From contig NZ_CP060724.1 in assembly GCF_014397255.1 (NCBI RefSeq), forward strand, positions 1,302,001 to 1,366,000: a stretch of DNA of 64,000 nt, given 5' to 3'. The number at the start of each line of letters is the position of its first letter. Positions within the stretch are counted from its first letter, which is position 1. The notes below the pieces were generated by a model. It made no database searches, was not told where the DNA came from, and was given only the letters and a program-made list of their open reading frames with translations. Source of the DNA: Weissella diestrammenae. Lineage in GTDB: Bacteria; Bacillota; Bacilli; Lactobacillales; Lactobacillaceae. Shown one piece after another: positions 1-64,000 of the stretch. A program made the position numbers and the translations under genes.

Positions 1-2
1 AT

Positions 3-602
3 AGAAAAGAATTATTAAATTTTTCTGGACAAAAACCAGAAAAATTAATTCAAAGAATTATAAATATTGCCACTGATGAGAATGATATAGTGTTAGATTT
101 TTTTATGGGTACTGCAACAACACAGGCAGTCGCCATGAAGATGAACCGTCGCTTTATCGGGATTGAACAGATGGATTACATTAAGACTGTTTCTGTGGAG
201 CGCCTCAAAAAGGTGATTGCTGGAGAACAAGGTGGGATCTCTAAAGATGTTAATTGGCAAGGTGGTGGCGCATTTATCTATGCTGAATTGATGGAAAAGA
301 ATCAAGGATATCTCAAAGATGTCCAACATACAGAAACGGCTAAACAATTAGATGCAGTCATTAATCGCATGATTGCTGGTAGTGCTGACTTTGACTTCCG
401 AGTTGATGTTGAAAAGATGATGCAAGATCCTGAATTCCAAGTGATGACATTAGTCGAAAAAAAGCAGCTGATGATCAAAGTCATTGATAAGAATCAGTTG
501 TATTACGCTTATAGTGATATGGAAGACCGTGACGTACAAGATTTGATGTCTAAGAGTGACATTTCTTTCAACAAGAGTTTCTATAAGGAGCGTGATCTGT
601 AA
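3..602 (+). CDS. mod: Type III restriction-modification methyltransferase subunit Mod, C-terminal part
   Basis: The frame is open from base 3, so the gene begins upstream of the window. The visible 199 residues carry the AdoMet-binding motif I of a beta-class adenine-N6 methyltransferase, seen as DFFMGTATTQAVAM where DFFAGSGTT is the usual form, followed by the conserved FIGIEQMDY stretch. Beta-class enzymes place motif I after the catalytic DPPY, which must lie outside the window. Mod modifies the recognition site and gives the whole type III complex its specificity. Its stop overlaps the next start (TAATG), so mod and res are translationally coupled. Identification is by motif and by the downstream Res subunit. 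Confidence 0.9.
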   Translation, partial: RKELLNFSGQKPEKLIQRIINIATDENDIVLDFFMGTATTQAVAMKMNRRFIGIEQMDYIKTVSVERLKKVIAGEQGGISKDVNWQGGGAFIYAELMEKNQGYLKDVQHTETAKQLDAVINRMIAGSADFDFRVDVEKMMQDPEFQVMTLVEKKQLMIKVIDKNQLYYAYSDMEDRDVQDLMSKSDISFNKSFYKERDL

Positions 603-3214
603 TGGCGAAAAAGAAAGCACGAGAACTCGTCTTACCAATTATTCATGAGATTCGAGATTATAGCAGTGACTTTTTAAAAAATGATGAACATAGACATTCA
701 TTTATTTATCCAGACTATATTAAACGCAATCTTAAGCATCAGTTACGTGATTATCAAAAGCATTCCCTATACAATTTGAATTACACACAAAAGGATGACA
801 ATGTTGCTAGTCGTTTTAGTCAATTGTTATTCCATATGGCAACCGGGTCCGGAAAAACAGATGTGATGGCAGCTGACATATTGTATTTTTATCAGGAATT
901 TGGCTATCAGAATTTTCTATTTGTCGTTAATACAAATGCGGTTATTGCTAAGACGCGCGAAAATATGCTTAATGCGCAATCACCGAAATATCTTTTTGCG
1001 CAGCCCTTAAGCATTGATGGCGTAATAATTGAGTTACGTGAGGTTACACGTTTCCCAACGAAGAGTGAACCAGGGGTGATTTACTTACGTTTGACGACCA
1101 TTCAAACTTTAGCAAATGAGTTAAATACACCGCGAGAAAACGGATTGACGTATGAAGACTTGGCGAAACAGAAACTTATTATATTAGCTGATGAAGCACA
1201 CCATTTTTCAGCAGGTACAAAAAGTAAGACTGATCAAAAAAATAAAGCGTGGGAGTACGTTTTAGACCGTATTCGGCAATCTAATAAGGAAAATCGTCAG
1301 TTAGAGTTTACAGCTACAATCGATTTAAACAATGATTTCATATACGAGAAATATCGCGACAAAGTGGCTTTTCAGTATGACCTACAACAGTTTCAGGATG
1401 CCGGTTATTCTAAAAAAATTGCGAGGTTACAAGCCAATGCTGCTGATGATGAAAAAATGCTTAATGCTGTGCTATTATCTCAATATCGTAAGCATATGGC
1501 TCGTCAAGCTGGCGTTCCAGATTTTAAACCAGTAATTTTATTTAAATCGAACAAAATTGATATATCAAAAGCAGCTCGCGATCAATTTTTAACCATTATT
1601 GATCAATTAACTGTTGAATCCTTATCTCTATTTATTACTAATCAAATAAAAACCACGCAATCATCGACATTGCGGCAAGCATTCAAATACTATCAAACGA
1701 CTGATTTGGGAAGCTTAGTACGGGAATTACAACGTGATTTTCAGTCATTAAATACGATTAATGTCAATGATACAAGTAGTAATGGTATTTTGGGAGATCT
1801 TAATGATTTGCGTAATTTGAATACTTTAGAGGAACTAAACAATCCATTTAGAGTTATTTTTGCGGTGGCTAAGCTTTCTGAAGGTTGGGATGTGTTGAAT
1901 CTTTATGATATCGTCAGGATTGGTGAACAACCAATTACAACTACACAGACCAATAGCGAAGCGCAATTAATCGGTCGAGGTGCACGATATAATCCCTTTG
2001 CCTATGAAGGGACAACTTCGTTTACACGAAGGTTTGATCACAGTACACCAGAATTGCAAATATTAGAATCGTTGCATTATCACACTATTAATGATAAAAA
2101 ATATATTGAAAATTTGACGAAGTCGTTTGAGGCTATGCAGTTGCAAGTTGAAGATGATAAAGACTTTGATATTTTGACGACAACGGTTAAAGATTCGTTT
2201 AAAAAATCACCTGTGTATCAACATGGTAAGTTGTACTATAACGAAGTCGAGGATGTCCCAGAAAATGAATACGATGGCTTGGTAAAATATGGTGTACCTG
2301 TTGCTGAACTTCCTACTGTTAATATTGAGACGGCAACCTTAGAAGCAACGGCTTTTGATACGCAACAAGTTGGTGGTGTAAATGAGACGCGTCTTGTTAA
2401 GGTAGATGACGCCCTAGTGAAGAAGGCCATGGCACGTAATCCTTTTTTCAGATTTAATACTATGAAAAAATACATGCCTACGCTTCAATCTGTTTCCGAA
2501 TTCATGCATGATTTGCATTGGTTAGGACAAATAAAGGAAATACAAGCGACTGTATCAACTGGTTCAGAGAAATCACTTGATAGAGAGACACAGCTACTAG
2601 TAGTTGGAAGATATCTTGACTATATTCAGCGAATGTTAATTATGAACTATAAACGACAACGTGGAACTAATAAATTTGTTGCGTTGCCAATCAAAGACGC
2701 AGTACAGGATTACCAAAAACGTATACCTATTAATCATACTGGAACAGGTATTAGTGAAATTATTCAAGCATATGACTATAGAAAGGCACCTTGGTTTGTA
2801 TATAATGATGCAATCGTGGATAAACTAGAACGCAGTTTAATTGAGCTAATCCAAGGTTATATTGATGTACTGCAAAACCAGTACAAAGACGTCTATTTAA
2901 TTCGTAGCGATGAGCGTAATACTCAATTGAAACTACATGAATTCGTTGGAGAGGTGTCTCATTACGCTGGTTTCTTGCCAGACTTCGTCTTATATTTGGC
3001 TAATGAATCTTATATCTACCAAATTTATATAGAGCCTAAAGGTACTCAATTACTTGAACAAGATCAGTGGAAAGAAGACCTGCTAACCAGTATTTCCCCT
3101 GACAGTGTTGATGTTATCGGTGAAAACAGTCAAGTTAAGTTATATGGTGTGAAATTTTATGTCTCAGGAGACGCTAGACAGGTACGGCAAAGTATCAGTA
3201 AATTCACATCATAA
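602..3214 (+). CDS. res: Type III restriction endonuclease subunit Res (DEAD/DEAH helicase-nuclease)
   Basis: An 870-residue cytoplasmic restriction subunit that acts with Mod to translocate or slide on DNA and cleave it. Superfamily 2 helicase motif I (ATGSGKT) is at residues 80-86 and motif II (DEAH) at 197-200. The VAKLSEGWDVLN stretch and LIGRGAR are the usual motif V/VI region of Res proteins. Near the C-terminus, LPDFVLYL followed by YIEPKG matches a PD-(D/E)xK nuclease core. Length is normal for Res and the frame is intact, so with its mod partner the locus could be active. A hairpin terminator follows about 90 bases later. Confidence 0.93.
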   Translation: MAKKKARELVLPIIHEIRDYSSDFLKNDEHRHSFIYPDYIKRNLKHQLRDYQKHSLYNLNYTQKDDNVASRFSQLLFHMATGSGKTDVMAADILYFYQEFGYQNFLFVVNTNAVIAKTRENMLNAQSPKYLFAQPLSIDGVIIELREVTRFPTKSEPGVIYLRLTTIQTLANELNTPRENGLTYEDLAKQKLIILADEAHHFSAGTKSKTDQKNKAWEYVLDRIRQSNKENRQLEFTATIDLNNDFIYEKYRDKVAFQYDLQQFQDAGYSKKIARLQANAADDEKMLNAVLLSQYRKHMARQAGVPDFKPVILFKSNKIDISKAARDQFLTIIDQLTVESLSLFITNQIKTTQSSTLRQAFKYYQTTDLGSLVRELQRDFQSLNTINVNDTSSNGILGDLNDLRNLNTLEELNNPFRVIFAVAKLSEGWDVLNLYDIVRIGEQPITTTQTNSEAQLIGRGARYNPFAYEGTTSFTRRFDHSTPELQILESLHYHTINDKKYIENLTKSFEAMQLQVEDDKDFDILTTTVKDSFKKSPVYQHGKLYYNEVEDVPENEYDGLVKYGVPVAELPTVNIETATLEATAFDTQQVGGVNETRLVKVDDALVKKAMARNPFFRFNTMKKYMPTLQSVSEFMHDLHWLGQIKEIQATVSTGSEKSLDRETQLLVVGRYLDYIQRMLIMNYKRQRGTNKFVALPIKDAVQDYQKRIPINHTGTGISEIIQAYDYRKAPWFVYNDAIVDKLERSLIELIQGYIDVLQNQYKDVYLIRSDERNTQLKLHEFVGEVSHYAGFLPDFVLYLANESYIYQIYIEPKGTQLLEQDQWKEDLLTSISPDSVDVIGENSQVKLYGVKFYVSGDARQVRQSISKFTS

Positions 3215-3300
3215 TGTCAATATACATTTAGTGGTTATTTGTGTTTGAGTGGTAAACAAATATTAAAAATAATCGGTAACAATATTGATTTAAATAATGG

Positions 3301-3346
3301 AAAAAGTCCATTTGATAGAATTAAATATCAAATGGGCTTTTTATTT
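3301..3346 (+). terminator. Rho-independent terminator after res
   Basis: A 15-bp stem with one mismatch (AAGTCCATTTGATA against TATCAAATGGGCTT) closes a short AT loop and is followed by a T-rich tract. It separates the restriction operon from the acetyltransferase gene. Confidence 0.8.
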
Positions 3347-3368
3347 TGTCAAAAATAAGTGAATAAAG
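3334..3368 (+). repeat. Direct repeat, copy 1 of 2 (35 bp)
   Basis: This stretch, from the terminator arm through GTCAAAAATAAGTGAATA, recurs almost unchanged at 5028-5062. A 15-base part (AAGTGAATAAAGTTA) recurs again near 6641. The copies border the GNAT-Fic block and suggest modular duplication or insertion in this island. Confidence 0.7.
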
Positions 3369-3375
3369 TTATAAT
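3346..3375 (+). promoter_or_regulatory. Sigma-A promoter of a probably leaderless gene
   Basis: TTGTCA (3346-3351) and a perfect TATAAT (3370-3375) are separated by 18 bases. The following ATG lies only seven bases past the -10 box, so the transcript would begin at or next to the start codon. No Shine-Dalgarno sequence precedes that ATG. Confidence 0.6.
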
Positions 3376-3381
3376 ATCACT

Positions 3382-3861
3382 ATGATTATCAGACAAGCTA
3401 ATATAAATGACATTTTAGGTATTGCAAGTGTGCATAATGAATCTTGGAAAACAACATATAAGGGGATTGTTGATCAAGTTTACCTAGATGGTTTGAAGAT
3501 AAATGACTGGATTAAATCTTGGGAGAATAAGATTAATGATAAGTCTATGTATATTTTAGTAGTAACTAATAATGATGAAGTAGTTGGATTCATGAGAATT
3601 GAAATTAACCAAGAAATTAATAAAATAGCAAGTATATATATATTAAAACAATATCAAGGATTAGGGATAGGCACTGAGATATTTTCTAAAGGATTAGAAT
3701 ATTTGAGAGATAAAAATATGAATAGTGCCTACATTGATGTGCTAAAAGAAAATGTGGCTACTGAATTTTATAAAAAACAAGGAGCTAAAAAAGTCAGTTG
3801 TAAAGAAATAGTTATTGGAAATCAGAGATTAGAACAGGAAACATATGTAATCAATTTTTGA
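3382..3861 (+). CDS. GNAT family N-acetyltransferase
   Basis: A 159-residue single-domain GNAT protein that would transfer an acetyl group from acetyl-CoA to an unknown amine. The acetyl-CoA pyrophosphate-binding loop is QYQGLGIG at residues 90-97, after the strand IASIYIL, and the C-terminal FYKKQGAKKV segment is typical of RimI/YjcF-like acetyltransferases. It stands alone between two terminators, in AT-rich DNA inside the accessory island. The ATG has no ribosome site and lies seven bases after a -10 box, so translation is probably leaderless. The substrate is unknown. Confidence 0.85.
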   Translation: MIIRQANINDILGIASVHNESWKTTYKGIVDQVYLDGLKINDWIKSWENKINDKSMYILVVTNNDEVVGFMRIEINQEINKIASIYILKQYQGLGIGTEIFSKGLEYLRDKNMNSAYIDVLKENVATEFYKKQGAKKVSCKEIVIGNQRLEQETYVINF

Positions 3862-3918
3862 GTATTATTCATACACACGAATTTGATGAAGTGCCATAAA
3901 ATAGTAGAAATAAAAAAA

Positions 3919-3956
3919 ACGCTAGATAGTTGGTTCTACTTAGTATACTTTTTATT
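3919..3956 (+). repeat. Imperfect hairpin repeated at 6228-6262
   Basis: CTAGATAGTTGGTTCTACTT reappears with one change at 6231-6250. Each copy can fold through its TAG and CTA segments and ends in a T-rich run, so it may be a weak terminator. The sequence duplication is clear; the function is inferred. Confidence 0.5.
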
Positions 3957-4054
3957 TTGGTATGAAGATATTGTTTTCTAATTCATTGAGAGCTATATTA
4001 ATACTATTAAGTAAATCTTTCTTGTATGGTAATATTAAATTGAGGTATAGGACC

Positions 4055-4804
4055 ATGAACAAAAGAATTAAGAAGAAAAAAAATAAATTTGAGTTCGGTG
4101 ACCTACAGAAATTGATAGATAAGAAAATGCCAATATTGATATTTTATAATACCGAAGAAGAACGTGATAATGTTGGTGAAATAATTAAAAGTCAGATTAA
4201 GCACTTGAAACATGCCGATATTGTTTGGAATATCGTTATGAGTCAAAAAGATGACTATGGTCACGAAATATTTGCTGGAACGGTTGAGTTTCAAATTGAT
4301 AATAATAATCTTGTCGGCAGCTTTTGGATGTTACCCCAACATAAAATGAATGTGGATTTTCTTGAATCGTTAAATACAGAAGCACAAAAATTATTTGAAG
4401 AAGATGGAGTTTTGGGTATGTACGGGGTCAAGGACTCTGGAGTACTTGAATCTATATTAAATAGGAGTTTGTATAATTCAGTTTTATTTGGACAGGAAAC
4501 CCATCCAACTATTATTAATAAGGCTGCAAATTTATGGTGTGAAATAGCACAGAGACAGGCATTTCATAACGGCAATAAAAGAACAGCAATGTTAGCAGCG
4601 CTAAGCTATTTAGATGTACATGGATATCGTTTTTCTAATCATAACGTAGCTACAGTTTCTGGTGACAATAGTATTCTTTATGAGGTAACAAAAAGAATTG
4701 CTAATAAGGAATTAACAATTACAGATATTGAAAAGTTTATTAAAAATAATGTTGAAATGAATTTTGATTTTATGATAAGATATATAGAAGCGTTTATAAA
4801 ATAA
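4055..4804 (+). CDS. Fic/Doc family protein with an atypical active-site motif
   Basis: A 249-residue protein whose C-terminal half is a Fic/Doc fold. The active-site loop is QAFHNGNKRT at residues 168-177. The family consensus begins HxFx(D/N)(A/G)N(K/G)R, so the catalytic histidine position is Gln here while the nucleotide-binding GNKR part is intact. The N-terminal 100 residues are not recognised. Doc proteins phosphorylate and other Fic proteins AMPylate targets; without His the activity is uncertain. I chose the ATG at 4055 because a GAGG lies 9 bases upstream, whereas the in-frame ATG at 3962 has no ribosome site. A 53-residue ORF follows 18 bases later. Confidence 0.8.
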   Translation: MNKRIKKKKNKFEFGDLQKLIDKKMPILIFYNTEEERDNVGEIIKSQIKHLKHADIVWNIVMSQKDDYGHEIFAGTVEFQIDNNNLVGSFWMLPQHKMNVDFLESLNTEAQKLFEEDGVLGMYGVKDSGVLESILNRSLYNSVLFGQETHPTIINKAANLWCEIAQRQAFHNGNKRTAMLAALSYLDVHGYRFSNHNVATVSGDNSILYEVTKRIANKELTITDIEKFIKNNVEMNFDFMIRYIEAFIK

Positions 4805-4822
4805 ATTTCGGAGGATAAAATT

Positions 4823-4984
4823 ATGAGCAAAAATTTTAAGACAAATGAAAAGTTACTTAATTCCATGGTTCATAACGGTAGTCAATCGAATAGTGTATCA
4901 CAAGTTAAACTTCAGGCTAGTGTTAAGCGAGTTTTAAATAACAGATCAGTACAAAAAGCTTTAGAACAATTAGCTACAGAATAA
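4823..4984 (+). CDS. Small 53-residue protein downstream of the Fic gene
   Basis: This ORF is preceded by a strong CGGAGGA ribosome site and starts 18 bases after the fic stop, so the two are probably cotranscribed. The product is basic and polar, predicted helical in its C-terminal half (VKLQASVKRVLNNRSVQKAL), with no membrane segment. I do not recognise the family. Position and size suggest a partner or antitoxin for the Fic protein, but classical Phd antitoxins are encoded upstream of Doc, so this is only an inference. A terminator follows. Confidence 0.6.
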   Translation: MSKNFKTNEKLLNSMVHNGSQSNSVSQVKLQASVKRVLNNRSVQKALEQLATE

Positions 4985-5001
4985 ATAATAGAACAATTAG
5001 T

Positions 5002-5037
5002 AAAAAAGCCATTATCTTGTTAATAATGGCTTTTTTA
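5002..5037 (+). terminator. Rho-independent terminator after the fic operon
   Basis: AAAAAAGCCATTAT pairs with AATAATGGCTTTTTT around a short loop. Its downstream flank is the second copy of the 35-bp repeat. Confidence 0.85.
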
Positions 5038-5062
5038 TTTTGTCAAAAATAAGTGAATTAAG
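5028..5062 (+). repeat. Direct repeat, copy 2 of 2 (35 bp)
   Basis: Near-identical to 3334-3368, differing by a one-base length change in the T run and a single base near the end. It follows a terminator in the same way as copy 1. Confidence 0.7.
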
Positions 5063-5075
5063 CAGGTAAAAATGG

Positions 5076-5108
5076 TTGACTTTCAATACTCATAAGAGTA
5101 TGTATAAT
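5076..5108 (+). promoter_or_regulatory. Promoter region with a palindrome next to the -10 box
   Basis: TATAAT lies at 5103-5108, and TTGACT at 5076-5081 is a possible -35, although the 21-base gap is long. The palindrome ATACTC-ATAA-GAGTAT at 5086-5101 lies between them and would suit a repressor operator. Confidence 0.45.
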
Positions 5109-5129
5109 ATATATAGAAAGGAGAAAGTA

Positions 5130-5234
5130 ATGTTAGACGATATTAAAAAAGTCGCCGAAATCTTATTCCAAGTTGTGTCAACAATTGCGATAGTTCAACA
5201 ACTTAGAAAGAATAAGAAAGACGACGACAAATAA
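5130..5234 (+). CDS. 34-residue peptide A1, toxin-like (hydrophobic core, charged tail)
   Basis: An AAGGAG ribosome site precedes the ATG. The peptide has a hydrophobic stretch at about residues 10-25 (EILFQVVSTIAIVQQL) and a strongly charged C-terminus (RKNKKDDDK). This layout resembles type I toxin peptides such as the Fst or TxpA groups, but I see no family signature. A stem-loop follows directly. It is the first member of a three-ORF cassette repeated at 5736-6242. Confidence 0.55.
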   Translation: MLDDIKKVAEILFQVVSTIAIVQQLRKNKKDDDK

Positions 5235-5235
5235 C

Positions 5236-5263
5236 AAAGTAAGGGTAGAAATACCCTTGCTTT
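5236..5263 (+). terminator. Stem-loop after peptide A1
   Basis: AAGGGTA-gaaa-TACCCTT forms a perfect inner stem that extends through AAAG/CTTT. The stem is followed by CTTTCGTGTA, a tail shared with the hairpin at 5843-5872. The U tract is poor, so this may be an attenuator or processing site rather than a full terminator. Confidence 0.55.
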
Positions 5264-5282
5264 CGTGTAATTAAATTCTAAC

Positions 5283-5450
5283 ATGCTAAGTAATAACATG
5301 ACAAATTTTTATAAAAACAAGTGGTTCTTAATTATTCTACTTATTCTCATAGTTGGTAATTGGTTTGTTCATTCTGAATCCATTTCTGCGATTACGAATG
5401 TTGGAATGGTTCTATTTATTTTGGGGGCAGTAAATGACAATCGAAAATAA
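5283..5450 (+). CDS. Small membrane protein B1 of the cassette
   Basis: A 55-residue ORF (50 if the ATG at 5298 is used). It has two hydrophobic segments, WFLIILLILIVGNWFV and ITNVGMVLFILGAV, and would sit in the membrane as a hairpin. No clear ribosome site precedes either ATG, so expression is less certain than for its neighbours. The last 17 bases overlap the start of C1, which suggests translational coupling. Function unknown. Confidence 0.4.
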   Translation: MLSNNMTNFYKNKWFLIILLILIVGNWFVHSESISAITNVGMVLFILGAVNDNRK

Positions 5451-5649
5451 TGCAGGACGGCCCCAAAAGGATGCTGATGAAAAAGTGAGCCAAAATGAAG
5501 CAAACAACAACTGGAGAAAAAAGAATAAAGAGTATACAAAGTATTTGAATTACAGAAGTACAGCGCGATCATTTATTCGAAATTTGGCGACTAGTGATGA
5601 TTTGGATGAATTGCAAAACCTGATAGATGAACGACGCGAAACTATTTAG
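5434..5649 (+). CDS. Small charged protein C1, conserved in the duplicated cassette
   Basis: A 71-residue polar protein preceded by GGGGG. It shares a clear pattern with C2 at 6009-6242: GRPxK near the N-terminus, QNEAN, WxxKN, YLxxRSTARSF, then ATSxDLxELQNLIxERR. The basic centre followed by a helical acidic-basic C-terminus could bind nucleic acid or act as an antitoxin, but I do not recognise the family. The match to C2 at protein level shows that the frame is under selection. A terminator follows at 5654. Confidence 0.65.
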   Translation: MTIENNAGRPQKDADEKVSQNEANNNWRKKNKEYTKYLNYRSTARSFIRNLATSDDLDELQNLIDERRETI

Positions 5650-5653
5650 GATG

Positions 5654-5684
5654 AAAAGGTATCATTAAATTGATACCTTTTTTA
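5654..5684 (+). terminator. Rho-independent terminator after cassette 1
   Basis: AAAAGGTATCA-ttaaat-TGATACCTTTTTT, a perfect stem with a T run. Confidence 0.85.
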
Positions 5685-5735
5685 TATAATATCGATGGTA
5701 TAATTATCATATTGAATGAGGGAAGGAGGGATTTA

Positions 5736-5840
5736 ATGAAAAAGCGCGTAAATAAAAACAAGCTATCACATGTTGAAAAGGTTAGTCTGATAACGGCAAT
5801 CATCTCACTAATAACAGCATTGATAAACTTGTTTAAATAA
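5736..5840 (+). CDS. 34-residue peptide A2, toxin-like
   Basis: A very strong GGAAGGAGGG ribosome site precedes the ATG by five bases. The peptide has a basic N-terminus (KKRVNKNK) and a hydrophobic C-terminal helix (VSLITAIISLITALINLF), the reverse polarity of A1. Part of the helix resembles B2 (MAIISLLVNLYQLF). A strong stem-loop follows. The layout again resembles short membrane toxins. It is the first ORF of the second cassette; function is inferred only. Confidence 0.55.
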   Translation: MKKRVNKNKLSHVEKVSLITAIISLITALINLFK

Positions 5841-5842
5841 TA

Positions 5843-5872
5843 AAAGGTAAGGGCTATAAGTAGCCCGCCTTT
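5843..5872 (+). terminator. Stem-loop after peptide A2, usable on both strands
   Basis: AAAGG/CCTTT outer and GGGCTA-taag-TAGCCC inner stems. A-rich flank on the left and T-containing flank on the right mean it could stop transcription from either side, as in type I toxin-antitoxin loci. It shares the CTTTCGTGTA tail with 5236-5263. Confidence 0.6.
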
Positions 5873-5901
5873 CGTGTACTTTCATTATATCAAATCTAAG
5901 T

Positions 5902-5991
5902 ATGAATAATAAAGTGAAATTCATTAGTTACTTAGCATTAGTAATGGCGATCATTTCATTATTAGTCAATTTGTATCAACTATTTAATTAA
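5902..5991 (+). CDS. 29-residue membrane peptide B2
   Basis: A single hydrophobic helix (ISYLALVMAIISLLVNLY) after a short polar N-terminus. The ribosome site is weak (CTAAG). It holds the same position in cassette 2 as B1 in cassette 1 but is shorter, with little sequence similarity to B1. It is more like the helix of A2. Reality as a translated gene is uncertain. Confidence 0.35.
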   Translation: MNNKVKFISYLALVMAIISLLVNLYQLFN

Positions 5992-6008
5992 AAAATGAGG
6001 TGATAGTT

Positions 6009-6242
6009 GTGGAAGAAAAGAATAAATTAGGGCGCCCCAAGAAGTATGATGAACCATCTACTACGGCTCAGAATGAAGCAAATAAAGCGTGGCAAGAAAA
6101 AAATAGAGAACGAGCTAGATATTTGCGAAATCGATCAACTGCTCGTTCGTTCGCAAAAAAACAGGCAACCAGCGAAGATTTAAATGAACTGCAAAATTTA
6201 ATCAATGAACGACGTAAACAAATAAACACACTAGATAGTTGA
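6009..6242 (+). CDS. Small charged protein C2, paralogue of C1
   Basis: A 77-residue protein from the GTG at 6009, preceded by GAGGTGAT; an in-frame GTG at 6000 is possible but overlaps that ribosome site. It aligns with C1 along most of its length: LGRPKK, AQNEANKAW, RYLRNRSTARSF, ATSEDLNELQNLINERR. The C-terminus runs into the hairpin at 6228. No family recognised. Its presence in both cassettes makes it the most conserved component, and a nucleic-acid-binding or antitoxin role is plausible. Confidence 0.65.
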   Translation: MEEKNKLGRPKKYDEPSTTAQNEANKAWQEKNRERARYLRNRSTARSFAKKQATSEDLNELQNLINERRKQINTLDS

Positions 6243-6262
6243 TTCTACTTAGTGTATTTTTG
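6228..6262 (+). terminator. Terminator-like hairpin after cassette 2
   Basis: ACACTA and TAGTGT close a stem with inner TAG/CTA pairs, followed by ATTTTTGTTT. It is a close relative of 3919-3956. Confidence 0.55.
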
Positions 6263-6799
6263 TTTGGGCACCTTTTTTCCACCTATATCCTATTAAATCC
6301 CTTTACATAGCCAATACCATAAAATAACAAGAAGTACGGTTTGAAATAATTAGAAATCGTTTATAACCCCATTGATACGGTACAAACGCCGTTACAATGG
6401 GGTTTTTCTTTATATTTCTATTCTTTTTTATTCCTGTAAATTCATTTGTTTTCCCTATTTTTTTGCAGGTTTTATAACTTATTTTTGCAGGAAATTTGAA
6501 CCACTTTCTTGGGCGGAATTTTGATATGTTCTCGAATGACTTTAGCGTCTGTGCCAATGATTTATCACAATTTGTTTTTTAAATGACAATGCTAATAAAT
6601 GACTGGGGCGTACTGGGAGGGACAAGAGACTAAATTTTTAAGTGAATAAAGTTAGATATTTGAGTGCTCTAATTAATCGTCATCGTGGATTAAATAATAT
6701 TGAAAGTTATTTTACTTTTTAACCATTAAATTAAATTTAAATTGCATGATAATTATTGTAAAATGTATGTATAAATTAATTTTGTGATTTGGAGAGTTT
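6263..6799. other. Gene-poor stretch with one hairpin
   Basis: Apart from the hairpin at 6366-6409 I find no coding frame with a ribosome site. A minus-strand frame at 6303-6557 is open but lacks family features. Part of the 3334 repeat (AAGTGAATAAAGTTA) recurs near 6641, marking the probable right limit of the accessory island. Confidence 0.4.
6366..6409 (+). terminator. Strong stem-loop with T tract
   Basis: CCCCATTG at 6367 pairs with CAATGGGG at 6395, with a second ACGG/CCGT stem inside the loop, then TTTTTCTTT. No intact gene ends directly before it, so it may be left from a lost gene. Confidence 0.65.
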
Positions 6800-7387
6800 A
6801 TGAATAAAGGTCGAGTTGAAGCATTTACAGATGCAGTTATCGCTATTGTTTTAACCATCATGGTATTAGAGTTAAAGGTTCCAGAAGGATATACATGGCA
6901 TAATCTAGCAGAGTCACTGCCAAATTTTATTGCGTATCTCATTAGTTTTATTTATATTTTGGTTGCATGGTATAACCACCATTATATGTTTGGCATCGCA
7001 AATAAAATTACCAAGAAAATTTTCTGGGCAAATAATTTGTGGATGTTTACGTCGTCGTTATTTCCTGTTTCAACTGCCTGGTTTGGTAAATATATTATGC
7101 ATTGGCAACCGGCAATCTTTTATTTAATTATTTATGCAATCTGGTTGTATGCATACTTGATTTTATCAAAAGCGATTGCAAGTGAGAATGACCGTGAAAT
7201 CGCGACAATGATTTACAATATGCCAGTTTACAAATTACTATCGAGTAAATATTATTTCTTGATTATGTTAATCGCGGGATTGGGTGTATATGTATTCCCG
7301 CCAATTATTTTTGGCCTGTTTGTTATTCAAGCACCAATCGTAATTAGAGCTATTTCAAGTGAATCAGACCAATTATTTAATGATTAA
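6800..7387 (+). CDS. TMEM175-family (DUF1211) membrane protein, possible potassium channel
   Basis: A 195-residue protein with about six hydrophobic segments. The N-terminal signature RVEAFTDAVIAIVLTIMVLEL fits the TMEM175/DUF1211 pattern, in which the RxxxFSD motif lines the first helix and the pore is formed without a classical selectivity filter. Bacterial members conduct potassium. TTTGGAGAG precedes the ATG. It appears to be monocistronic. Assignment to the family is firm; ion selectivity is inferred from the family. Confidence 0.82.
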   Translation: MNKGRVEAFTDAVIAIVLTIMVLELKVPEGYTWHNLAESLPNFIAYLISFIYILVAWYNHHYMFGIANKITKKIFWANNLWMFTSSLFPVSTAWFGKYIMHWQPAIFYLIIYAIWLYAYLILSKAIASENDREIATMIYNMPVYKLLSSKYYFLIMLIAGLGVYVFPPIIFGLFVIQAPIVIRAISSESDQLFND

Positions 7388-7434
7388 CATATTTTCTTTA
7401 ATTTCAATTGTGTTAAAAGAAAGGGTTTCGCAGT

Positions 7435-7830
7435 ATGTGGACGGATAAAAAATTATTAGAATTTTCAAAACTTGATGATTGACATATTGCACCATATCAT
7501 GATGATATGAAAACGATAGGTACTTTGACGTATATCTGGTCGGTTGTCACGGAGAATAATCTGTATAGTCGTGCTGGATATGGACAGAATTCTCGTTGGT
7601 ATCAGGCTGCAAAAGCGCAAAAGTCCGGGAGAATAAGTATCGGTGGTGAAGAATACGTAGTTGATTTTGAGATAATTTCAGATAAGGAAAATGAAGCCTT
7701 GATGGTGGCGATAGATCAAGCTTATATTGAAAAATATGACAAAAAAGATCACGATTCAACGCAGATTATGATTAGTAAAATACCTAATGGACCACGTACA
7801 GCAACCGTTCGAGTGATTCCTGCATCATAG
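7435..7830 (+). pseudogene. DUF2255 family protein interrupted by an in-frame TGA
   Basis: Translation from the ATG at 7435, which has GAAAGGG upstream, gives 15 residues (MWTDKKLLEFSKLDD) and then TGA at 7480-7482. The same frame continues with HIAPY and runs to 7830, giving the full DUF2255 pattern: IWSVV, LYSRAGYG, SRWYQAA, GRISIGG, a central acidic segment, and TVRVIPAS at the end. The family normally reads DDLHIAP here, so TTA or TTG to TGA is the likely change. An internal ATG at 7507 could yield 107 residues but has no ribosome site. Function of DUF2255 is unknown. Confidence 0.65.
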
Positions 7831-8168
7831 AAAACATTTTTAATCTTAGCGCACAAAGGAGTTGATACTTTGAACGCGTAGTAAAGCAATGACATAAGTT
7901 GTTGCTTTTTAATTTGTAAAATTAAGCACCATAAATTCAATTCATGCTATGTGTACCAACAAACATGAAAAAGACATTGATTTAATCCAATTAGTTAAAG
8001 GCTTATAGCTGCTTAAGTATAGAAATCTACATTTTAAAGAGAAAAAAGAATGACGATAGCGTGAGATGAAGAAGACCTTCTGTTTTTTGTTTTGTTTAAA
8101 TTCCTTATAATAACTATGAATAGCTATTATAAGGAATTTAAACATCGATCTGCATCTAATTGGAATGG
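7831..8168. other. Intergenic region containing a 50-bp inverted repeat
   Basis: No convincing ORF. The notable content is the palindrome at 8094-8143. Confidence 0.4.
8094..8143. repeat. Near-perfect 24-bp-arm inverted repeat
   Basis: GTTTAAATTCCTTATAATA begins the left arm and its complement ends the right arm. The 24-bp arms have one mismatch (A/C at position 20) and a two-base centre. There is no long T tract. It could be a bidirectional terminator, a small MITE-like element or a folded RNA end. Confidence 0.65.
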
Positions 8169-8585
8169 TTATTGAATGAATTGCATCAACAAATATACAA
8201 CTAGTGAAATACCTAACATTATCAGACAAATGTTGGTTAATCGGCGGACAAATATTTTACATTTATCATTTCCAATGACGTAAATTAATAATAGTGGCCA
8301 TAAATAAAATGCGGAAAGCAGACTTAACCAGATGATAGCCGTACCAGCTGAGCGTTCTTTAGAACTTTTTTTTGTGAACAAGAAATGGAAGTGCGTAGCT
8401 GAGCCAGTCATTATCGAGACATCAGACATAATATCGGTGACCATGACTGTAGGATCGTGTTGAAACATGAGAAAATAGTTAATATGAATGCAACTATAGG
8501 GAGGGCTACCATTTCCAGTCTTGCTTCGAACATTTCGATCAGAATGAAACTTCCTTTGCGACTTAGCAAAAGATATGTATCCCAC
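8169..8585 (-). CDS. Hypothetical membrane protein (weakly supported)
   Basis: The C-terminal 65 residues contain two convincing hydrophobic helices, IIWLSLLSAFYLWPLLLIYVI and NICLIMLGISLVVYLLMQFI, separated by a basic loop (NDKCKIFVRR). The N-terminal half has no membrane or domain features, and no start codon in the frame (GTG 8585, ATG 8468, ATG 8411) has a ribosome site. This may be the C-terminal remnant of a larger gene, or a real gene with an unrecognised start. Confidence 0.35.
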   Translation of the reverse strand: MGYISFAKSQRKFHSDRNVRSKTGNGSPPYSCIHINYFLMFQHDPTVMVTDIMSDVSIMTGSATHFHFLFTKKSSKERSAGTAIIWLSLLSAFYLWPLLLIYVIGNDKCKIFVRRLTNICLIMLGISLVVYLLMQFIQ

Positions 8586-8633
8586 AAAAAAAGTGGGTTA
8601 TTTGTGCCATAGAGTTATCATGTGGAAAATTTT

Positions 8634-9233
8634 TTAGTATCCGTATGTGTAATATGAAGTGATGGCACTAATAAATGAAGCTAAAAATAAAATATATACG
8701 ACGATACCGAAAACGACTAGGATTAATTTGGCGATTCCCGCACGATTCCAGGTGTCTTGAATTGCCTTAAAGGTTGCGATGTCTTTTGTGTCGCCATCTT
8801 GCCAAGCCCATTCGTTTCCTTTTGCACCAACGACAAAAATCCAAACGATATTAAAAATAGGGACAAGCGTCAAAAGTGGTAGATATGTCTTATTGGCAAT
8901 TCCCCAAAGCCAGCTAAATGCAAAAGCACCCCAATTCCAGCCCTTAATTTCGTCAGGTACTGGGATATTAGATGTTGGGGTAGGATTGATGTCATCGGTA
9001 GCAACACGAGGAATCTTTGACGCGTTAGTTTGTTTCAATTTAATATTGCCTTGAATTAACGATTGAGCTTTAGAAACCGATATATCTTTTAGTAATGTTG
9101 AATTGCCAACCGTACCTGGCGTTAACCCTAATTTTGACAAACATGATGCACAAATTTTACCATCAGATAATTTTTCTGATGTCATCAATGTTAATTTATT
9201 AGTTTCACATACGGGGCATAAAACCTCAGCCAT
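8634..9233 (-). CDS. Zinc-ribbon membrane protein with a WNWGAF-type domain
   Basis: A 199-residue protein. An N-terminal zinc ribbon is indicated by CPVC (residues 6-9) and CASC (28-31). A variable linker leads to IKGWNWGAFAFSWLWGIANK, which opens a membrane domain seen in many small Firmicute proteins. A segment IFNIVWIFVVGAKGNEWAW and a final helix follow. Such proteins are sometimes mislabelled ribonuclease G; no catalytic function is established. AGGAGA precedes the ATG on the minus strand. Confidence 0.7.
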   Translation of the reverse strand: MAEVLCPVCETNKLTLMTSEKLSDGKICASCLSKLGLTPGTVGNSTLLKDISVSKAQSLIQGNIKLKQTNASKIPRVATDDINPTPTSNIPVPDEIKGWNWGAFAFSWLWGIANKTYLPLLTLVPIFNIVWIFVVGAKGNEWAWQDGDTKDIATFKAIQDTWNRAGIAKLILVVFGIVVYILFLASFISAITSYYTYGY

Positions 9234-9405
9234 AGTATAATCTCCTGTAAAATAGCGTAATTGCTAAAATAATAAATGCTTTTAACGTGGATCATGGATT
9301 GCACGTATTTACCACCAACCACCATAGTTGACGGGTTAAAAATTTTGAAAAAACATCGTAGATATCCGATAAAAGATGAGAAAGCGTACCCAAATTAAAT
9401 TTGAA

Positions 9406-9433
9406 AACACTTACCATTGATGTGATAAGTGTT
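9406..9433 (-). terminator. Stem-loop downstream of the small gene at 9467-9637
   Basis: AACACTTA and TAAGTGTT form an 8-bp perfect stem. Read on the minus strand it is followed by TTCAAATTTAATTT, a moderate T-rich tail. Confidence 0.5.
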
Positions 9434-9466
9434 CAAAACAATTTTATTGTCAGAAGTTTTGGCACT

Positions 9467-9637
9467 TTATTGCATAAAATTATTTCGATTATCCCAAAGA
9501 TACATAATTGCGAGTATCACAATGCCTAGATTGGAACTGATAATTGCAAAGGTTTGTTGGTTAAGAATCCAACTAATAAGGGAAACAAACATTAGGATAA
9601 GTGCGGCAATGACAATTAGGACATTGATTTTTTTCAT
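9467..9637 (-). CDS. 56-residue two-helix membrane protein
   Basis: Starts MKKINVLIVIAALILMFV and contains a second helix (SNLGIVILAIMYLW) before a polar end. GAGGC lies upstream of the ATG on the minus strand, and a stem-loop lies downstream. The layout is that of an ordinary small LAB membrane protein (two helices joined by a short loop). The opposite-strand open frame is a shadow. Function unknown. Confidence 0.6.
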   Translation of the reverse strand: MKKINVLIVIAALILMFVSLISWILNQQTFAIISSNLGIVILAIMYLWDNRNNFMQ

Positions 9638-10202
9638 AGTAAAGAGCCTCTTTTCGTTGTGTTTTCAGGACGTTGATTGTTTACAAATCTGTGCTGATTT
9701 GATGATGGTCGATTAGGAATAAGTGTTATTGCTTAACTTATTTAAATCTTCAATCGATATATAATTGGTTATGAGGATAAAGAATGGGATTGCCAGGCAT
9801 GTTCAATCTGGAATCTGAAACAGGCCGTTTTCTGTAAATCAAATCAATCCAATATGACCCAATAAAACAATCATTTCAGAAAAAAAAGATATGCATTCAT
9901 TTAAAAGTATAACAATAGAATGTAATTCGATGTTGTTTTTATTAAAAAATAAATTAATATACATATTTATTTTTAGCCATAGAAGATAATTGATGGTATG
10001 CTTTGAGGATAAAATCTCATTCAAATTTTCAAGTAAATTGGTTGTTGATTTTTAAGGATATACTTATCAGTTCTGATGCATGCCGATATACTGATCACGA
10101 ATCAATTTGTCGCGATCACTAGGTTTGTATGAAAAAAGAGTGTACATGGGTTAATTAAATGATTAAAATAATTGATATTAGTCAACATTAAGGAAGGTAA
10201 TT
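9638..10202. other. AT-rich intergenic stretch with a gene remnant
   Basis: Holds the 17-codon fragment at 9784-9837. A minus-strand frame at 9839-10024 lacks a ribosome site and conserved features. The VOC gene ribosome site (AAGGAAGG) is at its right end. Confidence 0.35.
9784..9837 (+). pseudogene. Possible N-terminal remnant of a YesL/DUF624-like gene
   Basis: A GAGG ribosome site precedes MGLPGMFNLESETGRFL and an immediate stop. The start of DUF624 (YesL-like) membrane proteins usually reads close to MGLxGMFNxDxPxxRFL, and such genes often sit in glycoside-utilisation loci like the one that follows. No downstream remainder is visible, so this rests on 17 residues only. Confidence 0.25.
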
Positions 10203-10583
10203 ATGGCATTTCAATATATACATCATGTGGCGATTAATGCATCCGATTATGATGCGACGATTGATTTTTATGTGGACAAATTAGGGTTTGAAATTATTCG
10301 TGAGCACATTAGAAAAGATAGACAGGATATCAAGTTGGACTTACGCTTTGGAGAGCAAGAATTGGAAATTTTTATTCAAAGTAATTTACCAAAGCGGTTA
10401 AGTTATCCAGAAGCATTGGGTTTGCGACATTTAGCCTTCAGAGTTGATTCAGTACCTGAAACTGTCGCATTACTTAATGCTAAAGGCATTTTGACTGAGC
10501 CAGTCCGGCTTGATGATTATACAAATAAAAGAATGACTTTTTTTACAGACCCAGATGGCTTGCCACTTGAGATTCATGAATGA
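10203..10583 (+). CDS. VOC family protein (glyoxalase/bleomycin-resistance fold, YaeR-like)
   Basis: A 126-residue single-module VOC protein. The IHHVAINASDYDATIDFYVDKLGF opening, the central GLRHLAFRVDS and the closing FFTDPDGLPLEIHE are standard for the SMU1112c/YaeR subgroup. Candidate metal ligands are His7 or His8, His near residue 80 and the Glu in PLEIHE. AAGGAAGG lies six bases before the ATG. Substrate unknown; lactoylglutathione is only one possibility. It ends before a strong bidirectional terminator. Confidence 0.85.
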   Translation: MAFQYIHHVAINASDYDATIDFYVDKLGFEIIREHIRKDRQDIKLDLRFGEQELEIFIQSNLPKRLSYPEALGLRHLAFRVDSVPETVALLNAKGILTEPVRLDDYTNKRMTFFTDPDGLPLEIHE

Positions 10584-10677
10584 CTAATTGTTGGATAGCT
10601 GATGAACAAATATTAGTAACTAGATGATATGAAAAATTTCAAAATTTAATCAGTTTAATAATATATATGATAAAAAT

Positions 10678-10724
10678 GGTTACTTATTACCTGCCGGTCG
10701 GCAGGTAATAAGTAACCTATTTTT
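10678..10724. terminator. Bidirectional terminator with 18-bp perfect arms
   Basis: GGTTACTTATTACCTGCC (10678-10695) pairs perfectly with 10700-10717 around GGTC, with A-rich DNA before and TATTTTTTT after. It serves the convergent VOC and AraC genes. Confidence 0.9.
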
Positions 10725-10731
10725 TTGTTAA

Positions 10732-11613
10732 CTAAATGAGTGTTTCGGACAAAGTAAGTGTTTGATGTTGGTTTTGTGCGAATTCACCGGATAATTTTCG
10801 ATAGTCACTTGGCGTCATGTTAAATATTTTGGAAAAAGCACGACTAAATACGCAAAGGCTGTTAAAGCCAGTACGATCGCTGATTTGTGCAATCGAAAGA
10901 TTGGTTTTTTGGAGTAATTGGCATGCACGGTTAAAACGAATACCAATTAGCCAAGATTTTGGCGCCATACCAAATTGATCGTGAAAGAGGCGAGACAGAT
11001 AGGAACGGTCAATTTTGATGGCGTCTGCAATATTAGCGATTGAAATGTCTTCACAATAATGCTGTTCTATGAAATGTTGTGCTTGTTGTGCATAAGATGA
11101 AAAAGTTACTGACAAAGGCTGAAGCTCATTTTCAAGCGTATCAGTGATGAAAGTATTGATGAAATTAGTCATCAAATAATCTAAATCTTGTTGGGATGGT
11201 TGCGGTGATTTATCAAATTTGAGTGCTTGATCAATCAGTGTTACATAGGTTTCAAGCCATACGGAGTTAAAAATATAATTTGGGCTAAATGATTTCTGAT
11301 TTTGTACGATATGTTGGACATCTGTGCCACTAAATGACAACCAACCGTAAGTTAACGGTCGATTTAAACTTGATAAAATCATCATCGAATCACCGGGCGC
11401 TACTAGGAAACAAGTGCCGGGTCTGAGTTGATAGCGCTGATGATTAAAAAAAACATAACCTTCGCCAGACTGGATAAATTGAATGACATAATTTTGGTTT
11501 GGTGTGTGTTCAAAGGTGTCAAAAGGGAATGTTTGCTTAACACCACAGGAATTGAAGAATAGTTTGGCGCGCGTGGGCAGACTATCTAATAATTCAACTG
11601 ATGATTTTGCCAT
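10732..11613 (-). CDS. AraC family transcriptional regulator of the beta-glucoside locus
   Basis: A 293-residue regulator. Residues 30-100 form a cupin-like sensor (YVIQFIQSGEGYVFF, then LRPGTCFLVAPGD). The C-terminal 100 residues hold two helix-turn-helix motifs (ISIANIADAIKIDRSYLSRLF and LSIAQISDRTGF) and end with the family signature FSRAFSKIFNMTPSDYRK. It is transcribed away from the PTS/GH1 operon, and a cre lies just upstream of its start. It probably activates the divergent genes in response to a sugar or sugar phosphate and is itself under CcpA; both points are inferred from arrangement. Confidence 0.88.
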   Translation of the reverse strand: MAKSSVELLDSLPTRAKLFFNSCGVKQTFPFDTFEHTPNQNYVIQFIQSGEGYVFFNHQRYQLRPGTCFLVAPGDSMMILSSLNRPLTYGWLSFSGTDVQHIVQNQKSFSPNYIFNSVWLETYVTLIDQALKFDKSPQPSQQDLDYLMTNFINTFITDTLENELQPLSVTFSSYAQQAQHFIEQHYCEDISIANIADAIKIDRSYLSRLFHDQFGMAPKSWLIGIRFNRACQLLQKTNLSIAQISDRTGFNSLCVFSRAFSKIFNMTPSDYRKLSGEFAQNQHQTLTLSETLI

Positions 11614-11636
11614 AGGAGAGCCTTTCTATTTTAATG

Positions 11637-11650
11637 TGTAAACGCTTACA
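11637..11650. promoter_or_regulatory. cre site (CcpA operator) upstream of the AraC regulator
   Basis: TGTAAACGCTTACA matches the Gram-positive cre consensus TGWAANCGNTNWCA at every fixed base. It lies 24 bases upstream of the regulator start on the minus strand. Confidence 0.85.
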
Positions 11651-11808
11651 TTTTACATTGTAGCATATATAGAAGGGCATATTAAATAATTAGGGAAATA
11701 TAGGATTGTCGAAAAACTTGTTGATGTTTTTATGGGAAGCGTTAGTTGTTTCAATGTTGTTGGATGAAAACGTATGAAAATATGAAATAAACTTCACAAA
11801 AAATTCAA

Positions 11809-11822
11809 TGAAAACGCTTACT
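11809..11822. promoter_or_regulatory. cre site upstream of the first EIIC gene
   Basis: TGAAAACGCTTACT fits the cre consensus except for the last base and lies 69 bases before the EIIC start. A weaker TGAAAACGTATGAA is at 11764. Confidence 0.75.
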
Positions 11823-11890
11823 TTCGCAAAGAATTCACATTATCCTGAATTTAGGACCTATTAGTCCAATATTAGGGGAGGTATAGCAAT

Positions 11891-13168
11891 ATGATGCGTA
11901 TTACAACATTTTTAGAAAAATATTTAACACCATTAGGTGCTAAGTTAGCAAATAATAAACCATTAACAGCTATTCGCGACGGAATAGCTATGGCAATGCC
12001 GTTAATTATTGTTGGCTCAGCAGCCATGTTATTGGCTAATGGCTTTGCGATTGATGCTTTTAAGAATTGGTTAATGGATACCGGTGCGTTTGATTGGTTA
12101 GTCAAGGTCGTCAATGCGACGTTTGGACTGATGGGCGTTGTTTCGGTTTTTGGTATCGCTTATCGTTACGCGCAATCATTAAAAGTAGATCCAACTTCAG
12201 CCGGGATTTTGTCTCTGGCTAGTTTTATCTTAGTTACACCAGATTTAATTACTAAGGATGCCACAGGAATATCATTTGGCTATTTGGGGGCAGCTGGTTT
12301 GTTTGCTGCTATTCTAGTCGCTCTAGTTTCAACAAAAATATTTTCTATTTTTGTTAAACGAAATATTCAGATTAAAATGCCCGACGGTGTACCGCCAGCA
12401 GTTGCTGCATCATTTGCAGCATTAATCCCAGGGGCAGTTATTATTGTTGGCTGGGGTGGTATTTATGCCTTATTAGCTGCGACACCATTCCATAATATTC
12501 ACCAAATTTTGCAAGTATTGTTGGGGCAACCTTTGACGGCATTTGGTGGTTCCTTAGCGGGTGCGTTAGTGGTGACAATTTTAACGTCATTATTTTGGTT
12601 CGTTGGTGTGCATGGCGGTAATGTCACAGGGGCTATCATGTCACCAATTTGGCTGGGAATGATGGCGCAAAATTTGAAAGTTTATGAAGCCAATCCCAAT
12701 GCTGTTATGCCGCATATCGTGACACAACCGTTTATGGATATGTTTGTGTATTTAGGTGGCGGTGGGGCAACCTTTGGCTTGGTAATTGCCATTCTAATCA
12801 CTGCGAAGTCAGCTAAGTTAAAAATGATGAAGCCATTGATTACAGCACCTGGTATTTTCAATATTAATGAACCAACAATGTTTGGAGTACCGGTCGTCTT
12901 GAATGTCAAATTGATTATTCCATTTGTTTTGGCGCCGGTTGTCAATGCGATTATTGCCTTTATTGCAATGTCTACTGGGTTGGTGCATGCCACAGTTGGT
13001 ATCGTTATTCCTTGGGTCATGCCACCAGTATTGTCAGGTTTTCTTGCGACTGGGTCACATATTTCGGGGGCGGTCTTACAAATCGTCTTGATTATTATTG
13101 ATGTTTTACTTTATCTACCTTTCGTCAAGGTCATGGATAATGATGAAGTCAAGTTAGAGCAAAGTTAG
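11891..13168 (+). CDS. PTS system, cellobiose/beta-glucoside-family EIIC permease
   Basis: A 425-residue integral membrane permease of the lactose/cellobiose EIIC family, with about eight to ten helices. It opens with FLEKYLTPLGAKLANNKPLTAIRDGI, and the substrate-site segments FFVGVHGGN-like (WFVGVHGGNVTGAIMSP) and PGIFNINEPTMFG are present; the Glu in NEP is conserved in these transporters. GGGGAGGT precedes the ATG; a second ATG follows immediately. It needs EIIA and EIIB, which are not encoded here. Operon with the MupG-like gene 52 bases downstream. Confidence 0.92.
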   Translation: MMRITTFLEKYLTPLGAKLANNKPLTAIRDGIAMAMPLIIVGSAAMLLANGFAIDAFKNWLMDTGAFDWLVKVVNATFGLMGVVSVFGIAYRYAQSLKVDPTSAGILSLASFILVTPDLITKDATGISFGYLGAAGLFAAILVALVSTKIFSIFVKRNIQIKMPDGVPPAVAASFAALIPGAVIIVGWGGIYALLAATPFHNIHQILQVLLGQPLTAFGGSLAGALVVTILTSLFWFVGVHGGNVTGAIMSPIWLGMMAQNLKVYEANPNAVMPHIVTQPFMDMFVYLGGGGATFGLVIAILITAKSAKLKMMKPLITAPGIFNINEPTMFGVPVVLNVKLIIPFVLAPVVNAIIAFIAMSTGLVHATVGIVIPWVMPPVLSGFLATGSHISGAVLQIVLIIIDVLLYLPFVKVMDNDEVKLEQS

Positions 13169-13220
13169 GCGAGAACGCTCATATTATAAGAAAACTGTAT
13201 TTTTAAGAAGGAGGTCGCCT

Positions 13221-14318
13221 ATGAGCTTAGGAATCGCCATTTATCCATCTAAAATGACTATGACGGCAATGAAAACGTATGTGAAACAGGCCGCAGATTT
13301 AGGTTATCGGCGTATTTTCACGTCGATGTTGGAAGTTGCAGACAATCCCCAAGAGACTTTAGATAAATATCAGGAGATTATCCATTACGGCAATCAATTG
13401 TATATGGAAACGACAATTGATATTAGCCCGGTTTTATTTGATAAGTTAAATATTAGTTATCAAGATTTGGCACTGTTTGACCAAATCGGAGCGAAAGCGA
13501 TTCGATTAGATGAAGGTTTCACAGGTATGGAAGAGGCAAGAATGACGCAAAATCCATATGGGATTAAGATTGAATTGAATATTTCAAGAGGCCAGCATTA
13601 TATTGACTTGATTCAGGATTTCAGCCCAAATGCGGCAGCTATCATGGGTTCGCATAATTTTTATCCACAGTCATTTACGGGATTGGATAGTCAATATTTT
13701 ATTGCTACTGCACAACAATATAAAAAGTATCATCTAACTACGGCCGCATTTGTGGATACAGCATCTGGGGCTGTGGGACCATGGCCCAATTCAAATTTAA
13801 TGGTTAGCGCCGAAATACAGCGCATGATGCCTATTTCAACGCAAGTGCGGTGGTTAAAAATGTTGGGGGTGATTGATGATATCTTAATTGCGAGTTCGTT
13901 AGTTGATATTGAAGACTTGAAGGCTGTCGCGTCAGCTTATTTCGAGCCGCTACCTAGCTTAACCGTTACTTTTAATGATAATGCAACGACATTGGAAAAA
14001 CAAATTATTTTAGAGTCAACGCATATGTATCGAGGGGATTATTCGGGCTATATGATTCGTTCAACTATGACCCGGATTGTTTATCGAAATCAACTGAATG
14101 AACCACGGCAAACCAATGATATTGATATTGGTGATATTACAGTGGGTAATTCCAATGCTGGACAGTATCAAAATGAAACCCAAATTGCGTTAAAGACACG
14201 GCCAAATATAGGCCAACAACATAACGTCGTTGGTAGAATCAGGCCGAGTGATTTGCCATTGTTGCAACAATTGAAACCATGGCAATCATTTCGTCTGCAT
14301 ACAATAACAGACAGCTAA
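13221..14318 (+). CDS. MupG-like DUF871 protein (putative 6-phospho-glycosidase)
   Basis: A 365-residue DUF871 protein: an N-terminal TIM barrel (MSLGIAIYPSKMT, with IRLDEGFTG and IMGSHNFYPQ along the barrel) and a C-terminal cyclophilin-like domain ending VVGRIRPSDLPLLQQLKPWQSF. In Staphylococcus, MupG cleaves MurNAc-6-phosphate-GlcNAc. AAGGAGG lies directly upstream. Here it is placed between a beta-glucoside EIIC and GH1 phosphoglucosidases, so it may act on another phosphorylated disaccharide taken up by that EIIC. Substrate is inferred. Confidence 0.85.
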   Translation: MSLGIAIYPSKMTMTAMKTYVKQAADLGYRRIFTSMLEVADNPQETLDKYQEIIHYGNQLYMETTIDISPVLFDKLNISYQDLALFDQIGAKAIRLDEGFTGMEEARMTQNPYGIKIELNISRGQHYIDLIQDFSPNAAAIMGSHNFYPQSFTGLDSQYFIATAQQYKKYHLTTAAFVDTASGAVGPWPNSNLMVSAEIQRMMPISTQVRWLKMLGVIDDILIASSLVDIEDLKAVASAYFEPLPSLTVTFNDNATTLEKQIILESTHMYRGDYSGYMIRSTMTRIVYRNQLNEPRQTNDIDIGDITVGNSNAGQYQNETQIALKTRPNIGQQHNVVGRIRPSDLPLLQQLKPWQSFRLHTITDS

Positions 14319-14333
14319 AAAAACATAAAAAAA

Positions 14334-14365
14334 GCTCAAGAAAGGCATGATTCTTGAGCTTTTTT
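14334..14365 (+). terminator. Rho-independent terminator after the MupG-like gene
   Basis: GCTCAAGAA-aggcatga-TTCTTGAGC followed by six T residues. It splits the sugar locus into two transcription units or limits read-through into the GH1 genes. Confidence 0.92.
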
Positions 14366-14388
14366 GGCGCAGTTATTCGCTAATGTAG

Positions 14389-15903
<1,515 letters not shown>

Positions 15904-15928
15904 CGGTAGTGAAAAGAAGGAGTGAATA

Positions 15929-17314
15929 ATGGGAAAAGAGCAAATGCCTCGTGACTTTTTCTGGGGTAATTCAGTATCATCAATGCAAACGGAAGGTGCA
16001 TGGCAAGAAGATGGTAAAGGGTTATCAGTCTATGATATTCGACCCGAAACGGCTACAACAATGAATTGGCATGATGCAATTGATGAATATCATCGATATG
16101 AAGAAGATTTGGATTTGATGCAGACGATGCATATGAACATGTATCGGGTCCAAATATCATGGTCACGAGTTTGTCCAGATGGTGATGGCAATTTTAATGA
16201 AGCGGGATTGGCGTATTATGATCGCTTAATTGATGCAATGTTAGAGCGACAAATTGAACCAATGATTTGTTTGTACCATTTTGATATGCCCTTGAAATTA
16301 GCCGAAAAATATAATGGGTTGATATCTCGAACCGTCATGGCAGCTTTCGTTCGTTTTTCAGAGATGGTCGTTCGTCGGTACGCTGACAAAGTCAAGTACT
16401 GGCTAACTTTTAATGAACACAATCTATATTTTACAGACGAAGTATTTGAAATCTCAGGCTATATGCATGGTAATCGTAGTTTATCAGATATGTATCGAAT
16501 TTTTCATCATACGATGTTGGCCCATGCACAGGTCGATAAATTTATTCATGATAATTACTCTGATTTAAAAATTGGTGGCATGTTGGCTTTTGCAGCATGT
16601 TATCCAGCTACTTCCAAGCCAGAAGATGTTTTTGCCAATCGACAAATTGATGAATTTTTGAATCATAATTTAAATTCGGCTTTTGCGAATGGTCGATATT
16701 CTAATGAGGTCATGCAATATGTAGCTAATCATCATATTGACTGGGACTTTCAAGCTGGTGATGAGCTGATTTTATCAGCACAAAAGGCGGACTTTTTAGC
16801 TTTTAGTTACTACCGAACAGATACGATTAATGCTGATAAGATTCCTTCAGACGCAGCACCAAATCGATATTTAAATTTTGGAAATGAAAAAAACCGTTTT
16901 TTGACTGCGAATGAATGGCAGTGGACCATTGATCCATTAGGTTTTCGAAATGTGATTGCCACGTTATTTTCTCGCTATGGTGTACCAATTTTCCCTGTTG
17001 AAAATGGGATTGGTTGGCGAGAATCTTGGAACGGCAAAGATATGGTAGTTGATGATTATCGAATTGCGTATCATCAATCGCATATTCAGGCGATGAAAGA
17101 TGCCATGTTCGTTGATGGGGCCAAAGTTCTGGGTTATTTGGGATGGGGGTTAATCGATATTCCGAGCTCACATGCTGATATGGAAAAGCGCTATGGTGTC
17201 GTGTATGTCAATCGAACAAATCATGATTTGAAAGACTTAAAGCGGGTACCCAAAAAGTCATTTTATTGGTTGCAAAAGGTTTTGGCAGATAATGGCAATA
17301 ATTTGGATCTTTAA
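15929..17314 (+). CDS. GH1 6-phospho-beta-glucosidase (second copy)
   Basis: A 461-residue GH1 enzyme with signature DFFWGNSVSSMQTEGAW (residues 9-25), acid/base Glu163 in TFNEHN and nucleophile Glu358 in PVENGIG. The C-terminal EKRYGVVYVNR segment fits the phosphosugar-binding loop. AAGAAGGAG precedes the ATG. It is clearly diverged from the upstream copy, which suggests different aglycone preference rather than recent duplication. Probably cotranscribed with 14449-15903. Confidence 0.92.
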   Translation: MGKEQMPRDFFWGNSVSSMQTEGAWQEDGKGLSVYDIRPETATTMNWHDAIDEYHRYEEDLDLMQTMHMNMYRVQISWSRVCPDGDGNFNEAGLAYYDRLIDAMLERQIEPMICLYHFDMPLKLAEKYNGLISRTVMAAFVRFSEMVVRRYADKVKYWLTFNEHNLYFTDEVFEISGYMHGNRSLSDMYRIFHHTMLAHAQVDKFIHDNYSDLKIGGMLAFAACYPATSKPEDVFANRQIDEFLNHNLNSAFANGRYSNEVMQYVANHHIDWDFQAGDELILSAQKADFLAFSYYRTDTINADKIPSDAAPNRYLNFGNEKNRFLTANEWQWTIDPLGFRNVIATLFSRYGVPIFPVENGIGWRESWNGKDMVVDDYRIAYHQSHIQAMKDAMFVDGAKVLGYLGWGLIDIPSSHADMEKRYGVVYVNRTNHDLKDLKRVPKKSFYWLQKVLADNGNNLDL

Positions 17315-17377
17315 GACCTAACAATGAGGCATTTAGACCAAATATATTTTTTATGTGAAGTAATTAGCAATAGATAA

Positions 17378-17391
17378 TGAAAACGCTTGCG
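17378..17391. promoter_or_regulatory. cre site upstream of the second EIIC gene
   Basis: TGAAAACGCTTGCG carries the cre core AAACGCTT. A small hairpin, ACGCG-ataaa-CGCGT, follows at 17396-17410. The two lie 90-103 bases upstream of the EIIC start. Confidence 0.72.
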
Positions 17392-17480
17392 AGGGACGCG
17401 ATAAACGCGTAAATATAAAATATAACCTGCAAAAAATGGTGGGCTAATTGTGTATTAATTTAATGAATAGGAGCAAAATT

Positions 17481-18887
17481 ATGAATGAAACGACGCAAGA
17501 AACATGGTTGAATCAGCATGTATTGACGCCGATAATGAAGGTGGTTAATACCAAGCCGATGAATGCGCTCAAAAATGGGATGGTTTATGCCTTGCCATTC
17601 ATCATTATTGGGTCAATTTTCTTGATCCTATCAAATATTCCATATCCGCCTTTGGCCAAAGTTCTCGCAGATTCTGGCTGGGCTGCTTTCTTTTCTCAGG
17701 CGAATAATGTCTCGTTTGGTATTTTGGCAGTCTGGGCATCGATTGGAATTGCTTATTGCTATGTTCGTGATGAGGGCTACGAAGCACTACCGGCCGGACT
17801 AACGTCATTTTCTGTCTTTTTGCTGTTGCAACATTTGGCAGTAAAAAATCCATTAATTGCCGCAACGGCTAAAGGTGGCGCTTTGTACAGTTATACGAAT
17901 GAGATTGATAAATTACCACATGTGGTGCAGACATTTTTGAAGTCTGATGTGGGTGGTGTTATTAATACATCTTGGCTTGGTGGTCAAGGTATGATTGGGG
18001 CAATTTTGATTGGTATCCTAGTGGGTTGGTCGTATTCAAAAATGTTAAAAGCAGGTTGGGCAATTAAATTACCTGATCAAGTACCTTCAAATGTTGCGGG
18101 TCAATTTACGGCCATGATTCCAGCTGGAATTATTATTACGGTAGGCATGTTAGTGTATGCCTTCTTTGACAAAGTATTATCAACAGATTTGCTTAGTGAA
18201 ATTTATCGCCTAATTCAAATGCCACTCCAAAACATTTCTGACTCATTACCAGGGGCTTTGATTATCGCATTCTTGGTACCATTCTTCTGGTTCTTTGGTG
18301 TGCATGGTGGGCTTATCATGGGAGCCATTACATCAGGTTTGTTGATTCCAAATACATTTGATAATGCTGCCTTGTATAAGGCGGGAAAGTTAACTTTGGA
18401 TCATGGTGCCCACATTGTAACAAATGAGTTCTATAATAATTTTATTAATTTGACTGGTTCTGGAATCACAATTGGATTGGTTGTCTTTACATTATGGCGG
18501 GCACGATCGGTACAACTCCGTTCAATTGGAAAAATTGAAGCTGTCCCAGCATTGTTTAATATCAACGAACCATTTTTGTTTGGTTTACCGTTAGTTTTGA
18601 ATCCAATGTTAGCCATTCCATTCTTCCTAACACCAGTAATTGTTGCATTAACAACTTATCTCGTGATTTGGTCGGGCATCGTTCCACCGCTTAATGGTGT
18701 TGCAGCACCATGGACGACACCACCAATTATTTCAGGTTTCTTAATCGGTGGTTGGAAAATGGCAGTTTGGCAAACAATTACGCTTGTCATGTCAACAGCC
18801 GTGTATTTCCCATTCGCTGCGCATTACGATAAAATCCTATTCGCACAAGAGCAAGCAGCGTTAGAACAGGAAAATGAAGTCAAATAA
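17481..18887 (+). CDS. PTS system, cellobiose-family EIIC permease (second)
   Basis: A 468-residue EIIC with ten or so helices. FFGVHGGLIMGAI, FNINEPFLFGLPLVLNP and WTTPPIISGFL are the conserved substrate-channel segments. It is longer than the first EIIC owing to an inserted loop around residues 130-165. GGAGC precedes the ATG at 17481; the upstream in-frame ATG at 17448 lacks a ribosome site. No EIIA or EIIB is adjacent. It has its own cre, so it can be controlled apart from the GH1 pair. Confidence 0.92.
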   Translation: MNETTQETWLNQHVLTPIMKVVNTKPMNALKNGMVYALPFIIIGSIFLILSNIPYPPLAKVLADSGWAAFFSQANNVSFGILAVWASIGIAYCYVRDEGYEALPAGLTSFSVFLLLQHLAVKNPLIAATAKGGALYSYTNEIDKLPHVVQTFLKSDVGGVINTSWLGGQGMIGAILIGILVGWSYSKMLKAGWAIKLPDQVPSNVAGQFTAMIPAGIIITVGMLVYAFFDKVLSTDLLSEIYRLIQMPLQNISDSLPGALIIAFLVPFFWFFGVHGGLIMGAITSGLLIPNTFDNAALYKAGKLTLDHGAHIVTNEFYNNFINLTGSGITIGLVVFTLWRARSVQLRSIGKIEAVPALFNINEPFLFGLPLVLNPMLAIPFFLTPVIVALTTYLVIWSGIVPPLNGVAAPWTTPPIISGFLIGGWKMAVWQTITLVMSTAVYFPFAAHYDKILFAQEQAALEQENEVK

Positions 18888-18907
18888 GAAATCATAGGCT
18901 GTTACTT

Positions 18908-18953
18908 AAAAGCACTTATTCGGGCATTATTAGCCAAATAGGTGCTTTTGTTT
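18908..18953 (+). terminator. Rho-independent terminator after the second EIIC
   Basis: AAAAGCACTTATT pairs with AAATAGGTGCTTTT around a 15-base loop and ends in GTTTT. Confidence 0.75.
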
Positions 18954-19027
18954 TACAGCATATGAACTTCCTTTAGATACTTTGGTAAAAAATAGTGAAG
19001 TAAATGAACAGAAAGCGCAGGCATATT

Positions 19028-19324
19028 ATGAATAATTTATTTAATATCCTTTTAATGAGTATGCTAGGAATTAATTTATTTATCTTCTTAGCTGTTTATT
19101 ATTTGGAAGCTAGACGCTTATTAGTCGGGAGTAGTTTTAACTTACTAGTAATCCAATTCATTTTTACGAGTGCTATCTTAGGTCAAGATATGACATATTT
19201 AAAAACACCAATCATCCTCATAGCGATGATGATCCTGGGCATATTTCTGTTAGGCATTTTAAGTGTTCCAAGTATGATAATTAATAATTTTGTCGTTTAT
19301 AAGCGGGTAGCACATAATTTATAA
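19028..19324 (+). CDS. Small three-helix membrane protein
   Basis: A 98-residue protein from the ATG at 19028 (the in-frame ATG at 19004 adds a basic MNRKRRHI leader). Three hydrophobic stretches are visible: LFNILLMSMLGINLFIFLAVYY, NLLVIQFIFTSAIL and PIILIAMMILGIFLLGIL. The ribosome site is weak (CAGG). I do not recognise the family, and no partner is evident in the flanks. Confidence 0.5.
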   Translation: MNNLFNILLMSMLGINLFIFLAVYYLEARRLLVGSSFNLLVIQFIFTSAILGQDMTYLKTPIILIAMMILGIFLLGILSVPSMIINNFVVYKRVAHNL

Positions 19325-19840
19325 AATTCGTCGATAACGGTGAGAGCGTGGGCTCAAGCACATCATTTTGATATCACAAATACCATACTTGAACAAGACA
19401 GGAAAAGTACGTATCAAAACCTGGTATATTAAGCACAGAAATTGCCAACGAGCATGAAAAATATTGCAATTGCAACTAATTCATACCACGTCTTTAGAGC
19501 AGTTGCTTTGGCAAGATGTTTTGGATTTAATTACCAAGGTATTGGTGGTAGAACACCATTATATATCTTGCAAAATGCTAGTTTATGAGAATTTATTGCA
19601 TTACTGGTCTTAAATCGTTGGCGTCATATTCTGACTCTCGTAATCTTAAACGGGATTTATCTACTTGGATATTGGTTTTTAAATTCATAATTAATAATGG
19701 TTGATTGAGGCGTTTTGATGATTAACAGTGTGATCCATAAAGGTTGATAGTTTTAGCACACGTCATTAAATTTGACTGATCGGCTTGGTCAATTTAAATG
19801 AACAAAAGGAGAGTATCTTTTCAAAAAGCCGCGGATGGTG
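19325..19840. other. Intergenic stretch with decayed-looking frames
   Basis: Several frames of 30-50 codons are open, for example around 19478-19590, but none has a ribosome site or recognisable motif. This may be an eroded gene; I cannot name it. Confidence 0.3.
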
Positions 19841-19860
19841 TATAATTGGTCTATACCAAT
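19841..19860 (+). promoter_or_regulatory. nagB promoter -10 with NagR/DasR-like operator
   Basis: TATAAT (19841-19846) overlaps the palindrome ATTGGTCTATACCAAT (19845-19860), which resembles the TGGTCTAGACCA-type sites of GntR/HutC-family NagR and DasR. A repressor bound here would block transcription start until amino-sugar phosphates accumulate. Confidence 0.75.
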
Positions 19861-19878
19861 AAAGAGAGGTACATTATT

Positions 19879-20580
19879 ATGGATATTAAAATTGTTGAAA
19901 ATCAATTGGCTGGTGGCCGTTTAGGACAACAAATATTTGCGGATGCGTTAGCTCAGGGTGCAAACGTTTTCGGATTAGCGACTGGATCAACGCCAATTTC
20001 GATTTATGATCAAATTACGGCAAGTGATTTGGATTTTTCTGATAAAATCTCGATTAACCTTGACGAATATAAAGGCATTTCTGGCACACATCCCCAAAGT
20101 TACCGCTATTTCATGGATAAGCATTTTTTCTCGAAGAAACCATTTAAAGCAAGTTATGTTCCTAACGGGTTGAACCCTGATGGTGCAGACGAGGCTAAAA
20201 AGTATGATGCAATTTTGGCAGAATATCCACGAGATTTACAAATTCTTGGGTTGGGACAAAATGGGCATATCGGATTTAATGAACCCGGTACCCCATTTGA
20301 TTCAACAACACATGAAGTTGAATTAACTGCATCAACGATTGAAGCAAACGCACGTTTTTTTGATAATGAAAATGAAGTGCCTAAGCAAGCCTATTCAATG
20401 GGCATTCAGTCAATTATGGATGCTAAACAAATTTTGATTGTTGCATATGGTCAAAATAAAGCTGCCGCAGTAGCATCAATGATTAATGGCCCAGTGACAG
20501 AAAATGTGCCAGCGTCTATTTTGCAAAAGCATGCAAATGTAACAGTCATTTTGGATGCTGATTCAGCAAGCCAATTATAG
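19879..20580 (+). CDS. nagB: Glucosamine-6-phosphate deaminase
   Basis: A 233-residue enzyme converting glucosamine-6-phosphate to fructose-6-phosphate and ammonia. Family marks are the phosphate loop LATGSTP (33-39), Asp62 in NLDEY, and the [14 protein letters not shown] block with His130 and Glu135. AGAGAGGT precedes the ATG at 19879; the in-frame ATG at 19846 lies inside the promoter-operator and is rejected. It stands alone, consistent with regulation by the operator at 19845. It could also process sugars released by the nearby MupG-like enzyme. Confidence 0.96.
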
Positions 20581-20666
20581 AAATGAGATAAGGTATTTTC
20601 AAGAAATCTGTTTTGAAAATACTTTTTTAGTATAATGAAAGTAATAATTTCATTGAGGAGAATGCG

Positions 20667-21509
20667 ATGACTTATAAGATGTTGGTATCCGATTTAGATG
20701 AAACATTGTTGAATGATGATGGGTCAATTAATCCCGATAATATTAAAACGATTAAACAGGCTATTAGTCAAGGCTTTAAATTTGTTCCAAATACTGGGCG
20801 CTCATTTAAGTCGGTTCAGGCACTATTGGAGACACTAGGCTTAAAAGATCAGGCACAACAATACGTTATTTCATACAATGGGGGTGCCATTGTTGAAAAT
20901 AAGGGGAATCGAGTGATTGCCACTCGTGCGATGACGTTTGACTTGGCTCAAAAAATATTTTCCGCAGGTATTAAAATAAATTCAGCGATTGATGTCCATA
21001 TTTACACCGTCGACCAGTTATTTATTTATAATATTTCTGAAACTGATCAAGCATATATGGCTGAACGACATGTGCCATATCAATTAGTGGATACAACAGA
21101 TCTATCATTTTTGAAGTCAGAAGCGCCGATTATGAAAGTCATTTTTGAACACCCAGATCAAGCAGTGCGTGATGTCATTATGACCGAAGTGAGTGATACT
21201 GTTGGTGCCGAAAATGTGGTTGCTACTTATTCATCAAATCGCTATGTTGAATTTAATCCCAAAGGTGTGGATAAAGGAAGTGCGTCCCTTCAACTTGGTG
21301 AACTATTGGGAATTCAACAGTCAGAAATCATGGCAGTGGGGGATAACGCCAATGATAAGTCAATGATTGATGCTGCTGGTTTAGGGGTTGCAGTTCAAAA
21401 CGCCATCGAACCCATTAAATCTGTTGCGCAGTTAATCACCAAGAAGAGTAATAATGAGGGGGCAATAGCTGAGATATTACAGCAATTTGTATTGGATGAT
21501 CATGAATAA
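20667..21509 (+). CDS. Cof-type HAD-IIB phosphatase (YidA-like)
   Basis: A 280-residue HAD hydrolase. Motif I is SDLDETLL (Asp9, Asp11), motif II TGRS near residue 49, a Lys follows in VDKGSA, and motif IV is GDNANDKSMI near residue 220. The size and central cap fit the IIB subgroup, which dephosphorylates sugar phosphates and flavin phosphates. GAGGAG precedes the ATG. The stop overlaps the start of the next gene (ATGAATAA), forming an operon with the following membrane proteins. Confidence 0.92.
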   Translation: MTYKMLVSDLDETLLNDDGSINPDNIKTIKQAISQGFKFVPNTGRSFKSVQALLETLGLKDQAQQYVISYNGGAIVENKGNRVIATRAMTFDLAQKIFSAGIKINSAIDVHIYTVDQLFIYNISETDQAYMAERHVPYQLVDTTDLSFLKSEAPIMKVIFEHPDQAVRDVIMTEVSDTVGAENVVATYSSNRYVEFNPKGVDKGSASLQLGELLGIQQSEIMAVGDNANDKSMIDAAGLGVAVQNAIEPIKSVAQLITKKSNNEGAIAEILQQFVLDDHE

Positions 21510-21711
21510 AATCTGGCTGATTTTAATAAGTTTTGTAACAATGGGTTTGTTTTTTGGTTGGAGTGTTTTAGTTTGGTGGCTAGGACTACCTATGTGGGGG
21601 ACCATTCTCGGGTTTTTACTCCTATTTATTTTGTTATCAACGTTAATAACATTTGTGATAGCGTATACTAATGTTAGAGAAACAAAAAAGGAGCAAGAAA
21701 TCAGTGATTAA
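21502..21711 (+). CDS. Small two-helix membrane protein
   Basis: A 69-residue protein from the ATG at 21502, which overlaps the end of the HAD gene. Two helices (KIWLILISFVTMGLFFGW and GTILGFLLLFILLSTLITFVI) are followed by a charged tail (RETKKEQE). The end overlaps the CPBP gene start. Function unknown; linked by overlap to both neighbours. Confidence 0.65.
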   Translation: MNKIWLILISFVTMGLFFGWSVLVWWLGLPMWGTILGFLLLFILLSTLITFVIAYTNVRETKKEQEISD

Positions 21712-22438
21712 TCAAAACTCGAATTGGCGAATTAGTGCTGGATTTGGATTTATTTTTGTGATTATTGGGTTAGCATTCGATATTTTTATCCAAACGGCTG
21801 GTCTATTGGCATTAAAAACACCCGCAAAACTATTGCATATCAAGGAAAACTCATGGCTACCAATCTTAACATTAGTCATTGTATTTCTCGTCTTATTGGT
21901 GATTGCAGTTCAAATAATGCTCAAATTCGTTCGCATTAAAGCGCCAAAAACACGCTTACACCAACTTGTTGGTTCAAAAGTTGCCTGGGTATTTAAAGGT
22001 TATGGCTTAATCATTGCCGGCAGTATTGTTTTAGCAATGCTTCAAACTGCGATGACACAACATATTGAAACAGCGGATAATCAGGTAGCACTCAACCAGA
22101 TGGCCACACAAGGTCTCGGTGCGCGTGTATTTTTAATTTTATTAGCAATCGTATTAGCGCCATTATTGGAGGAATTAATTTTTCGTGGAATCGTGATGAA
22201 TTATTTCTTTAAGGACAGTGGTTGGTGGTGGACAAATGTTCTCATTTCAGGGGTTGCATTTGGCTATTTCCATGTTGCTTTACAATCATTTCAATGGTTT
22301 GCTTTTATCCAATATTCAATTATGGGCATTATTTTAGCAGTTGTTTATAAGAAAACGCATCAAATTCAGTATTCAATGCTGACTCATTTCATGAATAATA
22401 CGATTGCAATGATCATTATGTTTAGTAGTTTGGTTTAA
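21704..22438 (+). CDS. CPBP family intramembrane metalloprotease
   Basis: A 244-residue membrane protein of the CAAX-protease/bacteriocin-processing (Abi) family. The catalytic EELIFR motif is at residues 156-161, FGYFH supplies the second-motif histidine (residue 190) and HFMNN the third. The GTG at 21704 is preferred because AGGAG lies 10 bases upstream; an in-frame ATG at 21671 is possible. In LAB such proteins often serve in bacteriocin self-immunity or membrane quality control. No bacteriocin gene is visible here. Confidence 0.88.
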   Translation: MINQNSNWRISAGFGFIFVIIGLAFDIFIQTAGLLALKTPAKLLHIKENSWLPILTLVIVFLVLLVIAVQIMLKFVRIKAPKTRLHQLVGSKVAWVFKGYGLIIAGSIVLAMLQTAMTQHIETADNQVALNQMATQGLGARVFLILLAIVLAPLLEELIFRGIVMNYFFKDSGWWWTNVLISGVAFGYFHVALQSFQWFAFIQYSIMGIILAVVYKKTHQIQYSMLTHFMNNTIAMIIMFSSLV

Positions 22439-22459
22439 ATGATAACGGAGGGGATAACG

Positions 22460-22966
22460 ATGACACAATTCATTCATACAACCTTTGGTTCACGTGAGGT
22501 ATTAAAGACAATTCAAGCAGCACATTTAGACCGACGTCTTTTTTTGACAGTCGATATGAAAGATCCTAATCGTTTTCAATTGATTGAATTAAATGCGCAA
22601 TCGACTAATTTATTTGTAGCGGGTACAACGTATGAAGTTCTAATGCAATTGATACCTGATGAAGATTTACGCGGTATGATGCAGTGGCAATATTTGACTT
22701 TAAATGATGATGAAGCACAATCATTTATCCGGCGGGCACCCGCTTTTGCGAAGCTACAACGTCAGCAAGAAGGTCTCATTAATTTTTATTTATTGCAAGT
22801 GCCTAATAGTTTTGACTATGCGATACTCACAACGTGGGTAACGAAGGAAGCGGCTGACAAATTTCAACCAGTGATGGCTGAATTAATGCAGCGATATACT
22901 GGCTCAAATAGTAGTAAATATAATTTACGGTCACGACAATTTAGTTTTGCAACTTTAACAAAATAA
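22460..22966 (+). CDS. Conserved protein with a possible ABM-like C-terminal domain
   Basis: A 168-residue soluble protein with GGAGGGG before the ATG at 22460. Its second half, INFYLLQVPNSFDYAILTTW followed by VTKEAADKF, resembles the antibiotic-biosynthesis-monooxygenase fold (HmoB-like) but lacks further diagnostic residues. It starts 22 bases after the CPBP gene and ends the operon at a terminator. Assignment is tentative. Confidence 0.5.
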   Translation: MTQFIHTTFGSREVLKTIQAAHLDRRLFLTVDMKDPNRFQLIELNAQSTNLFVAGTTYEVLMQLIPDEDLRGMMQWQYLTLNDDEAQSFIRRAPAFAKLQRQQEGLINFYLLQVPNSFDYAILTTWVTKEAADKFQPVMAELMQRYTGSNSSKYNLRSRQFSFATLTK

Positions 22967-22970
22967 CCAT

Positions 22971-23045
22971 AAAAAAGATGTTTAACTTCTAAGGCGATTT
23001 CTCAATTGAGAAACCAAATTTGGAAGAAAAACATCTTTTTTATGT
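22971..23045. terminator. Bidirectional terminator between convergent operons
   Basis: AAAAAAGATGTTT at 22971 pairs with AAACATCTTTTTT at 23028. A second palindrome, TTTCTCAATTGAGAAA (22998-23013), sits in the loop. Confidence 0.8.
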
Positions 23046-24097
23046 TACGCTTGATTTTTTAAAATATCGATTGTGTGTTGAATAGCTGTATCGAGTGAAA
23101 AAAGTGGTCGCCAGCCAAGCGCGTTGATTTTATTTGAGGACATGATGGCAGTGTGTGCCTTAGAGAATCCTTTTTGTTCAGCCTGGTCTGGTAAATCAAA
23201 AATGACGGACTGGTGCGCTACATTTGCAATTTTTTTGGCTAAATCCTTAAGTTGAATATTAAAGGTGGAGTCAGCGATGTTATAGGCTTCGCCACTAACG
23301 CCGTTTGTTAATAGGTAGAGTAGCGCATAGACAGCGTCAGCAACGTAAGTATATGAAAATAATTGTGTGCCATCACTTTTAAGAACGATATCTTCTTGAT
23401 GAATCGCATTTTTGATGAATTGAGAGGCAGCTTTGGAATCGGTCATCAGCATTGAAGGGCCAAACGTTCGGCTAAGTCGGGGGATAATTGCATCAATTTG
23501 ATATTTTTGAATATAAGCTTGAACTAAACTTTCACTGGCACGTTTGGCTTCAGGGTAGCCAGCTCGTAAAGTATTGCTATCAATATAGCCTAAATATTGT
23601 TCATCAAAGCTTTGTGTATCGCCACGGTTTTCACCATAGATTTCGACTGAAGACAAAAATAATGTTCGTTTGGCCGCTGATTTAACAGCATAATCTAAGA
23701 TGTTTTTTGTACCGACGATATTCGTCATAATTGTGCCAATTGGATCAGTCACATATGCCTTAGGATGTGTATTACTTGCCGCATGAATTATGTAATCAGA
23801 TTTTTGATTGAGAGTAATCGGATTTGTAATGTCAGTGGCTAAAATCGAAAAGTTAGGCGTATTCATATAATGACTAAAACGAGTGACTAATTTATCATAG
23901 TTACGACCAACGGCGATAATCGTGATTTGGGCTGATTGCGTGATATTGCGTTGCATTAATAAATCAACGAGATATGAGCCGATGAGACCACTGGCACCAG
24001 CAATCAAGAAGGTGTGATGATCAATTTCTGACCACGTTAATGGCAAACGATTAATGAGTTCAAGTTCATGATAATATTGTTGATTATCTATTAACAT
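23045..24097 (-). CDS. NAD-dependent epimerase/dehydratase (extended SDR)
   Basis: A 350-residue extended short-chain dehydrogenase. The Rossmann glycine motif GASGLIGSYL is near residues 34-43; the active-site Ser in LFLSSVEIYG and the YPEAKRASE Tyr/Lys pair are intact. The sequence is closest in style to nucleotide-sugar dehydratases and UDP-glucuronate decarboxylases. It is encoded seven bases after the cytidylyltransferase gene, so the two probably modify one CDP- or NDP-linked precursor of a wall polymer. Exact reaction unknown. Confidence 0.82.
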   Translation of the reverse strand: MLIDNQQYYHELELINRLPLTWSEIDHHTFLIAGASGLIGSYLVDLLMQRNITQSAQITIIAVGRNYDKLVTRFSHYMNTPNFSILATDITNPITLNQKSDYIIHAASNTHPKAYVTDPIGTIMTNIVGTKNILDYAVKSAAKRTLFLSSVEIYGENRGDTQSFDEQYLGYIDSNTLRAGYPEAKRASESLVQAYIQKYQIDAIIPRLSRTFGPSMLMTDSKAASQFIKNAIHQEDIVLKSDGTQLFSYTYVADAVYALLYLLTNGVSGEAYNIADSTFNIQLKDLAKKIANVAHQSVIFDLPDQAEQKGFSKAHTAIMSSNKINALGWRPLFSLDTAIQHTIDILKNQA

Positions 24098-24104
24098 AGG
24101 GTGC

Positions 24105-24806
24105 CTATTCTTTCATTTTTAGAAATGCTTTGAAAAGTTCTAAATCATCGGGCGTTGTCAGCTTAATATTCTTTTCAGAACCAGCTGCAAAATTGAGTGT
24201 ATGCCCTAAATCGGCCATCATTGTGTTCGTATAAGAAGAGTCGCTCATGCCAATGTTTTTGGCGATAGCTTCGTCATAGCTATTGCTTAATTGTTCGAAA
24301 TGATAGGCCTGTGGGGTCATTACCCGACGTAGCGTATTGCGATCAATATATTTTGAAGTTGTATCATCAGTATCTTTGATAAATATTTGTTCATTATATG
24401 GGAGTGAAGAAACAGCATTACCATACGTTTGCGCTTTGACAATAACGTCAGAGAGTACAAAGTCATCAACGAGTGGCCGGATACCATCATGAATGACAAT
24501 AATATCATCTGGATTACTGATTGGCTTAAGAAATTGTACGGCATGATTAATTGATTGCTGACCAGTATCACCGCCAGCAATAACATGGTTAACTTTGGAT
24601 AATTGGTATTTTTCAAGATAGCTTAATAGCGTTTCTTCCCAGCCTTGTTTAACAACAACTAGGACTTCATCGATTAACGGATGATTTTCAAATGATTCGA
24701 GCGTATAGATAATAATTGGCTTGTCATTAATAGTAATGAATTGTTTTGGAATATTTTGTCCCATTCGCTTACCTGATCCACCGGCGATGATGACTGCTGT
24801 AATCAT
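24105..24806 (-). CDS. IspD/TarI-like cytidylyltransferase
   Basis: A 233-residue nucleotidyltransferase with the CTP-binding loop IIAGGSGKRMGQNIPKQF (residues 6-23) and IVIHDGIRPLV. The IspD and TarI families share these motifs. IspD serves the MEP isoprenoid pathway, but this genome encodes the complete mevalonate route at 42659-46710. The enzyme therefore more likely makes a CDP-polyol such as CDP-ribitol for teichoic acid or another polymer, in line with the epimerase downstream. GAGG-like bases precede the ATG on the minus strand. Confidence 0.8.
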   Translation of the reverse strand: MITAVIIAGGSGKRMGQNIPKQFITINDKPIIIYTLESFENHPLIDEVLVVVKQGWEETLLSYLEKYQLSKVNHVIAGGDTGQQSINHAVQFLKPISNPDDIIVIHDGIRPLVDDFVLSDVIVKAQTYGNAVSSLPYNEQIFIKDTDDTTSKYIDRNTLRRVMTPQAYHFEQLSNSYDEAIAKNIGMSDSSYTNTMMADLGHTLNFAAGSEKNIKLTTPDDLELFKAFLKMKE

Positions 24807-25050
24807 ACGTTACCTCATTTCTAATAAATAAATTATTGCTATGGTTGTATATTATATTTTGTGTTTTAATTATGGTCATTTCGAATCTGTTTGAGTCGAA
24901 AATTTATATTGTGTTATTGCTCACTAGTTAAGGTTATCATATTGTGGGGAAGAAAAAAATGATGTTCAAATACTGTCAACTAATGCAATGGAATTTTATT
25001 AGCGAAGAAAATGATTTGATATAATAATGGGAATAAGGGGAGAAAAACAA

Positions 25051-26424
25051 ATGTCAAAAATTAATTTTCATATTGGTTCACAAACGGAGCTAATTTTAGA
25101 TCAAGATGCTAAACAAGGCGACATAATTGACTTAACAGACGAACAAAACATCAATACTAGTATTATTAGTGATAAAATTGCACAAATTGTTGATGATAAG
25201 CTCGTCCAAGCAAAAGACGAGTGGCAGGTCCAGCAAGACAAGCAGACAAAAATTGCGTTGGATGTGCAAAATCAACAAAATGAACTTGAGGTTAAAAATC
25301 AACTAGCACAAAAAGAATTAACTTTAAAAGATGAATTAAATAATCGACAAACAGAGATTGAGGCATTAAAAGCACAAATTGAGATTGTTCAACAAAAAAA
25401 TGCGTCAGAAGTAAAAAATCAATTAATTCAAAAAGAGGCAGATTTCAAAGAAACTGCTAGCAAACAGCAATCAGAAATTGAGCGTTTACAACAAAAAATT
25501 GAAACACTTCAACAAAATAACAAAATTGAATTAGAGAATGAATTGTTGAAAAAAGACACAGCAGTTCATGACGAATTGGCCCAAAAGGAACAAATGGTTC
25601 TAACGTTAAAGACTGAATATGAGGCGCGGCTGAAAGCGGCTAATGAACAGGTTGAGTTCTATAAAGATTTTAAAGCGCGTCAATCGACTAAAGAAATTGG
25701 TGAAAGTCTAGAGCAATATGCGTTAAATGAATTTAACAAAATTAAACCATTTGCTTTTCCGAATGCTTATTTTGAAAAAGATAATGAATTATCTGAAACA
25801 AATTCGAAAGGTGATTTTATTTTTAGGGAGTCACAAGATAATGTTGAATTTATCAGTATTATGTTTGATATGAAAAATGAGGCCGATACAACGGCAACTA
25901 AACATAAGAATGCGGATTTCTTTAAAGAATTAAATAAAGATCGATTAGAAAAGAAGACAGAGTATGCGGTATTAGTATCAATGTTAGAAGCAGATAGTGA
26001 CTTATATAATACCGGAATTGTGCAAGTAACCGATTATGAAAAAATGTACGTCATTCGACCACAATTCTTGATTCAATTCATTGGCGTTCTGCGAAACGCA
26101 GCATTAAATACGGTCGCAGCAAAGAAAGAATTAGAACAAGTTAAATCGCAAAATGTTGATATTACTAATTTTGAAACAGACTTAACGAGTTTTAAGAATG
26201 CCTTTGGTAAGAATTATATGAGTGCATCGAAAAACTTTAAAAGTGCAATTGATGAAATTGATAAAGCAATTGCTCGAATGGAAGCAGTCAAACGGTCATT
26301 AACGACCTCGGAAAATCAGCTTCGACTCGCTAATAACAAATTAGATGACGTTAGTGTAAAAAAATTAACACGCCATAATCCAACCATGCGGGCAAAATTT
26401 GAAGAAATTCAAGATTTGAATTAA
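25051..26424 (+). CDS. DUF2130 domain-containing coiled-coil protein
   Basis: A 457-residue soluble protein. Residues 35-215 are a long coiled coil rich in Lys, Gln and Glu; the C-terminal half holds the DUF2130 core, recognised by KEIGESLEQYALNEFNKI, GDFIFRE, MFDMKNEAD and KNADFFKELNKDR. AGGGGAG precedes the ATG at 25051; the upstream in-frame ATG at 25027 has none. DUF2130 proteins are of unknown function; the conserved acidic and Lys residues resemble a nuclease-like fold, but activity is not shown. Monocistronic. Confidence 0.85.
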   Translation: MSKINFHIGSQTELILDQDAKQGDIIDLTDEQNINTSIISDKIAQIVDDKLVQAKDEWQVQQDKQTKIALDVQNQQNELEVKNQLAQKELTLKDELNNRQTEIEALKAQIEIVQQKNASEVKNQLIQKEADFKETASKQQSEIERLQQKIETLQQNNKIELENELLKKDTAVHDELAQKEQMVLTLKTEYEARLKAANEQVEFYKDFKARQSTKEIGESLEQYALNEFNKIKPFAFPNAYFEKDNELSETNSKGDFIFRESQDNVEFISIMFDMKNEADTTATKHKNADFFKELNKDRLEKKTEYAVLVSMLEADSDLYNTGIVQVTDYEKMYVIRPQFLIQFIGVLRNAALNTVAAKKELEQVKSQNVDITNFETDLTSFKNAFGKNYMSASKNFKSAIDEIDKAIARMEAVKRSLTTSENQLRLANNKLDDVSVKKLTRHNPTMRAKFEEIQDLN

Positions 26425-26513
26425 GTAAAATGTAGGCTAGACAATGAGATTGATGACTAACTTAACATAGACGATAACATCAAAATTTGATATAGTTGAT
26501 TATGTTATTGATT

Positions 26514-26597
26514 GCCATCGTGGCGGAACTGGCAGACGCGCATCGTTCAGGTCGATGTGGGAGTATTCCCGTGCAGGTTCGATTCCTGTCGATGGCA
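26514..26597 (+). tRNA. tRNA-Leu (anticodon CAG)
   Basis: An 84-base gene with acceptor stem GCCATCG/CGATGGC, anticodon stem CATCG/CGATG enclosing TTCAGGT (anticodon CAG), a long variable arm (GGGAGTATTCCC) and T arm GCAGGTTCGATTCCTGT. The long variable arm is diagnostic of class II tRNAs. The 3' CCA is not encoded. Confidence 0.97.
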
Positions 26598-26971
26598 TCT
26601 CATATTAAAAACACAACCTCTTAAATGCTTTTAGATAGGCATTTAAGGAGTTGTGTTTTTTTTTGTAGTAATTTTTTATATCTTGTTGAGTATGCCAACT
26701 GATTATCAATCTCAATTTATCAGCAGTAACTATAAATTTGTTAAGTATTCTTGATAAATTTATGTGCACTATTCTATTATGGGCGTATTTAACGCGTCAT
26801 TGCTAGAGGCAAAATGTAATTCAGCAAGAAGAAAGAAGTGAGGGATGTTTTTTCTCAATGATTAGTGAGTAGCAATTGGAGCCAGTCTGTTGATTGTCGG
26901 GATTAGGGACTATTTTAAGAGAATTAAGGTATTAAACATTCAAAATAAAAATGATATTATATTTTTTGTAA
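26598..26971. other. Intergenic stretch between tRNA-Leu and the xyloside operon
   Basis: Contains the tRNA terminator and then 300 bases without a supported gene, up to the cre at 26972. Confidence 0.4.
26607..26665 (+). terminator. Terminator after tRNA-Leu
   Basis: AACACAAC/GTTGTGTT and TTAAATGC/GCATTTAA stems, interrupted by a three-base imperfect step, followed by a run of nine T. Confidence 0.9.
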
Positions 26972-26985
26972 TGAAAGCGCTTACA
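26972..26985. promoter_or_regulatory. cre site upstream of the xyloside operon
   Basis: TGAAAGCGCTTACA matches the cre consensus at all fixed bases and lies 52 bases before the transporter start, the usual position for CcpA repression. Confidence 0.87.
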
Positions 26986-27037
26986 AATTTGTGTTTTCAT
27001 TTCAAAATTTATTTTTATGAAGGAATTGATAGGTATT

Positions 27038-28411
27038 ATGGCAGTTCAAAACGAACAACAGAATAGCGGGCTCGAAGTCTCGTTGTCATGGCGAGAGCGA
27101 ATTGGAGTTAGCGCGTACGGATTTGGCGGTAATTTGTTATGGACCGCGTTGACATCATATATTTTATTCTTTTACACTGATGTGATTGGCGTGGAAGCAG
27201 TTGCCATTGGAACGATGATGTTATTTGTCAGAATTCTTGATGGTGGTGCGGATATTGTGATGGGTATTATTGTTGATAAAACAAAATCAAAATATGGAAA
27301 AGCTCGGCCATGGATCAAGTGGTTGGCTATACCATTTGGGCTGAGTTTTATGATGTTGTTCGCTGTGCCTGACTTGGGGCCATCAGGAACGTTCATTTAT
27401 GTGACGGTGACATACGTGTTAGTTAATTTAATTTACACAGCTATCACGATTCCTGCAACGACATTAATGGCCTTAGTGACCAAAAATCAATATGAACGTG
27501 CGTTGTTGAATATTATTGGGACAGTCGTGTCAACGATTGCCAGCTTGCTTGTGCTTACTGTTACATTACCAATGGTTAAGGCTTTTGGTAATGGAAAGAT
27601 GGGATGGCTAATTACTTTCATTATCTTTGGTGTAATCGCAATCTTCTTATATTTCTGGACTTTTTTTGCAAGTACTGAACGGGTTACAGAGGCAAAGAAA
27701 TCTAATGAAAATGTGCCTTTGAAACAAGGCTTGAAGGCACTGTTCTCTAATAAATATTGGGTGCTCATTACGATTCTTTTAATTATGGCTTTCTTAAATA
27801 TGGGAATTAGTGGCAGTGTTGCCTTGTATTTCACAACATACGTCATGAAAAATGCAGAATTCATTGGTGTGATTTCAATTGCTTCACGTATCCCGAGTGT
27901 TCTGGTGCTTGCCATAGCTTGTGCGCCATTGGTTAAACGATTTGGTAAGCGAAATGTCGTCATGGCAGGATCTGGAATTGCTGTCATTGGAAGACTTGTG
28001 ATGTTGATTGATTTGACAAGTCCAATTGTAATTATTGTTGCAAGTATTATTTTAGGTATTGGTGGTGGTATGTTGGGCGCAGGATCATATGCGTTCTTAT
28101 CAGATACCGTTGAATATGGTGAGTGGAAATCAGGTGTCCGGACAGAGGGACTTGTATTTAGTGCATCTAGCTTTGGATTGAAGGTTGGTGCCGGTTTGGC
28201 TACAGCAATTGTAGGTTGGTGCCTTGCATACTTTGGTTATAAGAGTGGAACGGCGGTTCAATCAGACCGTGCAATTGAGGGAATTAAATTCTTATATATC
28301 TGGGTACCAATGGCGTTTAGTGTCTTGCAGATGGTTATTTTGTATTTCTACGATTTAGATAAAATTTATCCTCAAATTATGTCAGATTTAGATGTCCGTA
28401 ATGCTGAATAA
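27038..28411 (+). CDS. GPH family glycoside:cation symporter (XylP/XynP-like)
   Basis: A 457-residue twelve-helix MFS transporter of the glycoside-pentoside-hexuronide group. WRERIGVSAYGFGGNLLW at the N-terminus, DGGADIVMG and DKTKSKYGKARPWI after helix 2, and the mid-protein loop with LKALFSNKYW are typical. ATG 27038 has GGAATTGATAGGT upstream; ATG 27017 lacks a site. The GH43 gene follows by 11 bases, so the pair imports and splits xylo-oligosaccharides or related pentosides. cre control is indicated. Confidence 0.9.
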   Translation: MAVQNEQQNSGLEVSLSWRERIGVSAYGFGGNLLWTALTSYILFFYTDVIGVEAVAIGTMMLFVRILDGGADIVMGIIVDKTKSKYGKARPWIKWLAIPFGLSFMMLFAVPDLGPSGTFIYVTVTYVLVNLIYTAITIPATTLMALVTKNQYERALLNIIGTVVSTIASLLVLTVTLPMVKAFGNGKMGWLITFIIFGVIAIFLYFWTFFASTERVTEAKKSNENVPLKQGLKALFSNKYWVLITILLIMAFLNMGISGSVALYFTTYVMKNAEFIGVISIASRIPSVLVLAIACAPLVKRFGKRNVVMAGSGIAVIGRLVMLIDLTSPIVIIVASIILGIGGGMLGAGSYAFLSDTVEYGEWKSGVRTEGLVFSASSFGLKVGAGLATAIVGWCLAYFGYKSGTAVQSDRAIEGIKFLYIWVPMAFSVLQMVILYFYDLDKIYPQIMSDLDVRNAE

Positions 28412-28422
28412 GAGGTTAGAAA

Positions 28423-29967
28423 ATGGCTATAAAAACGTATACGAATCCAATTATCAAAGGCTTTTACCCGGATCCAAGTATTTGTAAGCGAGGAAATGAT
28501 TATTTTTTGGTTAATTCATCGTTTGGTTATACACCGGGAATTCCGTTGTTTCATAGCACTGATTTAGTTAATTGGACACAAATTGGTAATTGTTTGGAAA
28601 ATGAAAGTGCAGTTGATTTGACGGGAAGTCCATCATCTGGTGGCATATTTGCGCCAACGATTCGTTATCATGAAGGTATGTTTTATGTGATTGTGACGAA
28701 TGCAGCAACTAGAGAAAATTTCTTTATTCGTAGTTCGAATCCATATGAAGGTTGGTCAGTACCAATTCTTGTACCAGAATGGGGTGGTATCGACCCGTCA
28801 CTATTTTTTGATGATGATGGCAAGGTCTATATTCAAGGTACCGAGAATTTCTTTACAGATGAGGTGTCAGGAATTTATCAGGCACAAATTGATTTAGAAA
28901 ATGGTAATTTATTATCTGAAAGAAAATTAATTTGTGCAGGTACAGGGGGTGCTTCCCCTGAAGGACCACATATCTATAAGCTAAATGGATACTATTATCT
29001 TTTATTGGCTGAAGGTGGAACGGAATATGCACATATGGTGACATTATTCCGAAGTCAAGATGTGAATGGACCATACATGCCATATAAGGATAATCCAATT
29101 CTTTCGAACAGAAGTATCGAAAATACCCTTCAATGTATAGGCCATGCCGACCTAATTGTTGATCAAAATAATCGCCCTTGGATTGTATGTTTGGGTGTCC
29201 GGGCACAAAGAGGCCATTCAAAATATCATCATTTAGGCCGCGAAACGATGCTTGTGCCGTTAAAATGGGACGAAGAAGGGTGGCCGACATTTATTAATAG
29301 TCGAGCAGTTAATACCGTTATGGAAGGCATGCTGACGAATGAGCAACAAGAAAAAAATAACAGTTTTAATATTGATTTTACTCAGACAAATATGATACCT
29401 AAAAATTGGGTTTATCTGAGAAATCCAGTTTTTGAAAATTATTCATTCACTAGCCGGGGACTTGCCTTAAATAATGCGACAAATTCTTTATCAACAGATG
29501 ATTCAATCACATTTGTAGGATTTAGACAGACTGAGTTTAATACGAATTTATCAATTAATCTAGCAATTAATCAATCAGCTACTGGCGATTCTGAATCTGG
29601 GCTCACCGTTTATATGTCAAAAAGGTTCCACTATGATTTAGGCATCGTTAAAGAGCAAGGTGACTATTATCTTATATTTAGGAGAACAATTGGGTATCTA
29701 GACACGATTATCAAAAAGGTGCCAATTAATAGCACAGACAATATCGCATTAAAATTAATTTCAGATTCAACGGATTATAAGTTTGGTGCGTTAATTAATG
29801 GGAATATGATTGATATGGGCATTGCAGAAAGTTTGTTCTTGGCGCCCGAGGTTACGAATACATTTACCGGCGTTATGTATGGCTTATATGCAACGGAGCT
29901 ACAGAAATTAATTCCAGAGCAAAATCTATGTGATATTCAAAATGTTTCATACTCAGAATGGACTTAG
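28423..29967 (+). CDS. GH43 beta-xylosidase / alpha-arabinofuranosidase
   Basis: A 514-residue inverting glycosidase. In the five-bladed propeller the catalytic base Asp lies in GFYPDPSIC, the pKa modulator Asp in GGIDPSLFFDDDG and the acid Glu in ASPEGPHIYK. After residue 320 a beta-sandwich domain follows (FRQTEFNT and the like), as in XynB-type enzymes. No signal peptide, so it is intracellular, matching the upstream symporter. AAGAGG precedes the ATG. A strong terminator follows. Confidence 0.93.
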   Translation: MAIKTYTNPIIKGFYPDPSICKRGNDYFLVNSSFGYTPGIPLFHSTDLVNWTQIGNCLENESAVDLTGSPSSGGIFAPTIRYHEGMFYVIVTNAATRENFFIRSSNPYEGWSVPILVPEWGGIDPSLFFDDDGKVYIQGTENFFTDEVSGIYQAQIDLENGNLLSERKLICAGTGGASPEGPHIYKLNGYYYLLLAEGGTEYAHMVTLFRSQDVNGPYMPYKDNPILSNRSIENTLQCIGHADLIVDQNNRPWIVCLGVRAQRGHSKYHHLGRETMLVPLKWDEEGWPTFINSRAVNTVMEGMLTNEQQEKNNSFNIDFTQTNMIPKNWVYLRNPVFENYSFTSRGLALNNATNSLSTDDSITFVGFRQTEFNTNLSINLAINQSATGDSESGLTVYMSKRFHYDLGIVKEQGDYYLIFRRTIGYLDTIIKKVPINSTDNIALKLISDSTDYKFGALINGNMIDMGIAESLFLAPEVTNTFTGVMYGLYATELQKLIPEQNLCDIQNVSYSEWT

Positions 29968-30033
29968 TTTTTGACGTGAATGAAGTTCTTATACGTAGAA
30001 TAAATATCAAAATCTAAAATGAATTTTCTTGTT

Positions 30034-30072
30034 AGAATCATTTAGCATAAAACGTGCTAAATGATTCTTTTT
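30034..30072 (+). terminator. Rho-independent terminator after the xylosidase
   Basis: AGAATCATTTAGCA pairs perfectly with TGCTAAATGATTCT around seven bases, then TTTT. Confidence 0.92.
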
Positions 30073-30232
30073 GTTATTATCAACGGCGATTATGGATTTC
30101 ATGTTTTAAATGCTATCGCGAGAGGTAGGCGATGGTTAGAGCTACAATTTCTGAATACGAAGTAAGTCAGAATACAGCATAATAAAAAAGAACCAAAATA
30201 TTTATTTGGTTGGTGAATGGTATGATTTACGT

Positions 30233-30937
30233 ATGTTAATTTATCTTATTTTTTTATTAGGTGCCTTTGTGAGATGTGTTTTCGGTTTCGGGGAAGCTTT
30301 GGTGACTACACCGTTATTGCTACTATTGGCATATAATCCACAACATGCGATGGCAATCATTGGTATTATTGGCTTTGTGTTGGCTTTGCCAACGATGTTT
30401 CAGAATTATCAATTAATTGATGGCCATTTAATTTGGCGCCTACTCATTGGTGCCGTTTTTGGTGTGCCGATAGGACTGTTGTTTTTGAAATTTGGAAATG
30501 TGGTGCTATTAAAAAAGGGGATAGGTCTGTTGCTCATTTTTTATGGGGTGATTAACCTGATGCCTAAATTAGTGTCTGATCGAGAAATCAGGCTATCAAG
30601 TGTATTTGTTGGTGTGGTTTCGGGCTTTTTGGGTGGTGCTATTAATACGCATGGTGCACCAATTGCAATATACGGCCGTTTGAAGAACTGGTCGCCTGAA
30701 TATTTACGGACTAATTTACAAACGTACTTTGGTATTGTTGGTCTGGTGATTATTATTGGACAAGGTTTATCTGGATTATGGGATGCAACAGTTTTTTGGA
30801 CTTTGTTACGTCTGATTCCGGGCTTAATGATTGTGGCGGTATTTGCTGAATTAACCGTCAAATATGTTAACCCCAAACAATTAACTCAGTATTTACTCTA
30901 TTTTTTTATTGTTATTGGCGGGATAATGTTGTTTTAA
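30233..30937 (+). CDS. TauE/SafE family sulfite-exporter-like membrane protein
   Basis: A 234-residue protein with seven or eight helices. The duplicated TauE signature is visible as GAFVRCVFGFGEALVTTPLLLLL at the N-terminus and GVVSGFLGGAINTHGAPIAIY in the middle. Family members export sulfite, sulfoacetate or other anions; the substrate here is unknown. The ATG at 30233 has only a weak GGTGA site; TTG 30206 is an alternative. Monocistronic. Confidence 0.85.
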   Translation: MLIYLIFLLGAFVRCVFGFGEALVTTPLLLLLAYNPQHAMAIIGIIGFVLALPTMFQNYQLIDGHLIWRLLIGAVFGVPIGLLFLKFGNVVLLKKGIGLLLIFYGVINLMPKLVSDREIRLSSVFVGVVSGFLGGAINTHGAPIAIYGRLKNWSPEYLRTNLQTYFGIVGLVIIIGQGLSGLWDATVFWTLLRLIPGLMIVAVFAELTVKYVNPKQLTQYLLYFFIVIGGIMLF

Positions 30938-30975
30938 ATCATGGGCAGTCGTTAGAATAAGTTGATAAAGTTAGT

Positions 30976-31004
30976 TTGCAAACAAATTAAGTTTAATCTA
31001 TAAT
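30976..31004 (+). promoter_or_regulatory. Sigma-A promoter
   Basis: TTGCAA and TATAAT with a 17-base spacer. It points toward the doubtful small ORF at 31094. Confidence 0.55.
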
Positions 31005-31093
31005 GAATTAGGTTAAATCTAACTATACATATGCACGTTGAAATAGTTGAGATTGCAAATAAATAGTCTGAATGACAGAAAGCTTGAAAAGCC

Positions 31094-31321
31094 ATGAAAA
31101 GTCAAAAACAAATTCCAGCCATGTCGATGATGGCCATTGGCAGCGTCTTGTATACTGCTTATTTAAACCAATCACCGGTGCAAATTCAAACTCAAAGACA
31201 GGAGAATCAACTACTCCCAGAAGTTATTTCTGGACTTGTTCGCGGATATGGTGAAAAAGATATCTATGTTGGGGATGTGCCCATCAGGATGAGTAATTTA
31301 CGATGGGCAGCACTCTCCTAA
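31094..31321 (+). CDS. 75-residue hypothetical protein (doubtful)
   Basis: An open frame between a sigma-A promoter and a terminator, which supports transcription. The product has no membrane segment of note and no known motif, and the ribosome site (GAAAAG) is poor. It could be a small gene, a gene remnant or a non-coding transcript. Confidence 0.3.
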   Translation: MKSQKQIPAMSMMAIGSVLYTAYLNQSPVQIQTQRQENQLLPEVISGLVRGYGEKDIYVGDVPIRMSNLRWAALS

Positions 31322-31370
31322 GTATCAATAAGATAGGCCTGAATTGAATATTGTATTATCACTAACTAAG

Positions 31371-31425
31371 AAAAGCAACTCGAGTCCCGGTAGATGTTTA
31401 AACCGGTTCAAGTTGCTTTTTATTA
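31371..31425. terminator. Bidirectional terminator
   Basis: AAAAGCAACT/AGTTGCTTTT with an inner CCGGT/ACCGG stem, followed by T residues. It serves the 31000 transcript. Confidence 0.8.
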
Positions 31426-31532
31426 CTTAATTGGTGATTTATTTTCTTTTTTAATCGATAATTTTCAGAAATGATTGCTGGAAAAGTCAATTGTCAGTGA
31501 TACTTTTCAACATGGACAGTCAATCCCAAAAA

Positions 31533-31790
31533 TTATTTGAAACGGCTAACTTTTTTAAGCATCATTGGATAAGATGCTTTTAGAATGAATTTTTTGATCG
31601 CTGACATTTCATTGGCGTCAAGGCCCTTTTTTCCAATAACCAGCATTTCTTCAAATGATAAATCAGGCTGAGTAAATTGACCGTCTTGAAAGCAGTAATG
31701 ACAGTAAGTATTACTCAATGTACCATCTTGATTAGTGCCTCGATTATCGGTTGTTAGAGGCATAGCACAACTTTGGCAGAATTTTTCCAT
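31533..31790 (-). CDS. Small zinc-ribbon protein
   Basis: An 85-residue protein with CQSCAMPL at residues 5-12 and CHYC near residue 30, the four-cysteine layout of the Zn_ribbon_2 (PF12674-like) family, followed by a helical FEEMLVIGKKGLDANEMSAIKK segment. AAGGAG precedes the ATG on the minus strand. Members are of unknown function and often annotated as transcriptional-regulator-like. Confidence 0.8.
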   Translation of the reverse strand: MEKFCQSCAMPLTTDNRGTNQDGTLSNTYCHYCFQDGQFTQPDLSFEEMLVIGKKGLDANEMSAIKKFILKASYPMMLKKVSRFK

Positions 31791-32095
31791 GATTAAGCTC
31801 CTTAATGTTTTTTTAATATGTTGAGCTTATTGTAACATTGTTGATGTTCTATGTATGCTTTAATCTCGTCAATTATTCCTTATTATATTTAAATATACAT
31901 ATGAAAAAAATCATTCTGATGAAAATCGTGATCTAGATTGAAACAAATTAGCACTAGATGAGAATCGGGTGACATGGTTAATTTGTATGCCGTTAATTGT
32001 TCGTATACTTGATGATAAGTTGAATCATTGGTTGATTCTGTATTCAAGGTGTACACTACTTCTAATTATATGATTTACATCAAGGGAGGCTTGTT
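31791..32095. other. Intergenic, no gene seen
   Basis: AT-rich spacer upstream of the esterase gene. No ORF with a ribosome site and no clear repeat. Confidence 0.4.
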
Positions 32096-32907
32096 GTGGC
32101 ACTATTATCAGTCAATTACTATTCAGAAGTTTTACATATGGCACGTGAAATGGTTGTTATTTTACCAGAATTATCAGATCGTAACCCGCTGTGGACACCC
32201 GATATGTTGAATGATATACCAGTCATCTACTTACTACATGGCATGTCTGAAAATCAGACGACATGGACGCGGCGAACGAATATTGAACGGCTTGTCGAAC
32301 GAACATGTGTCGCCATTGTGATGCCAGCGACGGATATGGCATGGTATACGAATACAACGTATGGTATGAACTATTATGATGCCATAGCAAATGAATTACC
32401 AGAAAAAATTGCAACGTTATTTCCGCAAATATCCAAAAAGAGAGAGAAGAATTTTATTGTCGGCTTATCAATGGGGGGTATGGTGCATTTAAAATTGCAT
32501 TCACAACACAAAGGTATAGTTACGCTGCGTCATTGTCTGGGGCATTAGTTGGTGGGGAAATTGAACCCTATCGACGCTTGTTATCAGAAAAGTCGAGTCC
32601 GCAAATTAGTCAGTATTGGCGAGGTGTGTTTGGCGATTTGACTCATTTTGAAGATTCTGAAAATGATTTGTTGGCATTAGCGCAAAGGGAGGTGCTACGT
32701 CCCAAGCTATTCGCATGGATTGGAACACAAGATTTTTTACTAGAAACGAATGAAATTTTGGTACCTAAACTAAAAGCGCTTCAATATGATATTGTCTATG
32801 AGAAAGGGCCAGGAAAGCACGAATGGTATTATTGGAATCAACAGATTGACCGGGTTTTGTCGTGGTTACCGATTCAGTATCAACACGAGGAAAGATTAAC
32901 ACGGTAG
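32096..32907 (+). pseudogene. estA: Tributyrin-esterase-like alpha/beta hydrolase, frameshifted
   Basis: Translation from GTG 32096 (AAGGGAGG upstream) gives the first half of an EstA/FrmB-type esterase: VIYLLHGMSENQTTW and the nucleophile elbow GLSMGG. At the six-G run 32473-32478 the frame is lost. Adding one G restores GLSMGGYGAFKIAF and joins the second open frame, SLSGALVGGEIEPY to the end, which carries the catalytic Asp (GTQDFLL) and His (KHEWYYW). Intact length would be about 270 residues, normal for the family. Either a one-base deletion or a homopolymer sequencing error. Confidence 0.85.
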
Positions 32908-32981
32908 AGAATCTTTGGAGCTATAGGGGATGAATATTTTTTTCTTGCTTTAGTACGTATGTATGTAAATTATTTTAAGCA

Positions 32982-33009
32982 TTGACATCTATATAGATAG
33001 TGGTACATT
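32982..33009 (+). promoter_or_regulatory. Promoter of the candidate small RNA
   Basis: A perfect TTGACA (32982-32987), 16-base spacer and TACATT (33004-33009). Confidence 0.65.
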
Positions 33010-33014
33010 AGTAA

Positions 33015-33028
33015 TGTAAACGGTTACA
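33015..33028. promoter_or_regulatory. cre site overlapping the sRNA transcription start
   Basis: TGTAAACGGTTACA is almost a perfect palindrome and fits the cre consensus TGWAANCGNTNWCA. It begins six bases after the -10 box. Confidence 0.75.
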
Positions 33029-33094
33029 TGTAGACATGACATGCCTCGATTTACATTTCTAAATTATGCGGAGAACAGCAATGTTCTTGAGAAA

Positions 33095-33126
33095 ACCGAG
33101 TCAGCCTCCAGGCACTCGGTTTTTTT
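33095..33126 (+). terminator. Terminator of the candidate sRNA
   Basis: ACCGAGT/ACTCGGT stem with an inner GCC/GGC step and seven T. The loop region holds CCTCC. Confidence 0.9.
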
Positions 33127-33209
33127 AGTAGCAAGCCGGTCAACACCTAAAAATTAACATGTTAAAATAAATGACAAATGATATGTATAGATTTAGGAGA
33201 TTTGAATCA

Positions 33210-33857
33210 ATGAATAAACTGGTTTTACCAACCCATCCTGAAAATATTATTCCGATGGAAAATTATATGAAGGGAAATTTTAGATTTTTAGGGGTGAAAA
33301 CGCCAGAACGACGAACGTTATCAAAACCGTTACTCAAGGCCAGTCGATCATGGTCTGAGGCCCTTATTTTAGAGCAAGTGAATGGTTATTGGCAACGGCC
33401 GGAGCGTGAATACCAACTAATTGCAATGGATATTCTAGTGCATAACTATCGCCGATTAGGGGCACAAACGTTGGATGAAATTAGTCAATTTGTTGACGAT
33501 CATCCTTGGTGGGATTCAATTGATACATTACGTAAAATAATTGGTTTGATTTTAAGACATCAACCAGAAATTTGGGCGTATTGGTCGCAATATTATTTGA
33601 CGCATGATAGCTTTTGGGGACGTCGGATTGCGATTACGTTGCAATTACAATTTAAGGAAAAAACAGATTTAGTTTATTTGAGCACTGCAATAGAAAATGA
33701 CATTCAAACGGACGAGTTTTTTATTCAAAAAGCAATTGGTTGGGCATTGCGAGAGTATGCCAAGACTGATGCCCAATGGGTGACTACTTTTATTGCGCAA
33801 CACCCCTTATTATCAAATTTGGCCGTACGAGAGGCAACCAAAAATCTCTCACATTAA
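33210..33857 (+). CDS. DNA alkylation repair protein (AlkD-like HEAT-repeat glycosylase)
   Basis: A 215-residue all-helical protein. MENYMKGNFRFLGVKTPERR, WQRPEREYQLIAMDIL, HPWWDSIDTL and SFWGRRIAITLQL are hallmark segments of the AlkC/AlkD family, in which the Trp and Asp residues of the second and third repeats contact the lesion. The enzyme removes bulky alkylated bases such as 3- and 7-methylpurines. ATG 33210 has TTAGGAG upstream; the in-frame ATG at 33171 lacks a site. Monocistronic. Confidence 0.88.
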   Translation: MNKLVLPTHPENIIPMENYMKGNFRFLGVKTPERRTLSKPLLKASRSWSEALILEQVNGYWQRPEREYQLIAMDILVHNYRRLGAQTLDEISQFVDDHPWWDSIDTLRKIIGLILRHQPEIWAYWSQYYLTHDSFWGRRIAITLQLQFKEKTDLVYLSTAIENDIQTDEFFIQKAIGWALREYAKTDAQWVTTFIAQHPLLSNLAVREATKNLSH

Positions 33858-33909
33858 ACGATTGATTGAGCAGGAAAAGTTGCCATATCAATAGCCGAAG
33901 GAGTCATCT

Positions 33910-34296
33910 TTAATGGATAGCTTGCCATGCCAGTTTGTGGGCACCCTGATTTTCTTTTTCAGGTACCCATTGATTGATGACAAGTGGATAATTATTTTGT
34001 AAATGAATCAATTCAATTAATAATTTTGGATAGGCAGTGGAAAATTCTTTACCTAAACTGTCACTTAAAATCCGAGAATCTGTAAAAAACATAATTGTTT
34101 CTGAGCCATCACAATAATCGATCAGTGCTTTAAAACCAGCAATGGCAGCCAGGAATTCAGCTTGATGGTTATCGATATGATCAGGTAATGGTTGATGAAT
34201 TTGAATTTGAGTTTGATTTTTAATGATTAAAATTCCAGCACCACTTTTTTGGTCGGTCATGCGTGTCGCCGCATCTGAATAGAGCTTGATGAGCAT
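33910..34296 (-). CDS. Ribonuclease HI family protein (YpdQ/YpeP-like)
   Basis: A 128-residue RNase H fold: the first catalytic Asp in LYSDAAT (residue 8), Glu47 in HQAEFLAA, and Asp in FFTDSR (near 72). The last acidic residue is not obvious in the NQGAHKLAWQAI end. It resembles the short RNase H-like proteins next to ebsA in lactobacilli. It lies divergently from ebsA with 82 bases between them. Activity on RNA:DNA hybrids is inferred. Confidence 0.85.
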   Translation of the reverse strand: MLIKLYSDAATRMTDQKSGAGILIIKNQTQIQIHQPLPDHIDNHQAEFLAAIAGFKALIDYCDGSETIMFFTDSRILSDSLGKEFSTAYPKLLIELIHLQNNYPLVINQWVPEKENQGAHKLAWQAIH

Positions 34297-34378
34297 GTTT
34301 GTTACCTCGATTCTCTGGTATAATTTTAAGGTAGTGATGATAAATTATTATATAGAAAATAATTGAGGAGGACAAATA

Positions 34379-34759
34379 ATGAAGGGACATTATCAACCGG
34401 CTGGAATGGTCGGAATGGTTAATTGGGCTTGGATTTTGATGATAGGACTAGCAGCGTTAATCATGCAGCTTGAAGTGACGCATATTAATGTTTGGTCGGT
34501 CACGTTATTATTTGTTTTTTTGATCACATTAACAATCGCAATTTTAAGGCGAAAAATTATTGTGGATAAACAATATATACATTTAACACAGTTATTTAGT
34601 GCGAGTCGATTATCAGTTCGTTTGAGTGAAGTTGAGCACGTGCAATTTACGCGTCACGGGGTATTGTTTGATTACAATGATGATGCTTATAACATATTAT
34701 TGTCTACAAAAATGCGCCAGTTATTAAAAGAAAAATTAGGGGAACAAGATGACAAGTGA
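34379..34759 (+). CDS. ebsA: EbsA family protein
   Basis: A 126-residue protein with two N-terminal helices (MVNWAWILMIGLAALIMQ and WSVTLLFVFLITLTIAI) and a cytoplasmic beta-rich domain (IIVDKQYIHLTQLF, VLFDYNDDAYNILL). The family was first named in enterococcal aggregation-substance work; the molecular role is not established. GAGGAGG precedes the ATG. The end overlaps rluD by 11 bases. Confidence 0.85.
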   Translation: MKGHYQPAGMVGMVNWAWILMIGLAALIMQLEVTHINVWSVTLLFVFLITLTIAILRRKIIVDKQYIHLTQLFSASRLSVRLSEVEHVQFTRHGVLFDYNDDAYNILLSTKMRQLLKEKLGEQDDK

Positions 34760-35669
34760 GACGTTTATCGTCAATGAAAAGATTGGTCGGTTAGATAAGA
34801 CCATTGTAAGTTATTTACCACAACATTCACGGTCACAAATTAGTGAGTGGATTAAGCAAGAACTAGTAACTGTTAATGGTCAGCTAAAAAAGCCAAAGTA
34901 CACACCTGTGATTGGGGATGAAGTGACGGTGACTATTCCAGATCCAGTTGTCATTGATTTAAAGCCGGAAAACATTCCGCTTGATATTATTTATGAGGAT
35001 GATGATTTATTAGTTGTCAATAAACCCAAGGGCATGGTAGTTCATCCATCAGTTGGGCATGAGAATGGCACATTAGTGAATGCATTAATGTATCATACCC
35101 CCTTGTCACAGATTAATGGTGTTTTTCGGCCGGGCATTGTGCACCGTATTGATAAAGACACATCAGGTTTGTTGATGGTTGCTAAAAATGACAAAGCCCA
35201 TGAAGCTTTGTCAGCGGATTTGAAGGAAAAAAAAAATCTACGTGAGTATATCGCACTTGTTCATGGTGAATTTAAAGAAAATTCTGGTACCATTAAAGCC
35301 CCCATTGGACGTTCAAGCAGCGATCGCAAGAAACAAGCAGTTGTACCAAATGGGCGCGAGGCAGTCACACATTTTAAAGTATTAAAGCGCTATGTTGGAT
35401 ATACTTTGTTGTCAGTCAAATTAGAGACTGGGCGGACACATCAAATTCGTGTGCATATGGCATATATTGGGCATCCTGTTGCAGGTGACCCATTGTATGG
35501 CCCTAAAAAGACGTTACCAGGAAATGGTCAATATCTACATGCACATACATTAGGGTTAACGCAACCAACTAGTGGTAAAGAATTGATTTTTGAAGCACCA
35601 TTACCACAAGATTTTAATGATGTATTAGCTGATTTAGAGCCATATAGTAATCAGACAAGTGAGGACTAA
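34749..35669 (+). CDS. rluD: RluA/RluD family 23S rRNA pseudouridine synthase
   Basis: A 306-residue enzyme. An N-terminal S4 domain ([19 protein letters not shown]) binds RNA. The catalytic domain shows [13 protein letters not shown] and [16 protein letters not shown], where the Asp of HRIDKDTSG is the nucleophile, and [17 protein letters not shown]. The product isomerises uridines in 23S rRNA. GGGGAACAAG precedes the ATG. It is in the ebsA-rluD-pyrR order common in this group. Confidence 0.93.
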
Positions 35670-35673
35670 ATTA

Positions 35674-36189
35674 ATGACAGTAAAAGAAATTGTAGACGCA
35701 ATGTCAATGCAACGAGCATTGACACGTATTACGTATGAAATTATTGAAAAAAATAAAGGTGTTAATAATTTAGTTATTGTGGGAATTAAGACACGGGGTG
35801 TTTTTGTAGCACAACGAATTGCAGAACGTTTGCAACAATTAGAGAATGCAGAAATTCCAGTTGTCGAGTTAGATATTTCAACTTACCGCGATGACACAAA
35901 TGAACGTATCTCACGGGTTAGTGATTTAGGTGTATCGATTGACGATAAACGCATTGTTTTAGTTGATGATGTTTTGTATACGGGTCGGACAATTCGAGCT
36001 GCCTTAGATGCGCTGATGGATAATGGACGACCGGCTGCAGTGAACTTAGCGGTACTTGTGGATCGTGGACACAGAGAATTACCAATTCGGGCTGATTTTG
36101 TTGGGAAAAACATTCCAACGGCTGCGTCTGAACGTATTAAAGTTAAGATGGCTGAGATAGATGGTTTAGATTCGGTTGAAATTATTTAA
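35674..36189 (+). CDS. pyrR: Bifunctional pyr operon regulator / uracil phosphoribosyltransferase
   Basis: A 171-residue PRTase-fold regulator. The PRPP loop [20 protein letters not shown] is near residues 95-114; [17 protein letters not shown] and RISRVSDLG are conserved in PyrR. PyrR binds UMP-loaded pyr leader RNA and terminates transcription. ATG 35674 has GTGAGGA upstream; the earlier in-frame ATG at 35659 overlaps rluD. No PyrR-binding loop is evident between pyrR and carA. Downstream genes are the atypical carA/carB pair. Confidence 0.93.
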
Positions 36190-36254
36190 TTCACCCAAGA
36201 ATTAAGAATTGAGATGTCACCAATTAGGTTTTATTTTGGAAAGGAGTCGCCATC

Positions 36255-37340
36255 ATGGTCAAGCGTTACCTGATTTTACAGGATAAAACGATTTTTGAAG
36301 GGGAGGCCTTCGGCGCACCAGCGACAACCTTTGGAGAAATTGTATTTAATACCTCGATGACAGGGTATCAAGAAATTATCACAAATCCGATTTACCATAA
36401 TCAAATTGTGATGTTTACAACGCCGACAATCGGTGCGGCAGGTATTAATCATCGCGCTGATGAAGGTGTTGTTCCAACCATTAAAGGTGTTGTGGCACGA
36501 GAAATAGCCGATGTGTCAACGAATCGCTTACAGCAAATGAGTCTCGATTCTTTTTTGCAACGGCATAATATACCTGGTATTTCTCGGATTGATACCCGTG
36601 CGTTAGCGCGACATTTGAGGCAAACTGGCACGCAAAAAGCCAGTATTGTTGATGTACCAGATGAACATGCTTTTGATCAATTAAATGCGATGGTGCTGAC
36701 GACAAAACAGGTCTCACAAGTTTCAACGCCCAAACCATATGCTAATCCAGGCCGTGGGGCTAATGTTGTTATTTTGGATTTCGGCTTGAAGAATGGTATT
36801 CTAAGAAATTTACGTGATTTTGATGCAAATGTGACCGTTTTGCCATATAACACCACACTTGAACAAGTAGTTAATTTAGATCCAGATGGGGTCGTATTGT
36901 CATCTGGGCCAGGTGACCCGCGTCAAATGTCTCCTGACTTATTTAAATTAATTCAAGCCGTGCAAGCTGAAATTCCCTTACTGGGGATTGGGTTTGGACA
37001 TGAGCTATTTGCTCTGGCGAATGGGGCAAAACTAATTCCTTTGAATTTTGAACATCATGGGATGAATCATCCCATTCGGGAGCAAATTACGGGTAAAATC
37101 CTATTTGCCAATCAAGGTGCTGGCTATGCAATTGATCGAGATAATTTGGCGGGTGCATCTTTAATGGTAACGCATGTGGATTTGATGGATAATTCTATTC
37201 AGGGGTTACGCCATCGGGATTTTCCTGCCTTTGGGGTTCAATTTTTCCCGGATGCTGCGCCTGGTCCGTACGAAGCGACTGATATTTTTGCTGAATTTAT
37301 GGAAATGGTTTCAGCGCGTAAAGGAGGCACATTTGCATGA
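36255..37340 (+). CDS. Carbamoyl-phosphate synthase small subunit homologue lacking the catalytic triad
   Basis: A 361-residue protein collinear with CarA: N-terminal domain (YLILQDKTIFEGEAFG, VVFNTSMTGYQE-like, GISRIDTRALARHLR) and class I glutaminase domain with LSSGPGDPR. The nucleophile motif GICLGHQ is GIGFGHE here (Gly246 for Cys), the active-site His region HPEASPGP is FPDAAPGP (Phe331 for His, Asp333 for Glu), and SQNHGY is NQGAGY. Glutamine hydrolysis should be impossible. The frame is intact and starts after GGAAAGGAG, so this is not simple decay. Its end overlaps the large-subunit homologue by four bases. Confidence 0.85.
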   Translation: MVKRYLILQDKTIFEGEAFGAPATTFGEIVFNTSMTGYQEIITNPIYHNQIVMFTTPTIGAAGINHRADEGVVPTIKGVVAREIADVSTNRLQQMSLDSFLQRHNIPGISRIDTRALARHLRQTGTQKASIVDVPDEHAFDQLNAMVLTTKQVSQVSTPKPYANPGRGANVVILDFGLKNGILRNLRDFDANVTVLPYNTTLEQVVNLDPDGVVLSSGPGDPRQMSPDLFKLIQAVQAEIPLLGIGFGHELFALANGAKLIPLNFEHHGMNHPIREQITGKILFANQGAGYAIDRDNLAGASLMVTHVDLMDNSIQGLRHRDFPAFGVQFFPDAAPGPYEATDIFAEFMEMVSARKGGTFA

Positions 37341-39808
37341 GTGAACGCATATTAATTATTGGCGGATCAGCAAATGACTTTGGTCGTGAAACTGAAAGCG
37401 ATACCGCGGGTTATCAAATGGTATCGATGTTGCGAAAACGTGGCCATGATGTGTTCTTAGTTGATGACAATCCATATAATTTCACAATTGAACGGACAGA
37501 TATTACGCCGATTCTGACCGCTTTAACCTTGCCTAATTTGTTAAACATCATTCAAGAATATGCGATTACGAGCATTATGGCCTCAATTGGCGGACTAACA
37601 GCCATTCGATTGAGTCATGAAATTTTAGTTGCTTTAGGTAGTGACGCACCAAAAATTTTGGGCTTATCTGTTCCAGTGATTGAAGCAGCTCAAAATACAA
37701 AAGTATTAAAAGAACGGTTGGTTCAGATTGGCGAAGAGGGTGTTCGCACAAGATTGGTTGCTAGCGTGTCGGAAGCATTTGATGCGGTTCGTGATTTTAA
37801 TTTTCCAGTGGTTGTGCGACCGGTTGCCCCGAGTGGCGAAACATTACGGTTGCATGCTGATGATGCAGAGGAATTGGAAGAAACCGTTCAAACGGCATTA
37901 GAGCGGTCATTAACACATCAAGTTAATATTGATCAAGGAATTGGTGGCTATCGTGAAATTACGATTGTCGCAATGCGGGATATTAAAGATAATGCATTGA
38001 TGATTGGTGGCGTTGAGGATATGGACCCAGTTGGTATCCATACGGCAGATTCAATTGCCGTGACCCCTTTGCAAACGTTACCTGATCCAATCGTCCAAAA
38101 ACTGCGTCATTCAGCTTTTCAGGTTATGCGCGGCTTTAAAATGATTGGGTTGGCTGAAATTCGTTTTGCGGTCAATCCAGAAACTGAAACTTATGTTGTG
38201 ACGCGTGTGACACCGTACTTTGACCGACAAGCGGCATTAATCATGGTATCCACCGGTTATCCTCTGGTACCAGTGATGACTGGTCTGTTACTTGGTGAGA
38301 CGTTTGATTCAGTTGATGTACCTCAGATTTATGCCCAAAATACGGCGTTACTAGAACCGGTGATGGATCACGTGGTGATGCGCTTCCCTGTATTTAGTTT
38401 TGGGGAATTAGAAGCTGATTGGATTGTAACGGATCATCGTTTGGATACAATTCAAAAATCAGTGGGCGCAACAATTGGTGTCGGTCGTAGCGTTGAAGAA
38501 GCTTTGGAAAAAGCGATTCGAGCAGCTCATTTTAATAACCGGAATTTTTCACCAACAGTGATGAATTCACTGTCAGATGATGCATTGGTTGAACAAATTA
38601 TTCATCCCCGCGATAATCGTATTCTTGTTCTAATTGAAGCGCTACGGCGAGGGTATACTGTCGATGAATTGGCTGAAGTGACAAAAATTGATCCATTTTA
38701 TTTTTATAAACTACGTCGAATTATGCAAATAGAAACAAATGTCGTTGCTAATCCTTGGAATGAAGAAGCATTAAAAGATGCAAAATATTATGGGTTAAGT
38801 GATGGTTTAATTGCTAAATTATGGCACGATAAGTACGAGAATGTTCGTCGGTATCGATGGGATAAAAATATTTTACCTACGTTTAAAGCGTTTGACCCAT
38901 CGGCAGGTGAATTTGAGGAAGCAACTTCGCATTACTATAGTACTTTTGAAACTGAAAATGAGAGTCATCGTTTGAGTGACGAATCAGCACTTGTGATTGG
39001 AACAGGCGCTTTTCGATTAGGAGATGGGGCAGCAGCTTCATATGCTATGGCCTCGGTCGCTTCTGAATTACGAACGTTGGGGATCAAAACTATTGCGATG
39101 AATAATAATCCGCACGACTTATTATTCATTCCGCAAATTGCAGATAAACATTATTATGAACCACTTGAATTATCAGATGTTATGAGCATTCTAGAAATTG
39201 AACAGCCCAAGTATGTCTTTATTCCAGGTAATCGCATTAAATTAATTGCGAAATTACGTGAAATGGGTGTCATTGTTAATGTGATTGCTAAGGAGAAATA
39301 TTTACCAAGTAGTTTATCTGAAAATTATGAACAAACTGTCATTAACTATTTTTGGGATGGCGATCAATTACATCCAATCGCACTTGCACATCAAGATAAC
39401 GGTGGGATTGTAATTGATCAGCAAGTGTTAACGGAATCATTGTATGAATCATTGCCAAAGCCAACGTTGAATATCTCCAGAGCTGGCATGTATCAATTAG
39501 TGGTTGATCGTTGGCCAATTGATGATGCCATCTCAGCCGATGATATTCGACCAATGCCGTTCACACATATTGCCTTTTTGAGTAAAATCACGGGCATTAA
39601 CTGGATTAGACTCGTTGTACGCTATTTAACTGAGCGTCAAACTGAGTCAGATCAGTTCTTAGTGACACATTGGCGAACGGTGCCTTGGCGAATTAATGCG
39701 GCACGTTTGACTTATTTTGATCCTGATTATGATGAGCATTTACACGTTAATGCGTTAATTGATAATGGTCGCTTTGCGATGGGGGCGACTTTTGAACGGA
39801 TTAACTAG
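37337..39808 (+). CDS. Shortened, active-site-degraded carbamoyl-phosphate synthase large subunit homologue
   Basis: An 823-residue protein aligned with CarB over its first ATP-grasp half, the oligomerisation region (TKIDPFYFYKLRRIMQIE) and part of the second pre-ATP-grasp domain. Usual CarB length is about 1060. The phosphate loop RPSFTMGGSGGG is RPVAPSGETL (161-170), and the metal-binding IEMNPRVSR is VTRVTPYFDR (288-297). The second ATP-grasp domain is missing and replaced by about 120 residues of unrecognised sequence. MGGQTAL appears as IGGLTAI, and the second copy is lost. It cannot be a standard synthase. Open frame, ATGA overlap with the carA-like gene and AAAGGAGG upstream show it is maintained. 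Confidence 0.85.
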   Translation: MSERILIIGGSANDFGRETESDTAGYQMVSMLRKRGHDVFLVDDNPYNFTIERTDITPILTALTLPNLLNIIQEYAITSIMASIGGLTAIRLSHEILVALGSDAPKILGLSVPVIEAAQNTKVLKERLVQIGEEGVRTRLVASVSEAFDAVRDFNFPVVVRPVAPSGETLRLHADDAEELEETVQTALERSLTHQVNIDQGIGGYREITIVAMRDIKDNALMIGGVEDMDPVGIHTADSIAVTPLQTLPDPIVQKLRHSAFQVMRGFKMIGLAEIRFAVNPETETYVVTRVTPYFDRQAALIMVSTGYPLVPVMTGLLLGETFDSVDVPQIYAQNTALLEPVMDHVVMRFPVFSFGELEADWIVTDHRLDTIQKSVGATIGVGRSVEEALEKAIRAAHFNNRNFSPTVMNSLSDDALVEQIIHPRDNRILVLIEALRRGYTVDELAEVTKIDPFYFYKLRRIMQIETNVVANPWNEEALKDAKYYGLSDGLIAKLWHDKYENVRRYRWDKNILPTFKAFDPSAGEFEEATSHYYSTFETENESHRLSDESALVIGTGAFRLGDGAAASYAMASVASELRTLGIKTIAMNNNPHDLLFIPQIADKHYYEPLELSDVMSILEIEQPKYVFIPGNRIKLIAKLREMGVIVNVIAKEKYLPSSLSENYEQTVINYFWDGDQLHPIALAHQDNGGIVIDQQVLTESLYESLPKPTLNISRAGMYQLVVDRWPIDDAISADDIRPMPFTHIAFLSKITGINWIRLVVRYLTERQTESDQFLVTHWRTVPWRINAARLTYFDPDYDEHLHVNALIDNGRFAMGATFERIN

Positions 39809-39882
39809 TTCGGAAAAAGTTTTTTGGTTAGATTTGTGATAAAATAATTAGAATAAAATGCGTATAGGGAGATTGTGAATTC

Positions 39883-40943
39883 ATGAAAAAAATTTGGGCA
39901 TTAATTGCCGTTGTTGTAGTAGCCGGGGGTTAGTAGTTTTTGGCCTTTCAGGCGGTAAAAATGTGGCAACAACGGATGCAGGTTCTGTATCAGAAAAGAG
40001 CTTATATTCAGCCTTGAAAGCAACACCAGAAGGTAAACAAACGTTTGCTAATTTAGTCATTAAAAAGGTCTTGTCAAAAGATTATGCTGATAAAGTTGAC
40101 CAAAAAGAAATTGATAAACAATATAATAAAGCCAAAAAACAATATGGCGAATCTTTTGAATCAACTTTGTCTCAAAGTGGCATGACAACAGCAACGTACA
40201 AGGATAATTTGTACTTGTCAGCGCTTGAAAAAGTAGCCTATAAAGCTAATCAAAAATTTACTGAGGCTCAATTAAAGAAAGCATATAAGGACTACACACC
40301 GAATGTTTCAATTTCAGTGATTAAAACGGCATCTGAAGACGATGCGAAGGCTGTAATTAATGATTTAAATGATGGTAAGAATTTCGCAGATGAAGCCAAA
40401 GCTAAGTCGACGGATGAAACAACTAAAACTAATGGTGGAAAGATGGCTGCGTTTGATTCAACGGCTAGCGCCACGACAGTTAGTGCTGATGTGATGAAAG
40501 CTGCTTTTGCCTTGAAGAAAGGTGAATATACTAAGACTCCAGTTAAGGTTGCTGGAACGACTGATGCCACGACTGGTACAGCTACATCTGATGCTTACTA
40601 CGTCATCAAGATGAATTCACGTACGGCCAAGAAGTCATACAAGCAATTAAAGAGCAAGATGAAGGATATCTTGGTAGATAAGAAGTTAGCCACAGATACG
40701 AGTGCAATGACTGCGTTTGTTGGTGAACAATTAAACAAAGCTAAGGTTAATATTACCGACAAGGATCTCAAGTCAGCTCTTGTGACATATACTGAAGCTG
40801 CTAACTCGGCTTCACAAGCCAAGTCTTCATCAGCTACAAAGAAAACATCAAGTCAGTCTGATTCTAAGAAAGCATCAACTGCTAAGACAAGTACAAGTAG
40901 CTCATCAGGCTCATCAAGTTCATCAAGTTCATCAAGTAAGTAA
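39883..40943 (+). pseudogene. prsA: PrsA-like peptidylprolyl isomerase, N-terminus frameshifted
   Basis: From ATG 39883 (AGGGAGA upstream) the frame reads MKKIWALIAVVVVAGG and hits TAG at 39931. Adding one G to the five-G run 39925-39929 continues with LVVFGLSGGKNVATTDAGS, giving a complete signal anchor and the PrsA body. A SurA-like N-domain, a parvulin region (VSISVIKTASEDDAKAVI, NGGKMAAFD, YYVIKM) and a Ser-rich tail follow. No lipobox Cys is visible, so it would be membrane-anchored rather than a lipoprotein. PrsA folds secreted proteins outside the membrane. The break is probably a miscalled homopolymer. Confidence 0.85.
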
Positions 40944-40951
40944 CGTGTGAT

Positions 40952-40979
40952 AAGCAAGGTCGCTTAGCCTTGCTTTTTA
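40952..40979 (+). terminator. Rho-independent terminator after prsA
   Basis: AAGCAAGG-tcgcttag-CCTTGCTT followed by TTT. Confidence 0.85.
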
Positions 40980-41026
40980 TATGGTGTTTTTAACTCAATA
41001 AATTATCAATATTGTGAGGCATGGCA

Positions 41027-41920
41027 ATGGAAGCAAATGCATTGACGCATCAAAAGATGCGCGCCATAGATTTCTTGATTTTTATTATTGGTACGGCATT
41101 ATATGCATGGGGATTAGTGAATATTAATATTCCTAATCATTTGGCTGAAGGTGGTATCACGGGTGTTACATTGATTACCCGTGCGTTATTTGGTATTAAC
41201 CCTGCATATATGAATATTATTTTGAATGTGCCATTAGTGCTAGCAGGTTTTAAAATGTTAGCCCGACGTGATATTGTTTATATGTTTTTTGGAATTGCTT
41301 CATTGTCCTTTTGGCTGTGGTTATGGCAACGTATGCCAGTACAATTTGATTTGAACCATGATATGTTGATTTCCGCATTGCTGGCTGGTGCCTTTTCGGG
41401 GATAGGATCAGGTCTTGTTTATCGATTTGGTGGTACAACAGGTGGGACTGATATTATTGCTCGTATTTTTGAACAGCGATGGCAAGTACCAATGGGACGA
41501 ACGATGTTTATTTTAGATGCAGTGGTGTTGACTGCTTCGCTGGTATATATTAATGTGCCAGAAATGGTGTACACATTAATTGCGTCGTTTGTCTTTGCAA
41601 GAATTGTTAATTTGACGCAACAAGGTGGGTATTCAGCACGTGCATTTATGATTTTTACCACGCATGATGCGGAAATCTCGCAGGCTATTATGAATGAACT
41701 AGAACGAGGTACAACGTTACTTCATGCTGAAGGCGGGTATTCACACGAATTTCGACGTGTGTTATATACGGTTGTTGATCCAACTGAGGTTCAAAAAGTA
41801 CGTGCGATTGTATCTGAGATTGATCCACGAGCATTTGTAACGATGGTGGAAACAACCGAAACGTTAGGCGAAGGATTCTCGTTTATGCGACGTAAGAAGC
41901 GATTATTTGGCTTAAAGTAA
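41027..41920 (+). CDS. YitT family membrane protein (DUF161/DUF2179)
   Basis: A 297-residue protein with five or six helices followed by a cytoplasmic DUF2179 domain (ARAFMIFTTHDAEISQAI, TTLLHAEGGYSHE, DPRAFVTMVETTETLGEGF). GGTTGGTDIIARI after helix 4 is the family signature. GAGG lies seven bases before the ATG at 41027 and only one before that at 41021, so the later start is chosen. Function unknown; the soluble domain is GlnB-like in shape and may sense a ligand. Confidence 0.88.
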   Translation: MEANALTHQKMRAIDFLIFIIGTALYAWGLVNINIPNHLAEGGITGVTLITRALFGINPAYMNIILNVPLVLAGFKMLARRDIVYMFFGIASLSFWLWLWQRMPVQFDLNHDMLISALLAGAFSGIGSGLVYRFGGTTGGTDIIARIFEQRWQVPMGRTMFILDAVVLTASLVYINVPEMVYTLIASFVFARIVNLTQQGGYSARAFMIFTTHDAEISQAIMNELERGTTLLHAEGGYSHEFRRVLYTVVDPTEVQKVRAIVSEIDPRAFVTMVETTETLGEGFSFMRRKKRLFGLK

Positions 41921-41923
41921 AAA

Positions 41924-41968
41924 AATAAACCCCTTAAGTTGGTATAAGTCCAACTTAAGGGGTTTATT
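41924..41968. terminator. Bidirectional terminator between yitT-like and tetR genes
   Basis: AATAAACCCCTTAAGTTGG pairs with its complement at 41950-41968 around a seven-base loop. Confidence 0.9.
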
Positions 41969-41991
41969 GCAACCGATGGCATGTCGGTTTT

Positions 41992-42543
41992 TTATAGAAA
42001 TTCACCTTGTGCGTCAGTCATTTCTTTGGCGATAGTCGCTAATGATGTGATTGAATCTTGCATACCAGTTGAAATCCAACGAATTGCAATGGCTAGCATA
42101 CCAGAAGCTGTGAAATCTGAAACGTAGTCTACAGCTGCCGCATTTGTGGCTTGTTCACGTAGAATATCTGAATACAGACGATGCAAAATATCACGCAATG
42201 GTGGATAGAATTGTTCACGCAAACCAGCATTTAAAAGCACAGCAATAGCCATTGCATTGGCTTGAATAAATTCAAAGAAAGCTTCGGCTACTTTTTTTGA
42301 GTCGTTTGGTAAATGTTGCGCCTCGTTTGCAAAATCAGTAGTTAATTGATTAACAATGGCGCTAATTACAGCTTCTTTGGTTCCAAAGTGACGGTAGAAA
42401 GCCATCCGTGACACGCCTGCCTTGCGTGTAATCTCGGTCACAGCAAGTTGGTCATAAGATTGACTTTGTAAGAGTGTTAGCGTTGCTTCAATTATTTGAT
42501 CATCCGTTTGCTGACGGATGCTTTCAGTTAACATATTTTTCAT
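41992..42543 (-). CDS. TetR/AcrR family transcriptional regulator
   Basis: A 183-residue regulator from the ATG at 42543. The N-terminal helix-turn-helix is complete: IIEATLTLLQSQSYDQLAVTEITRKAGVSRMAFYRHFGTKE (residues 16-56, recognition helix SRMAFYRHF). The C-terminal ligand domain is unremarkable (TetR_C-like). TATACT lies six bases upstream of the ATG with no ribosome site, so the transcript may be leaderless. Possible target: itself or the yitT-like neighbour. The in-frame ATG at 42585 is less likely. Confidence 0.85.
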   Translation of the reverse strand: MKNMLTESIRQQTDDQIIEATLTLLQSQSYDQLAVTEITRKAGVSRMAFYRHFGTKEAVISAIVNQLTTDFANEAQHLPNDSKKVAEAFFEFIQANAMAIAVLLNAGLREQFYPPLRDILHRLYSDILREQATNAAAVDYVSDFTASGMLAIAIRWISTGMQDSITSLATIAKEMTDAQGEFL

Positions 42544-42658
42544 ACTACGAGTATACAAAGAAATGAGTGCTCTGTTCCAGTTCACGAGTGTAACACCATA
42601 ATTGCTTATGACTCTTTAGAAATCTGTAGTTGCCTTAAGAAATTATTAATGTTCAAAG

Positions 42659-43705
42659 CTAGTTAATTAAATGCCGTTGTTGCGCGTAGTTATAGAGTTC
42701 TGGGCTTAAAATGTAGGGAACTTGAGTTAAGTCGCTTGCTTGCTTGGCACCAACCATGGCATAAAGTTGTCGTAATTGATCTTGCCAGAGTGTAACCTCT
42801 GCAATCAAGGCGTCAACGTCTTTTGACAATAAAGTATGCAGAAAGTGACCAGCGACGCCGACTGCTTTGGCACCTAAAACTTGTGCTTTTAAAATATCCA
42901 AAGGTGTTTGAATGCCGCCGGTTGCGATGATTGATGCATGTGCATACCGTGCTTCCAGCAATGATTCAGCGGTTGTCTGTCCCCAGTCATAAAGAAATTG
43001 GTAAGGTTGCTCGACCGATAGTGATCGATTACGACGATCTTCAATTTTTGCGAAATTTGTACCTGATCGGCCACCAAGATTAATATATTTAGCACCAATT
43101 TGTTCAAGTTGTTGAATTGTTGTTTGATCCATACCAAAGCCAACCTCTTTAATAATGACTGGGACAGCACTGGTTGTGATAATTTCACCTAATGATTCCA
43201 ACCAGATGAAATTTTGATCACCCTCTGGCATGACAATTTCTTGTGTGACGTTTACATGAACTTCAAGTGCATTGGCGCCGATCATATCGACAACACGTTG
43301 GGCTTCGTATGCTGTGTGTCCAGCGCCTAAATTAGCGATAATAAAGCCATCTGGATTGATTTTTCTAACGTTTTCAAAAGTGGCAATAGTATCAAATTCT
43401 TTTAATGCGATACTTTGTGAACCAACCGCCATGGCAATGTTGGTTTCTTTGGCAACTTGTGACAATTGTTCATTGATTAATCCCGTTTTTTGACTGCCAC
43501 CAGTCATGGCTTCAATGTAAAACGGCGAACTAAGCGGAAAATTATTGTCATCAACTGTGAGTGACACTTGATTGAGTGCAGTTTCAGGTAGTGAACGATG
43601 GATTAAACGAACTTGATTAAGCGATGAAATTGCGGGTTCTTTTCGATATTCTGCCTCAGCGACGGCCAAATGTTCGTCTTTTCGATGAGCATGTGCTGAT
43701 TCCAT
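42659..43705 (-). CDS. fni: Type 2 isopentenyl-diphosphate delta-isomerase
   Basis: A 348-residue FMN- and NADPH-dependent isomerase that interconverts IPP and DMAPP. HRKDEHLAVAE at the N-terminus, SPFYIEAMTGG, AMAVGSQ, VHVNVTQE, IIKEVGFGM, YINLGGRSGTNF and IATGGIQTPLD are all conserved, including the HVN/QE active-site pair. It is the last gene of the mevalonate cluster, directly after mvaK2 with one base between them. Confidence 0.95.
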   Translation of the reverse strand: MESAHAHRKDEHLAVAEAEYRKEPAISSLNQVRLIHRSLPETALNQVSLTVDDNNFPLSSPFYIEAMTGGSQKTGLINEQLSQVAKETNIAMAVGSQSIALKEFDTIATFENVRKINPDGFIIANLGAGHTAYEAQRVVDMIGANALEVHVNVTQEIVMPEGDQNFIWLESLGEIITTSAVPVIIKEVGFGMDQTTIQQLEQIGAKYINLGGRSGTNFAKIEDRRNRSLSVEQPYQFLYDWGQTTAESLLEARYAHASIIATGGIQTPLDILKAQVLGAKAVGVAGHFLHTLLSKDVDALIAEVTLWQDQLRQLYAMVGAKQASDLTQVPYILSPELYNYAQQRHLIN

Positions 43706-43706
43706 A

Positions 43707-44765
43707 TTAAACCTCTTTTTCTGTATAAATTGATAATGGTAATGGCATAATATGATGTGCCTGCCAAGCTTTTTGTAGGGCCGATAATTGCCATGCTGTT
43801 TGAACGATTGCTAAACCGTTATCTCCGTTACCTGCGCCAGAAATTTTACTGGGGACATGTATTCGGTCAGCACTGTGCATGAGTTGTACCAGTTTTGGCG
43901 TTTGATAGGGGATATGTCGAGCTTGTGTATAAGTTGATAACAGCTGCCGGTTATCAATCAATGCCTGTGCCATTTGGGACCAATTGGTGGTATTAATTGC
44001 CGCAACTAGCTGCTTCACAATTCGAGCTGACGCGGTTTGAAACGTCGACTCAGTCTCGTCTTGTGTCGTAATTTGGTTCAATTGGATCTGTGTATTCGCA
44101 GGCTTTTGCGTCCAACCAATGGTTATGTGCCAATCAGTTGGCCAAATTAATGGCTGAATAACTAGGCAAGGCCATTGTTCTGTAATGATTGATGCGATTG
44201 ATTGTGTTTGAAGTTGTGTTGTCAACCAGACATGATCGAACTTTTGGTAATATATGAGGCCTGAAAATGCTGCTGCAGCCAAATCCCCCATCGACCCATT
44301 GACAAAATTAGGTAGACTGTGCAGCACAATAGCCGCTAATTTATAAATCGTTAGTGGCGAATGTGGCATTTGATGTAAGATGAAAAGAGATTTAATAATC
44401 CCAATGACAGTCGCACCAGATGACCCGAGACCAATTTTTTGGTCATGAATCGTTAGATCACTAGAAATATTTAATTTGAATGGCTGAATTGATTGCTGAC
44501 AGTTCATCATGAATTGCGCAAAAACAGATAAACTCTGTTGAATGAGTCGCCAATCGTCATTAGGTAATAAGTTAAATAATTCATCTGGTTGATATTGCCT
44601 GTATCCAAGTAAATCACTGGTCACAACAATTAACGGCTCAGTATTCAGTTGTGCATCAAATGTGATAAATCGATTGACTGCAAAAACAATACTGGGTTGA
44701 CCAGGATCAGTATTTGCGTACTCACCGGCTAAAAATAATTTACCCGGGATTTTAATTACTGTCAT
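43707..44765 (-). CDS. mvaK2: Phosphomevalonate kinase
   Basis: A 352-residue GHMP kinase that phosphorylates phosphomevalonate. IKIPGKLFLAGEYA is the family start, KIGLGSSGATVIGIIKSL the ATP loop and ISGAGNGDNGLAI the third motif. Its ATG overlaps the mvaD stop (ATGA), and it ends one base before fni. The DDSS-like acidic residues between the motifs fit the MvaK2 rather than the MvaK1 pattern. Confidence 0.94.
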   Translation of the reverse strand: MTVIKIPGKLFLAGEYANTDPGQPSIVFAVNRFITFDAQLNTEPLIVVTSDLLGYRQYQPDELFNLLPNDDWRLIQQSLSVFAQFMMNCQQSIQPFKLNISSDLTIHDQKIGLGSSGATVIGIIKSLFILHQMPHSPLTIYKLAAIVLHSLPNFVNGSMGDLAAAAFSGLIYYQKFDHVWLTTQLQTQSIASIITEQWPCLVIQPLIWPTDWHITIGWTQKPANTQIQLNQITTQDETESTFQTASARIVKQLVAAINTTNWSQMAQALIDNRQLLSTYTQARHIPYQTPKLVQLMHSADRIHVPSKISGAGNGDNGLAIVQTAWQLSALQKAWQAHHIMPLPLSIYTEKEV

Positions 44766-45751
44766 GACAAATGATTTCCTTGTTGAATGGTGATACCAGG
44801 CCCTGGCGTAGCAATTTGATATTGAATGTCGGGTACCGAAGAACGGAGTGCATGAATAATTGTTTCCGTATCTTTAGGATCTGAAATAATTTTAACATTG
44901 GGACCAGCGTCCATTGTTGAAAATGCAAGTATGCCTTCTCGACGCAATTTTTGGACAGTATTAATAATCGTCCAAGACCGATCAGTCAGGTAATTGAAGG
45001 CTGGATTTGCCATCATATTTTGGGCATGCATTTCTAATGCATTTCTTTCAGCCATGTGCCCTAGCATTTCTAAGTCGTGATTTTGAATAGCCTGTTGCAT
45101 GGGCTGCACCATTGCATTTGTGCGTTTAACCCATGCTGGATAGTCTGGTGAAAATTGCATGGCATTTTGCATACCACTTCGCGAGTTAATTTTTTTTGGT
45201 TGATCAGAAATGACGACTGTAATTAACTGAATTGGCCAATCAATTATTTGCTGAATTGGTTCAGCGACTGAAGATTGATCATCATTTCCACGCTGCCACT
45301 GGACGAAACCGCCAAAAATTGATCGACTAGCAGAACCAGATCCTCGTCGCGCTAAACGAGATAGGTCGGTTAAATCGGTTGAAATACCAGCTGCAGCTGA
45401 TGCTGCACCAGCTAGTGCTGCAAAAGCCGAAGCAGAGGAGGCCAATCCAGCTGCTGTTGGGACATGGTTATTAGAACGAACTACTGCAAAATCGGTGATA
45501 TTAGCTTGTTGTCGAACTAAATTGAGAAAGGTAACGACTTTTTGACCTGCTGCGCCGGTTATTTGGTCATCATTGATATAGATGTCATCAGATGTCAGTG
45601 ATGCATCGAAATTGACAGCAGTTTCAGTATAAAATTCATCTAATGTGAGACTAATTGAAGTGGTTGTGGGGATGATTAATTGCGAATCGGCTTTGCCCCA
45701 GTACTTGAGGAGGGCAATATTTGTGTGCGCCTTTGCTGTATATGTCGTCAT
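44762..45751 (-). CDS. mvaD: Diphosphomevalonate decarboxylase
   Basis: A 329-residue GHMP enzyme making isopentenyl diphosphate. TAKAHTNIALLKYWGK at the N-terminus and PTTTSISLTL identify MvaD; PTAAGLASSASAFAALA is the phosphate loop and FSTMDAGPNVK the third motif, with the catalytic Asp in SGSASRSIFGGF context. AGGAGTAATT precedes ATG 45751, so the longer frame to 45787 is rejected. Confidence 0.95.
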   Translation of the reverse strand: MTTYTAKAHTNIALLKYWGKADSQLIIPTTTSISLTLDEFYTETAVNFDASLTSDDIYINDDQITGAAGQKVVTFLNLVRQQANITDFAVVRSNNHVPTAAGLASSASAFAALAGAASAAAGISTDLTDLSRLARRGSGSASRSIFGGFVQWQRGNDDQSSVAEPIQQIIDWPIQLITVVISDQPKKINSRSGMQNAMQFSPDYPAWVKRTNAMVQPMQQAIQNHDLEMLGHMAERNALEMHAQNMMANPAFNYLTDRSWTIINTVQKLRREGILAFSTMDAGPNVKIISDPKDTETIIHALRSSVPDIQYQIATPGPGITIQQGNHLS

Positions 45752-45753
45752 AA

Positions 45754-46710
45754 TTACTCCTGATGCTGTTGATAGTTTTGCATCCAAATTTCTTTTGCGC
45801 CAGCAGTTTCTAAGGCAGCGATGATTTTTTTAGCAGTTTTTTGGTTATCAGTTAGGGCAATCATTGTGCCACCTATACCACCACCGGTTAATTTTGCCCC
45901 AATCGCCCCAGCGTTTTTGGCTGCCGAAACGAGCAATTCTAGTTTTGGGTGTGAGATGCCTAGTGCTCTTAAATGGCTATGCGCATCGTCCATTAAGGTA
46001 CCAAGCAATTCAATATTGTCGTCGGCGAGGGTGTCTTTGGCAGATAGGGTAAGTTTACCAAGGTCAGTGATGTGATTTTGCATACTTTGAGGTTGATTGA
46101 CTAGATTATTACGCACCACTGAAACCGCAAGACCTGTCTGACCATGAATGCCTGTATCTGCCAAAATTAAAATACCGTCGAAATTGAATGCCATTGCTTC
46201 GGGGTGACTGTGTTTAATAAACCAAACTGGCACTTGGCTGGCAACGGTCGCAGCATCAATCCCAGAAGGTGATCCATGGGTGATACCTTCTTCAATTGCC
46301 GCCCAATTTTGTAGCGCCTCATTTGTTAATTTAGCGTCAAAAAAATCGTAAAAGGCACGCGTAATAGCTATTGCACTGGCGGCGGATGAACCCATCCCAC
46401 GTTCTTGTGGAATCAGTGAAGTGATTTTTAATGTAAAGCCGATATCATTGGCATCAAAGAAGTCAAGTAAACGCGTAATTAATTGACGCAGACCTTCGTA
46501 GTTTTCTGCCATATCTGATAAATAACCTTGATATGCTGGTGCCAATATTAATTGGCCAGTCGCACGTGTCGTAAGTTGGGCAGTGAATGTGAGGTTAGGA
46601 AGGGGAAGGGCAATGGCTGGCTGACCATAAACCACGGCATGTTCGCCCATTAGAATAACTTTAGCGTGACTCTTTCCAATTGCTGTTTTTTTCAAATTAA
46701 ATGCCACCAT
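45754..46710 (-). CDS. mvaK1: Mevalonate kinase
   Basis: A 318-residue GHMP kinase, first gene of the cluster. KSHAKVILMGEHAVVYGQPAIA opens the fold, QERGMGSSAASAIAITRAF is the ATP loop and GAKLTGGGIGG the third motif, with the catalytic Asp in SGIDAATVAS. It catalyses the first committed kinase step from mevalonate. The ribosome site before the ATG is weak, and an alternative start a few codons in cannot be excluded. Confidence 0.95.
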   Translation of the reverse strand: MVAFNLKKTAIGKSHAKVILMGEHAVVYGQPAIALPLPNLTFTAQLTTRATGQLILAPAYQGYLSDMAENYEGLRQLITRLLDFFDANDIGFTLKITSLIPQERGMGSSAASAIAITRAFYDFFDAKLTNEALQNWAAIEEGITHGSPSGIDAATVASQVPVWFIKHSHPEAMAFNFDGILILADTGIHGQTGLAVSVVRNNLVNQPQSMQNHITDLGKLTLSAKDTLADDNIELLGTLMDDAHSHLRALGISHPKLELLVSAAKNAGAIGAKLTGGGIGGTMIALTDNQKTAKKIIAALETAGAKEIWMQNYQQHQE

Positions 46711-46883
46711 TTCTAAAAGTGTCTTTCACTCATTAATTCAGTTAATAAAATGAGATATATTCTATTTTACTAGATTTTACGAATTAGGGCGCGGTCTTTC
46801 CATGATTGATTACACAAAACAGCGGAGAGGGTCGATATTAATCATGATATAATATTAAATATTAGAAAAATTTATGGTGGTAA

Positions 46884-49733
46884 ATGGTGAAAAAACAGGT
46901 GACATATGCAGTTGTTGATTTAGAAACAACGAGTACACAGAACAAGACTGGCCGTATTATCCAAATTGCGGTCGCTTTTGTGCAAGATAAAAAAGTTGTC
47001 AATCAATTTTCAACTTTAATAAATCCAGGAGTTCAAATTCCAACAGCCATTGAAAAATTAACACATATTGAGGACCGTATGGTCAAATCAGCTCCTTATT
47101 TTGAAGATGTGGCGCAAATGCTGCATGCAATGTTAGTTGATACTGTTTTTGTTGCACATAATGTTAATTTCGATTTACCATTTTTAAATGCTGAATTTCA
47201 ACGAGTTGGGTTGTCTGAGTTAACTAATCAAGCCATTGATACGGTTACTTTATCTCAAATTTTATGGCCAACAGCGTCTAGCTATCGGCTAAGTGACTTG
47301 ACGCAGTTACTACATATTGAACATAGCAATCCACATCGTGCAGACAGTGACGCAGTTGCAACTGGCATGTTATTAATCGCAGCAATTGATAAAGCGGCTT
47401 CATTGCCGATGATAACTTTACAATCGTTAGTCGAGTTGCCACTTGTTTTGCCGCGCGAAACAAAACAAATTTTTGATTTGGCACTTGAAATTAATCGTGC
47501 CAATCCTTTACCATTAGCTAAAAACCTGGTTGTTGTGGATCGATTGGCAATTAGACGGTTTTCAGCGCCATCAAAACATAAACGGCCAGCAACAACCCAT
47601 TACCCCAAAAAGCAGATAGAAAAAGAAAATTTGTACCCTAAAGAGCTCTCTTATCGTGCCGATCAAGCTAAAATGATGAACATGATTTTTGATCACTACA
47701 TCGATCGAGACGAGGTACATACACCTGGTGATGATGCGTTGATTATCGAAGCACCAACAGGTATGGGTAAGACTTTAGGTTATTTAATGCCATTCGCATA
47801 TCTGGCAACAATGACAAATAAGCAGGTTGTGATTACGGTACCAACCATTGCCTTGCAACATCAGGTCGTAAAGACTATCAACCAACAACTTAAGTCTGTT
47901 GTTCCTTTTGATATTCGGGGCGCACAACTCAAAGGCACACGAAATTATTTAAATTTACAAAGTTTTAAACGTTTATTGCTCCGTGATGAAGGTTCGATTG
48001 CGATGCAATTTGCTAAAGCACAGATATTAGTCTGGCTAACGGAAACGTTGACGGGTGACTTTGATGAGTTGAATTTAAATAATATTGGACCGGAATTTAT
48101 GGCGCAATTATCACAAACGGCCAATAATCCTGAAGCATCGAAATTTTATCAGTATGAGTTTGAAAAGCGACAGCATATCGTTGCAAAAGATGCGACTTTT
48201 CTTGTGGTTAATCACGCATATCTTACCCAGGCGATGCATTTGTGGATAGATGCAGTGAATAAGCCTTATTTGGTCATTGATGAAGCCCAAAGTTTACCGG
48301 ACGTTGTGGTTAATCAGAGTCGACATCAGTTGGCTTTTTCTAGTTGGTTAAGCCGAGTTCAAATGGCTAAAGAATTATTAGATAGTCATGTGCAACCAAG
48401 TATTCGAGGTGTTTTTGAACGGATTATTGGGGGTCAAAACTTACGGCAAACATTTGATCAACAGTTAACTGAATTAGAACGAGTATTACCGGAATTTCAA
48501 CAAGCAATTTATCGGCGGTTTGTGATGAATTACCATACGCCAGCAACAGCTGGACGAACGGAACATCAGATTGATATCCAAGCATTAGCGCGCTTTTTTG
48601 TTGATCATCAAGACGTTATGCTAACAATTAAAAAACATTTGAAATTGCTGGATCAGGTTGAGCAAGACATGATGGCCAAATTCGTGGCCAGTCAGGATGT
48701 CTTTAGTCTTAATGAGCGACAAAGCTTAGCTGATTTTCGACGGATGCTATCGTCAATTGTGGAGAATGGACGGATTTTATTTCAATTTCAAGATGATTTA
48801 ATCAATTATCCTGATGCCACTGTTTTTTGGATCACCGACAATCATGGCCAAAATAATCTTAGTTTACAGCTCGCAGGTGGTTTATTGCATACACAGGATT
48901 ATTTCAAAAAATTAATTTATCCGAACTTTATGCCACCATTTATTACTGGCGCAACGCTATTTACGACGACTAAATCACGTTATCTTTATACACGGTTAAA
49001 TCTCAATCATGACACTGCAGTCAGCGAGAAATTCAAAGAGGTTTATGATTATAAACGGCAATCTGCATTGTTTATGGTAAATGATGCCCCATTACCTTCA
49101 GATGAAGAATTTGTGCGTTATTTAAGTGAGCAATTATTGATTATAATGAATGATGTTAATCGAAATACACTTGTTCTGTTTACATCTAATGAGATGTTAC
49201 AAAGGGTTTATCACACAATCGTGAACGATACCCGCTATAGGAAGAGTGAAACAACTGTTTTGGCACAAGGTATTTCAGGTACGCGCTCAAAGCTTCTGAA
49301 AAGAATGCAAAGTGAAACGCATGTCATGATTCTTGGTGCAATGAGTTTTTGGGAGGGCGTGGACTTACCTGGTTCCGCATTAGAACTTGTTGTTCTTGCG
49401 CGCCTGCCATTCGATCAGCCTAATACGGTCTTACAACAGGCCGAGGATGCATTGTTGAAAAATACTGGACAAAGCATCTTTCATCAGAGCATTCTACCCA
49501 AGGCAATTTTGAAATTACGGCAAGGAATTGGCCGACTAATTCGTTCGGAGAATGATCGAGGTGTGATCGTTATTTTTGATAAGCGAATTATTCAAAAACA
49601 ATATGGTAAAACGATGCGAAATATGTTGCCCCAGGATATGCCACAATTAGAAATTGAAACATCAGCACTTCAAGCACAACTAGCACAGTTTTTTTCAATC
49701 ACAGCAAATAATCAAAACAATGAGTTGAATTAA
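46884..49733 (+). CDS. dinG: DinG family helicase with DnaQ-like exonuclease domain
   Basis: A 949-residue fusion, the usual form in Firmicutes. Residues 5-170 are a DEDDh exonuclease (AVVDLETTS, HNVNFDLPFLNAEF, PHRADSDAVATGML). The XPD-like helicase follows: Walker A EAPTGMGKT near residue 290, VIDEAQ as motif II, and GISGTRSKLLK and FWEGVDLPG then RQGIGRLIRSENDRG at motifs V and VI. Firmicute DinG homologues act as nucleases rather than Fe-S helicases; the cysteines of E. coli DinG are not seen. GGTGG lies upstream of the ATG. Confidence 0.92.
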   Translation: MVKKQVTYAVVDLETTSTQNKTGRIIQIAVAFVQDKKVVNQFSTLINPGVQIPTAIEKLTHIEDRMVKSAPYFEDVAQMLHAMLVDTVFVAHNVNFDLPFLNAEFQRVGLSELTNQAIDTVTLSQILWPTASSYRLSDLTQLLHIEHSNPHRADSDAVATGMLLIAAIDKAASLPMITLQSLVELPLVLPRETKQIFDLALEINRANPLPLAKNLVVVDRLAIRRFSAPSKHKRPATTHYPKKQIEKENLYPKELSYRADQAKMMNMIFDHYIDRDEVHTPGDDALIIEAPTGMGKTLGYLMPFAYLATMTNKQVVITVPTIALQHQVVKTINQQLKSVVPFDIRGAQLKGTRNYLNLQSFKRLLLRDEGSIAMQFAKAQILVWLTETLTGDFDELNLNNIGPEFMAQLSQTANNPEASKFYQYEFEKRQHIVAKDATFLVVNHAYLTQAMHLWIDAVNKPYLVIDEAQSLPDVVVNQSRHQLAFSSWLSRVQMAKELLDSHVQPSIRGVFERIIGGQNLRQTFDQQLTELERVLPEFQQAIYRRFVMNYHTPATAGRTEHQIDIQALARFFVDHQDVMLTIKKHLKLLDQVEQDMMAKFVASQDVFSLNERQSLADFRRMLSSIVENGRILFQFQDDLINYPDATVFWITDNHGQNNLSLQLAGGLLHTQDYFKKLIYPNFMPPFITGATLFTTTKSRYLYTRLNLNHDTAVSEKFKEVYDYKRQSALFMVNDAPLPSDEEFVRYLSEQLLIIMNDVNRNTLVLFTSNEMLQRVYHTIVNDTRYRKSETTVLAQGISGTRSKLLKRMQSETHVMILGAMSFWEGVDLPGSALELVVLARLPFDQPNTVLQQAEDALLKNTGQSIFHQSILPKAILKLRQGIGRLIRSENDRGVIVIFDKRIIQKQYGKTMRNMLPQDMPQLEIETSALQAQLAQFFSITANNQNNELN

Positions 49734-49837
49734 TTGATAGAAATACTTTTATTCATAACTTAAATTTGATATTCTTAACTGAGTTAAATGTGCCGAGCCT
49801 AGGGTAGGTAAAACAAGCAAGTATGGGGGCCAAAATA

Positions 49838-50350
49838 ATGCAGGCACGTCAAAATGCAATTCGACGGCGCAACAAAATAAGACATTGGTTATATGGCATC
49901 ATTATTGGGTTATTTGTCGTATTGTTAGGTGTTTACAGTGTGATTGCGACCAGTTTGCGACCAATTAATCATGCAAACAAAGTTTACAGTGAATTGGTAT
50001 TGCAAAAGAAAAAGTTAAAGCAAGTTGATCAATTTTATTGGAGTAGTCGTAAAAAAACGTATTACACACTGATTGGTAAAAATTCAAAAGGACAAACGAC
50101 TGGGGTCATTGTTTCGGCAAAAACGAAGAAAATGACGGTCATTAATATGTCGGATGGCCTCTCATATCAGCAAATTAAACAAAAAGTGGTTAGGCAATAT
50201 CAACCACAAAAAATTACAAATGTAGGTATGAGTCTGTATCAGCATGTACCAGTATGGGAAGTTAAATTTATCGACCGTAATGGTATGTTAAATTTCATTA
50301 CGATTCAATTTTCAAATGGTAAAGTAGTTCGGACCATTCGCAATTTATAA
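49838..50350 (+). CDS. DUF5590 (YpmB-like) membrane-anchored protein
   Basis: A 170-residue protein with a basic N-terminus and one helix (WLYGIIIGLFVVLLGVYSVI), then an extracellular domain containing VLQKKKLKQVDQFYWSS and the duplicated small beta fold, ending FITIQFSNGKVVRTIRNL. YpmB in Bacillus also lies just before asnS, which supports the call. Start 49838 has GGGGG upstream, but ATG 49823 is almost equally possible. Function unknown. Confidence 0.75.
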   Translation: MQARQNAIRRRNKIRHWLYGIIIGLFVVLLGVYSVIATSLRPINHANKVYSELVLQKKKLKQVDQFYWSSRKKTYYTLIGKNSKGQTTGVIVSAKTKKMTVINMSDGLSYQQIKQKVVRQYQPQKITNVGMSLYQHVPVWEVKFIDRNGMLNFITIQFSNGKVVRTIRNL

Positions 50351-50395
50351 ATTGGTTATGAGTCTGTTTATTGGAGAACAATAAAGGGGAAAAAA

Positions 50396-51691
50396 ATGGA
50401 TACAATTCGTTTAGAAGACGTTAAAAATTATGTTGGTCAAGATGTACGCATTGGTGCATGGTTACGCAATAAGCGTGGTTCTGGAAAACTTCAATTTTTA
50501 CAATTGCGTGATGGTACGGCCTTTATGCAAGCAGTTGTTGTAAAAGAGGAAGTTGGTGAAGATATTTTTGCCAAAGCTAAAGAACTCAAGCAAGAAACCA
50601 GTATGTATTTGACTGGTACTATCAAAGCTGATGAGCGTTCCGCTTTTGGGTATGAGATGGACGTTAAGGATTTGGTTGTCGTTGGTGAGTCTGATGGGTA
50701 CCCAATTACGCCCAAAGAGCATGGGACTGATTTTTTGATGGATCATCGTCATCTTTACTTACGACATATTCAACCGTTTGCTGTATTGCGAATTCGCAAT
50801 ACAATTATCGCGGCAACATATGAGTTTTTCAATAAAGAAGGATTTATTAAGGTTGATGCCCCATTCTTGACCGGATCTGCACCAGAAGGTACGACAGAAT
50901 TGTTCTCAACACAATATTTTGATACTGAAGCTTATTTGTCACAGACTGGACAGTTATATGCTGAAGCAGGTGCGATGGCATTTGGGAAAGTATTTACATT
51001 TGGCCCAACTTTCCGCGCCGAAAAGTCAAAAACACGTCGTCATTTGACTGAATTTTGGATGATTGAACCTGAAATGGCTTGGATGGATCAAGCAGCGTCA
51101 TTAGAGGTACAAGAACGCTATATCGCCTATTTGATTCAAGCTGTTTTGGATCGCAATGACTATGAATTAGACTTGCTAGGACGAGATAAGGCGTTACTTG
51201 CAACCTATACGAAATTGCCATATCCTCGTGTGTCATATGATGATGCCATCAAGCTCCTACAAGATAATGGTTTTGACGTTGAGTGGGGTGTTGATTTTGG
51301 CTCGCCAGAAGAGACATTTTTGGCAAATCATTTTGCAAGCCCAGTCTTTATCCTCAATTTCCCTAAAGCCATTAAAGCTTTCTATATGAAGCGCCATGCA
51401 ACTCGAGATGACGTTGTTATTTCTGCTGATTTGTTAGCACCAGAGGGCTATGGGGAAATTATTGGTGGATCTGAACGTGATACAGATTATGACTATTTGA
51501 AGCAACGGATCGAAGAAGAGGGACTAGATTTATCAGAGTACGAATGGTACCTTGATTTGCGTAAATATGGATCAGTGCCACATTCAGGATTTGGTCTTGG
51601 ATTGGAACGTGCAGTCACTTGGATTACTGGTGAGGAACACATTCGAGAGGCCATTCCATTCCCACGTACTATGAATCGTTTGCGTCCGTAA
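50396..51691 (+). CDS. asnS: Asparaginyl-tRNA synthetase
   Basis: A 431-residue class IIb synthetase. The N-terminal OB domain ([25 protein letters not shown]) binds the anticodon. Motif 2 is [25 protein letters not shown], and motif 3 [15 protein letters not shown]. The [26 protein letters not shown] segment is motif 1 region and fits AsnRS rather than AspRS. AAGGGG precedes the ATG. The prophage lies directly after its terminator. Confidence 0.96.
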
Positions 51692-51702
51692 AACATTGTT
51701 AA

Positions 51703-51745
51703 GTCGCTATCGTTGGCTATATACCAACGATAGACGGCTTTTTAT
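51703..51745 (+). terminator. Rho-independent terminator of asnS
   Basis: CTATCGTTGG-ctatata-CCAACGATAG followed by ACGGCTTTTTATT. The prophage integrase begins about 100 bases later on the other strand. Confidence 0.88.
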
Positions 51746-51750
51746 TATTC

Positions 51751-51840
51751 GTTTTAATTCGTTTTAATTCGTGGTAATTCATTAAAAATTCGCACCAAAT
51801 TCGCACCATTTTAAAAAATTCGCACCAAATTCGCACCAAA
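51751..51840. repeat. Two sets of direct repeats at the prophage left end
   Basis: The 10-mer GTTTTAATTC occurs twice in tandem at 51751-51770 with a variant (GTGGTAATTC) at 51771. AAATTCGCACC then occurs four times as two pairs, 51788-51809 and 51818-51840. Such short direct repeats beside an integrase gene are typical of arm-type integrase binding sites; attL probably lies here. Confidence 0.6.
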
Positions 51841-51852
51841 TTTTTAGTGATA

Positions 51853-52950
51853 TTAGATCATATTATTGAGCATATTAATTGTTCTTTGTTCTTCCTTTAA
51901 TGCTTGTTCGTTTAATAGATGAATATAAATAGTTTGTGTAATTGCAATATTAGCGTGCCCTAGACGTTTTGAAATGTAAGCAATATTAATTCCCTTAGAA
52001 AGCAAATAGGATGCGTGAGAGTGTCTTAATCCATGTATAGAAACAATATTTTTGAAATTGTTCTTTAACTCATAAAGCTCAAGAGTTTTATTCGGATTCG
52101 AAGCTATTCTCCTTCCGTCAAATAACTCGTAATTTTTATTCCATGTGTGTTTATGAGAGATAAATAAATTATATATCTCAAAAAAGTTGCTAGGCATTTT
52201 AATTTCACGGATTGAATTTTTAGTTTTTGGTGTGGTATTTATTCCGTCGCGTCCTTTTGTCTTATTAATTGATATTGTTTGTTTTTCTAAATTTATGTCA
52301 TCTCTAGTAAGTGCGAGAGCTTCACCAGCTCGTAATCCAGAATACGCAATTAAAACTATCATGAATGATGAAAGAGCAGAATTATCAGACAGCCGTTTTT
52401 CCTGACTAAAATACTCAATTAACTTTATTAATTCGTCAGCTTCTAGAAATTTTTCTGACGCATCTTTGCTATCTTTTGTGCCTGTTATCTTTACATTATA
52501 GGTAGGGTCGATCGAAATTATGCCATCATGAAAGGCTTGTTGAATAATAGAATTAATAATTTGATGTCTTTTTTTAACAGTATTAGCAGTGTGTCCGATA
52601 GAATATTCGTTTAGAAATCGTTGATATTTTTCACGAGTTAATTCGCTTATTTTTATATCTGCAAAATACTTAATAACAATGTATTCTCTAACTGCTCGCC
52701 ATGCATCTTTGGTTGCAGGTTTAATTCCGGAATCTATTTTAAGATTCATATTCATATCGAAATAATCAACAAAATTCCAATCATGGTAAGGGTTTTTAAT
52801 TTTCTCAGAATCATTTTTAACTTTGGTTAACCATTCATCTGCTAATCTCTTGGTTTTAAAACCTGTTTTTGATTTCTTTTTATATTTTCCACTGGCATCC
52901 TTATATGTATAATCGGCACGCCAACCTGCACTGGTTTTATAAATAGCCAT
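51853..52950 (-). CDS. int: Prophage tyrosine integrase
   Basis: A 365-residue tyrosine recombinase. An N-terminal arm-binding domain (KTSAGWRADYTYKDASGKYKKKSK) and SAM-like core-binding domain (about 60-160) lead to the catalytic domain with Arg in YSGLRAGEAL, HGLRHSHASYLL (His-x-x-Arg), GHANI with the second His, and the nucleophile Tyr in QTIYIHLL. AGGAAGG lies upstream of the ATG. It catalyses site-specific integration and, with an excisionase, excision. Position next to asnS marks the prophage edge. Confidence 0.93.
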   Translation of the reverse strand: MAIYKTSAGWRADYTYKDASGKYKKKSKTGFKTKRLADEWLTKVKNDSEKIKNPYHDWNFVDYFDMNMNLKIDSGIKPATKDAWRAVREYIVIKYFADIKISELTREKYQRFLNEYSIGHTANTVKKRHQIINSIIQQAFHDGIISIDPTYNVKITGTKDSKDASEKFLEADELIKLIEYFSQEKRLSDNSALSSFMIVLIAYSGLRAGEALALTRDDINLEKQTISINKTKGRDGINTTPKTKNSIREIKMPSNFFEIYNLFISHKHTWNKNYELFDGRRIASNPNKTLELYELKNNFKNIVSIHGLRHSHASYLLSKGINIAYISKRLGHANIAITQTIYIHLLNEQALKEEQRTINMLNNMI

Positions 52951-53060
52951 AATGTTAGTTTAAACCTAACCTTCCTATCGTTTTAAGAGCAGTTTAAAGA
53001 CATGCTCAGGTCTGTGGTATAATTTATACAGAAAAGAGCTAGTAATAGTACTTTTTGGGT

Positions 53061-53107
53061 AAATCACATCCTACTGTTTGGCGATAGGGGGATGTGATTT
53101 TTTTATT
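53061..53107. terminator. Bidirectional terminator between int and the lysogeny gene
   Basis: AAATCACATCC pairs with GGATGTGATTT around a long loop, followed by TTTTTATTT. A TATAAT-like box at 53018 could produce a short transcript ending here. Confidence 0.75.
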
Positions 53108-53780
53108 TAAATGAATCTAATGTTAATGAGTTATCTAGTGCGGAAGAACGTCCAATTTCTTTTCCAGATGCATCAGTAACAACTGTGAATGTTAAATTGC
53201 TATTGTCTTTCGTATTCAAATCGAAAAATTTAACCATCTTGTTATCCATAAATATTTGAGAGGCAGCAGCGGATTGTGCTTTTTTTGCGACCTCTAAAAT
53301 CTCTGATTTAGTTAATGTATCAATAGCATCCTTACTTAAGTAAACTTTGATGGCTTCTGTACCGGCGTAGTTGTACTCAATTTTGTTCACGTAAAGTGAC
53401 CATGCAAAGTTAATATTTGGTTCTTTGGTTTGACCATCAGGTAACTCTTTACCATTTTCATCTAGTTTACCGGTGGCAAATCCTTTGTCTTCGGTTAAAT
53501 GATCTACTAATAATTTGTTAAACTTAGAAACCATTTTTTTGTCACTAACACTTTTAGTTGATTCCGTATCTGACTTATTCGAGGTCTTTGATGAGTTAGA
53601 CACTCCGATTATCATAAACAAAATACCTGCGATAACTAGAATGAAAGTTATTTTCATAGTGCGCTTGTTTTTTGCACTAACCTCTTCGATTTTTTTTGCT
53701 TTATCTATGATTAGTTTGACCCCTATAACAATTAGCATACCGATAGCTATAAGTAATAAGAGAGCACCAAATACAGTCAT
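53103..53780 (-). CDS. Prophage membrane-anchored protein of unknown function
   Basis: A 225-residue protein with two N-terminal helices (GALLLLIAIGMLIVIGVKLII and ITFILVIAGILFMIIGVS), a Ser/Thr-rich linker and an extracellular domain (about 90-225) resembling those of phage-encoded surface proteins. AAGGAG lies nine bases upstream of the ATG at 53780. In lysogeny modules this slot is often filled by genes expressed from the prophage, for example superinfection-exclusion proteins; the role here is inferred from position only. Confidence 0.6.
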   Translation of the reverse strand: MTVFGALLLLIAIGMLIVIGVKLIIDKAKKIEEVSAKNKRTMKITFILVIAGILFMIIGVSNSSKTSNKSDTESTKSVSDKKMVSKFNKLLVDHLTEDKGFATGKLDENGKELPDGQTKEPNINFAWSLYVNKIEYNYAGTEAIKVYLSKDAIDTLTKSEILEVAKKAQSAAASQIFMDNKMVKFFDLNTKDNSNLTFTVVTDASGKEIGRSSALDNSLTLDSFK

Positions 53781-53836
53781 AATACATAACTCCTTAAAAT
53801 CAGCTTTTAACGTCATTCATGATTGGACGTAGTAAG

Positions 53837-54247
53837 TTAAATTTTTTTCACGATGTCAGATACAGTATTTTCGAATGATGATGGTAAACCAAATTCATAC
53901 ATAAAATTCAAATAGTTTCGATTCTCAACTGGTGTGTCGCTATATACATATCTCGCTATTAATTCGATTCCATTTTCGTGAGCTAGACGTTCTTCAAATT
54001 TTTTACTTAAAGGTGAGAATGCATATACACCCTGCGCATCACTATCACCATATAGAATATGGCTCATTTCATGTGCTAGTCGAAAAGCGATGGAAATGAT
54101 CGTGTTGTAGTTTTTGTTAATAATTATTTTTCGATGTTTTGGGTAACAAATGTCGGGCGTGGACTCATCTAATTTATTGGTAAATTTAACATCTATTTTC
54201 TTATTAATACAATACGTCAATAGGTAATCAATTAAATCACTAGTCAT
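53837..54247 (-). CDS. ImmA/IrrE family metallopeptidase of the prophage
   Basis: A 136-residue protein with the zinc motif HEMSH in RLAHEMSHILYGDSD and a downstream EERLAHENGIELIARY helix that supplies the third ligand. In ICEBs1 and phages, ImmA cleaves the ImmR-type repressor to induce the element. The start overlaps the repressor stop (ATGACTAG), matching that pairing. Length is typical of phage ImmA proteins. Confidence 0.85.
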   Translation of the reverse strand: MTSDLIDYLLTYCINKKIDVKFTNKLDESTPDICYPKHRKIIINKNYNTIISIAFRLAHEMSHILYGDSDAQGVYAFSPLSKKFEERLAHENGIELIARYVYSDTPVENRNYLNFMYEFGLPSSFENTVSDIVKKI

Positions 54248-54580
54248 CCATATCCTCCAAAATACGACGAATAATTTTTAACTCAGCTTCTGGAATTTCT
54301 TTTCCATCAAAAGAAAGAATGGGGTTGTTGTCAAACACTTCTTTTAAATCGGATTGATATTGAGAAGGTTGGTTGTTATTAGCAACTACATCAGTATTTC
54401 CAAGTAAAAAGTCAGTGGATACCCCAGTACGTCGGCAACTGCTTTTAACGTGTCGGCTTTAGGTGTTACCCTATTCCATTGGTATATTGATTTTTGGGCT
54501 ATTCCAGCTTTAGTGGCGACATCTGTTAGAGAAAGTCCACGTTCTTTCGCCATTTTTTTGGTATTTTCTAAAAGGGTCAT
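54240..54580 (-). pseudogene. Phage cI/ImmR-type repressor, frameshifted
   Basis: From ATG 54580 the first 50 residues are a standard XRE helix-turn-helix (LSLTDVATKAGIAQKSIYQW, LKAVADVLG). The frame is then lost at a four-G run (four C at 54422-54425 on the plus strand). One additional G gives VLGVSTDFLLGNTDVVAN, the canonical continuation, and a 113-residue protein ending ELKIIRRILEDMDD that overlaps the ImmA-like gene. As called, the product stops after 64 residues. Probably an intact repressor with a homopolymer miscall. It should bind the operators at 54611-54809. Confidence 0.85.
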
Positions 54581-54610
54581 AAAAATCTCTCCATACTAAT
54601 ATCAATAAAA

Positions 54611-54628
54611 AGTACAATAGATTGAAAT
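54611..54628. promoter_or_regulatory. Phage operator 1
   Basis: AGTACAATAGATTGAAAT: the left half AGTACAA is perfect, the right half is weaker. It matches the AGTACAA-N4-TTGTACT pattern of the other two sites and is next to the repressor start. Confidence 0.6.
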
Positions 54629-54643
54629 TAATCCTTTACATAA

Positions 54644-54661
54644 ATTACAAAAGGTTGTACT
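54644..54661. promoter_or_regulatory. Phage operator 2
   Basis: ATTACAAAAGGTTGTACT: perfect right half, left half with one change. It abuts a TATAAT at 54661-54666. Confidence 0.65.
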
Positions 54662-54791
54662 ATAATATTTGTTAAGTTATTTAATTATTTTTGTTCATAA
54701 AAGAGACCGTAAAACAAAACGTTAATCTTGAGCTGGCAGGCTATATAAGATAAATACATGTTTTTTATCGGCTTATTTGTTATGCAATTAT

Positions 54792-54809
54792 AGTACAACG
54801 AATTGTACT
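54792..54809. promoter_or_regulatory. Phage operator 3
   Basis: AGTACAACGAATTGTACT, a complete 7-bp-arm palindrome with four-base centre, located 58 bases before the first early gene. Confidence 0.75.
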
Positions 54810-54866
54810 TTTTGTAAATAAAATTATTAAATCAATTAACAAAATAAATAGAGGGAGGACGAATAT

Positions 54867-55088
54867 ATGGCTTCAAGTGCTTTATACATTCGAATTGATA
54901 ACGTGTTGAATAACATGAATCGATCATGGGAATGGTTAGCAAGTCAGATTTATAACAGTAAGGGAACATCGTTAAAAGGTTCTTATTTGAGTTCACTAAC
55001 TCAAAAGATGCAAAACGATGTAGAGCTTACTAAATCTGAAAAGAAATATGTACAGGAGATGAAGAACATTTTGAATTTTGCTGAATAG
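54867..55088 (+). CDS. First early prophage gene, probable Cro-like regulator
   Basis: A 73-residue protein preceded by GAGGGAGG. It is divergent from the repressor across the operator region, the standard position of cro. The predicted helices NRSWEWLASQI, GSYLSSLTQKM and SEKKYVQEMKNIL could form a small helix-turn-helix, but the sequence does not match a familiar Cro. Role is inferred from position. Confidence 0.65.
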   Translation: MASSALYIRIDNVLNNMNRSWEWLASQIYNSKGTSLKGSYLSSLTQKMQNDVELTKSEKKYVQEMKNILNFAE

Positions 55089-55099
55089 GAGAAAAGTAT

Positions 55100-55222
55100 A
55101 TGAAACCTGAAAGAGATGAATTCGGCTTAAAGAAACAAAAAACGCACAAACCAAATTATTTTGCTAGTTGGTTTGCGCTTATATTGTCGATTATTGCTTT
55201 GATAGTTGAGTTATATTATTAG
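55100..55222 (+). CDS. 40-residue prophage membrane peptide
   Basis: AGGAG precedes the ATG by eight bases. A polar, basic N-terminal half is followed by one helix (FASWFALILSIIALIVELYY). It lies 12 bases after the Cro-like gene, so it is probably cotranscribed, and it converges on the minus-strand gene at 55219. Function unknown. Confidence 0.55.
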   Translation: MKPERDEFGLKKQKTHKPNYFASWFALILSIIALIVELYY

Positions 55223-55518
55223 CCGATAAATTTAAGTGCCAGGAGAATCATGCTAATTACTAATGCGATCCAAGAACGGAGTGATGACCAGTTTACTTCT
55301 TCAATTTGATGTAAGTAATCTACTCCAGCATCAGTAATGCGAAATTTACCATTACCTAATGGCATGTGATCTAAAACACCGGGTTCCGTTTCGATTAATT
55401 TGAAATCTTCAACAATGTACTTATGGCGTATCAGAAAATCAACGTCTGACTGTAGTAGTAGTTTTTCAGATTTTTTGGAGTGTAACCAGCGCAAGTTAAT
55501 GAAATTAGTGAAAAGCAT
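55219..55518 (-). CDS. Prophage protein with winged-helix-like segment and C-terminal helix
   Basis: A 99-residue protein from ATG 55518 (AAAGGAA upstream). SEKLLLQSDVDFLIRHKYI and GKFRITDAGVDYLHQI look like the start and wing of a small winged-helix domain; WIALVISMILLALKFI is a membrane anchor at the end. It is encoded against the early genes. No family recognised. Confidence 0.5.
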   Translation of the reverse strand: MLFTNFINLRWLHSKKSEKLLLQSDVDFLIRHKYIVEDFKLIETEPGVLDHMPLGNGKFRITDAGVDYLHQIEEVNWSSLRSWIALVISMILLALKFIG

Positions 55519-55584
55519 TATAAATATTCCTTTTCTAATAATCATAACAAATGAGAGGGCCAATAACAGATTGGAGAAGTTTAA

Positions 55585-56276
55585 ATGGAAAATGTAACAG
55601 TATTTAATTTCGAACAGATGAATGTTCGAACGGTAGTAATTGATAATGAACCGTATTTTGTCGGTAAGGATGTAGCGGATGTTTTGGGATATAAGAGAAC
55701 TGCGGATGCATTAAAGCAACATGTAGATATCGAAGATAAAGGGGTCGGTGAAATACAGACCCCGGTGGTATTCAAAATATGACAGTTATAAATGAATCTG
55801 GCGTTTACTCACTAATCTTTGGGTCGAAGCTAGAATCGGCAAAGCGATTTAAGAAGTGGGTGACAACTGAAGTATTACCATCAATTCGTAAAACTGGAAG
55901 CTATGCTGCACCAATGACATTAGAACAAAAGATGCAATTAGCTTTAGAGAGTGGAGTTGATACTCAGAAGCGAGTTACAAAACTTGAAGATGATGTAACT
56001 GAAATCAAAGAGAATGCAGTGATTAATGCGAGTGATTATAACTCGATTGCTACAGCAGTTCGAAATCGAGTGCACACATTTTCGGATGTGCATACAAACA
56101 TTAAACTTGGGCCACTATTTAAGGATCTAAACAGTCAAATTAAACGATATACAGGCGCACTTAATCGGTCACGAATTAAGAGTAAGGACTTCGACAGAGT
56201 AATCAATTTTATTGATACATGGAGCCCGTCAACAGTAGCACTAATAGAAGCCCAGCAAGTCGAACTAGATGTATAG
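55585..56276 (+). pseudogene. Phage antirepressor (BRO-N plus ORF6C domains), frameshifted
   Basis: The BRO-N half (FNFEQMNVRTVVIDNEPYFV, KDVADVLGYKRTADAL) is read from ATG 55585 to residue 60, where the run CCCCGG at 55760-55765 shifts the frame to a stop. Adding one C or G gives QTPGGIQNMTVINESGVYSL, the family consensus, and joins the second frame, which ends with an ORF6C-type domain. Intact product about 230 residues. Antirepressors displace the repressor during induction. GGAGAAG precedes the start. Confidence 0.85.
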
Positions 56277-56290
56277 GGGGGAGTGATTGA

Positions 56291-56482
56291 ATGGATAAAT
56301 TACATTCAGTTATGAGAATTAACGACATTCTTGAGGATACAGGATGGAGCCGTGATTATTTCGATAAAATAATCCGTCCTAGCAAAGTATTTATAAAAAA
56401 TGTTCCTAATCGAACGCCAACGCATCGGCCATCGTATCTAAGGTCAGATTTCGAGAGGTATTTGAAATTGCCTGAGTGGTAA
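56291..56482 (+). CDS. Small prophage DNA-binding protein (excisionase-like)
   Basis: A 63-residue protein preceded by GGGGGAG. The MRINDILEDTGWSRDYFDKIIRP stretch followed by HRPSYLRSDFERYLK fits the small MerR/excisionase-like helix-turn-helix found in phage early regions. It may be the excisionase or a transcription regulator; sequence does not distinguish. Confidence 0.55.
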   Translation: MDKLHSVMRINDILEDTGWSRDYFDKIIRPSKVFIKNVPNRTPTHRPSYLRSDFERYLKLPEW

Positions 56483-56497
56483 GAAAGGGTTTATAAA

Positions 56498-56683
56498 ATG
56501 ATGAATTATGTATTAACAGCTGGAACAGGTATATCAATTTTGCTGGTATCAGTATTAATTTATGCAGCGATTGAAGAAGTAACACGGCTGGCCCGCAATC
56601 GAAAGATATTTGCGGAGTATGCAGAAGCACGTGAAGCGCGATTAAATGACACGTTTGTGATGCTGAATGAGCTAGGAAAGTAG
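56498..56683 (+). CDS. 61-residue prophage membrane protein
   Basis: AAGAAAGGG upstream. One N-terminal helix (YVLTAGTGISILLVSVLIYAA) and a long charged amphipathic helix (RLARNRKIFAEYAEAREARL). Widespread layout among phage early-region proteins, function unknown. Confidence 0.55.
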   Translation: MMNYVLTAGTGISILLVSVLIYAAIEEVTRLARNRKIFAEYAEAREARLNDTFVMLNELGK

Positions 56684-56687
56684 GGTG

Positions 56688-56837
56688 ATGAAAATGAATC
56701 ATTATATGACTCGATATATGGATGAACAAATGAATGAAGTTTATGTTTCTTGGATTCAAATTAATTTTTTCAAATGGTCATATCAATTTAGTAAACGATA
56801 TTATGTGAATGGAAAAAGACAAACAAAAATGCCATAG
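56688..56837 (+). CDS. 49-residue hypothetical prophage protein
   Basis: Starts four bases after the preceding stop, with TAGGG upstream. Aromatic-rich (WIQINFFKWSYQFSKRYYV) and basic, no motif recognised. Ends at the hairpin shared with the opposite gene. Confidence 0.45.
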   Translation: MKMNHYMTRYMDEQMNEVYVSWIQINFFKWSYQFSKRYYVNGKRQTKMP

Positions 56838-56856
56838 CAGCAACTATGACATTTTA
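56830..56856. terminator. Short hairpin between convergent genes
   Basis: GCCATAG-cagcaa-CTATGAC, followed by ATTTT. Moderate stem. Confidence 0.5.
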
Positions 56857-56861
56857 GAATT

Positions 56862-57026
56862 CTAGCCTCGACGCCAACCGTTGCCAGGCTTAGTGGTAGG
56901 TGGCAAGCGATCACCACGACCGATTGTCGCATTATGACCACCAGACACACGTCCGCCACGTGGTCCGACTTCAACATAGTGACCTGGCTTCTGGTTGTCA
57001 GTGCCAGGTTTAATTGAATTTGACAT
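56862..57026 (-). CDS. YjzC-like small protein
   Basis: A 54-residue Gly- and Pro-rich protein: KPGTDNQKPGHYVEVGPRGG then TIGRGDRLPPTTKPGNGWRR. The KPGxxxxxxGxYxExGPRGG pattern is that of the YjzC family found in Firmicutes and their phages. AGGAGA precedes ATG 57026. Function unknown. Divergent from the XRE gene, with a palindrome between them. Confidence 0.75.
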   Translation of the reverse strand: MSNSIKPGTDNQKPGHYVEVGPRGGRVSGGHNATIGRGDRLPPTTKPGNGWRRG

Positions 57027-57066
57027 AAGCGGTTCTCCTTTCAAATTGAATTATAGAAATGGTTGA

Positions 57067-57082
57067 TTGTTATCGATAACAA
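57067..57082. promoter_or_regulatory. 16-bp perfect palindrome between divergent genes
   Basis: TTGTTATCGATAACAA is a complete inverted repeat. It sits between the yjzC-like and XRE genes, a probable operator for the XRE protein. Confidence 0.65.
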
Positions 57083-57168
57083 ATACATTCATTTCTATGT
57101 AGATAATTATATCTCTCAAAAGAGATATGTGCAAATGTTCGAACGAAAAATATAACGGAGAGTTACGA

Positions 57169-57387
57169 ATGAATATATCGAAAATAATACGGAAATACGT
57201 TGATTTAAAAGGTGTTTCTTGGTACTGGCTTATGAAAAACGCTGAAATAAAAAGTAACAGTACGATAGATAAAATGAAGAACGGAAGGCCGATTGATATT
57301 AAGCTATCAACGGCAATTAAAATTGCAAAAGTGTTGGATATAGATATGAATGATTTTAAAAAAAGTGAGGAAAGTAAAAATTTATGA
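57169..57387 (+). CDS. XRE-family regulator of the prophage
   Basis: A 72-residue helix-turn-helix protein from ATG 57169 (GGAGAG upstream; the in-frame ATG at 57127 lacks a site). KIIRKYVDLKGVSWYWLMKNAEIKSN, then LSTAIKIAKVLDIDMNDFKK is the usual XRE recognition and closing helix. It overlaps the next gene by four bases. It differs from the repressor at 54240, so the prophage has two XRE proteins with separate palindromes. Confidence 0.75.
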   Translation: MNISKIIRKYVDLKGVSWYWLMKNAEIKSNSTIDKMKNGRPIDIKLSTAIKIAKVLDIDMNDFKKSEESKNL

Positions 57388-57635
57388 CAGCCGAAACAGC
57401 AATTAACATTATTGTCACTGCTGCTAAAAATAACTTAGGCGTGTACATTGCACCTGAATCATTTGTGAAAAATGGTGAACGCCAGCATATTTTGATTTTC
57501 AATGGTCGAGTTCAAGGTAATTCGATTATTGGTGGTCAACGTGTAATCAATGCAAATGATGCAGTCCGAATATTATCAGAAATGGTTATTTATGAGGACG
57601 AAATAAAAGGACTAGTCGCCTGCCAGCAAAACTAG
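57384..57635 (+). CDS. Hypothetical prophage protein
   Basis: An 83-residue soluble protein overlapping the XRE gene (ATGA). No motif beyond a mixed alpha/beta pattern (HILIFNGRVQGNSIIGGQRVI). Probably part of the early operon. Confidence 0.6.
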   Translation: MTAETAINIIVTAAKNNLGVYIAPESFVKNGERQHILIFNGRVQGNSIIGGQRVINANDAVRILSEMVIYEDEIKGLVACQQN

Positions 57636-57666
57636 TCCATCCATTAATCCCTGAGGTAATTATAAC

Positions 57667-58332
57667 ATGAATGAACAAATGATAACGGTTAGTGAAGATT
57701 TATTTACACCGGCACAACTATCTGAACAGATTAAAGCGATTAACACATCCGACCAATCAAATCTGGATAAAAAGGATGAAGTTAATAAGATTATTACGGC
57801 ATTAAGCCGATTTAAAAAAGCAGCTCAAACTGAATTCAATAGGCAAATACAGCCAGCATTGGACTTGGAAAAAGAAGCTAAATTGTTGAAAGGCAACATT
57901 GTGATTGCTATTGAGCAAGAATGGAACAGCGAAGAAAACAATAATAAGCGACTAGATATTCTGAATGATAAGTTCGGACTAGAAGCTGATACCGATGGCA
58001 TGGCAGAACGCTTTGCATCGGATAAAAAGTTATGGACACCTGCGGGTAATCCAAGCTCAAAGATTAAAGACATGATTATTGATGAGCAACGGCGTGAAAA
58101 GGAACAACAGGAACTCAAGCGTGCACAAGATGCGTTAGAAGCAATGCAACACGATGAACTTACAACGACTGACAATGTTCAACCAGTTGTGCAAGAGCCA
58201 GCAATCGCAGTCAGTCAAGACAACTGGCAAGAGTTCGTTGACCGAGTAACGCATCTAACAAACCAATATTCAGTTCGTTTGGTAGTTAGTCCATTCGAGA
58301 AAAAAGTCATTATTGAAAGTGAGGCTGAATGA
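57667..58332 (+). CDS. Prophage protein upstream of ERF, DUF1351-like
   Basis: A 221-residue mainly helical protein: KAAQTEFNRQIQPALDLEKEAKLLKGNI and a coiled-coil near 140-160, then a small C-terminal alpha/beta segment. Size, order and helical first half recall the DUF1351-type proteins that precede single-strand annealing genes in LAB phages. The stop overlaps the ERF start (ATGATGA). Assignment is by position and pattern. Confidence 0.6.
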   Translation: MNEQMITVSEDLFTPAQLSEQIKAINTSDQSNLDKKDEVNKIITALSRFKKAAQTEFNRQIQPALDLEKEAKLLKGNIVIAIEQEWNSEENNNKRLDILNDKFGLEADTDGMAERFASDKKLWTPAGNPSSKIKDMIIDEQRREKEQQELKRAQDALEAMQHDELTTTDNVQPVVQEPAIAVSQDNWQEFVDRVTHLTNQYSVRLVVSPFEKKVIIESEAE

Positions 58333-58970
58333 TGAATATTCAGGAAAAACTATTAGCGATTCAGTTTGATTTGAGAGCACCAAAAAATCAGAAAAATAAG
58401 TTTGGTAATTACAATTACCGTAGCGTTGAGGACATTCTGGAAGCTGTTAAACCTTTGCTGAAAGAACAGGGTACAACGTTGACGCTGACAGATGAACCGG
58501 TAATGATTGGTGATCGTATATACATCAATGCGACGGCGACACTACGCGACATTGAAGATGCTACACAATTCGTTGTGGTAACGGGATACGCTCGTGAATC
58601 AGCAGTGAAAAAAGGTATGGACGATAGCCAAGTGACAGGTTCAACAAGTTCATATGCGCGCAAGTATGCATTGAATGGATTGTTCTTAATTGACGATAGC
58701 AAGGATGCTGATACCAACGAGTATGCAAAGCAAAACGAATCGAATAGAACACAATCAAAAACCAACAATCAGAAACCGCACAACGAATTGAATAGCTACT
58801 TCACTTTGTGGGTTAAAAAGCTTCAAGAAAGTAAAGGACAAACAGAAGCAGCCGTGTATTCAGCATTGAATAATACGTTTAAAGTGGCGAATTTAAAAGC
58901 GTTTGATGCGTTAGATGACGCTAATAAACAGACCATAATCAAATGGTTAAAGACGATCGCAGAATCATAG
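58329..58970 (+). CDS. ERF family single-strand annealing protein
   Basis: A 213-residue recombinase. NIQEKLLAIQFDLRAPKNQKNKFGNYNYRS, then VEDILEAVKPLLKEQG and VTGSTSSYARKYALNGLF are the conserved ERF core: the GNYNYRS and SSYARKYAL segments are diagnostic. It anneals single strands during phage recombination and replication. The C-terminal 60 residues are variable. Works with the SSB and HNH genes downstream. Confidence 0.9.
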   Translation: MMNIQEKLLAIQFDLRAPKNQKNKFGNYNYRSVEDILEAVKPLLKEQGTTLTLTDEPVMIGDRIYINATATLRDIEDATQFVVVTGYARESAVKKGMDDSQVTGSTSSYARKYALNGLFLIDDSKDADTNEYAKQNESNRTQSKTNNQKPHNELNSYFTLWVKKLQESKGQTEAAVYSALNNTFKVANLKAFDALDDANKQTIIKWLKTIAES

Positions 58971-58979
58971 GAGTAGCAA

Positions 58980-59690
58980 ATGGATTTTTGGGGACGAGTG
59001 ACAAACGTTAGCGGTAATGTAGTTACTTTGTCACTAGAAAGTTTAGAAGAAGCTAGTGAAGTCTCACGGTTACTAATGCAAGAGAAACCTGAAGCATATA
59101 TTAACATTCCAGATGGTCGATTGATTAGTAAGACACAGCGTAAAAAAGCATATGCGATTATGGGTGACATTTCGGACTGGGCAGGATATGGACCTGAAGA
59201 AATAAAAGAACTGATGAAGTTTCTTTTTGAATTTGAAACAGGACACGAATATTTTAGTTTTGCGAGTGTCGATATGACAACTGCCAGAGAATTTATCACA
59301 TTCCTTCTGGATTTAGCTTTAAAAGAGCACATACAGCTTAAAAAAACAGGTCTGGACTATCAGGACGATTTAGACGCTTACATGCATCAGTCGCTCAAAT
59401 ATCGCTCCTGCGTGCTATGTGGTAGACACGCAGACGTGCATCACATTGATGCAATCGGAATGGGAAATGACAGACGTAAGGTGGACCATCGCGGGCGGCT
59501 ATTGATTGCATTGTGCCGTGAGCATCATCAACTGGCCCATCAAATGGGGTGGCTGACATTTAAAGACCAGTATCACGTTAAAGGCGTGACGTTGGACGCA
59601 GAAACATTGAACAGATTAGGAATCATGACATACAAGCGAATGAAGGAGATTGACGATGAACAGAGTAGTACTAGTAGGACGATTGGCTAG
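58980..59690 (+). CDS. Putative HNHc nuclease of the prophage
   Basis: A 236-residue protein. The C-terminal domain has CVLCGRHADVHHIDAIG, then RGRLLIALCREHHQLAHQMG, the two-Cys/His zinc site of HNH nucleases with the HH catalytic pair. The N-terminal 140 residues match the phage HNHc (YqaQ/Orf-like) recombination nucleases that follow ERF genes. AGGAG precedes the ATG. The end overlaps ssb by 35 bases. Confidence 0.85.
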   Translation: MDFWGRVTNVSGNVVTLSLESLEEASEVSRLLMQEKPEAYINIPDGRLISKTQRKKAYAIMGDISDWAGYGPEEIKELMKFLFEFETGHEYFSFASVDMTTAREFITFLLDLALKEHIQLKKTGLDYQDDLDAYMHQSLKYRSCVLCGRHADVHHIDAIGMGNDRRKVDHRGRLLIALCREHHQLAHQMGWLTFKDQYHVKGVTLDAETLNRLGIMTYKRMKEIDDEQSSTSRTIG

Positions 59691-60093
59691 AGACGTTGAA
59701 TTACGCTATACGCAATCAGGAACAGCAGTAGGATCATTCAGTATTGCGGTTGACCGCCGCCGTACGAATCAAAACGGTGAGCGAGAAACAGATTTCTTTA
59801 ATGCAACGATTTGGCAAAAGGCTGCTGAGAACTTTGCTAACTTCACACACAAAGGTGCACGAGTTGCGATTGAAGGTCGTTTACAAACGAGCAGCTACCA
59901 AAATAAAGAAGGACAAACCGTATTCAAGACGGAAGTGATTGTTGAGAGTTTTGATTTGCTAGAAACAAAGGCTGAATCAGAAAGTTACAAGCAGGGGCAG
60001 AACAACAATGATCCATTCAGCCAACCTACAAACAACAATCCGTTCTCTGGTGGTAATGAGATGAATATCACTGATGACGATTTGCCTTTCTAA
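59656..60093 (+). CDS. ssb: Single-stranded DNA-binding protein of the prophage
   Basis: A 145-residue SSB: NRVVLVGRLARDVELRYTQSG, FSIAVDRRRTNQNGERETDFF, VEGRLQTSSYQN-like and an acidic C-terminal tip DDDLPF that recruits partners. AAGGAG precedes ATG 59656 by seven bases; the in-frame TTG at 59650 is rejected. The Gln/Asn-rich linker (QGQNNNDPFSQPTNNN) is typical. Confidence 0.95.
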   Translation: MNRVVLVGRLARDVELRYTQSGTAVGSFSIAVDRRRTNQNGERETDFFNATIWQKAAENFANFTHKGARVAIEGRLQTSSYQNKEGQTVFKTEVIVESFDLLETKAESESYKQGQNNNDPFSQPTNNNPFSGGNEMNITDDDLPF

Positions 60094-60104
60094 AGGAGTA
60101 AGAG

Positions 60105-60953
60105 ATGGCTCAACGAAGAATGATAAGCAAGAAAGTAACTGATACAGATGCGTTTCTAGAAATGCCACTATCTACACAGGCTTTATATTTTCATTTGAAT
60201 ATGCATGCTGATGACGATGGGTTTGTAAGTAATGTGAATACCATCATGCGAATGATTGGCGCATCTGGTGATGATGCAAAGATTTTAATTGCTAAACAGT
60301 TCTTGATTCCATTTGATGATAGCGGCGTAGTAGTGATTAAAGATTGGCGTATTCATAATTACATTCGTAAAGACACATACAACGAAACAATGTATAAGGA
60401 AGAACGCCAGAAACTCAGTGTTGACGCCAATGGCGCATACCAAGTCAACGAACCGTCTACGGAACGTGCACGTGTCGTCAACGAGTCGTCACCACAGGTA
60501 AGGTTAGGTAAGGATAGGTTAGGTAAGGATAGTAAAGATATACAAGCACCGAAAATTGGATTTTCGGAAGATTTCGAAAAACTATGGGAAATGTATCCGA
60601 ATAAAAAAGGGAAGAGCGTTGCTCAGAAAGCATTCAATAAAGCAATTAAAGATGGTGACACTGTTGAACAGATAAGAGCAGGTATCGAAGCGTACAAGGC
60701 TTATATCAAAGCAGAAGGTACACCAGTTATGTATATCAAGCATGGATCTACATTCTTTAATCAAAGAAGTTGGAACGATGACTACACGATACAGGCAAAG
60801 TCATCACAACGACAATTACCAGTTCGAGAGACACAACCTGATTGGAATAATCAGCCAACACAGCAGATTTCAGCAGCTGAACAGGCAGAGTTAGACGTGA
60901 TGCTGGCTCAGATGTCAGACAAGGCGCGTAAGGCGCAGAAAGAGGATAAGTGA
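60105..60953 (+). CDS. Prophage replication initiation protein
   Basis: A 282-residue protein. The N-terminal region (RMISKKVTDTDAFLEMPLSTQALYFHLNMHADDDGFV, IKDWRIHNYIRKD) is the winged-helix domain of phage replisome organisers; the C-terminal SFEKLW-like segment (EDFEKLWEMYPNKKGKSVAQKAF, TFFNQRSWNDD) resembles a DnaD/DnaT-type partner domain. Between them lies a repeated RLGKD coding stretch. It should bind the phage origin, which may be the internal 15-bp repeat. AAAGGAG precedes the ATG. Confidence 0.85.
   Translation: MAQRRMISKKVTDTDAFLEMPLSTQALYFHLNMHADDDGFVSNVNTIMRMIGASGDDAKILIAKQFLIPFDDSGVVVIKDWRIHNYIRKDTYNETMYKEERQKLSVDANGAYQVNEPSTERARVVNESSPQVRLGKDRLGKDSKDIQAPKIGFSEDFEKLWEMYPNKKGKSVAQKAFNKAIKDGDTVEQIRAGIEAYKAYIKAEGTPVMYIKHGSTFFNQRSWNDDYTIQAKSSQRQLPVRETQPDWNNQPTQQISAAEQAELDVMLAQMSDKARKAQKEDK
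60496..60535. repeat. Tandem 15-bp iterons inside the replication gene
   Basis: AGGTTAGGTAAGGAT occurs twice head to tail (60501-60515, 60516-60530), flanked by partial copies. It encodes RLGKDRLGKD and is a candidate origin recognised by the product of the same gene. Confidence 0.65.
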
Positions 60954-61237
60954 TGGAAAAAATTGAATTAACACAGTCTAAGTTTGATGAACACTTTGAG
61001 ATTGTTGATGAACAGAGAGAAATGAACGTTAAGTACGTTGTTGTATCGAACGTGCAAGATGTCTCAGGTAATTGGTGGTTTATTATGACTACCAATAATT
61101 TTGAAATCGATGTACCAGTATACGAGTTAGATAATAAGCGGGGAAGCGCAATTGACAATGCCTACATGTTTGATACACGAGAAGAAGCGGAAAAGTGGGC
61201 GGTTGGTGATTTTGAAGTGATAGAGGTGGAAGCATGA
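60953..61237 (+). CDS. Hypothetical prophage protein
   Basis: A 94-residue soluble acidic protein starting at the TGATG overlap with the replication gene. NVQDVSGNWWFIMTTNNFEIDVPVYEL suggests a small beta domain; EEAEKWAVGDFEVI is a common phage-protein end. Function unknown. Confidence 0.6.
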   Translation: MEKIELTQSKFDEHFEIVDEQREMNVKYVVVSNVQDVSGNWWFIMTTNNFEIDVPVYELDNKRGSAIDNAYMFDTREEAEKWAVGDFEVIEVEA

Positions 61238-61428
61238 CATATTGGTTTATTGAAAATGTATATGCTTTCATTGATATGCCGCATCCGTATGTTTTGATCG
61301 ATAAAAATAAAGGTGGTTGGCATTACACTAGTGATTTTTCTGAGGCGACAAAGTTTTCCACATTCGAACAAGCTGATAAATGTTTAAAATCGTTGAACAG
61401 GGAAACGTTAGTAATTAGCAAGTATTAG
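61234..61428 (+). CDS. Hypothetical prophage protein
   Basis: A 64-residue protein overlapping the previous gene (ATGA). It contains WHYTSDFSEATKFSTFEQADKCL, a pattern seen in short phage proteins of unknown function, also echoed in the preceding gene (EEAEKW). Confidence 0.55.
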   Translation: MTYWFIENVYAFIDMPHPYVLIDKNKGGWHYTSDFSEATKFSTFEQADKCLKSLNRETLVISKY

Positions 61429-61444
61429 TCGAGGTGGATGAATA

Positions 61445-61582
61445 ATGATTGAAGAACGTAAGCAAGAAGAAGCACGTTTTCGCGGATATAAGGACTGGGC
61501 AGAGTTTCAAGCGAACGAGCCAGAAGAAGCAAATAAAGCGCGATTAGAAATTATGTATGGAGAGGATCCAAGGCTATGGTGA
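61445..61582 (+). CDS. 45-residue hypothetical prophage protein
   Basis: GAGGTGG precedes the ATG. Highly charged, helical (IEERKQEEARFRGYKDWAEFQ). It overlaps the next gene by seven bases. Too short for a family call. Confidence 0.5.
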   Translation: MIEERKQEEARFRGYKDWAEFQANEPEEANKARLEIMYGEDPRLW

Positions 61583-61812
61583 GAGACAAATTATTGAATA
61601 ATCTGGCAGTGAAAATTTTGGTTGCAGTTGCCGGCTTAGCTGTGTTGATGGTGTACATTGCATTAGTTTGGGTATTACCTTTCATCGGGTTTTACTGGAT
61701 TCAACTTGGATTAATCACTGGGTTGATTGGCGTATTTGCTTGGCTAATTGAACTTGCATTAGTTCTCACTGGAATTGTTGTTGTGATTGTTCTAGTTGAT
61801 TGGTGGTGGTAA
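61576..61812 (+). CDS. Prophage membrane protein
   Basis: A 78-residue protein with two strong helices (ILVAVAGLAVLMVYIALVWVLPFI and LITGLIGVFAWLIELALVLTGIVVVIVL). GAGAGG precedes the ATG. No holin context is nearby (lysis genes lie beyond the window). Function unknown. Confidence 0.6.
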   Translation: MVRDKLLNNLAVKILVAVAGLAVLMVYIALVWVLPFIGFYWIQLGLITGLIGVFAWLIELALVLTGIVVVIVLVDWWW

Positions 61813-61814
61813 CC

Positions 61815-62282
61815 GTGACAATAAATTCAGGATTATTTACATCGAATAAACAAGACTGGGAAACGCCGACAGAGTTATTTAATAATTTAAACGAAAAATA
61901 TAATTTCACGTATGATTTGGCAGCTCGGTCTGATAATGCTAAGTGCAAGAAATTTATTTCACCTGAACAGAATTCGTTGAACGTTGACTGGTCATTATTG
62001 GAGGGTAATTTATTTTGCAATCCACCATATGGCAGAGAGTTGAGTAAATGGGTTCAAAAAGCATATGAGACATCGCTAGAGAAATCTGAACAGATTGTAT
62101 TCATAATCCCAGCGCGAACAGACACGAGTTACTGGCATGATTATATTTTTAATAAAGCTGAAGTAATTTTCATCAGAGGTCGCTTGAAATTTGAAGTCGA
62201 TGGCATTGCAAAAGATGCTGCACCATTTCCATCAGCAATTGTAATTTTTAATGGAAAGTCATATTTAAAGAATGATTTATAG
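61815..62282 (+). CDS. Phage DNA N6-adenine methyltransferase (Dam-like)
   Basis: A 155-residue protein from GTG 61815. SNKQDWETPTELFNNLNEKY, FTYDLAARSDNAKC and the catalytic NPPYGRELSKWVQKA motif match the phage DNA_N6-adenine methyltransferase (PF05869) group. The AAPFPSAIVIF end also fits. It would protect phage DNA from host restriction. Start is uncertain within a GTG-rich overlap with the previous gene. Confidence 0.82.
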   Translation: MTINSGLFTSNKQDWETPTELFNNLNEKYNFTYDLAARSDNAKCKKFISPEQNSLNVDWSLLEGNLFCNPPYGRELSKWVQKAYETSLEKSEQIVFIIPARTDTSYWHDYIFNKAEVIFIRGRLKFEVDGIAKDAAPFPSAIVIFNGKSYLKNDL

Positions 62283-62291
62283 GTGAGTGAT

Positions 62292-62492
62292 ATGGAACGA
62301 ACAGCAGATGAAGAAGAGCAAATCAGGCAGGCACTTGAAGATGTCGAGGCAGCACATTCTGAATTAATGGGGATTCCAGTTGATGAAGATAATCTTGTAC
62401 GGATTGCAGCAGCAAGTGAAGAGTTATCGAGTGCGATTGATGATGCACAGAGTTTGATTAGTCATATTGATAATGAGGGGTATTCAGAGTAA
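62292..62492 (+). CDS. Small acidic prophage protein
   Basis: A 66-residue protein, strongly acidic and helical (DEEEQIRQALEDVEAAHSEL). ATG 62292 has GAGGTGAG-like bases (AGGTGAG) upstream. The stop overlaps the next start (TAATG). Function unknown; DNA-mimic roles are possible for acidic phage proteins but nothing here shows that. Confidence 0.55.
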   Translation: MERTADEEEQIRQALEDVEAAHSELMGIPVDEDNLVRIAAASEELSSAIDDAQSLISHIDNEGYSE

Positions 62493-63400
62493 TGGTGAAT
62501 AGATTAATCAAGGGTGAAACGTTACAAGAGATGGCAAAACTACCATCTCGTTCAGTGGATATGATACTAGCCGATTTACCATATCAGGTAACGAAAGCTA
62601 AATGGGACATAATGATACCGTTTGATGAATTATGGGAGCAGTACAACAGATTAATAAAAGATGATGGAGCAATTGTTCTGTTTTCACAACAGCCATTTAC
62701 TTCTCAACTTGTCATGAGTAATCCGAAAATGTTTCGATATGAAATCATTTGGAATAAGGTGCGAACCACTGGATTTTTAAATGCAAATAGGATGCCGCTG
62801 AAACAACATGAGAATATCCTAGTTTTCTATAAAAAATTACCAACGTATAATTCGCAAAAAACTGAAGGAAGTGGGCCATCACATAGTCGTGGAACTTCAG
62901 GAACTGCGAAAAATAGAATCTATGGACATTTCAATACGACAAATAACACAGCTAGTACAAAAAGTAATATGAAACATCCAACGGATATTTTGACAATGAG
63001 AAATCAGGTTGGAAAGGGACAATTGCATCCAACTCAAAAACCCGTTGAATTGATGGAATGGTTGATTAAAACATATTCCAATGATGGTGAGACTGTACTT
63101 GATAATGTGATGGGTAGTGGTTCAACTGGTATCGCAGCGATAAATACGAATCGTGATTTTATTGGCATCGAACTTGATACTGATTATTTTGAAATAGCAA
63201 CTAATCGTATTAGATTGTGGTGGAAAGTTGCAAGTCCATATGAAAAACAGGATGCGGTCTGTGATAGTCAGCACCATTATTTTAAAGATGAGATTGGAAT
63301 TAACGAAACATTATTCAAACTTGAGATTAAAGATGGCGAGAGATTGCTCAAATATCTTAATAAACGTGGATTAAAATTGCCAGATGGCATGGAATATTAA
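62492..63400 (+). CDS. Prophage site-specific DNA methyltransferase (beta class)
   Basis: A 302-residue methyltransferase. The catalytic motif is DLPYQVTKAKWD near residue 27 (Leu in place of the first Pro of DPPY), and motif I, VLDNVMGSGSTGIAAINTNR, follows near residue 200, so the order is that of the beta class. FIGIELDTDYFEIA completes the AdoMet site. It may modify adenine N6 or cytosine N4. No restriction enzyme is adjacent, so a protective role is likely. About 60 extra C-terminal residues are unassigned. Confidence 0.85.
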   Translation: MVNRLIKGETLQEMAKLPSRSVDMILADLPYQVTKAKWDIMIPFDELWEQYNRLIKDDGAIVLFSQQPFTSQLVMSNPKMFRYEIIWNKVRTTGFLNANRMPLKQHENILVFYKKLPTYNSQKTEGSGPSHSRGTSGTAKNRIYGHFNTTNNTASTKSNMKHPTDILTMRNQVGKGQLHPTQKPVELMEWLIKTYSNDGETVLDNVMGSGSTGIAAINTNRDFIGIELDTDYFEIATNRIRLWWKVASPYEKQDAVCDSQHHYFKDEIGINETLFKLEIKDGERLLKYLNKRGLKLPDGMEY

Positions 63401-63432
63401 CAATCATATAAACTAGAAAAGAGGAAAATATT

Positions 63433-63891
63433 ATGTTTCATATTGAACCAACACCGCTATCGCTTTGGATTTGGATTTTTATTATTGCTGTACCCATTAT
63501 TGTGGGATTGATTGGATATTTTGTTTATTTCAGTGGTAGTGAGTTAGCAAAAAAAATCGGACTAGTTATTTTGGCTATTGGGGTACTTGGATTTATTACT
63601 GCGGTTGGATTGGGTATCAGTTCAAAGTATTATAATTACACTCATTCAGCACAATACAACAAAGACAAGAAAGCCAAAGAAATTGAATATGCGCATAAGC
63701 AAATTAGGCGCATTGATATTCAAAATTATAAGGGTGAAACGACTTACACTTATACAGGTAACTTTGGATTCGATCATAAGGGACGAAATCTTACGCTCGT
63801 TGATAATGACACAGCAAATAAAATTACGTTATACATTGGTGATAATGATACGGCCATTATTACTGACTTAAAAACAAAGGGGAATAAATAA
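63433..63891 (+). CDS. Prophage membrane protein
   Basis: A 152-residue protein with two helices (WIWIFIIAVPIIVGLIGYFV and LVILAIGVLGFITAVGLGI) and a soluble basic C-terminal domain with IRRIDIQNYKGETTYTYTG. AGAGG lies upstream of the ATG. The stop overlaps the next start. Function unknown. Confidence 0.6.
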   Translation: MFHIEPTPLSLWIWIFIIAVPIIVGLIGYFVYFSGSELAKKIGLVILAIGVLGFITAVGLGISSKYYNYTHSAQYNKDKKAKEIEYAHKQIRRIDIQNYKGETTYTYTGNFGFDHKGRNLTLVDNDTANKITLYIGDNDTAIITDLKTKGNK

Positions 63892-64000
63892 TGTTCGGAA
63901 AAACTAAGTTTGTAGGGACGGTATCTGCGAAACCGATTCGTCCGTTTCCTTATCCTCATGTTCAAAGACAAGTCGCAATATTTGATTTATATAACGTGGT
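63891..64000 (+). CDS. Start of a prophage gene, cut by the window edge
   Basis: ATG in the TAATG overlap with the previous stop, with AAAGGGG upstream. The 36 visible residues (basic, with KPIRPFPYPH) continue past the window. Family unknown. Confidence 0.5.
   Translation, partial: MFGKTKFVGTVSAKPIRPFPYPHVQRQVAIFDLYNV

Follow-up and report, generated by a model that had tools for sequence, protein, structure and literature searches.

What keeps a carbamoyl-phosphate synthase (CPS) gene pair open beside pyrR when both of its subunits have lost catalytic residues? The question is raised by a 64,000-nucleotide stretch of the Weissella diestrammenae genome (hereafter the window), in which rluD, pyrR and the CPS-like genes carA' and carB' form a tight cluster on one strand (Table 1). 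rluD and pyrR almost abut (35640-35680), and the carB' start falls within the carA' stop region (36255-37340 versus 37337-39808). As the sequence-only reading had proposed, both frames are open and overlap, encoding 361 and 823 residues, and each start region carries a good ribosome site (AAAGGAG for carA', AAGGAGG for carB'). A promoter and terminator scan performed no better than shuffles, and a PyrR-binding RNA, sought in the window including the region before its pyrR, was not found. The downstream neighbour of the pair is prsA in the window and rqcH in most genera.

Table 1. Features of the pyrR-carA'-carB' locus, in window coordinates.
Feature	Position	Strand	Basis or remark
rluD (RNA pseudouridine synthase), upstream flank of the locus	34749..35669	+	Same position in nearly all loci read
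pyrR	35659..36189 (probable start ATG 35674, just past the rluD stop)	+	NF003548, 274.6 bits, above cut-off
carA', CPS small-subunit homologue, predicted catalytically dead, 361 aa	36255..37340	+	TIGR01368, 370 bits
Gly246 codon (E. coli Cys269, glutaminase nucleophile)	36990..36992	+	Alignment with intact CarA of the same genome and E. coli CarA
Phe331 codon (E. coli His353, catalytic His)	37245..37247	+	Same CarA alignments
carB', CPS large-subunit homologue, 823 aa, both ATP sites predicted dead, no allosteric domain	37337..39808	+	TIGR01369, 446 bits
RPVAPSGETLRL, remnant of the Gly-rich ATP loop (canonical RPAYTLGGTGGG)	37817..37852	+	Alignment
Glu207 codon (E. coli Glu215, nucleoside side)	37955..37957	+	Present in 97% of the dead family
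His235 codon (E. coli His243)	38039..38041	+	Present in 95% of the dead family
VTRVTPYFD, former metal site (canonical IIEVNPRVS; Glu299 to Arg, Asn301 to Thr, Arg303 to Tyr)	38198..38224	+	Alignment
Reduced second half of CarB', without equivalents of R715/E841/N843	39254..39805	+	Model superposition to E. coli 922, and alignment

CarA' scores above the curated CarA models over its full length (TIGR01368, 370 bits with a cut-off of 307; NF009475, 427 bits with a cut-off of 221). Alignment with intact and E. coli CarA confirms what had been read from the letters: the Cys/His glutaminase dyad is replaced by Gly246 and Phe331, the nucleophile motif reading GIGFGHE versus GICLGHQ in the intact CarA of the same genome, and the NHG motif is gone. 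Asp333, which the same reading had counted as a substitution of Glu and a further sign of death, has to be struck from the list, the intact CarA of this genome and of four congeners likewise having Asp at this position (HPDAAPGP). Because it passes the curated CarA models, the pair is probably annotated as carbamoyl-phosphate synthase in many genomes, and such annotation would mislead metabolic models on arginine and pyrimidine prototrophy.

CarB' reaches 446 bits with TIGR01369, below the 1027-bit cut-off, and is matched over residues 3-644 only; its sequence similarity to CarB ends near residue 645. Alignment with intact CarB upholds the reported loss of the Gly loop (RPVAPSGETLRL versus RPAYTLGGTGGG) and of the first-domain metal site (TRVTPYFDR versus IEVNPRVSR). 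The metal- and phosphate-binding residues of both ATP-grasp sites are absent (E. coli R129, G176, E299, N301 and R303; R715, E841 and N843). An AlphaFold model of all 823 residues, built from a 20-row alignment (pLDDT 85, pTM 0.88), superposes on E. coli CarB 6-922 with a Z score of 40.7, 783 residues being aligned at 3.3 Å. In this model the overall CarB fold is kept, with a shrunken second half that lacks the ATP-binding residues. The earlier statement that there is no second ATP-grasp domain is hence right as regards sequence similarity and ATP-binding residues, but not as regards the fold, in which the reduced second half is predicted to persist. The C-terminal allosteric domain is absent: the superposition stops at E. 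coli residue 922, and the alignment is empty there.

A search for a second complete carAB together with pyrBCDEF located both elsewhere in the same genome. The only other carA lies at C1:1105161, in the order pyrB-pyrC-carA-carB-pyrD-pyrF-pyrE, and the CPS of this operon is intact (GICLGHQ, NHG, HPDAAPGP, CarB of 1059 aa). The operon is preceded, upstream of pyrB, by a PyrR-binding-RNA-like leader (48.8 bits, under the 54-bit gathering score, E 7e-6), and a second such element lies before pyrP. The pyrR of the window is the single PyrR match in the genome and must therefore act in trans on the pyrB operon and on the RNA before pyrP.

With the window CarB' as query, an open orthologue was found in 26 of 27 congeners at 55-86% identity; the remaining congener gave a fragmentary match in an assembly that is 66% complete. 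The survey was extended to 131 Lactobacillaceae genomes from 38 genera, among them Lactiplantibacillus nangangensis, Levilactobacillus brevis ATCC 14869 and Paucilactobacillus suebicus, the presence of the pair being confirmed by reading the locus. The dead pair occurs in 30 of the 38 genera sampled, carA' and carB' lie side by side in every locus long enough to tell, and the listed relatives with good assemblies have no inner stops. A search of sister species for orthologues of the pair with intact motifs turned up none. Seventeen genomes from nine genera keep an open pair with neither a working CarB nor an aspartate transcarbamoylase (ATCase) above cut-off (G001, G006, G009, G012, G063, G065, G068, G072, G082, G088, G091, G098, G100, G106, G121, G128 and G176), which implies that the pair is needed for something that does not require the pyrimidine pathway. 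Most of a bacterial family thus maintains a complete but dead copy of a textbook allosteric enzyme, even where the pathway itself is lacking.

Selection on the pair was assessed from dN/dS. Between congeners with usable dS, values for CarA' and CarB' fall at 0.005-0.07, in the same range as working CarA and CarB of the same genomes; all comparisons together span about 0.005-0.08, far from the value of 1 for neutral decay, and the Levilactobacillus medians are 0.020 for CarA' and 0.016 for CarB'. For the G006/G009 comparison, two congeners with neither a working CPS nor an ATCase, the values are 0.026/0.025. The possibility that a redundant copy is simply decaying and is open by chance could appeal to the lost catalytic residues and to a CarB' cut to 580-880 aa in several lineages. 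It is rejected by dN/dS near 0.02 and by frames that are open family-wide, and a common Cys to Gly change and retained nucleoside-side residues likewise stand against it, so that its probability is close to nil. The same Cys loss in every relative examined, with frames open, is far beyond chance. We conclude that the pair is very likely a selected, family-wide pseudo-CPS; the earlier view of pseudoenzymes kept rather than decaying is therefore sustained.

Retention of individual residues was computed over 59 CarB' sequences in E. coli CarB numbering. Canonical residues are lost at Glu299 (0%), Arg303 (0%), Arg129 (2%) and Gly176 (12%) and retained at Glu215 (97%), Gly241 (98%), His243 (95%) and Arg306 (80%), with a mean identity of 34% over residues 1-400, the first domain. 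Almost every CarB' has Lys or Arg in place of Glu299, metal- and phosphate-binding residues are gone in nearly all relatives, and the loop sequence varies from genus to genus; several positions have become fixed for non-canonical residues. In the small subunit, Gly takes the place of the glutaminase Cys in all 70 dead CarA' alignment rows, in two further ones and in 80 of 80 named loci. From E. coli CPS work we take Glu215 to contact the ribose and assume that Arg306 may meet bicarbonate. As judged from the alignment, the retention pattern fits binding without turnover.

The gene order ties the pair to PyrR in most of the family, 27 of 30 genera having pyrR within the cluster, and every pair-bearing genome checked has a PyrR somewhere. 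Auxotrophs bear on the link as well: they retain PyrR together with its binding RNAs, located upstream of pyrP in G006 and of different frames elsewhere, which leaves the regulator with targets to act on. Lactiplantibacillus plantarum EGD-AQ4 carries two PyrR that are 66% identical over 172 residues, one heading pyrB-pyrC-carA-carB-pyrD and the other in lspA-rluD-pyrR-carA'-carB'. The pyr operon is reported to respond to pyrimidines through PyrR1 and to inorganic carbon through PyrR2 (PMC3582564), and the two proteins are listed as lp_2704 and lp_1782 (PMC7911632). We match the pair-adjacent L. plantarum pyrR to the published pyrR2 on the basis that this PyrR lies outside the pyr operon. A PyrR tree groups the proteins encoded at displaced working operons in a single clade (support 95), to which the PyrR of Paucilactobacillus and Limosilactobacillus exclusively belong; in both genera the pair is present, the adjacent pyrR is gone and a PyrR1-clade PyrR is found elsewhere. 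A dedicated PyrR2 partnership is therefore not obligatory, and dependence of the pair on PyrR2 is not upheld. The PyrR link drawn in the sequence-only reading consequently stands on gene order and on the second PyrR of L. plantarum, and is weakened by the two genera without an adjacent pyrR.

The pair probably has a non-enzymatic job, likely a regulatory one. Taken together, the gene order, the residues retained and what is published on L. plantarum tentatively suggest that it senses a ligand and so takes part in PyrR-dependent pyrimidine control, a possibility we hold at somewhat below even. CarA' and CarB' would still form a CPS-like complex; the former first ATP-grasp site of CarB' might hold a nucleotide, possibly together with a small anion (bicarbonate, for example), and not turn it over; and occupancy of the site could be signalled to the PyrR-dependent control of genes for pyrimidine uptake and synthesis. 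For L. plantarum, this would make the pair a candidate for the sensor still missing from the PyrR2 response to inorganic carbon that has been reported. The specific form of this proposal, in which CarA'B' is the inorganic-carbon sensor of lactobacilli and gates PyrR-dependent pyrimidine genes on binding bicarbonate and nucleotide, is a long shot. It would make the pair a concrete candidate for coupling CO2 supply to pyrimidine gene control in lactobacilli, and part of the published delta-pyrR2 phenotype could then be a polar effect on the pair. Several points count against a sensor: PyrR2 itself could sense inorganic carbon, Paucilactobacillus and Limosilactobacillus keep the pair without an adjacent pyrR, no PyrR-binding RNA was found before the window pyrR, and the pair lacks the allosteric domain with which CPS binds UMP and ornithine, a loss that argues in particular against a CPS-like mode of the pyrimidine or arginine sensing suggested before.

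If the pair instead served outside pyrimidine metabolism, for example in RNA, ribosome or cell-surface functions via rluD, rqcH or prsA, and lay beside pyrR by descent only, its survival without the pyrimidine pathway, and in two genera without adjacent pyrR, would be accommodated, as would the rqcH found downstream in most genera and the prsA of the window. We regard this as unlikely, given that all checked pair genomes have PyrR and that auxotrophs keep both PyrR and PyrR-binding RNAs. Strong purifying selection, retained equivalents of Glu215, His243 and Arg306, and positions fixed to non-canonical residues would equally suit a neofunctionalised pair that performs another reaction in a remodelled first ATP-grasp site. 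The change of Glu299 to Lys or Arg and a Gly loop that is lost, in a region that is unconserved, are hard to square with Mg-ATP chemistry, and a new catalytic activity accordingly appears distinctly improbable. Least credible among the functional alternatives is that CarA' and CarB' join the working CarAB complex as decoys or regulatory subunits: the CPS-type fold and subunit make-up and the presence of both copies together in most genomes agree with it, but at least 17 genomes have the pair with no working CarB, and selection is equally strong there (0.026/0.025), which makes this reading very improbable.

Compared with E. coli CarA/CarB (PyrAA/PyrAB; 1bxr, 1jdb and 1c30), the pair shares subunits, gene order, domain order, the modelled fold of CarB 6-922 and a full-length CarA sequence match; it differs in lacking the glutaminase Cys/His, the metal and Gly-loop residues and the allosteric domain, and in its shortened second half. 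The same cluster is found at the PyrR2 locus of L. plantarum EGD-AQ4, with CarA' 60% and CarB' 37% identical to those of the window. L. plantarum also has PyrR1 at its working operon, whereas the window genome has a single PyrR, at the PyrR2 place, that must serve all targets. In human CPS1, the ammonia-dependent CPS, the CarA-like part has lost the glutaminase Cys and the dead glutaminase is kept as a structural or regulatory part. The pair matches CPS1 in fold (5dot/5dou); CPS1, however, still makes carbamoyl phosphate with both of its ATP-grasp active sites intact, while the pair has lost these sites. A description of a dead CPS pair or CPS pseudoenzyme was not found in the open-licence literature that the search covered, so priority for describing the pair is not certain.

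The origin of the pair is suggested by its position. The cluster order is lspA-rluD-pyrR-carA'-carB'-rqcH in most genera, and in the pair-less genera whose flanks were read (G164, G150, G062, G078, G061, G073 and G079) pyrR and a working pyr operon lie at lspA-rluD. Since the same place holds a whole working operon in other genera, the pair looks like a remnant of an ancestral pyr operon; on the simplest reading, pyrBCDFE were lost and their role passed to a second, working operon at another site. In Bacillus subtilis, too, the pyr operon adjoins lspA and the rluD-like ylyB. In a joint CarA and CarB tree, all 25 dead rows, including copies from a second family (f4), are separated from 17 working ones by a branch with a support of 100, and a topology joining the G060 dead copy to its working neighbours is disfavoured (AU p 0.011). 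Independent recent death in this genome is rejected on the strength of this split and AU result. A quick tree of CarA only placed G060 among working copies, and a single origin of the dead copies, as read from these trees, is likely but not proven, the result hanging on the joint alignment and on a quick tree with long branches.

Dead CarB copies form a graded series from full-length through shortened to minimal. G060, G064/G127 and G069 have pyrR-pyrP-carA'-carB' at the same place with a full-length CarB (1056-1067 aa) that is nevertheless dead; in the G060 copy the Gly loop is present, with Cys to Gly, His to Asp, E299A and E841A changes. G070 has the order pyrR-pyrP-carA'-carB'-pyrF-pyrE with a CarB' of 643 aa, within the 580-880 aa of the shortened lineages. 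The series shows how an enzyme becomes a non-enzyme.

The operon at locus L236 of genome G070, which runs lspA-rluD-pyrR-pyrP-carA'-carB'-pyrF-pyrE and encodes a CarB' of 643 aa, is an intermediate, with the pyr operon half-dismantled. At the same lspA-rluD-rqcH site, genome G036 (L059) carries an extremely diverged pair, its CarB' being 661 aa long and about 20% identical, together with an aberrant PyrR (39%).

A short dead pair is found outside the Lactobacillaceae, in two genomes of the second family, f4 (G054 and G039; L060 and L061), where the gene order is pyrR-pyrB-carA'-carB'. The Cys of CarA' is replaced by Gly in both, CarB' spans only about 580 aa, and the ATCase is intact. No match to a second CarB was found elsewhere in either genome.

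Genome G014 (L068) holds a third CarA/CarB pair, adjoined by a PyrB-like frame. The catalytic motifs are retained in its CarB (952-959 aa), and the pair is possibly arginine-type. In G085 (L234), one working pyrB-pyrC-carA-carB stretch is flanked by a pyrR gene on either side; in the PyrR tree, the second of these sits on a long branch.

Two split genes were observed in the window's own genome.

Split genes in the window's own genome
Feature	Sequence	Coordinates	Locus
pyrP (uracil permease)	contig C1, outside the window	about 573840-575159	L247
Esterase-like gene	window	32096-32907	

A PyrR-binding RNA lies immediately 5' of pyrP, and the frameshift that splits this gene may be either genuine or an error in the sequencing. 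The esterase-like gene occupies two overlapping frames of 150 and 124 aa, an arrangement that suggests a frameshift.
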